Assembly (NCBI GenBank): GCA_028753945.1
Contig: JAPNXP010000013.1
Coordinates: 434,001-498,000 of the forward strand
DNA: 64,000 bases
Reading direction: 5' to 3'
DNA from: Hexactinellida sp. DTS-2022
Taxonomy: Eukaryota; Porifera; Hexactinellida
Position 1 is the stretch's first letter, and each line of letters begins with the position of its first letter. The notes beneath the pieces are model-generated. The model was not told the origin of the DNA. It did not search any database and saw only the letters and a program-made list of their open reading frames with translations. Both the position numbers and the translations under genes were made by a program. Below are positions 1-64,000 of this stretch, one piece after another.

Positions 1-789
1 ATTTTGTATCAGGGTGATGTCTGTACCGATGTTTAGGAATCGAGCTCCGAATATCAACGGACAGGTTAGAGTTATATCTAGAGGTGCTCCCAGGGTGAAT
101 GAGTACTCATAGTCGTTCGGAATACATTCTATACCTTGTGCAATATTATCAGGATCTGATTTTAACAGAAATGATTTGTTTGAGAATACAACGTATTGTA
201 CAAATGGAGCACATCTTATATACTGACAATCAGCATTGGGGTCGAATAGAACTTGATGGATAGTTGTGTTGGTAGTCGCTGTGTCGGTCGGATATAGGAG
301 AACTGGAATAAATCTCCAATAGGTAGGTGATGGCAAAGAAGGAATCAAACATTCAATTTTAAATATCAGGGTAAAATCGAAATAGAATACTCCTCTTTGA
401 TAAACAAATTCGTAAATAATATTAATAACTCCATATATTCTAATACCCATAACAAAAAAGGTATTTTGAACCCTCCTCACAAAATATATACCGAATGAAG
501 CCAGGATTCTAACACCGAAAGTTGGAATGAAACTACAAGCGAAGTTATTTCCCTCATTATGCACACTTACAGCATTATTCGTAAAGAACACACTCTCTCC
601 CGTGGTGCTGTCACGTATATGGTAGAAACCTATGCTGGCAGAAGTGCCTGGAGGTATAACAGTGCCATCGGGCTGATACCAGGTGATGACTTGATCGGGA
701 CTGTCAGGAAAACAGTGGAACTCAGATACTACATCGAATATATCTGCGTGAATCCCACCTCTGAAGATTGAACCTGTACTGAATGGTAC
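1..789 (-). repeat. Module 3 (partial) of the giant Ig/FN3 protein
   Basis: The third copy starts at FSTGSIFRGG and is cut by the window edge after CPLIFGARFLNI. It contains the first Ig-like domain (FHCFPDSPDQVITWYQPDG) and most of the middle region (YQRGVFYFDF). The module order is therefore likely to continue beyond the window. Confidence 0.7.
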
Positions 790-3700
790 AACAGTTACAC
801 CTTTAAAGAAGTACAATCTAATTAGTACTGTGGTAAATGAGGTAGTAGGACCCACTGTATTACCAAATCTGTTTGATGCGTAGATGTATATGATATAAAT
901 AGTATTGGGGAGAAGTACCGTCAGTGTAAATGTGCTGGATCCATCTGGGATTGGTTGATAAATTGTATGGTTAGAAACTGTAATGTAGACCAAAGTATAA
1001 TTTTCCATCAAAAGAGGTGTCCTGTCGGTTCCATTCCATGAAACAAATGCAGTAAAGAATGTTATTGAGCTTACAACAAGTGGGATTACATCAGGGAGGT
1101 AGCTAGGATTAACGATGACATTAATCGCGGAGGAGTTAGTAGGGAGACTAGCACCTACAGTGGCTACACACTCGTATTGGCCAGCATCAGATACAGATGC
1201 AATGGTAATGGCAAGTGTACTCGTTGCTATGTTTCCGGAGACACTCGTTGTGTTTATAGACACTGTGTTAAGTGTCCCATTGTGGTACCATAGAATTGAG
1301 ATAGGAGAAGTCACGTTTGGGAAAGTAGAGAATGCACATGATAACTGAAACGTGTCTGTGACGAATATGTTTCCCTCTGTGAGCAGCTGTGTACTGCTAA
1401 CTGATTGCGGAGCTGGTGGTATGACAGTAATGGAAATGGTATCAGTGGAACTATAGACTACGTTGGAAGATACACAAATGTAGTCCCCTGTATCAGCTTC
1501 CAACAACAGACTGGTGTCTAATAACTCACTATTCGTACCTGCCCAGTACGAGATGGTGTAGGGATGTGGTGAGTTGCTGAATCCACACATCAACACGTCT
1601 GTACTACTCCCAATGGTTATCTCTATATTGGTCGTATCTGGAGTAATCACAGCGATAGGGCTAACAGGCAGTTGTGAGAATAAACTGTATGATAAGATTC
1701 TATTCATGGAATCTCTACAGTAGAAATAACCTTGTCTGTCGGATGGTAATACTGTGCTAACGATCAAGTCACTTCTACCCACACGAGGATTGGAGACATA
1801 GGGTTGTTCAATTATATTATTCGAAACAAGTGTGTACGTGGCTTCCATAGAACGGTTAGGATTGGCATTTGTGTACCACTCCACTGCTAGCAGATTGCTA
1901 TCAGACAGACAGAAGAGAGTAGTCTGATTCGTGATGTAACTAGTACCGTTAATAGTGGGATTAATAGTGGTAGAACTATCGAATACTTGCAATGAAGTGC
2001 TAGCATCGACTCTAGCTCTGAAGGAAGAACTAGCACCGTACCTGTCTTGACAGACATAAGTTCTATCATGCGCTATCATGGCTAATGTCTGTGTAGGATC
2101 AACTAGCAATCTTCTTGGGTTATTTCCACCTGCATTCAATATGTAGTCGTATTGAATGAACTCAGTTGGCGATATATCAAGGAATCTCGCACCATACAAC
2201 AAGGGACAGACCACTGCTATATCAACTCCTCCACCGATTACGAATATATAAGCTGTGCTACCGTCTTCAATACAACTTGAGCCAATAAGAGGTGGACCAG
2301 CTGTATAATTAAGGTCAACATTTGTTTTTACCACGAATGGTCTGTTGGAAATGCTGAAAAAGTCTCCAATAAATATTGAGTATCCTAATTGACAAATGGC
2401 GTTGGCATTATTGAACTGAATACCTGTAAGTACATGTAAAGAGGAATCTGGATTTGCAGGCGAAATTAATTCAGGTTCAAACCCCCAGGTAAAGGAACTC
2501 ATAGCGTTAGTCTGCAAAGATTCTATATCATATAACTGAGTGAAATCAAAGTCAAATACCCCTCTCTGTAACGCGAATGCTCTTACAATTGGAGGATCAT
2601 TCTTACTGAACAATCGTATTCCAACGATACCCCTATTTAAGACAACGTCTAATATGAAATATACCCCAAAGTAATGATCATGTATGAACCCACTAGTGTT
2701 GATACGACACGTAAAGTTCCAACCATCGTTATCAGCTGTCAGACCAGTATTCACAGTCAATGTACTTTCCCCACTTGTACCATCTATTGTGTGGTAGAAT
2801 GAGTTGGCCGTTACGCCTTCTGGTATAATGCCTCCGTTAGGAGCATACCACGTTATTGTATCAGTAACATAATCAGGCACACAGTAGAATTGTCTAATTT
2901 CAAAAGCTACTCCGCTTCCACCTCTGAATATGGATCCACTAGCAAAATAAGTTTTTAAAAAACCTTTGCTCCAATCCAAAAAGTACAAAGCCCTTTCTAG
3001 CATGGTTGTGAAGTCTCGCGAAACCCCATTTGTGGATCCAAAACGGTTTGTAGTGGTAACAAAAACAGAATAATTAGTGGCACTCGTAAGCTGGGTTATA
3101 GTGTAAGAATTCCCAGTTAGCAGAGTTGAGTTTACATAGCTGCTACAATCAGGCAGCTGGCAGTAAGATACGACGTACGTCTCAGGGGTTATTCTAACTC
3201 TGTTAGTAGCATTCCAGCTAATCTGAGCAGACAGATATCCTATCCTATCGAACTCTACTGACACAGCATCAGGCAGATATGCAGGCTCAACTTCAATGCT
3301 GAACAGAGTTGACCTGTTAGCTCCACTGTTCCCTACAGTAGCACTGCAGTAGAACTGTCCAGAGTTAGCAGGGACTGCACTGGACACACTCAACACACTA
3401 ATGTACGACCAGGGATCTCCTGTGGACATTTGTGTTATTTGGAAACCATTAATACCGTCAGTGAGGCGGGTGGAGTTGTGGTACCAAGAAATGTCCGGAG
3501 TTAATTCTAGGTTGGTAGCAATACTGAATGTACAGAATAACTGGAAGGAGTCTTGTTGGAAGAAGAACTCAGGAATACTCGTGTTGTATGCTACTAACAT
3601 GGGAGGAGGAGCTACTATCAGAATACTGATTGTGACATTACTGGCTCCAACTACATTCGTACCGTGACAGGTGTAGTCACCGGAATCGCTTACTTGGAAG

Positions 3701-5295
3701 TTGGTCGTGTCGAGGAGGTTTGTAGAGGAGGCACGTGGTCCTGTCCAGTATAAGAGAGGGGGCGGGTGGGGGCTATTAGTCTCACTGCAATCGATGCTAA
3801 TAGGACTTATGAAGCTGATGTTCTGTGATGATTCAGAGGGTGTGGTAGTAACAGTAGGTGCCACAGGAGTTTGTGAGAATATCCCAACTGTAATCTCCAT
3901 TGAACTACCACTGCATGTGTAGTAACCTTCTCTGTCTAATGCTATCCCGCTGTTAAGAACCAAATCGCTTCTACCGTCACGAGGAGTATCTATATACGAG
4001 GAAATAGACGTGTTTGTAGTTACTGGAACTGGGGTGGTTGAGGCGCTACGATTCGCGTTTGTATCACTTAACCATGTTACTATAGCATTCTCGTTCATAG
4101 TTAAGCAGTAGAGAGTGTTTGGGATAGTTGAAATATAATTCTTAGCAGCAGTTACACCTACTGTCTCTGTATCACTTTCTAATATTTCTAGAGGGCTGTC
4201 TGCTGTGACTATTACTCGGAAAGATAGACTTGTCCCGTACATATCTCTACACACATATTCCCTATCATACCTCAGATCAATTCTAATACCAAGTTCAAAG
4301 TCTACCCACATTCTCCTTCTATTGAATTCATTATCATTTTCTCCTGGCAATCTGTATACAACAATTGAACTTGTGTCGATATTGAGATTCTCTAAGTTTT
4401 CATATATACCGTTGTACACAAGTGGGCAAGTATATCTTAGGAATGGGCTAGTAGCTCCGATTGTTAATACAGTTTGTGACGTTGTACCACTAGCTATGCA
4501 CTCAGAGGTTTCTAGGCTAGGTGCGTTGCTTGTCATATCTGCTCCGAAATTAAGATATGGACCATTAAAGATAGTTGTATATAGAATGTCGTTATCACCT
4601 GTACCAATGGACTGACAAATCGTAGTGATGTTAAATCTCACGTTATCTATTATAGACAGAGCAAGCACTTGAGAAGGTTCCATAGGAGCTGGTCGGAATT
4701 CTATGTTCAATCCTTTCAATGACTGCACCGTGTATAGTGCATTGGGATCCAAATTGAAGAATCCTCTTTGCAGTGTGTACTCAGAAATCACAGGAGGAAT
4801 ATCATTCGTATAAATTCGCATTCCTCTCAGATCATTTTCTACATTACCACCAGAGTTGAAAATTGACCTAACCCAATATATGCCAAACGATTTCTCATCT
4901 GCAGTACTACTCACTCTACAAGTGAAGTTATTCCCCTGATTATTCACATCAATTAGGTTGCTACCTCCACTGGTAGAGGTGTGCAGTGTTTTGTTCCCAT
5001 CAGTTCCTGTCCAATACAGTTCAGTACCACTGCCATCACCCACACTAACCTCATTGCCTCTAGCATCAAACCACAACACAGTCTCAGTGCTGGGATTGTC
5101 TGCAGTGCAAATAAACTCGTCTATGTGCTCTAGAGCTCCTGTGTAAAACAAGGAACCTGATTCGAATACGATGGTTTCCTGTGGAGTATTTGAAATGTCG
5201 TTAAAGAAGGAAAGTTGGACATTAGCGTTTAATGACGATAAAAAGAAGACTAGCATTAGCCACTGGAAAAAGTATCGTACTTTTATCGAATGCAT
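1..5295 (-). CDS. Giant secreted or membrane Ig/FN3 modular protein, N-terminal 1765 residues (partial)
   Basis: The minus-strand frame starting at the ATG at 5293-5295 stays open to the window edge in every stretch I read codon by codon, giving 1765 codons with no intron. It is the first ATG after an in-frame stop (5365-5367). Residues 1-25 form a signal peptide with a hydrophobic stretch (FFQWLMLVFFLSSL). Three modules follow, starting near residues 43, 785 and 1507 at a conserved SGS(I/L)F motif. Each full module has an Ig-like domain (C...W...C), a middle region of about 250 residues with RG(V/F)F and CPL(L/I)(Y/F)GARFL motifs, three further Ig-like domains (DxGxYxC type) and one FN3 domain (SYLPD...ISWN). 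There are many N-glycosylation sequons. I infer an extracellular adhesion or receptor protein; its C-terminus (membrane anchor, kinase or none) lies outside the window. I do not recognise the family. Confidence 0.88.
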   Translation of the reverse strand, partial: MHSIKVRYFFQWLMLVFFLSSLNANVQLSFFNDISNTPQETIVFESGSLFYTGALEHIDEFICTADNPSTETVLWFDARGNEVSVGDGSGTELYWTGTDGNKTLHTSTSGGSNLIDVNNQGNNFTCRVSSTADEKSFGIYWVRSIFNSGGNVENDLRGMRIYTNDIPPVISEYTLQRGFFNLDPNALYTVQSLKGLNIEFRPAPMEPSQVLALSIIDNVRFNITTICQSIGTGDNDILYTTIFNGPYLNFGADMTSNAPSLETSECIASGTTSQTVLTIGATSPFLRYTCPLVYNGIYENLENLNIDTSSIVVYRLPGENDNEFNRRRMWVDFELGIRIDLRYDREYVCRDMYGTSLSFRVIVTADSPLEILESDTETVGVTAAKNYISTIPNTLYCLTMNENAIVTWLSDTNANRSASTTPVPVTTNTSISSYIDTPRDGRSDLVLNSGIALDREGYYTCSGSSMEITVGIFSQTPVAPTVTTTPSESSQNISFISPISIDCSETNSPHPPPLLYWTGPRASSTNLLDTTNFQVSDSGDYTCHGTNVVGASNVTISILIVAPPPMLVAYNTSIPEFFFQQDSFQLFCTFSIATNLELTPDISWYHNSTRLTDGINGFQITQMSTGDPWSYISVLSVSSAVPANSGQFYCSATVGNSGANRSTLFSIEVEPAYLPDAVSVEFDRIGYLSAQISWNATNRVRITPETYVVSYCQLPDCSSYVNSTLLTGNSYTITQLTSATNYSVFVTTTNRFGSTNGVSRDFTTMLERALYFLDWSKGFLKTYFASGSIFRGGSGVAFEIRQFYCVPDYVTDTITWYAPNGGIIPEGVTANSFYHTIDGTSGESTLTVNTGLTADNDGWNFTCRINTSGFIHDHYFGVYFILDVVLNRGIVGIRLFSKNDPPIVRAFALQRGVFDFDFTQLYDIESLQTNAMSSFTWGFEPELISPANPDSSLHVLTGIQFNNANAICQLGYSIFIGDFFSISNRPFVVKTNVDLNYTAGPPLIGSSCIEDGSTAYIFVIGGGVDIAVVCPLLYGARFLDISPTEFIQYDYILNAGGNNPRRLLVDPTQTLAMIAHDRTYVCQDRYGASSSFRARVDASTSLQVFDSSTTINPTINGTSYITNQTTLFCLSDSNLLAVEWYTNANPNRSMEATYTLVSNNIIEQPYVSNPRVGRSDLIVSTVLPSDRQGYFYCRDSMNRILSYSLFSQLPVSPIAVITPDTTNIEITIGSSTDVLMCGFSNSPHPYTISYWAGTNSELLDTSLLLEADTGDYICVSSNVVYSSTDTISITVIPPAPQSVSSTQLLTEGNIFVTDTFQLSCAFSTFPNVTSPISILWYHNGTLNTVSINTTSVSGNIATSTLAITIASVSDAGQYECVATVGASLPTNSSAINVIVNPSYLPDVIPLVVSSITFFTAFVSWNGTDRTPLLMENYTLVYITVSNHTIYQPIPDGSSTFTLTVLLPNTIYIIYIYASNRFGNTVGPTTSFTTVLIRLYFFKGVTVVPFSTGSIFRGGIHADIFDVVSEFHCFPDSPDQVITWYQPDGTVIPPGTSASIGFYHIRDSTTGESVFFTNNAVSVHNEGNNFACSFIPTFGVRILASFGIYFVRRVQNTFFVMGIRIYGVINIIYEFVYQRGVFYFDFTLIFKIECLIPSLPSPTYWRFIPVLLYPTDTATTNTTIHQVLFDPNADCQYIRCAPFVQYVVFSNKSFLLKSDPDNIAQGIECIPNDYEYSFTLGAPLDITLTCPLIFGARFLNIGTDITLIQN
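790..2954 (-). repeat. Module 2 of the giant Ig/FN3 protein
   Basis: This second tandem copy of about 720 residues starts at FASGSIFRGG. It repeats the domain order of module 1: Ig-like, middle region with LQRGVFDFD and CPLLYGARFLDI, three Ig-like domains (the last ending SDAGQYEC), then FN3 starting SYLPDVIPL. It is closer to module 3 than to module 1 in the motifs I could compare. Confidence 0.75.
2955..5170 (-). repeat. Module 1 of the giant Ig/FN3 protein
   Basis: This is the first copy of a protein-level tandem repeat of about 740 residues. It opens with SGSLFYTGALEHIDEFIC, carries the middle region with QRGFF and CPLVYNGIY, and closes with the FN3 domain beginning AYLPDAVSVEF. Module 1 is the most diverged copy: its CPLV motif lacks the GARFL extension shared by modules 2 and 3. 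Boundaries are approximate. Confidence 0.75.
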
Positions 5296-5781
5296 TGCAA
5301 TTTCTTTGTCTGTGATCTCGATACCTACAATGTTAACTTGTTTAATAACCAAATCATTAAAATATCATACAAGCAGTATAATTTTAACCATGGAACAAAT
5401 TTGGGGCCAATAATAAACTATGTTCTCATGATATGTGAATTATTCAGCATAGTTGAGCTTAATTAAAAAGCTATTTTCATTAGAAGAATGTACCCACCCC
5501 GAAACAAAGTGACATACTTAAGTTATTCCAAAGGCTTGCCAATCAACCTAGATTTGTTAATTCCCAAATGGCACAGCTATTGTAAAATTTAAGTTAAAAT
5601 AATATACATCCTTGAAATTCTTGGTGATATAATTTTTGTCAATTTAAAAAGAAACGAATGCATAATATGATGGAATTGGGCTAATTTTATTTTTTACATT
5701 TGTGAAGTATCTGTATCTGAACAATTGGAATATTAATGCAGACAAAATAGTCGTCTGGTAACTTATTACGGCTGTTCAAAC

Positions 5782-6110
5782 CAGTGGCGTAACAAACTTT
5801 AAATTTGGGGGGGGCAACAGACCCTAAATGGGGGGGCAATAAATCTTAGGCAAAATGATCTAGAACAATTAGTAATGAAGCTAGGATTACAAAAACTAAT
5901 ATCTATTCCTAGTAGGTATCTAATCATCAAATCTAATATTAACTACAAGCATACTAGTGACACATTTATTCAACAGATAATAATTTTAATGTTCCTATTT
6001 GTCATTACTATTCGCTTCGTGGAATAAATCATTTTCCAGAGATGGGGGGGCAAGAATTGTAAAATGGGGGGGGCAATGCTCCCCCCAGCCCCCCCACAGT
6101 TACGCCACTG
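5782..6110. mobile_element. hAT-type miniature transposon with perfect 8-bp target duplication
   Basis: The 329-bp element begins CAGTGGCGTAAC and ends with its exact inverse, GTTACGCCACTG. It is flanked on both sides by GTTCAAAC (5774-5781 and 6111-6118). An 8-bp duplication with 12-bp terminal inverted repeats fits the hAT superfamily. The interior has G-rich runs near both ends and no coding capacity. Confidence 0.88.
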
Positions 6111-6189
6111 GTTCAAACTACTCTGAGATTACTATAAATATCTTGCTATAGTTAAAAATAAAAAATTATTTTGAATTCACGTCATTTTA

Positions 6190-6600
6190 GTCAATATCCA
6201 TGAAGTGGCATAAGTGTCTCTGCCACGTGCCACTTGTGGCACAAGTGGCACAAATTGGAATGTGGCTGTATTCAGTAGAAATTAAACGTAATGATTTGAT
6301 ATTATGCATCTAGAGTAATTCGACCATGTGGAATTCAAATCTGCAATCAGAACTTCTATATTCTCATTCCATCTTGATGATCAGAAATTATATATTTTAA
6401 TTAGCTAATTATATAGTTTAATGAGTTTAACACCATATAAATGTAAATTTTAAAAAATTGCTATTTTATTATACTTTACATATCGTTTTATGTAAATAAC
6501 AGTTTTGATGCATCTACCAATGCTATTATGCTGCTAGAAGCTTGAATGTATAAATACAAATTATTGCTGTTCTAATACTTTTGGCCGGTTAGTGTATTTT
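6190..6600. mobile_element. Degenerate Tc1/mariner-like miniature element
   Basis: The right part ends CTAATACTTTTGGCCGG, the inverse of a CCAAAAGTATTAG terminus typical of Tc1-like elements. Near the left part, about 6227-6251, lies a nearly perfect palindrome around GCCACTTGTGGCACAAGTGG. The same GTGCCACTTGTG words occur in the better-preserved element at 52484-52736. The left end is not clear. Confidence 0.45.
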
Positions 6601-6851
6601 TTCTAAAATAATGGTAAATCTTCCATTCGATACAATGGCTATTTTATATCCTAAATTAATCGAAAGAACCGGATAAACGGCTCAGAATGGATACTCCTGA
6701 GACATCACGGTTAAGTGACTTCCACTGAATTTCATGGGAAATAATTAAATATAAAAATTATCCCCTCAATGGAATTGTTTGCATTGTAAAATATATATTA
6801 TTGTGCATTTTACTTTAGCATACATAGTCTGATATTAGTGATATATTAATG

Positions 6852-7280
6852 TACAGTCAACTCCCGTTATAACCAAGTCGGATATAACGAAGTACCTGCT
6901 TATAACGAAGTCATTCACTGGTCCGAAAATCCTTCTATCTGTGCCTTCTATTTTATTACATTATAAAAACTTCGGTTACAACTAAATGGATATAACGAAA
7001 CTCCGCTTATAACGAAGTAATTTAAATCCCATATAGTCTCTAATCTATTAATTTTACTCCGGTTATAACGAACTCCGGTTATAACGAATTCTGCTTATAA
7101 CGAACTTCGGTTATAGCGAAATTTGTTCATAATGAACTCCGGTTACAACGAAATCCAAATTGTAATGAACTCTTTTAAGATCGAACTCCGCTTATAACGA
7201 ACTCCGCTTATAACAAACTCCGCTTATAACGAAATGAAACTACGGTCCCGAGCACTTCGTTATAACGGGAGTTGACTGTA
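6852..7280. mobile_element. TA-flanked miniature element with TTATAACGAA arrays
   Basis: The element has perfect terminal inverted repeats of 22 bp starting TACAGTCAACTCCCGTTATA and is 429 bp long. The interior is an array of the word (C/G)TTATAACGAACTCCG at about 17-bp spacing, especially 7050-7230. TA ends plus CAGT termini suggest a pogo/Tigger-type (Tc1/mariner) non-autonomous element. A shorter relative lies at 27431-27606. Confidence 0.85.
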
Positions 7281-7675
7281 TTATTTAATACGTTGTACTC
7301 ATATATATATGGATATTAAAAAATAAATAAGTGTCAAAATAACTCACCAATAAATCAGAATTCAATTTGAAATGATTTCTGTCAAGTAGAATTTCCAATG
7401 TCCGAACAAACAATATTAGCTTCGAGTCCTGTCTTTTTATGAGAATGCTATAGTGCTACTCGCCTAATATTGTCTTGGGAAGAATACTGATATTAAATTA
7501 CTATTTTAAACTATGCGGTTCATGCATAATAAGAATATGGGTGGGCTTAGCTATTATACTATGACCTGTAGATATATTTAGTACATTGGTGTACTTATTA
7601 ATGATTAATAAGCAATTGTAACTTTCATTAATGTAGCGTATAGTACTAATTCGAAAAACATGGTTTGACATATGT

Positions 7676-7861
7676 AGATCAAGATTCTATAATTTTTGTT
7701 GGTTAATTCTCACAAAATGTGATTGTTAACTTATTTTAAGAAGTTATTACTCAAATTTAATTTTTTTTTTTAACTTAGATCAAGATTCTATAATTTTTGT
7801 TTGTTAATTCTCACAAAATGTGATTGTTAACTTATTTTAAGAAGTTATTACTCAAATTTAA
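7676..7861. repeat. 85-bp direct repeat, two copies
   Basis: Copies at 7676-7760 and 7777-7861 begin AGATCAAGATTCTATAATTT and end TACTCAAATTTAA. By eye they differ at one base (TTGGTTAA versus TTTGTTAA). A T-rich 16-bp spacer separates them. This looks like a recent local duplication. Confidence 0.9.
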
Positions 7862-7913
7862 ATTTACCGTAAAGCAATTCTATTAGGGTATTATTAGGAT
7901 GCCAACCACATAG

Positions 7914-8079
7914 TACAGTGCAACTTCGAATAACCGAACTCTTTGATTATCCGAACTCAACTGGCTGGCCCAATGTTATTCCATAAATTAATTCAGTATT
8001 TTTAAATTATCCGAAATTAGATTTTTCGAACATGTTTTGGCTTGTCCCAACGAGTTCGGATAATCGAAGTTGCATTGTA
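7914..8079. mobile_element. TA-flanked miniature element, ATTATCCGAAC family
   Basis: It begins TACAGTGCAACTTCGAATAA and ends TTCGGATAATCGAAGTTGCA followed by TTGTA. The interior repeats TTATCCGAA in both orientations. A second copy lies at 54714-54892. Confidence 0.75.
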
Positions 8080-8363
8080 TTAGGAATCTATCTAGGTAAT
8101 AAGGACATTTTATGTTTACTACTTAATAAGAAATACGATAATTTATTAGCAGAATATATACTAATTATTAAAAATCAATTAATTGCACATAACCGTAGTA
8201 ACATAATCACACAATAATATACAGAAAAGCCGAAATAGTACAAGAAAGCCTACTGCTAAAAACTAAACTGTCTGAGAAGCATATCTACATCAAAACTAAA
8301 TATTACTTTATGTAAACCTGCGTGATAATATCTGTCAAAGAATGAAGATGAGACAGAAAAATG

Positions 8364-36704
<28,341 letters not shown>

Positions 36705-37749
36705 AATACCAGAACACCGCAATATGTAAACTGGCTTGAAAAATCTGATATGAATTCAATAGGAATCTCTAATACAGATATATTAAGAATGTTTAGATAA
36801 TGATAATATCAATAACTTATATCAGAAATGACTGTGTTCTAAGTGAGAATTTCTATAAACCTAATTTTTTCTTCAAACTTGATTATTAAAGCCCTAATTA
36901 AATCAATGTTCCTAGCTCTATCGCTATTTAGCAATTATGAATGCTAATAAGAATACTGTTAACTTTGTATGCTTAAGATTCAGAAATCGATTTACTAAAC
37001 TCATTCAGTTTAAGGATAAGCCGAATTAAATGAATTTGAATCAATACTATTCAATAATTAAATGACTAAATACTTTAAATAATTATCAAATAATTACATT
37101 TATAAGGTAATTATATCAGAAACCAGTCGTGGAATTTGAGAGAATACATTTGTCCAATAATTGTATAAAATACTATAACATATATACTAGTATTTTTTGT
37201 CAATAAATACATAAAACAGATTAGTTTAATTAAATACACTGAAATGAGATCTATAGCTTACTCTAAAATGTCAAATATACACACTTAACTAATCAATCAA
37301 TTTGCGAAATTAGTTTGTTGCAGCTACAAACATATCCAGCCTATATATTCCAACTATACTCACACAGTATATTAATAGAGTTATTTGATATTTAAGCCCT
37401 AATAGCATCAGCCAATGTCATCATCTAATTGCACTATTATTTTGAAACAACTTAGAAGACAGCGGAGAAATCTGTACTAGTAGCAATGGGATATTCCATA
37501 CAATTCTTAAAACTCATAAGTATATCATGTTGCAGATTGTTGCAGTTATTTAGGTCAACAACTCTCTAGTAATCTAGTGAAGAATGTTAAATAGTCTCAT
37601 TTAATAATTCTGTCTTCAGATCATATACTCTCTATAATATGCAAAGATGGTAGGGAAGTGGTACAGACAATTAATTATTGTGTTCATATCGATGATTCCA
37701 CTGTTAATTATATCATATCCAATTTACAAAGTTATTTGAGGTCATAGAG

Positions 37750-38019
37750 CAGGGTTCGGAAACTTTATGAGTCTGCTGGCCAGATTTAGTCATTTGCTAC
37801 ATTACTCGAGCCAAGCGATCTACCGTCCTTTGGTCTTACACGTAATTTATCCACTGTAGAATTATTAATTATTATTACGTAAATATCTATTGACTTTCTG
37901 AAATAATGTTAACATACGAATGTCTTTTAAATATTTGGATTTCAATTGAATGACCCAATCAGAGGGTATGTCTATTGCATGTTTATTTCGCCTCGCGGGT
38001 CGGGGGTTATCAATCCGTG
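37750..38019. mobile_element. hAT-type miniature transposon with 8-bp target duplication
   Basis: The 270-bp element starts CAGGGTTCGGAAACTTTATG and ends CGGGTCGGGGGTTATCAATC CGTG. It is flanked on both sides by TCATAGAG (37742-37749 and 38020-38027). The ends resemble the CAGGGGTCGG...CAACCTTT style of hAT elements and are partly decayed. Confidence 0.75.
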
Positions 38020-38105
38020 TCATAGAGTAATTTCATTATTTAAACCTTTCTATCTCAGATAAGTCAAGAATTATCTCATTCTAAATCTATTATATGCCTT
38101 TTAAT

Positions 38106-38292
38106 TACAGTAAACTCCGCTTATTAGAGTCACCTCAGGACCAGGTTGCTTTGACCAGATTAAGCGGAGAAATTTGTAAACCGAAATAATTTAAGCCAAA
38201 ATGTAATTTCGTCCTAAAATCCTGCAAAATTTTGACCCGATTAAGCAGTAAAATCTATTAACCGGTGGCTCTATTAAGCGGAGTTGACTGTA
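38106..38292. mobile_element. TA-flanked miniature element, TTAAGCGGAG family
   Basis: It begins TACAGTAAACTCCGCTTATT and ends TATTAAGCGGAGTTGACTGTA with the last bases forming TA. Internal words are GATTAAGCGGAGAAAT and GATTAAGCAG. Relatives are at 44913-45103 and 57951-58056. Confidence 0.82.
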
Positions 38293-41200
38293 TGTTGCTT
38301 TAATAACAGGAAATAACAATAGTAGCATTGTGTATATGTATATAAATATAACAGTATAACTAGAATAGTATTTACTCCTCTCGATCCACCCAAGTACTGA
38401 CACAATTTAATTCACCATGGTCTATCGACTTTTAAATGCAAATAAATATATACGTATTCTGGTGTACTCTATCATTTATAGCCTAAGAGAAGCCAATCCA
38501 GGACTTAAAAAATTGCAATAATTTTCAGAAGCAGCTATTGTTTTTAATTTAAAAATTTAACCTACTCCTGAGGCGCCCGATTAAGCAGCCTCAACTGGTA
38601 TTAGGATTGTGTGGCCATTTGATATGTTATCCTTAGTTAATTCTTAATGAGCTAGAAATATAATTAGAGTTTATCCAAATATTCAATGCTAATTACGGGT
38701 TGAATAATTGCAATACTATTGAATATAATATTAGTGCATATTGGCCAAAATATAATATTCCTAATATGAGTTCCATTTATTCTTGGTATCCAAGGTTAAA
38801 TTTAATAATGAACTTACTATGGACTATTATAATTATTGTAAGGAAGCTATAACCAGGAATAGCTCAATGCATATTAATTGCTATTAAAATAATGTAATGC
38901 AACTCTTTCTGTAATTATCCATTGTAGATTTGTACAGTTATTTGCTATTCAAAATAATTGTAAATCACTTTTGAATAAAATATTCGAATTAAACCTTCCA
39001 ATCGGGATCTAAAATAATTTCTTTCTATCAATCGACCTTTTTTCTGATCCAGAATACAGAAAAGAATAGCTAGACAATTTTATCTATTATATTTACATCA
39101 AAAAAATTTATAGCTCACCTATACCATAGAACTACTAATTTAATTACTTTAATATATTACTATATAGTACCAGTAAGATATTTTAATTACTGTGTTATTT
39201 AGGCATGGGGATCTTCTATTTAAACAAAATATAACATTGTACACTGAGTTCTTCCTAACAATCCACTTCTCAAATAGTTTATCTGGGTCCCTTATCCTAT
39301 TGTTTGACAATTAGAGCGGCATAACTGTATTAGGTATCTAGAGCCAATTTCACTCATCATTTTACGGTCTATTTTCTAGACGGCCTATTTTAAAGCCCAT
39401 ACAAACTAAGCAAACAATTTGTAGACAGTACATAAATTTTGTAGACCAAAAGCCCCTGGCGTCTATGGGTCATACTATTTAATTCAAGAAAACCTGTTCC
39501 AGAACTAGACGGTCTATATATAAGTTTATTTTTAGTATAATTAACTATGTACTAATAGATTTTCTAAGCAAATTTCAACCTACAGGTGTAAGCATGCAAT
39601 GAAAGCAAGCTAAATTAAACATCAAAGGAATAAAATAATCCATCATTTCAGGTGTAATGATAAAACACACGAATTTGGAGCAAAGTTGATGTTAATATTA
39701 TGTTTTCATGTTTTACCATGCGTAGAAAATGATCATGCTTTGATTGCAAAATTGTTATTATCCCACTTGAAGAATATGTAGTTCGCAACAGCGCCCTAGC
39801 GTTTTGGAATACTGGCCCAAGCCAAATCGTTTTCTTCATCATTTAAATTATTAATAGTGATTACTTCTCATTTGTACATACAATTTTGTTGTCTGAACAT
39901 TCAAGAAATTATAATGCCCGGAGCGGATAAAATATCGATGCTACGGTCCTGATTCCACTGTATGTACTAATTATCAACGTAATGTAATGTAGCGAATTTA
40001 TCTACTATATTTTTTCGAATAAAATATTTGTTATATAAATGTGTTGTTGCAGCGATTTTTAAAATTGAATTAACATACTAAATTATTAATTTCAAGCGGC
40101 TATTCTATCGGTTCACCAACGGATACTAGAATTATATAATGTAAATAATATTTCGATTAATTATTCGCTTTAGGACATGGCACATGCCGGTAAACAGGTG
40201 AAAAAGTATTTTCATATCTACGACTGAAATTTCCTTCAGTCATCTATTCTATTGGAAATTAATCATAATTTAATAATCCTTCTTATAACTAGATCAGTTC
40301 ATGTAATACGACTTGTTACCATATATTATTTGTAAATTCAAAAGATAATTTGCTGATTATTAGATAAAGTTTTGAACCTATTATGCTTCTAAGAAGTTCA
40401 GATTAAAACACTTTAAAATATTTAAACATATCTCATAGGTTTAAATTTAGATGACTCTTGCCCCAATGATTACTTTTGAATTCTAGTTAAACTTTAAAGT
40501 TAATGAGCAATTTACTGAAGGTTCTATGGAATATGTCTCACTCCCTTCCTTAATTATCTGCTTCTGACATTTAATATACTTTGTTTTTTTGAAGATCAAA
40601 GTATTAAAATAAACATTGTAGGCGCAACCTAACATATATGTAAATTAGAACCACTTAACCACGATATGAACTGTACTGATGTATTTTTTTAATTCAAAAA
40701 CTGTTTAATTTTACTTTTTGTTATCATATGGTAGGAAACATACCAAGTTAGTGGGTAAGAAATTTTCAACCAATTTACTTGTCTCTTTTATCTTCAAAAG
40801 GAATATATTATAGTACCGCCTTTCCATGTTATAAAATGCAATCTAGTATATTTGAATAGTTTCTATTATACTATTTGACTATTTCAGTGATTAGTAATAC
40901 GACAGTGCAGCTTGTTTGATGTCCAGAATATAGTGGCTATAACATGTTGTTACAAGCTCCAAATAATAACTGTACATGGATTGTTGCGGTGCTTATATTG
41001 TCAGATAATAACTAGATTTATAAGTATATTTGTATAATGACAATGACAGTGGTACACTGGATTCTATTTTGAGAAAGCTGTCTTGATGTTAATTACATAT
41101 CTGATTAGTAAACATTCTTTAAAACGGTGTTAATTTTGTAATTTGTTCTATATTAACGAAAATAATTGCTAGTTAAGCATAATTAATATACCTTCCTGTA

Positions 41201-42977
41201 AGATATCTATTCTTATGACAGAAATTGTTAACATTGTTGTAGAAATTTTGCAAATAAGGTATGAAATATTTGTTTCATTAATAATCTGTTGAAAATAACA
41301 CTATAATTGAGTCATACGATCTGACATAAACATGTACGTAACTAGGACATGAGTAGAAATAAATAGTTTTCTTATCAGGATTTATGTCATATCCTTTGTC
41401 AAATGGGATTTATCTTACATATATGATAATAGACAACTATTTTATAAGCTAGTAATTTGAATGTTAATCAAGTATTACATTCCTTTAACAGTTTACTTAT
41501 GTGGCTAACAATCTTTCCTCTAAGTAATCCTATATCAGAGTACAAAGCAACGTAAAACAATAGTCCTGCCTTTCCTAATTCAATCTAGCCCATCCTATAT
41601 AAGTAATGCAGTATAGTCGACCCATCCCAGTGGCTTATGCTATTAAATTATTTCATTCTTTTTCATCACTAGATCATAAAAGAATTATAACCGTGGAATT
41701 TGCTGGGTTATTTGGGCTAGATATCTAAGGATAATTTAATTACGTTCTGTACTATACTTCCAGTATAAAGTTCAATTAGGTATTTGATGGCTTTCTTAGT
41801 CAATAACTCAATTAATCTGTGTGGGATATTCAATATCCAATATAGAGGCTCTAATAAGAGATCTCGTAGGGTTTGATAGAGGTTGCAATCAACACTGCCC
41901 CCTGGTTAAAGTTGTTGGTCATATATTTTGTCTAGTGAGTAGTGTCATTGCATTGTTTAATGCAATCACATATTCAGAAATCTTATACATCCACTAGATT
42001 TTTAGAATTTTATATTTTTAAGTACGCATAAATCTTATTAAAATGTATTAAGTGAGTATAACCGGTAAACACCTAGTTTATCTATTGTAAATTATATCAA
42101 TTTCAACATTATTTTCCAACATTTCCATATCTATGTATTTTTAGTTCCTTTCACAAAAGTAGTTTATCTTATTATAACATCACATTAAGCTGTTAAAATC
42201 ATGTGAATACGTAAGGTTACTGATAAAATAATTAAATAACAATCAACAACAGACGAAATCAACGGAGCATATATATTTCCGTATGTAATACGACAAGTAT
42301 TGGATCATTGATTTGTAGAGTTTAGTGTATCGCGTGAAACATACCTGTCTTACCGTTAATCTGGTTAGGGGAAACTCATAATTGTACAGACATCAACAAA
42401 TTTATTAAATGTTCACTTGCTCAATAATATGATATACGATTACACTTAATCAATGAGAATATTGTATACAGTTTGTACCATCCTTTGATTTACTCAATTA
42501 CATATAACTTGGTAATGTATAGCCATAGCAATTTAATTTAAAATTTTAATTATAAACCGTTAAATGTTATAATAAACTTGACTTAACTTATACTTCCAGT
42601 TCAGCTTTCAAAATGGCATTATAATTATAATTGTAATTGACAGCATCATTTAAACATAAAAAATGTTTCAGTATCAGTAGTAATGCGTGAAAGAACTAAT
42701 TACCAAATTAATTTCCGGAAATTAAGAAGAAACGTCATTACGCGTGAATTCTAATTTTTCAATAGACGAACCTTCGTGGATAATTAATCAAAATAAATAA
42801 GTATCAAAGTATAGTTGTCAGATAGTTGAATAATAATATGTTTATTGCTTGAGTAATACTGAGATCCTTTGGAAATTAGTTTATTGTTTTGACCCAGTAT
42901 TACACTTTTGACCGCTTATCTCAACCTCAATAGTATAGTAAAACCTTAGTCGGCCAGTTTACCACATTAAATACACA

Positions 42978-43175
42978 TACAGTCAGGTCTGCTTATTGTA
43001 AACAACTTTTCGTCTCCATAATATGAAGTTTTTTTATTATGAACAAGCCCTATGGTCCCAATTTAACAACTTACATTGGGTTTGTATTAGGTTGAGTTCG
43101 CTTATTATGAAGTCTCTCTATTATGAACACAATTTTTGGTCTCTTGAATGTTCATAATAAAAGAACCTGACTGTA
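42978..43175. mobile_element. TA-flanked miniature element, TTATTATGAAC family
   Basis: It begins TACAGTCAGGTCTGCTTATT and ends AAAAGAACCTGACTGTA. The interior repeats TTATTATGAACA and CGCTTATTATGAAGT. It is the better-preserved relative of the element at 10835-11032. Confidence 0.82.
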
Positions 43176-43576
43176 TTTATTTCTTATTTATACAAATATA
43201 GTATACTCTATTTAATACAAACATGTTTACAATACCCGAATTCTTATTAACAGGTGTCACTAAATATTAAAAGAGTTTTAAAGGGGACCAAACAGCAAAT
43301 GTAATAATTGTGTTTGTATTTCTGTGTTTCATAGATATTTCTAGCATCACTGAATGTTACACAACTTTCTCGGAAATTATTTGCTTTATAATATTATGCA
43401 ATATCGAGTAGAGAGTAATTTAGAGACTGATAGAATATTTCATTTTATGAGGAATTTTAGTTCTTCTAATATTAGACAACATTTGTTGAAAACTATTTTC
43501 TTTGTCATGGGTCAATTTTTCCCTTTGAACAAGTCCAATTTTATCATTATGAACAAATAACAGAAGAAATTTCACC

Positions 43577-43985
43577 GGCGTATAATATATACGAGCCCTT
43601 CGGTCTCGGTCGCTTTGCAACAGATCGGTGCTACGCACCTCATGTTAACGGCCGCTGTGCGGCCTTACTCCTAACATTTTCTACCATGGAAATGGTAGAT
43701 AAGGACGTTATGATTTTGATTTTCATTAATTTGTTTACCTATTTGTGTAAACCACAACAACAACAAATACTCATATTAGAAAATTAAAACCGCGAAAATC
43801 GTGTTCAGCATACTTGTTTACCTATAATACCCGTTGAAAACTAACTTCTAGGTTGATTCTGAATTTTCATTAATTTGTTTACCTATTTGTGTAAACAACA
43901 ACAACAAATATGAATATGAGAAATTTATAAACGCGAAATTCGTGTTCGGCATACTTGTTTACCTATTATAACATTTGTTTACCTA
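43577..43985. repeat. GC-rich hairpin cluster followed by a direct repeat of about 110 bp
   Basis: At 43577-43664 a GC-rich island has perfect stems GGTGC-TAC-GCACC (43627-43639) and GGCCGC-TGT-GCGGCC (43650-43664), preceded by GAGCCCTTCGGTCTC. Two copies of about 110 bp follow, at about 43718-43830 and 43861-43970. Both contain TTTCATTAATTTGTTTACCT, CAACAACAACAAATA and CATACTTGTTTACC. The island differs sharply in base composition from its surroundings. It may be part of an unclassified mobile element. Confidence 0.6.
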
Positions 43986-44912
43986 TTATAACATTTGTTA
44001 GTTTATATCCCAATATTAATTGCGGTTTCTAGTCCCCCATCACTTTAATACAATCCGGACAAACACACACACAAACACACAACAATCGAGATTTAATATA
44101 TAGATTATAATATTAATCAGTTTAATTGAAAGAAGTAGCATTTATAACAAAAATTCCCATCAGGGAATTTAAATGAAAACCCTTTAAAGATTAAATACTC
44201 TGACAGCAAAATTTGGCACTTAGTTGTACTGGCCATAGAAAATTTCAACAATATCATACAAAGCTGACTATTTTTTGCTGCACAACCCAAAGATTTTTAT
44301 TGCATGAAGAGTAGCAGAAATGTTTCCAATTATGTAAGTCATTTAACAATTCGACAAATCCTACATAATCTATAGCAAGCAATATTAATAGATAGTTCAA
44401 TAGTATAATGTTTAATAGTGTTCGTATTGGTAACAGGTGACCATATTCTAGAAAGATTACTTTTAATATGTCGCGTATGATCGCGCATCATTTAATTAGA
44501 ATTATATACATCGCCTACACACTTGCGACCTGTAAAACATATGTTTGTCCATGTCTTATAAATTGCTCGAGTGAGATGTCGTCTACTCAAATAAGGAAGT
44601 TAGACTATCCATAATTTCTTGAAGATAGTCTTCTGATAAGTCACATAATATATTCAAAAGGATTTATCTTAGCAATATCGTTTGGGAATTATACATTTCA
44701 TAGTTGCATATAATATTTAGGGTAAATATTCATATTTGCATTACAATATTTGGAAACCTAAATATCCATTTGCAAATTATCCATAAATGTTCCTGAGGAA
44801 TATTACAGCATCGTATGCAACTATTGCAAACAGATAATAATTGCACCTTAGTAATATCATTAAAGTTTAGGGAATATTCTGTGAACTTAGAACCTAGTTA
44901 CTCTATTGGAAA

Positions 44913-45103
44913 TACAGTCGACTCCGCCTAATAGAGCCACCGATTCATAGCTTTCTCCGCTTAATTAAAGGGATCAAATTTTCACAGGATTTATAGAACG
45001 GAAAGACAGTTTGGCAAATATTTTCGGTTAATAGATTTCTCCGCTTAATCGTCTTCAAAGTAACCTGATTCCGAGATGACTCTATTAAGCGGAGTCGACT
45101 GTA
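44913..45103. mobile_element. TA-flanked miniature element, TTAAGCGGAG family
   Basis: It begins TACAGTCGACTCCGCCTAAT and ends TATTAAGCGGAGTCGACTGT followed by A, with near-perfect terminal inverted repeats. It has the same internal words as 38106-38292. Confidence 0.85.
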
Positions 45104-45595
45104 TTGTATTTACTCCTCAGCTTACTTTATCGCCTGACCATTATCACGTTCATTATGAATTGTTGCGCGCTTCTTAGCTTTTATTATCCTATAATTTGGT
45201 AAGTTGATTTAAATTCTTGATTATGACTCAGTGTAAGATGATCAAAAATTATTTACGTAATATCCAGTTCAAAAGTTGATAATGTATTACTTGAACTAAT
45301 CAAAATTAAAATGCTTTGTTCTTCAATAGCATTTTGATATTTTATACAAAGAAATCACTGGAGTTTAATGTCTTTATTTTCGACATGACTTACTTAGAAA
45401 TACAAATATATTCTACATAATATTTATGTTTATTATACTTTTAGATCCCTTAAGTTACTATAGTAAGTTATGCTTACTATATTCTATTAAACCCATTACT
45501 CATGACACTTTGTTTGGTAATACAATATTATTCATTGTTACGAAAGAATGAGAGACAATTGTTGTAATTGAAATTTAAAATTAATACAATAATTA

Positions 45596-46531
45596 CTAAG
45601 CTTGATGAATCGGTGTTTCAGTGTTTGCTTCAACGCATTTCTTAATGGCAGGTACTAAGAACTTCATTGGAGCAGATTCCATTATGAAAGGATGGTGCAA
45701 CAATTCTCTTGCCGAAGGCCGTTGACGGGGATTGATCTTTAAACACATTCTGACAAAATCTGCCATTTTCTCAGGCATGTTGTTGGGTATAGGTACTATC
45801 CCATTACTTAGAAAATCCATTATTTCTCTCTGTCCAAATCTGGTGCCGTAGTAGGGTGGGTCTCCGAGGAACATTTCTATCACCATGATTCCGAAACTCC
45901 AAATGTCACACTTTTCATTGTATACCAATCTCTGGTATATTTCAGGAGCCATCCAATAGAGACTTCCAACTCTCCCGCTCCGAATTTGATGAGACTTTGG
46001 CATTACAGTTGCATAGCCAAAATCGATTAACTTCGTGCTACCATTTTTCGTGATCATGATGTTGCCACATTTCAAGTCCCTATGCACTATATCGTTTGCA
46101 TGGAGATCGCTAAGTGATAAAAGAATGTGTTTTGAAATGGCTGCGATTAACCGCCCGTCGAGTGATATTTGTTCAACTAAACTTTGTAAGCACCATCCGT
46201 CAATGTATTCAAGTATAAGATTAGTGGATTGGTCCTCTTTGTAGGTGTCGATCAGCTGTACAATACCCTTATTGCCTTTCATTATTTTCATTGTCTCGAT
46301 TTCTTTCTCCAAGAGCTCTCGACCGTAATCACTTTTCGATTTGACTTGCTTAATCGCGACTATTTCATCTGTGATTGGATTCCTTGCTTTGTATATTTTC
46401 GCACAACCTCCTTCACCGATTTGCGAAATATTACAGAAATTAGATGACTGTTTCTTATTCATCATTCCATTTTTTCGGTGCTTTTTAAGTTTTTGGCTTA
46501 TTAGAGATATCTTTTTCAAGATTGAAAACAT
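45596..46531 (-). CDS. PAK-like STE20-family Ser/Thr protein kinase
   Basis: This intronless frame of 311 residues is almost only a kinase domain. Visible motifs are the Gly-rich loop IGEGGCAKIY (38-47), VAIK (Lys61), the catalytic loop HRDLKCGNIM (150-159), DFG (170-172), the P+1 region VGSLYWMAPE and CDIWSFGIMVIEM. The GSLYWMAPE signature and overall spacing fit the STE20/PAK group. There is no CRIB/p21-binding domain, only a basic 30-residue N-terminus rich in Lys. PAKs normally carry an activating Thr in a RSTMVG segment; here the segment reads RSGRVG, so that Thr is absent. The start is the first ATG of the frame (46529-46531). A signalling role is inferred, with unknown substrate. Confidence 0.88.
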   Translation of the reverse strand: MFSILKKISLISQKLKKHRKNGMMNKKQSSNFCNISQIGEGGCAKIYKARNPITDEIVAIKQVKSKSDYGRELLEKEIETMKIMKGNKGIVQLIDTYKEDQSTNLILEYIDGWCLQSLVEQISLDGRLIAAISKHILLSLSDLHANDIVHRDLKCGNIMITKNGSTKLIDFGYATVMPKSHQIRSGRVGSLYWMAPEIYQRLVYNEKCDIWSFGIMVIEMFLGDPPYYGTRFGQREIMDFLSNGIVPIPNNMPEKMADFVRMCLKINPRQRPSARELLHHPFIMESAPMKFLVPAIKKCVEANTETPIHQA

Positions 46532-49363
46532 TGTGGAATTTGTATGGTTGATATTGACTTAGTTACTTTGTTCACCAAATATATTTCTATTTATACTTAG
46601 TTAGACTGAATAATTTTAAAGCCAATTCACTTTGCTTTTGCACTGAAAACATTAGCAGTATGCACTAATAAATCCATTCAAGTTGATGACATGGCCATAA
46701 TCCATCCTCTAATACATACCTAAACCTATTAATTAGCAACGAGTTTGTTCGTAGCAACCTATTATAGCAGGTATGGCCTAATAACCTATAACATAATCGT
46801 TAATCTTTCATGTGGACCAAGTTAAAAGAAAAATTATTAATAAGTTCACAAACAAACATATAATGAGATTACTTGTAAATCCTATTTGATCTGTTTGCAA
46901 AATTTGCCCACATAAACTTTTGTAGAAGAGGTGTACCTAATTAATAATCGCCTTGTATAACCAGGAATTTCTATGTTTTTACAGAAAAGGGAAGTTATAA
47001 TAGTATACTTATAAACCTAATTGCTTAAGTCAACAAATACACTTATGGTACTTTGTTCTAAGAAATCCTCTGGTATGGACAGTTGTTTATCCTGTCGATT
47101 CCTATAGTTGTCACAATTAGAAGAAAATGTATTTGATGTACAGACCGCCGGTATGTTGATTGAAACACATTGGTTTCTGGAGATTTGAACCTTATAGCCG
47201 GTATCCAAACTAGTGGAGTCTACTGTATTACCACATCCTAAATAACTGATACAGTAAAACTCGTTATAACGAACTCGAATGGAAAATAAATATCTATTAT
47301 CCGAATATACTTATTAACCGAGTTTATACTGCATCGAAATAATTATATAGTGGTTAAGAATCACATACTTGCTAAGCCGATTTACAAACTAATTCAGGTA
47401 CGCTATAACCGCGTTATAAGTTATGTTAGCATTGTAGATAATTGTAATTTATTTCGATTTGTCCTATCAGTACCATCAATAGACATCGCAAATGTAAAAT
47501 CTACAAAAATCTTGCTACATTAATGAGTATTAGTCTATAATTCTGCTGATAACACTATTGCAAACTTAACCAAGTTTCGCTTTTCTCTACTCTGGCTGGT
47601 ACAGCCATTATGCTAGACAACAGATATATAAGTTCAAAGTAGTATATCTCATATATACTTACTAAAAAGGATTATATTAGCAAAGATATGTAATTAGTTG
47701 AGATATCTGTGTGGATTTTAGATAAACTCTGTGTCTCCATTGTATAATACTATTGACGAGGTATAGATTTATTGACCACATATATTTATTTAGAGGGTAT
47801 CCTGTTTGAATAATATTTTAATATAAAATCTTGTGAGGAATATATCTGTATAATGGCCAAAATATCAGATCCAATTTATCTCGGTTAGAACAAAAGGAAC
47901 CTAAAATTAACATACTTATAATTTTATTCATTTGAACAGTTCACTCAAAATTCAAAGTTTTATTCGTCTACTTATTTGAAACATGACTGTCAACATTCTG
48001 TTAAGTATTTGGAACCCTATTATGTGGTTGTTAGCCCATTAATATTATTAATTTTAGCATAACATGTACGTATTTTTATTAAGTATCCTAGTAAATTGAA
48101 ATGAATTAAAAATTTGCAATTTTTCTCATGTCCTTTTTTATTCATATTTGCTTACCCAACTAGTAAGCTTGCTGCATATATTCTGTCTATTTCCTTATAC
48201 AATATGACTCTTGTAGTTCCCTATGCTAATTTGTACAAATATTACATAAAACATTACAATTTGGACCACTATTTGCAGCACCAATAACAAACATATGTTA
48301 ATAAATGTATTCAATTATATCTAAAGAAACATAAATATGTACATAAGTTGTTTACATGCACTCTCAGAGGGTATAAGCAAACTCATAAAAGTTGGTATAA
48401 ACAACTCATGGAAGATTAAGTTTCTTATTGCTATGGCTATCTGGTTAATTAATTGCTAATAAAACTTAGGTGAAACTGGTCAGTATTTCTTAGAACTCTC
48501 AACTCTATCATTGTTTCATAATAACCGTCATTGCAAACTGAGTATATCGAGTCAAAACACCGCAATAAAAGTTTTAAGCATTTTATTACTGAATCGCATA
48601 TATCTACATACTATTCGTAATACATAATTTCGGTATCGCGTAATTTGGTCCTAAGCGATTAAGAGTATATGCAATCCTTGTAAATCTGTTAAGTTTCTTA
48701 ATTAGATTAATTATTACTAAATCATTATCACCTGCATTAACTTTGATATCTGGATAACAACTGATTTATATGATTGTCTGTATTATGTGAAATATAGTGA
48801 GCCAGAATAATTTGAATCAATGTAGTCCAGACAGCCTTAATGTATTATTTAAATTATTTTGTAATCTAAATTTTTTACAAATATATTTGTCTATCTATTG
48901 TTACGTAATAAATACTAGCATCTGAACAAATTAATTAACGCAATAACAAATAATTTCTTGTCAAATTTACATTGAACTGTTTAAGAGGTGTATTGGAAGC
49001 ACACAATTGCAACCAATTACTTATAGAGAAAATGGTTTAGATAAAGCAAAATTATAAACCTTAATTTATTTAATTAAGAAACACAAATTAGATTTTCACA
49101 TTTGCTGTGGAAACCATTATTAATTTGATTAATCAATACTAATATAATAAGTATTAATGTAGTTAGATTGTGCAATCCCTGTTATATATCCATAATTGTC
49201 CAAATCTAGAAAGAGCCAAGCAATCTCTATATTTTAATAATCAACCTATTCAAATTACTGCTACTAATTATGTACCAACAAAGTAGTATAATTAATCAAA
49301 ACGGAAACTGTCAGATAAATAATTGTTTATTTTGATTTACTTCGCCCCTAAATGAATGATTAA
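46532..49363. other. Intergenic region, no gene seen
   Basis: This AT-rich stretch lies upstream of the kinase and downstream of the CW/PWWP gene. A decayed TA-type miniature element begins near 47252 (ACAGTAAAACTCGTTATAAC). TTTATT at 49327-49332 reads AATAAA on the minus strand, just beyond the CW/PWWP stop codon, and is a likely polyadenylation signal. I see no other feature. Confidence 0.55.
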
Positions 49364-50173
49364 TTAATCTGGAGTTGAGACTGAGTGATTAAGTCGAGTT
49401 AACAAAAATTGCATTTCATCGAGCAAACATATTCCGTATTTGTGCAGTTCACTGAAATCCGTGAAAACTTCCTGATTCACTAGTCTTCCACACGGGCTAG
49501 CATTATTAGAACTACAAACGTATTCTGTACTTTTATCAATCTTTTTCTGTTTAATTTTACCTCGATTTAATTTTACAGCCTCTTCTTTTCTACCCTCGCT
49601 TCCTACAACATATACGAACTTCACCAATTTTAATCTATCGCTTACGTCAAATCTCATTGCTTCTTTCGCCTCTTCAAACGCAGCTTTCATTTTTAAAAAG
49701 TTCTTCTGTGATTTTCCAGCTCTTAAAGTCGTTGTATTATTCATTTCTTCAATGTTGTGCGCATCAACCCATAAATGGGTGTGGCGATTTTCAAAGAATT
49801 CGACATGATAGATCGAATTCTTTTTGTTTGTATATTTTCTTTTATCCGGACATAAAGTTATCATGGCAGGCCATTTAGGTGAAGCTTTACTTTTCGCAAG
49901 TACAATTGAGTAAAGGTTGAATTTGTTATTATACCTGTAGTCTTCAATCTCCCAGTTTTCTTCAGGTTTTGAACATTCATTATATTCAAGATCAGTATTC
50001 ATACTACAATACCAATTATCTGTCTGCTTTCCATCCTTCTCGAAATCATTTTTATTTAGTTTTCTCCATTTTTGACATGCTTGATAATCGCACTGTGCCC
50101 AGATGAACTCCAAATTATCCTCAGACGAAGACTCTGAAGATGTATCATGGATTATTATCGCTTTCTTTGCCAT
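49364..50173 (-). CDS. CW zinc finger and PWWP domain protein (ZCWPW type)
   Basis: This intronless frame encodes 269 residues. A CW-type zinc finger lies at about 22-75, with WAQC (Trp25, Cys28), Cys33, KWRKL (Trp36), NWYC (Trp54, Cys56) and Cys67. A PWWP domain follows at about 85-150: VLAKSKASPKWPAMI, then YHVEFFENRHTHLWV. CW fingers read H3K4 methylation and PWWP domains read H3K36 methylation. This pair in this order is the signature of ZCWPW1/ZCWPW2, the vertebrate readers linked to PRDM9-type marks in meiosis. The N-terminus is Ser/Asp/Glu-rich, and the C-terminal 100 residues are basic with no motif I know. The protein is shorter than human ZCWPW proteins. A nuclear reader role is inferred from the domains. 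Confidence 0.87.
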   Translation of the reverse strand: MAKKAIIIHDTSSESSSEDNLEFIWAQCDYQACQKWRKLNKNDFEKDGKQTDNWYCSMNTDLEYNECSKPEENWEIEDYRYNNKFNLYSIVLAKSKASPKWPAMITLCPDKRKYTNKKNSIYHVEFFENRHTHLWVDAHNIEEMNNTTTLRAGKSQKNFLKMKAAFEEAKEAMRFDVSDRLKLVKFVYVVGSEGRKEEAVKLNRGKIKQKKIDKSTEYVCSSNNASPCGRLVNQEVFTDFSELHKYGICLLDEMQFLLTRLNHSVSTPD

Positions 50174-50942
50174 TCTGATTAATCAATTTATTGTAATTAC
50201 TGCCTATTTCAATCTTTTATTTCAATGGACTAAAAATATTCATTTGAATTACCCGCGCTCTAAAACTATTTTCTTTCATCAATTATTATAAAACTATGAA
50301 TTTCCTTTTTTTTAGTTTAACTTGGTATTTACAGAGTACTGTTATTTACAGAGCCTCGTGGGCTGTCTGACTTCTTACATATATTATGTCCAGCTACATA
50401 ATGTTTTACACCATGTCAGTTCATCAATACTATAACAGCAGAATTATATTTTATAAATTACAGCCTAATAGTACATTTTAGCCACAACACTATAGAACTT
50501 TGTTCATGTTGAACAACAGTTCAATCTGTGTTACAAAATATTCAGAATAAATTAGTTACAATTGTAGGCAACAAATATTTATTGATAGCTTTGAAATTCC
50601 TTTGATTATTAAATTATAGCTGAGTTAACATACCAGCAGGTGAAAATTTGTTTATAATAATATTTAGATTTTATTAGTAGAGATATCAACGATAGATTGA
50701 GTCAATTCACGCTATAGAGATAGTTACATATATATGGTGTATTTGATGAAGTTATCAGCTGAAAAACTTACGTTGACAACTTTTAATTCCAAAAATGTAT
50801 GAATTATTACTTAAATTGCAAATCATTTTGTATAAATTTGCTTATTTGGCCCATTTCAGGAACCTATACTATATAGACCTGTTAACTCAAGGAACTATAC
50901 TTATATAGATACATAGTTTATTGTCATTAGTAATGAGTTAAT

Positions 50943-51132
50943 TACAGTGAAACTCGGTTACTACATACCTGGTTTAGTACGTAATTCGACTTAGTATGTA
51001 CTAACTTATAGAAACAAAGTTTGTCAATTTATATGTATCTCTAATAGTGCAACTCGGTTAGTACGTACACTTGAATAACACGTACTAATTTTCTCTCCCG
51101 AAGGAAATACGTGCTAACCGAGGTTTAGTGTA
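50943..51132. mobile_element. TA-flanked miniature element, GGTTAGTACGTA family
   Basis: It begins TACAGTGAAACTCGGTTACT and ends GTGCTAACCGAGGTTTAGTG TA. The interior repeats GTTAGTACGTA and its inverse. I saw only this copy in the window. Confidence 0.72.
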
Positions 51133-52483
51133 GTAAAAATATTAATTAAACACATTATAAGTCCTGAGATAATCCGCTATATAGTATAAGCACTGGTATA
51201 ATTTAATAAATGTTTCTTTACAATTTCACAATGTTCATACTTTACCTGAACTAGTTAGTGTAAACTATTTTAGGCTCAACAATAACAAAGTAAGGATATT
51301 TTGCACGAGTAATTTTTGTGCGTAAATTAATGTGAATGTGGTCTTTTAGACTGTATATCCGATAATCACATGTCTGCAATTTTTTGCTGACTCTAGTTAT
51401 AATTTGATACATAGTATTATTTAATAGTTGATTTACTGCTTAGCACACAAACGTACACTTATTCCAGCAAATTAAAGCTAAATTATGAACTATTCAATCG
51501 TGTGATTTCAGAGAATAATTGGCTGCGAAAACAGTATTTAATAATTGTTGGTTAACGATTCTCATAGACTGATGCTTGTGATCTTATACGAGACTACCAA
51601 AGTATTAATAATCAATCTCCTATTGGCTTAGTGCCTCTATGTAGTCTACTATCAATATTTTGAAGAACGATTCGCTTGCAATTAAACTGATAAATTTTAA
51701 TTAAATATTAATATCTACTAGATACTTGGTTGTCACGAATAGGGCCATTTAGACGCTATCTATAATGTTATTAAATTAACTTTGTGATTACAATTCCAAG
51801 TCTATTAGTTTAATTTGTTTAATTAGCCACACATTCTAAAATTGTACATCAAGATAGACTATATAGACTATAGTATACCAATTAACATTGAGGTTATTAT
51901 AGTATATCAATTTGGTAAATATTTGTGATTACCAGTTTGTGGTATGAAATAATTATCATCACACATTCATATTAAAACCTTTGGAAATCAATAATCGATT
52001 TCTGAATCAATTTACTACTACAAAATCCTGTAAAAGATTAATTATCTGAATTAATATCTGAATTAAAATCTTAATGCAACAAATGTAATCTCTAATCATG
52101 TTACAAACTAGAGATCAATTAATTTACAAACCGTTCCAGTTGCTATTCTATAGCTTTTGACTTCAAAATTCTACCTACTCAACCACAATAGATTGTAACA
52201 GTTATTGTAAAATGCAGATTAACTTAATAGCATATCAAATACAAGTTACGAACCATTCCATAGTGTCGTATTTGCTATGTTTGGTAGATAATTACTATAA
52301 ATATTCTAACGGATTATTATTATTAAAATCTAAATTTTATAATATACGTATCTAGACAGGAAAACTGAATTATTTCAGCTTTTCAGATTATGAAACATTT
52401 GCATGATGGTGGAAATTATTACTACTACTGTAATATATGTTAGCTGTCACAATAAATCGATCATCATGATCTTTCCACATAAT

Positions 52484-52736
52484 ACTCTACTCGTCCAAAG
52501 TATTAGGATAATCACAAATTTTTATGCTACTTGTGCCACAATTGGAGGGACATATATATACCACTTCAAATATACTTGAAACCACTAGAATTCCAAGTTT
52601 ATAACGATAATATGATATTTTAATGCATTTCAGATCATACCAATGTAGTAGAATTTGTCTCCCTGTCATAAGCTATTTGTGGCACAAGTGGCACAAAGAT
52701 TTTGATTGTTCGAATACTTTTGGCCCAGTAGAGCAT
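52484..52736. mobile_element. Tc1/mariner-like miniature element with long inverted ends
   Basis: The left end (CTCTACTCGTCCAAAGTATT then AGGATAATC) is inverted at the right end (GATTGTTCGAATACTTTTGG then CCCAGTAGAG). The ends stay alignable for about 50 bp, down to CTTGTGCCACAA in both arms. The CCAAAAGTATT-type terminus is common in Tc1-like elements. There is no coding capacity. Confidence 0.68.
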
Positions 52737-53976
52737 ATACGTAAATACTAAATATATCTTCATAAAAGATATCTTTATCACATGATACATGTATTACACA
52801 ACTTGGCTAAATATCAATATATCATCCTTGTCAATGTAACTAGCTGCTAATAATATCACTAGTAGGCAACCTTTATAAACTTGCTTTCAACACTATATTA
52901 ATTTTAATTATTCAATTACTACTTAGTTAATTAAATTGCTAGTATGTGGATCATCATCACTCAATTATTGAATTACAGTTGCACTCTAATTCTGTTAAAT
53001 GCTATACAAATTCATAACAATAAGAGAGCTGAAAATGTTGCTATAATGACAGTGGATTTATAACTCTTTTGTTAAACTTAATAAAGCGTAGAGGTTTGAT
53101 TTAATTATTTTGTATTAGTGTTTTCTATTGAGAGACCAAAATTCTAGACACAGTTCTTTTGAATAGCCCCTTGATATTTCAGAATTATGTTAATTTACGT
53201 AAAGTATTATTTCCACCACAATTCCACAATACTTTGGTTATCGCAACTAAATATCTACTCTAACATGATAGTAATATCCTTGAAATCACTATTTAGCACC
53301 TGAAAGCTAATATTTTAAGACTACTAATACGTAATTCACCCCGGACACTACGTAAACTTAGTCATCGGATTCTATATTAAAAGGCTGGATTATGACAGCA
53401 TAATATTAACATAATGATTATTTAAGTCATGTTGATTACTAAATTAACATAATGGAATAAAACATGAATTAATACGTATATTTGTGATACGTAGGTATTT
53501 ATGCATTTACAATCCATAAGGGATTCCATATATTATGGGTTATGAATTGGATTTGGTAATTATTTTGAAATCCATTCCAAATCCAAATATGGATTTTGAT
53601 TGTTAGGATGGCCAAGCTCGATTGTATTTACATAGTAGTAATATTAAACCTGTTAAAAATGATATTACAGGAATATTTTACATATATAGTGGTAAATAAA
53701 TCCGAAAACGTAATAGGGAAGGACATGGATAATACACTTTATATGGGCTTGGTCAGAGTTTCTATTGTTTCTCCAAATAGATTATTTCTATTGATAAATT
53801 ATGCATTGTGACTAGTAACCATGAATTATCTGGCCTCTTTAATTAATGCCTAAATATCTGATTAGGTTTTTATACGGTCTCTACCCAACTAATTTATAGT
53901 TATTAATATTATTATAATACGATGGATCATTATAATTAGCTACTGTTAACTTCTATTATCCAAGTTATTGATTGAA

Positions 53977-54399
53977 ATGACAGAATTTATTAGCTCTAAA
54001 AACTTTCGTTATTTTATTCTTATAACCTCACTTCTGCTCGCTTTCGGAGCATTCATCACAGTTGGATTATCTATTTTCCTGTATGCATTTGACTATGACA
54101 CTGTAGGGAAATTTCTGTTAACTTTCGCGATTATTCTCTGCATTTCCGTGTTGATATTTTGTTGGATATACTTGTACTTATCTGGGAGGTTACAGGGGTA
54201 TTTAGCAAGTGGATATCCATTTGTATTCGGCGATTTTGTTCATCTAGAAATGGAGCAAAATTCAGAAACACCAAAATCTTTTTCAGCGAAAGATGAGCTT
54301 CCACCGAAATATGAGACTTTGCCCGAAATTGTAGTTGACACTTCAACCGAGCTACCTTCTTACAATGAATTCTGCAACAAAGACGAATTCGATTTATAA
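53977..54399 (+). CDS. Small two-helix membrane protein with a PPxY tail
   Basis: The frame encodes 140 residues from the ATG at 53977; a longer frame would need a non-ATG start. Two hydrophobic helices lie at about 11-37 (FILITSLLLAFGAFITVGLS) and 43-67 (FLLTFAIILCISVLIFCWIY), joined by a short acidic loop. The tail of about 70 residues is hydrophilic and contains PPKY, a PPxY motif of the type bound by WW domains of NEDD4-family ubiquitin ligases, and a second LPSY. Both ends are probably cytosolic. I do not recognise the family. AATAAA occurs about 110 bp after the stop. A role as a NEDD4 adaptor is only a guess. Confidence 0.7.
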   Translation: MTEFISSKNFRYFILITSLLLAFGAFITVGLSIFLYAFDYDTVGKFLLTFAIILCISVLIFCWIYLYLSGRLQGYLASGYPFVFGDFVHLEMEQNSETPKSFSAKDELPPKYETLPEIVVDTSTELPSYNEFCNKDEFDL

Positions 54400-54611
54400 A
54401 CCCCCTCCTTAAATATTTCTCATTTATATTGATAATATCTCTAATTTGATTTTTTTCCGCTATTTTTTCCTTCAGAGCTATTCTGTGACCCATTCTCTGT
54501 ATATTAATAAATCATTTATTGATTATCTCAAAGTAATGTTTTTTTAATTATAATAATAAACAATTTTGCACTGTTAAATGTCCATATTTTTTATTAGGCG
54601 ACTTATAAATT

Positions 54612-54705
54612 GGCCGAAGACCTTTTCAATATAAAACCCGGCTTCGCAAAGGTTAAATTTTGATGTAAAAAATTACTTTTCTACTGCCTGAAAGTACATA
54701 GAAAA
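54612..54705. mobile_element. About 95-bp miniature repeat, ACCTTTTCAATAT type
   Basis: It reads AAGACCTTTTCAATATAAAA, CCGGCTTCGCAAAGG and TACTGCCTGAAAGTACAT. It is a copy of the repeat at 12937-13031 with a decayed right end. Confidence 0.6.
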
Positions 54706-54713
54706 CATCTAAG

Positions 54714-54892
54714 TACAGTGGCACTTCGATTATCCCAACTACGATTAATTAAAACCAAACTCTTCGATATTCCGAACATACCTGGCTAGTTGTAAATGTT
54801 ATTCAATAAACATTGGATTCAATAAATCAGCCTTAAATTATCCGAACATGTTTGACTGGTCCAAACGAGTTCGGATAATCAAAACCTCTGTA
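54714..54892. mobile_element. TA-flanked miniature element just upstream of the dioxygenase gene
   Basis: It begins TACAGTGGCACTTCGATTAT and ends GAGTTCGGATAATCAAAACC TCTGTA. It belongs to the ATTATCCGAAC family, like 7914-8079. It ends 31 bp before the PHYHD1-like start codon, so it must overlap that gene's promoter or 5' leader. Confidence 0.75.
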
Positions 54893-54923
54893 ATTCCTTT
54901 ATTATTTAGTTACAGTCATTTGA

Positions 54924-55799
54924 ATGTCTGCACTCAGTTCGGATCAGATAGCCTCCTTCAATACGAACGGCTATCTCCTCATAGACAATGTGTTCCCTGT
55001 AGAATCCTGCGATAAGCTAAAGCTACAAGCTATACAACTCTCCAATCAGTTAGACATTAAAACGCATCCCAAATGCAAGTTTGTATGCGGCAGTGAAAAG
55101 GGTAACTCCCAGGAACAAACAGAATACTTTATAAACAGTGGCGCTAATATTAGTTACTTTTTCGAAGAAAACGCATTCACTGATACAGGAGAGTTATCAG
55201 GGCCTATTGAGTTATGCCTGAATAAAATCGGACATGCACTTCATACATTAGACCCAGAATTCAACAAGTTCACTCACTCATCCATTGTCCAAGATATAGC
55301 TAAGTCTCTCAAGCTAAAAGAACCAAGAATACCACAAAGCATGTACATATTCAAACAACCAAAAATAGGAGGAGCATGCAACGTACATATGGATTCTACA
55401 TTCCTGCATACCGAGCCTTCGAACTCGTTGCTAGGCTACTGGATCCCATTAGATGACGCTACGATTGAGAATGGTTGTCTCTCCTTTATACCCGGGTCTC
55501 ATCTTACGCACCCATTAGTGACCTACCGAATGCAGAGATCTGCTCCCAACGCAATGGAGTTGTGCTACACTGGAACGCAATACGAAATCCCTACAGAGGG
55601 GTGGGTACCTCTCGAGGCTAAGCGAGGATCTTTGGTTTTAATTCACTCACGTGTTTTGCATAAGAGTGAAGCGAATACATCCGATAAATCGAGACACGCG
55701 TATTCATTCCATGTGTACGATGCCGTTGATACGGAGTATAGCGAGCTTAACTGGCTACAGCCGACAGATAACACTGCGTTCCCATCTCTCTATACTTAG
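54924..55799 (+). CDS. PHYHD1: Phytanoyl-CoA dioxygenase domain protein, PHYHD1-like
   Basis: This intronless frame encodes 291 residues, the same length as human PHYHD1 as I remember it. It belongs to the Fe(II)/2-oxoglutarate dioxygenases. The metal-binding HxD is in CNVHMDSTFLHTEP and the distal His is in LIHSRVLHKSE. The 2-oxoglutarate-binding Arg is probably in KSRHAYSFHVYD. The family segment LGYWIPLDDATIENGCLSFI PGSH is clear. The N-terminus (FNTNGYLLIDNVFPVESCDK) is the usual PhyH opening. It is probably a cytosolic 2-oxoglutarate-dependent oxygenase; the physiological substrate of this subgroup is not established. The ATG is the first in frame and lies just after a miniature transposon. 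Confidence 0.92.
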   Translation: MSALSSDQIASFNTNGYLLIDNVFPVESCDKLKLQAIQLSNQLDIKTHPKCKFVCGSEKGNSQEQTEYFINSGANISYFFEENAFTDTGELSGPIELCLNKIGHALHTLDPEFNKFTHSSIVQDIAKSLKLKEPRIPQSMYIFKQPKIGGACNVHMDSTFLHTEPSNSLLGYWIPLDDATIENGCLSFIPGSHLTHPLVTYRMQRSAPNAMELCYTGTQYEIPTEGWVPLEAKRGSLVLIHSRVLHKSEANTSDKSRHAYSFHVYDAVDTEYSELNWLQPTDNTAFPSLYT

Positions 55800-55973
55800 G
55801 ACCGTAGCTAGTATTATAAACAAACCACTATTGTTGTATTAATACTCCGTTACAGACACTTATCAGACAATATAACCATGCATAATAGACTAAATTAATC
55901 CTATTACAATACAGGTAGGAAAAAGAATTGGGCATTTCTGGTGCATTGGCTTTTGTTTATGTTTCAATTTATA

Positions 55974-56223
55974 TACAGTAAACTCTTGTTTAATATGAAC
56001 ACCAGGGGACCGTTGAAACCTGACCACATTCATACATTTATTTAACTTAAGCTAGAATCATTTTAAACTTTATACCCCTTTTAACCGATATTTGGCCTTG
56101 TCCATGTTCATATTGACTAGAGTCTAGAACCTCGTTAGTACGAACACGATTAATACGAATTTCCGGATTAGACGAACAAATTTTTACCGTCCGTTCATGT
56201 TCATATAACGAGAGTCTACTGTA
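55974..56223. mobile_element. Nested TA-flanked miniature elements upstream of the F-box gene
   Basis: The cluster begins TACAGTAAACTCTTGTTTAA and ends TATAACGAGAGTCTACTGTA. An inner junction near 56118 (GAGTCTAGAACCTCGTTAG) joins two copies of the TACGAAC family. It ends 17 bp before the ATG of the F-box gene. Confidence 0.7.
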
Positions 56224-56240
56224 TTTACATAGTGTGGTAC

Positions 56241-59200
56241 ATGGACGAGATCGGCTACACTATTCCTCCGGTGTTGAGTGACTTAGCTCGCATTTGGGAC
56301 ACAGAAGTCTCCGCTATCAGACCACACCTGTTGGATGTAGATCTCGCAAACCCTTTCACTTCAAATACCAAACATAGAATCACTCATACTAACTATCCCA
56401 AAGTAGTTACTCGTAATGTTAATTCTGATACAACACACACTTGTATGCCTATTCGTAACTATGAACATTCGACGCTAATCCCAATTGAAATATCCACTCA
56501 AGAACCGACTTTTCACACCTCTCAGACAGATTCCTTCACACAGCTACTAATGGAAGCGGAACATGCTATTCAAACCATGGATTGCTACAATACAACTCCG
56601 TTTGATAGCAGTGACCTTACAATGCACTTTCCTAAGGTGGGTATGGGTCACCAAGAAGACACAATAGAATCCTGCATCAGAGCCAGCTTAGGCGGGCCCC
56701 CGCTCGTAACACTGCGTTCGTATGAGAGACATTGGAAGCGGTCAGGCGTGTATCAATGGAGGAAACCAGCTAGTATCGGTGGTAAAGTTATATTGGAAGA
56801 TAAGCCTAAGTGTCAAAGGAAAAGGAACAAAGTTATTAAGAATATTTCTGTTAGTAAGGGGCGGATAAAGAAGACTTTAATTGTAAGTTTGAATCCATAG
56901 TACAGTAGACCTCGTTAGTATGAACACTGTTATACAAAATTCCGGTTGAAATATGAACACTATTTCAGCCCCTTTTCAATACAAATGATATTGGTTAATA
57001 CGAATTCCGGATAAGGCGTTCGTACTAACGAGGTTCCACAGTATTATACTTTGATGAATTACTCTTCTCATTTATAGACACATTCCTTTCGCCAATCTGG
57101 TATCCTAGAGCTGCCAAATGAGCTCATACACCTAATCCTATCCTACCTTCCTCTCTCTTCTCTGCTTGCTATTTCTGTTGCTTGCAAGCGTATATTCCTA
57201 TTGGCTAATTCTCCCTTTCTATATGCACACCTAAACTTGTCGAGAATGTCCGTAACAGCTGATAATCTGGATTGGATAATTTCAAAGCAACCCAAACACT
57301 TGAATCTTACAAACTCCATTGTAACTCTTTCTGATTCTCAAACGCAGATACTCTTACAGGGGATCGCACCTCAGCTACAAGTACGTACTCTACCTTTTCA
57401 GACGTTACATAAATTCCCGAAATTTGAAACCTATCTCACGCTTTTTTAACCATTTTATAATACAAAAAGGTTCTTATGTCACACATTGGTTAACAATTCC
57501 CCTTTGAAGCAATACACAACGTTTGCAATTCCCTTTAAGATGGAAAAAATAATATTAATATTATTATTTATTTTTCAGAGTTTGTCCCTATACCCTGGTA
57601 CTACATACTCTTTCAAAGGAGACCAGATCTGTCATTTCCTGTCCCAGAATGACACTCAGTATCTGACCTCGCTACAACTCAACTGGGTGGGGGTTACGGA
57701 CTATGGATTGTCCTGTCTCCTTTCTCTCACTGCTCTCACTACACTCTGTTTGGCAGGCTCTAATCACATTACTGATAGAGCTGCTATACCACTCGTCATT
57801 AAATTCCAAACTACGTACGTTATTCACCATGGATTCCTGATTATATGTACAGTGGATGCCGGTTATAAGCACATCGTCGGGAACTGCACTTTATGTGCTT
57901 ATATTCGATATGTTCTTATAACCGGTGTGCTTATATCCGACATCTACTGTATACACTTTACTCCGCTTAATAGAGCCACCGGTTAATATATTTCTCCGCT
58001 TAATAGGTCAAAGCAAACTGGTCCCAAGGTGACTCTATTAAGCGGAGTCAACTGTATAAACAGTAGAACCTCGTTAGTACGAACACGGTTAATACGAACA
58101 CTATTTCAGTCCCCTTCAAAGCCTTTTTAATACAAATGATTTCTGTTAATACGATTTCCGGATAAGGCGAACGCATTTGACGGTCCCCTGGTGTTCCTAC
58201 TAACGAGGTTATACTGTAATATGAATTACCCCATTTATTAATTTATCAATATAGCAATACAATAATGCAACAGCTAGGGTATTTACTACAGTCGAAACCG
58301 GGTAATTCTAACTAATCGGTTTATTCTAACTTATCGGTTTATTCTAACTATTAGTAATGCAATCTTTTGTAAGAAATTTCAACTATACTGTATTTTCATC
58401 GGTTTTTTCTAACTATCGGTTTTTTCTTACTATCCGTTTTTCTTACTATTTTTATCTGAAAAGAAATGGTTAGAAAAAACCGGTTTGAACTGTACCTCGT
58501 TGTGATTACGAACATCCCTTTACACTAGTTTGACGCGCCTAGAGCTCAGTAGCTGCATACAGCTGACTAACAGAACCGGGTATGTGGTGGCCACCTGCAC
58601 TAGTCTCTCCCATCTGGGACTGGCTAACTGCTACAAGATGACAGACAGAGTGTTTAGACTCATCCTAGGTTCCTTAGAGCAGTTGGAATATCTGGATCTA
58701 CATAGCAACCCAGCAGTATGTTAATTGTAGGAAATACAGTAGAACCTAGTTAGTACGAACTCCAGGGGACCGTCAAAATGCATCACTTTATGAGTTCTTA
58801 TTAACCGGAGTAATAGCCATTGAATAGCAATTGTAGGGTCCTGATTTTTCGGAACTGTACGTTCGCCTTATCCGGAATTCCTATTATCCAATTTAATTTG
58901 TATTCAAAATGCTTTGAAGGGTTCGTACTAACAAGGTTGTACTGTACTTATATATCGGTCAACACCTTTTCTAATGTTCTAATTACAGTTACTAGCAAGG
59001 TCATTTTTACATCAAAACTTCACCCTTGTGAAGCCGGGTTTTATATTGAAATGGTAAATCCATTCATATATAGTAGACTCCATAAGTACTACTCCATGGG
59101 TGTCTATATACAGAAGAATTAAGATTCTCGTTAGTACGAACACGGTTAATACGAAATTCTAGTTAACAAGAAACTATTTCAGTCACCTTCAAAACATTTT

Positions 59201-60422
59201 CAATATAATTGACACCGGTTATTAAGAATTCTGGATATGGCGAACACATTTTGAGGATCCCCTGATATTCGTACTAACGAGGTTTTGTTAACCAAAGTTT
59301 CTAACCTCGTTAATACGAACACCAACGGACGTAAAAAATAGTACGATTTATCCGGAGTTCGTAATACCCGGATTAATACCCATTGAATAGCCATTGTAGG
59401 GACCTGATTTTGTGGAACTTTTTGTTTGTCTTAAATCCGGAAATTCGTATTAACCTTGTTCGTATTACGAGGTTCTACTGTAATTATTGTAATTATTATT
59501 ATTAATACTATAGTTTATTGACTATAGTTTACTGTATATGTATAGTTAGCAGAGACAGATAAGTCCGTTATAGAGGGCCTCGCTAGCTGTACTAAGCTCA
59601 GAAGTCTGAATCTATCTGATGCTGCTAACATCACCGATACACACATTACACACATTATTCCTAAGCTAACCCTACTAGAGTGAGTCAAATAACAATATGC
59701 CATTAACAGTAGTGATATGGCCCTTAAGGATCCATATTTGCAGGTTGATAGCTTGGCTATTATTCCCAGCTACAATACAGTAGACTCGTTATTAGGAACA
59801 CGGATAGGTGAAATATCGGTTAAGCAGTACAAAGTTTAATTATCATGGCCTATACGAATGCTTGCAAGTGACTCCAGTTAATACGAATTCCGGATATTAT
59901 GAACAGATTTCGACGGTCCCTGTGTTCGTATAACTTCGTTAGTACCAACACCAGGGGACTGTCATAATGCGTTCACCTTATCCGGAATTCATATTAACCA
60001 AAATCATTTATATCAAAAAGTCTTTTGAATGGGACTGAAATAGTGTTCGTATTAACCAGAATTTCGTATTTTAATCGTGTTCTTACTAACGAAGTTCTAC
60101 TGTAATTAGTCAACCCCTATATTATTAGCTACTGTTCTGCTATTGCTCTATTGTTATCTCTAGTCATTTGAATCTGAGTAACTGCAAACTAACAGAAAGC
60201 TTCGTGACGTCACTATGTCAGGCCAGACTGCCTAATCTCTCTTATCTGGACATCAGCGGGCTGCCTATAACGTCTCTCTCTCTCGCAGCGATAGCTTCTG
60301 CCTACCAGCACACTCTATCCGCATTAGTTATTAACTCCTGCATTAGAGTCACGCAGAGTAGCATATGTAGACTCATTGACAAGTGTAGGAGGTGTGTGTG
60401 GCCTACATTATACAGTAGATAA
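56241..60422 (+). CDS. F-box and leucine-rich-repeat protein (FBXL type)
   Basis: I model exons 56241-56882, 57078-57380, 57579-57814, 58529-58715, 59546-59679 and 60164-60422 (586 residues, phases consistent). Exon 1 is a 214-residue hydrophilic N-terminus with no known domain. Exon 2 holds the F-box (LELPNELIHLILSYLPLSSL then CKRIF). Exons 3-6 carry leucine-rich repeats of the cysteine-containing AMN1/FBXL kind (LTRLELSSCIQLTN, LSHLGLANCYKMTD, LRSLNLSDAANITD, LSYLDISGLPI, LVINSCIRVTQ). F-box proteins join SCF ubiquitin ligases through Skp1, and the repeats bind the substrate. The stop codon lies inside a miniature transposon (60411-60497), so the C-terminus is uncertain. An upstream 5' exon is possible, since TTTACATAG precedes the ATG. 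Confidence 0.8.
56901..57043. mobile_element. TA-flanked miniature element in F-box gene intron 1
   Basis: It begins TACAGTAGACCTCGTTAGTA and ends ACTAACGAGGTTCCACAGTA. It fills most of the 195-bp intron 56883-57077. Confidence 0.8.
57848..57950. mobile_element. TA-flanked miniature element, CGGTTATAAG family, intron 3
   Basis: It begins TACAGTGGATGCCGGTTATA and ends TTATATCCGACATCTACTGTA at its TA. It is the first of four consecutive elements in intron 57815-58528. Confidence 0.82.
57951..58056. mobile_element. TA-flanked miniature element, TTAAGCGGAG family, intron 3
   Basis: It begins TACACTTTACTCCGCTTAAT and ends TTAAGCGGAGTCAACTGTA. It joins the preceding element with no base between. 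Confidence 0.8.
58059..58218. mobile_element. TA-flanked miniature element, TACGAAC family, intron 3
   Basis: It begins AACAGTAGAACCTCGTTAGT and ends ACTAACGAGGTTATACTGTA. It lies 2 bp after the preceding element. Confidence 0.78.
58287..58494. mobile_element. TA-flanked miniature element, CGGTTTATTCTAAC family, intron 3
   Basis: It begins TACAGTCGAAACCGGGTAAT and ends AAAAACCGGTTTGAACTGTA. The interior repeats TCGGTTTATTCTAACT. It ends 35 bp before exon 4. Confidence 0.8.
58735..58946. mobile_element. TA-flanked miniature element, TACGAAC family, intron 4
   Basis: It begins TACAGTAGAACCTAGTTAGT and ends ACTAACAAGGTTGTACTGTA. It starts 19 bp after the exon 4 donor. Confidence 0.8.
58953..59056. 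mobile_element. About 100-bp miniature repeat, inverted copy, intron 4
   Basis: It reads GTCAACACCTTTTCTAATGT and, at the other end, GAAGCCGGGTTTTATATTGA. It is the inverse orientation of 12937-13031 and 54612-54705. Confidence 0.65.
59112..59482. mobile_element. Two worn TACGAAC-family elements in tandem, intron 4
   Basis: The first runs from about AAGATTCTCGTTAGTACGAA to CGTACTAACGAGGTTTTG. The second runs from AACCTCGTTAATACGAACAC to ACGAGGTTCTACTGTA at 59482. Confidence 0.65.
59775..60104. mobile_element. Two joined TACGAAC-family elements, intron 5
   Basis: It begins TACAGTAGACTCGTTATTAG and ends TAACGAAGTTCTACTGTA. An inner junction near 59930-59945 (CGTATAACTTCGTTAGTACC) suggests two copies joined or nested. 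Confidence 0.65.
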
Positions 60423-60497
60423 CGGATATAAGAACACCGGTTATAAGAACATTATATGCAGTTCCCGACGATGTTCTTATAACCGGTATCCACTACA
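60411..60497. mobile_element. Miniature element overlapping the F-box gene stop codon
   Basis: It begins TACAGTAGATAACGGATATA and ends CTTATAACCGGTATCCACTA CA. It belongs to the CGGTTATAAGAACA family, and the right tip is mutated from CTGTA to CTACA. The last four codons of the F-box protein as modelled (TAC AGT AGA TAA) are transposon sequence. Confidence 0.75.
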
Positions 60498-60597
60498 ACC
60501 ATTTATACATACGCTCCTAATCCTGGTCTGATCCAATTTTCTACTGTACTCCAAAAGGAGTGTCTCGCTCTCCTGGATAATTCATTGGTGTCCTAAA

Positions 60598-60603
60598 AAT
60601 AAA
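60598..60603 (+). terminator. Candidate polyadenylation signal of the F-box gene
   Basis: AATAAA lies about 175 bp after the modelled stop. It directly follows a 33-codon open stretch (60498-60596, ending SLVS-stop) that may be a lost or alternative C-terminus. Confidence 0.4.
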
Positions 60604-62395
60604 CGATAAATTACTGGATTTTAGATCGACCAATATAAAAACCGGCTTCGTAAATGGAATTTATATTTGTCACAAATTACTCTGCTAGTGCCTGAAAATT
60701 ACATTAGAAGAGGTACAATCGAACCTCGTTAATATAAGAGACTGTTAAAATTTGTTTTCCTCATCCGAATTCGTATTAATCCGTGTCATTATAATGGAAA
60801 TCTTTTGAGGGACTAAAAAAATTTTGTTCGTACTGACCGAAGATTCGTATTAACCGTGTTCGTACTGACGAGGTTCTATTGTATATTTTTTATTAATTAA
60901 TAATTGCTTAAATATTCAACGTACTTAGCACATTATTATAACCCCTTTGTAATTACATTGCATGAAAGCTTTCACCTATTACGTGAACTGAGCTAGTCAG
61001 TTGGAAAATTGCACAATTGCATTAGCATTCAGAACTTTGTTCGACATAACATGTGGAGTTCGTTATAGGAAAATCTTGTTTATAACTTTCATGACATCTA
61101 AAACCAAATCATTAAAATGGGTTTTTTTAGGTTAATTATGCAATTCTGACCTAGTTCGAACTGTTCTATTTTCAGTTACAAATTACATTAGTAAAATTAA
61201 AGTAAGCAATTATTTTATATTTGTACCTATTCTATTAGAATAAGCTCATTATTCAATTTTATTTGTAATTCGTAAAATATTGTCAGTTCAAATGATGTAT
61301 TAATTCCTGTCTTATCTCATGGCTTAAAGTTGTTTCCTGTTGTTAAGTATATTGCAAATCCTCATTTTAAGTTAGTTTTTAACCCAAGTCAAAGTTGTGA
61401 TCAGATGTGTGACTTAAAATACCAAATTACTTGAAAACCTTGATTTTTGCTTATATCTACTATTTTATGTAACTTACATACCTAATTTATTGCATATTTT
61501 CACGAGTCTTTATAATTTATAAGAATAATTATACCAAGTATGTTTCAATTTACTTATTTGTCTAACAAGTACTGTAGTAGATCTTCAATTCACATATTTT
61601 GTTATCACATGAGCATGAATCATATTTAAAGTTATTTTTGAATAATTTTATTGACAAATTCTGCAATTGTTATAAATTGCCAATAATAATTATATTAAAA
61701 TTTTAATTTTCAATCCATATTTAGGCTTGAAACTCTCTCTGTATTTGACACGAAAATATATCCAATTCCAAAGTACCTTATCAAATCAAAGGTGAATATA
61801 ATCGGTACTACTCCAATGCCTCTACTCACTCGAAATTTCACACAGTAAAACAGTCAGTTTTGTATTCACTTTAATCGTACAAACTATCCGTATATTCAGT
61901 ATATATTGGTATGTTATTAATATGACTTTCAAACGGTGTAACTTTTAATTAAATTATTAATTTATTAAATGCAAGATCATTCTGTCTATTTTTGTCTTGT
62001 ATTTTAATTAACTTAATTTATATAGTACGTATAATCATTTATTCATTGTATCCCATATTTGTTAACCGAATTTACTGATTATACCAATTTAGTTAATTAT
62101 GTTACAAATTACTGAGCAATCAATTAATTCCAGGTGTAAGCATGTTGTGATAATAATGTAATGAATTGTAGTAATTCTCGTAATATGAAAACCAAGGGAC
62201 CGTCGAAATTTGTTCGTATCGTATTAACCTCAGTCACTTACATGCATTTGTATAGGTTAGGGGGATTAAATTTTGTACTCTTTAACCGATATTTCGCCAT
62301 ATCCGTGTTCGTATTGACGAGAGTCTACTATATTAATTATTCTATTTGCAAATATTAATTATTCTCATTTACATTTATTGGCAGCATAGCTAATA
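60604..62395. other. Intergenic region, no gene seen
   Basis: It contains a short miniature repeat (60628-60715: AATATAAAAACCGGCTTCG, GTGCCTGAAAATTACATTAG). A TACGAAC-family element follows at 60714-60883 (TACAATCGAACCTCGTTAAT to CGAGGTTCTATTGTA), and a worn copy lies at about 62166-62332. The rest is AT-rich with no feature I can support. The TTC16 promoter should lie near its 3' end. Confidence 0.6.
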
Positions 62396-64000
62396 ATGGA
62401 GGATAATCCAACTTTTTTCATTACAGAAGAAAATATTCCTAAAATCCAAACATATCAAGAATTGATTTCTCAAAAACTCAATAATTTATCAGAACAAACA
62501 GATAATCTAATAGAAGATGGAAAATATGAAAATGCGCTTGTTTTGTTGAATAAATTAGTTGTTCTTGATTCACAAAGTTATTCGCACTATTTACGTAGAG
62601 CGAGTTGTTTATTCAATTTATGTGATTTTAAATCTGCCATTATTAACATTGAAAAAGCACTTGCAATGCGGAATTCTCAAGAATTGCTTGAAAAATGCGC
62701 TTTTTATCACTTTCTATACGCACAATCACTCTACGACCAAAAGCTTTACCCCGAAGCAGTTAAAGAATTCGACCATTCAATCCAGATGATTTCTAACAAG
62801 CTTATATTTCACATACGAAAGCTAGCTTGCATTTGGGCAATGGGTGACCATAACAAGTGTTTGGATATAATTAACCAACTTATGGCTGACTATATCGATA
62901 ACGCAGATATCCTAGTATTACGAGCCATACTGTACTATTCCTATGGTAAGCATACAAAGTGTTTTGAGGATGTGCATCATACCCTTGACATAGATAGCTG
63001 CAATACAATTGCGCTCAGTTTGAAGGAAAAACTTTCAAAAGCGGCCGCACACCATAGAGAACAAGCCATTTCTCTCCACATGCAGAATAAGAATAGGGAA
63101 GCGCTTAGAAAAATTAACCTAGCTATAGAAACTGACCCGACATGCGCGGAATTTCACATATTTCGCGGTGTCCTTTATCGGAATTTACGTGAGTATACAT
63201 CTGCGGCAGATGACTTCCTAATCGCTCTCAACAAATGCAACCATGATCAAGATAATCCTATTTACTGGGATAGCAATAAACAATTGATATTAACTTACAA
63301 CGACTTTGCAGTTCATTGTTATAAGAAGAAGTTTTATGAAGAGGCAATTCAGTTGCTAAACAAAGGAATTGAGTCTGAAAAGAATGAGAAAGGTCTCTAT
63401 ATGAATCGCGGCGATTGTTATTTACAGTTGGGACATTGCGATTTCGCGCGTTCTGATTACGAAGAGGCTCTTCAAATTGATGAACACAACTCTCTTGCTA
63501 AATCCAGGCTTGCTTTTGTGTTGTATTCGAAAGGAATTGATTCGTTTTCCCAATCAAAATACGCAATAGCAACTCAACAATTCTCAGAGGCTATTCACTT
63601 CTCTCCCACTGTAACACACTTCTACTTGTGTCGCGCTAAATCCCGTCTAATCGAAGGGGACACTGAGCATAGCAAGGTAGATGCTCTCATATCTCTCCTG
63701 CTGTCTCCTGGCATTGAGTTAGATCCCGCACTAAAGAGTAGGCTATTTCCGGACGCCCGGACACCAGAGCATCTCCTACAGACGCCTGAAGGAAAGCTAG
63801 CCATTGAGTACATGCGGACTATACAGGATACTGATGCTAGCAAGAGTATTAGCCGAGACAATGCTAGTACTGTAATGCAGCTAGATAATCCGAGTGGTGT
63901 TGTAGATAATCCAACGCCTCAATTGGAAGATAATGTAATTGTAGATGATAGTAGAACTATTGAGGATGTAAAGAGGTTTTGTAGCCAGGATATAATCTGT
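62396..64000 (+). CDS. TTC16: Tetratricopeptide repeat protein 16 orthologue, N-terminal 535 residues (partial)
   Basis: The frame is open from the ATG at 62396 to the window edge with no intron. It is a string of TPR helices, for example YENALVLLNKLVVLDSQSYS, FKSAIINIEKAL, YPEAVKEFDHSI, REALRKINLAIETDPT and YTSAADDFLIAL. The segment LTYNDFAVHCYKKKFYEEAI followed by EKGLYMNRGDCYLQLGHCDF is, from memory, strikingly like human TTC16, as is YLCRAKSRL. TTC16 is linked to cilia and sperm, and TPRs act as protein-binding scaffolds. The last 60 residues in view leave the TPR pattern and become polar. The N-terminus is shorter than in the human protein, so an upstream exon is possible. Confidence 0.85.
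   Translation, partial: MEDNPTFFITEENIPKIQTYQELISQKLNNLSEQTDNLIEDGKYENALVLLNKLVVLDSQSYSHYLRRASCLFNLCDFKSAIINIEKALAMRNSQELLEKCAFYHFLYAQSLYDQKLYPEAVKEFDHSIQMISNKLIFHIRKLACIWAMGDHNKCLDIINQLMADYIDNADILVLRAILYYSYGKHTKCFEDVHHTLDIDSCNTIALSLKEKLSKAAAHHREQAISLHMQNKNREALRKINLAIETDPTCAEFHIFRGVLYRNLREYTSAADDFLIALNKCNHDQDNPIYWDSNKQLILTYNDFAVHCYKKKFYEEAIQLLNKGIESEKNEKGLYMNRGDCYLQLGHCDFARSDYEEALQIDEHNSLAKSRLAFVLYSKGIDSFSQSKYAIATQQFSEAIHFSPTVTHFYLCRAKSRLIEGDTEHSKVDALISLLLSPGIELDPALKSRLFPDARTPEHLLQTPEGKLAIEYMRTIQDTDASKSISRDNASTVMQLDNPSGVVDNPTPQLEDNVIVDDSRTIEDVKRFCSQDIIC

Follow-up and report, generated by a model that had tools for sequence, protein, structure and literature searches.

A giant receptor phosphatase gene of a hexactinellid sponge shares its ectodomain with genes for tyrosine-tailed receptors on the same chromosome

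The most familiar paired receptors are those of vertebrate immunity. In these, both arms signal through tail motifs, and the inhibitory members recruit separate phosphatases. Similar ectodomains are joined to different cytoplasmic parts in Siglec-11/-16, whose ectodomains are reported to stay alike through gene conversion (PMC5701461), and in CEACAM1/3 (PMC5112662) and CD300A/C (PMC12447643), both reported to be pairs with opposing tails. The genes described here resemble these pairs in that respect but differ in that one arm is itself an enzyme, a receptor phosphatase, and in that the ectodomains are giant single-exon arrays. Among the literature matches listed, and as far as their available text extends, none reports one ectodomain carried by both a phosphatase and a tailed receptor.

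Three other groups of receptors bear comparison. The type IIa receptor-type tyrosine phosphatases (RPTPs; LAR, PTPRD and PTPRS) are type I proteins with an ectodomain of Ig and FN3 domains, one transmembrane segment, a catalytic D1 domain and a D2 domain; in LAR, three N-terminal Ig domains are followed by an FN3 array. The Alr receptors of Hydractinia are clustered Ig-like receptors with tyrosine-motif tails and domains that escape sequence searches, features in which they may resemble the receptors of the present locus; we know of no phosphatase form of Alr. R3 receptor phosphatases have an FN3 array and a single phosphatase domain; in one such receptor of a sponge, phosphorylation is predicted at a C-terminal YxN site (PMC5336234).

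The window analyzed is a stretch of 64,000 nucleotides (C5:434001-498000). At its left end, an earlier note made from the letters alone had described an intronless giant open reading frame of at least 1765 codons, built from three tandem modules. On the minus strand, the frame of this gene, A1, is open from window position 5352 to base 1, with a likely ATG start at 5295 that places 1765 codons inside the window, and it continues past the left edge. Its stop-free run in the window spans 1788 codons, compared with 165 for the longest run in 40 Markov simulations of 64-kb sequence read in three frames. In the genome, the frame reaches C5:430485 (2960 codons from stop to stop), and the gene model consists of a predicted exon 1 of 2923 codons and a predicted exon 2 of 124 codons. 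The giant frame is predicted to lie in one exon, but the gene is not wholly intronless, as phosphatase domain 2 is predicted to be interrupted by one intron; the exon joins of A1, like those of the locus-B genes described below, are predictions. Across five gene copies, 99 of 105 windows of 40 codons have a pN/pS below 1, which supports the reading of A1 as one continuous coding exon. A giant exon is not special among the RPTPs of this genome, since a separate LAR-like Ig/FN3 receptor phosphatase on contig C6 is open for 2044 codons. The features of A1 within the window are as follows.

1..5295, minus strand: A1 gene, in-window part, residues 1-1765 of a predicted 3047; to the left, exon 1 extends to C5:430527 and exon 2 is C5:430004-429630
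5225..5295, minus strand: signal peptide coding part, a hydrophobic N-terminus by eye, outside the cassette shared with locus B; homology to the B genes stops at C5:439224, which is window position 5224
1..5224, minus strand: part of the 6.3-kb ectodomain cassette common to three locus-B genes, about 90% DNA identity, extending to C5:432933
2986..5184, minus strand: module 1, with Ig-like 1, middle region, Ig-like 2, Ig 3, Ig 4 and FN3
4180..4815, minus strand: middle region of module 1, without a Pfam match or a credible PDB match
826..2985, minus strand: module 2, in the same order as module 1
1990..2616, minus strand: middle region of module 2, likewise without a Pfam match or a credible PDB match
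1..825, minus strand: N-terminal part of module 3, the remainder lying to the left of the window
1..450, minus strand: N-terminal part of the middle region of module 3, again without a Pfam match or a credible PDB match

The three large tandem modules, each of about 730 residues, are borne out by a tblastn alignment of residues 784-2131 (modules 2-3) with residue 44 onward (modules 1-2), which has 34% identity over 1406 columns. The SGS(L/I)F motifs start at residues 46, 786 and 1507; the last of these positions is as first given, and the other two replace 43 and 785. Modules 1 and 2 follow the order Ig, middle region, Ig, Ig, Ig, FN3, while module 3 lacks the FN3 domain and further Ig and FN3 domains lie beyond the three-module part. 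In separate Pfam scans of ten segments from modules 1 and 2, the fourth Ig (28.7 bits against a cut-off of 27 for Ig_2, and 37.3 against 30 for Ig_3) and the FN3 domain (27.6 and 25.1 bits against 25) exceeded the cut-offs in both modules, and the third Ig scored weakly. Since the first and second Ig gave nothing above the cut-off in these segments, that part of the proposed domain order relies on the pattern of Cys and Trp residues.

The earlier note suggested following the frame leftward to its C-terminus, and there the frame leads to a membrane-spanning helix followed by a pair of tyrosine phosphatase domains, D1 and D2, in keeping with that note's proposal of a surface receptor. Judged from its sequence, A1 encodes a type I RPTP. 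The protein begins with a hydrophobic stretch that we read by eye as a signal peptide, and the top hydropathy window (3.54, at residue 2345) marks a single transmembrane helix. A second, weaker hydrophobic window is found at about residues 1000-1020, inside the ectodomain. The phosphatase part matches Y_phosphatase (PF00102) in two stretches with an E value of 1.9e-120 (3.2e-24 for exon 2), and the best solved chain is the D1-D2 part of PTPRS (E 1e-126). The catalytic motifs of D1 are intact ([10 protein letters not shown] and WPDHG), with both HC-x5-R and the WPD loop present ([15 protein letters not shown]), while D2, read by eye, is degenerate, with HCDNGSTRTG and no WPD loop. A1 should remove phosphate from tyrosines, with D1 apparently active. 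Although these features match the type IIa plan, A1 departs from it in repeating a module of about 730 residues with an unassigned middle region, and its ectodomain does not follow the type IIa order.

The middle region, estimated at first to have about 250 residues and to belong to no known family, has about 210 residues per module, and the second half of that description stands. At least 14 copies in at least five genes are present in this genome. A profile check of the kind the earlier note proposed found that none of the 14 copies matches any Pfam model at E<=10, and a profile of the region gave one chance-level match in the PDB (E 1.6). Pattern matches in prokaryote contigs (26) and viral contigs (7) yielded no confirmed copy; judged against these contigs and this genome, the region may be lineage-specific, as the earlier note suggested. 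Could it be a divergent Ig domain? By eye, an Ig-like pattern is visible in its C-terminal half, with two Cys and DR-YVC-D-YG at the would-be F strand. The Pfam and PDB searches give this no support. When the region was compared with four Ig sets, profile against profile, 12 of 12 pairs had a probability below 1%, but Ig-Ig pairs from the same proteins scored only 0.4-44%, so this comparison lacks power and the region may yet be a divergent Ig domain.

The three-module ectodomain cassette occurs in two kinds of gene 0.4 Mb apart on one chromosome. Locus A holds two RPTP genes, A1 and A2; in A2, module 1 is missing its first half. Locus B holds three genes, B1-B3, in which a transmembrane segment leads to a tail of about 105 residues, with no phosphatase. 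The cassette of A1 (C5:432933-439224) has 89.9-90.5% DNA identity to the three B genes over 6.3 kb, so that near-identical ectodomains are joined to different signaling parts. The gene family suspected in the earlier note proved to be a small one: counted by the middle region, it has at least five genes, which fall into two kinds with unlike intracellular parts. The homology is abrupt at both ends and the 3′ parts of A and B are unlike, and the abrupt ends would suit an assembly or copying artifact. We consider such an artifact extremely improbable, as DNA differences among the five copies amount to about 8-10%, dN is lower than dS overall, flanks and tails each differ in their own way, and the giant frame is unbroken in four of the five. 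The frame of B2 differs by one base from that of B1 and B3, so one of the three B genes is possibly a pseudogene or contains an assembly error.

The B tail has seven tyrosines at six sites common to all four copies examined, one of which belongs to the FN3 gene described below. An eighth tyrosine lies beside the membrane and, in the FN3 copy, is upstream of the predicted acceptor. Motifs of the YxxM and YxN kind in the tail would favor activation, though the sign of the tail may be either. We do not claim an ITIM, since the last tyrosine would fit that motif only with the predicted last intron retained. None of the 106 PF00102 matches in the genome falls within C5:812-902 kb, the region of locus B.

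A second ectodomain type shows the same exchange of phosphatase for tail. The neighbor of A1 in the window is a many-exon FN3-array receptor phosphatase: all eight of the FN3-like frames chosen exceed the fn3 cut-off, and both of the phosphatase frames chosen match Y_phosphatase.

8730..36333, approximate, N-terminus not defined, minus strand: intron-rich FN3-array receptor phosphatase, with an ectodomain copy at locus B from C5:852499 to at least 868158
8730..12081, minus strand: phosphatase exons of this gene in two sets (D1, D2), the part without a counterpart in the locus-B copy
13444..13581, minus strand: transmembrane exon (by eye), the last exon to have a counterpart at locus B, where it is followed by a predicted exon for the tyrosine tail

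The locus-B copy, whose tail gene was read up to C5:862000, has 93% identity to the last ectodomain exons of the neighbor over 1031 bases and adjoins a tail homologous to that of the B genes; by eye, its transmembrane and tail exons join in frame (phase 2). Despite its long FN3 array, the neighbor is unlike R3 receptors in having two sets of phosphatase exons, none of which was found in the locus-B copy. The genome also has 32 Peptidase_C1 matches, which were looked at for silicatein; in the subset read, active-site exons found by pattern are cathepsin-like with Cys, apart from one in which Ser takes its place.

We think it somewhat more probable than not that the A and B forms constitute a paired-receptor arrangement of similar sensors, of which A erases phosphotyrosine and B carries it. 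In its favor are the shared cassette, the second pair of forms and the sequence exchange described below. The shared ectodomain would let both kinds bind a common ligand or one another; kinases would phosphorylate the B tails, which would recruit SH2 proteins; and the A receptor would strip phosphotyrosine from B tails or neighboring substrates, such that cell-cell contact, or co-binding on one cell, could set the balance of phosphorylation. Such a pair would resemble those of vertebrates, except that the phosphatase of the eraser is built in rather than recruited. Against this reading, the A and B forms may be in different cells, one arm is an enzyme where both arms of vertebrate pairs use tail motifs, A2 lacks part of a module, and one B gene may be defective.

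It is also possible, if rather unlikely, that A1 is an ordinary lineage-expanded adhesion RPTP and that the B genes are independent adhesion receptors, produced by segmental duplication and replacement of the 3′ end, with no cooperation between the kinds. Phosphatase exons are indeed many in this genome, with groups on C11 and C15, and B1-B3 arose by tandem duplication along with a hitch-hiking KH/AKAP7-type gene. However, this explanation must accommodate the joining of two unrelated ectodomain types to homologous tails, as well as exchange between A and B. Sites that pair A1 with A2 number 49, and those that pair one A with one B number 76; along these 125 sites there are 38 runs where 60.6 were expected, a clustering reached in none of 10,000 shuffles, and a wider test gave none in 1,000. 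This clustering shows that A and B ectodomains have exchanged sequence, perhaps by gene conversion, although recurrent changes could explain part of the shared patterns. Selection for matched binding would leave such exchange behind, but so could mere proximity on one chromosome.

Are the ectodomains themselves under pressure to vary? In the D1/D2 part, A1 and A2 differ with pN 0.007 and pS 0.072 (447 codons), compared with a dN of 0.07 in the ectodomain, and replacement changes peak in or beside the middle region of every module. Together with the clustering of the genes, gene exchange and the module loss in A2, these values would suit a self/non-self or immune recognition complex with variable ectodomains, polymorphic between individuals and with the middle regions among their most variable parts, its A and B forms reading partner cells. 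We regard this as quite improbable, as pN/pS exceeds 1 in just six of the 105 windows, the genes number only five, and the middle region is not alone in high replacement: modules 1 and 2 have it in their FN3 domain, modules 2 and 3 in their fourth Ig, and the highest level is at the signal peptide. Nor do we claim positive selection on the middle region, given the peaks elsewhere and the mostly low pN/pS.

Returning to the paired-receptor reading, its fullest version is an eraser/target system in which two unrelated giant ectodomains each have a phosphatase form and a phosphotyrosine-tail form matched by exchange, with the middle region as a new variable recognition domain. As a whole, this version is unlikely, and we put it forward tentatively. 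What sets the locus apart is a phosphatase inside the receptor and the same swap in two ectodomain types side by side on one chromosome. The orphan middle region is possibly an extracellular domain of a new kind. If the A and B forms act together, matched-pair phosphotyrosine signaling would extend beyond the immune cells of vertebrates, and the locus would offer a short list of candidate genes for cell recognition in a possibly early-branching animal. An eraser/target system in a sponge-grade animal, if true, might serve recognition between cells or of self.

On the minus strand, 1788 codons without a stop lead up to window base 1, against a longest stop-free run of 165 codons in 40 simulated 64-kb sequences. 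In the genome examined (112 Mb, 18 contigs; the window is C5:434001-498000), this frame extends left of the window to C5:430485, giving 2960 codons from stop to stop. The earlier note called this an intronless giant ORF; the great length holds, and one intron is predicted, within the second phosphatase domain (D2). With splice sites taken from reading the sequence rather than from RNA, the gene (A1) is predicted to encode 3047 residues in two exons:

Window 5295 (ATG) to C5:430527, minus strand: predicted exon 1, 2923 codons, ending CAG/GTAAGG
C5:430004-429630, minus strand: predicted exon 2, 124 codons plus stop

By eye, the product begins with a signal peptide. Extending leftward to the C terminus, as the earlier note had proposed, revealed after three ectodomain modules an Ig, an FN3, the protein's strongest hydrophobic window (residue 2345) and two phosphatase domains, matched by PF00102 in two stretches (E 1.9e-120). 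Among the best 60 of 244 distinct sequences (E ≤ 1e-20), the top solved chains for this part are the tandem domains of PTPRS, PTPRA and LAR. The first domain (D1) carries a ten-residue motif (not shown) and WPDHG; by sequence, A1 is a receptor tyrosine phosphatase with intact D1 motifs. The intron splits D2, exon 2 matching profile positions 132-233; since by eye this exon shows HCDNGSTRTG and no WPD loop, normal enzyme activity of D2 is improbable.

Giant single exons are nothing unusual in this genome. Two other genes with one long open frame are a LAR-like receptor phosphatase on C6 (Ig, FN3, D1, D2; 2044 codons, extract L028:1913-8044) and, on C4, an Ig receptor phosphatase of 1514 codons. 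Counting A1 and its relative A2, PF00102 matches sit in nine distinct frames that reach 1000 codons or more, and few introns may be general among receptor phosphatases of this genome. Further single-exon phosphatase frames are grouped at C11:60-90 kb (L032-L034) and C15:945-955 kb (L036), the second active site appearing by eye to be altered in several. Elsewhere, a cathepsin L-like exon (C1:17465759-17465995, L041) has Ser in place of the catalytic Cys, as in silicateins. Animals, sponges among them, are known to have receptor phosphatases (PMC5336234).

The proposed architecture of three tandem modules of about 730 residues (Ig, unknown region, three Igs, FN3) stands in outline: the first two are of this length with a terminal FN3, the third lacks that FN3, and an alignment of modules 2-3 with modules 1-2 has 34% identity in 1406 columns. 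When ten segments from A1 modules 1 and 2 were scanned separately with Pfam, the fourth Ig and the module-end FN3 exceeded their cut-offs in both modules, third Igs scored weakly, and first and second Ig-like segments gave no match above cut-off. The middle region (about 210 residues) indeed fits no known family in the profile checks run: none of 14 copies had a Pfam match at E ≤ 10, and a PDB search with its profile returned a single match (E 1.6). The copies share 31 invariant columns, including QRG-F, CQ, CI, CPL, RR, R-YVC-D-YG and SF. Whole-genome protein searches with module 1 and with module 3 as queries found the identical 14 places (at least 14, as counts of large families are lower bounds), equal to three modules in each of five genes minus one missing in A2. 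The suspected multigene family therefore has at least five members with the middle region, at two loci:

C5:418471-439364, minus strand: locus A, with A1 and A2, both with phosphatase domains
C5:814383-846465, plus strand: locus B, with B1, B2 and B3 in tandem units

A single 6.3-kb block (C5:432933-439224), the cassette, is common by DNA comparison to A1 and every B gene at 89.9-90.5% identity. It runs from the end of the signal peptide to just past the last Ig of module 3, and BLAST found no further A-B match within the genes outside either end. Beyond it, the B genes have additional Ig-like repeats inside the giant exon (by eye), a weak FN3 in the next exon (21.4 bits against a cut-off of 25) and, by eye, a transmembrane segment; the tail that follows has about 105 residues. 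The B1 tail has the tyrosine sites YVEM, YYNL, YAES, YAHI, YEVM and YAN, some of them of the YxxM and YxN motif types. The tail exon was located at four places, all in locus B, and none of the 106 PF00102 matches in the genome falls within C5:812-902 kb; the one closest to locus B belongs to a FERM phosphatase gene at C5:804285. The sequence shows the matched ectodomain on tyrosine-tail receptors as well, through predicted exon joins.

Several features of the loci may be added. The FERM-domain phosphatase gene adjoining locus B is one frame of 955 codons (extract L015:185-3049). Duplicated with each B gene is an ASCC1-like gene, whose scanned copy (L010:127-945) has domains of KH and AKAP7 type; its DNA copies lie in L011 and L012. 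Near C5:833280 (L012 about 1280), B2 departs by one base, within a short run, from the sequence of B1 and B3, and this breaks the B2 frame; B2 may be a pseudogene or an allele, or contain an assembly error. A2 lacks 1349 bp (window 3876-5224 in A1; A2 edge C5:426209, L007 2209), comprising the middle region of module 1 together with the Igs on either side of it, and this deletion edge coincides with a cassette edge.

A second ectodomain type shows the same swap, as judged from predicted exons. It belongs to the intron-rich neighbor of A1, listed here with the other genes that Pfam places in the window:

About 8.7-36.3 kb, minus strand: FN3-array receptor phosphatase
45599-46558: protein kinase
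49367-50182: CW zinc finger with PWWP
54924-55796: phytanoyl-CoA dioxygenase
57078-57446: F-box
62390-64000: TPR protein

All eight FN3-like frames and both phosphatase frames chosen from the neighbor exceeded cut-off. DNA of its ectodomain is found again at locus B, starting at C5:852499, with 92.7% identity across the 1043 bases nearest the membrane, other long matches at 84-93% up to 862000, and matches extending to 868158 (rows matching only short genome-wide repeats left out; the copy was read letter by letter up to C5:862000). Because the FN3 exons repeat each other, these additional matches do not pair exon with exon. Homology ends at 852499, where there is no phosphatase match; the transmembrane exon has a phase 2 donor, and the coding exon predicted to follow it encodes a B-type tail, with 64% identity to that of B1 by search, joined in frame by eye and retaining seven tyrosines at six sites. 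Two short interspersed repeats, at window 36203-36330 and at about 22371-22566, both have dozens of copies among the genome matches listed (82-88% and 91-95% identity, respectively).

The A and B ectodomains have also exchanged sequence. In the A1-A2 comparison, pN is 0.007 and pS 0.072 over the phosphatase part (447 codons, uncorrected); for the ectodomain the corrected values are dN 0.07 and dS 0.14, a total in which a brief misalignment at the A2 deletion edge (Ig2 of module 1) is counted. Ectodomain dS is 0.18-0.21 between A and B and 0.14-0.18 among B genes. In the parts that all five genes retain, and so outside the first half of module 1, which A2 lacks, 233 informative five-way sites unite A1 with A2 (49), A with B (76) or two B genes (108). 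Conflict between adjacent informative sites is lower than in all 1000 shuffles, and A1-A2 sites form clusters separate from those of A-B sites (38 runs against 60.6 expected, 0 of 10,000 shuffles); this pattern marks sequence exchange between loci A and B. Replacement changes have peaks within or adjoining the middle regions; others fall on the signal peptide, on Ig 4 of modules 2 and 3, and on the FN3 that ends modules 1 and 2.

How might these receptors work? Vertebrate Siglec-11 and Siglec-16 are described as paired receptors with ectodomains held alike by gene conversion (PMC5701461). Loci A and B would resemble that pair in having paired ectodomains, with gene conversion there and exchange here, although in the present case the phosphatase is built into the receptor. 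The favored reading is that A and B receptors share a ligand or bind each other; kinases would phosphorylate the B tail, and the A receptor would dephosphorylate it.
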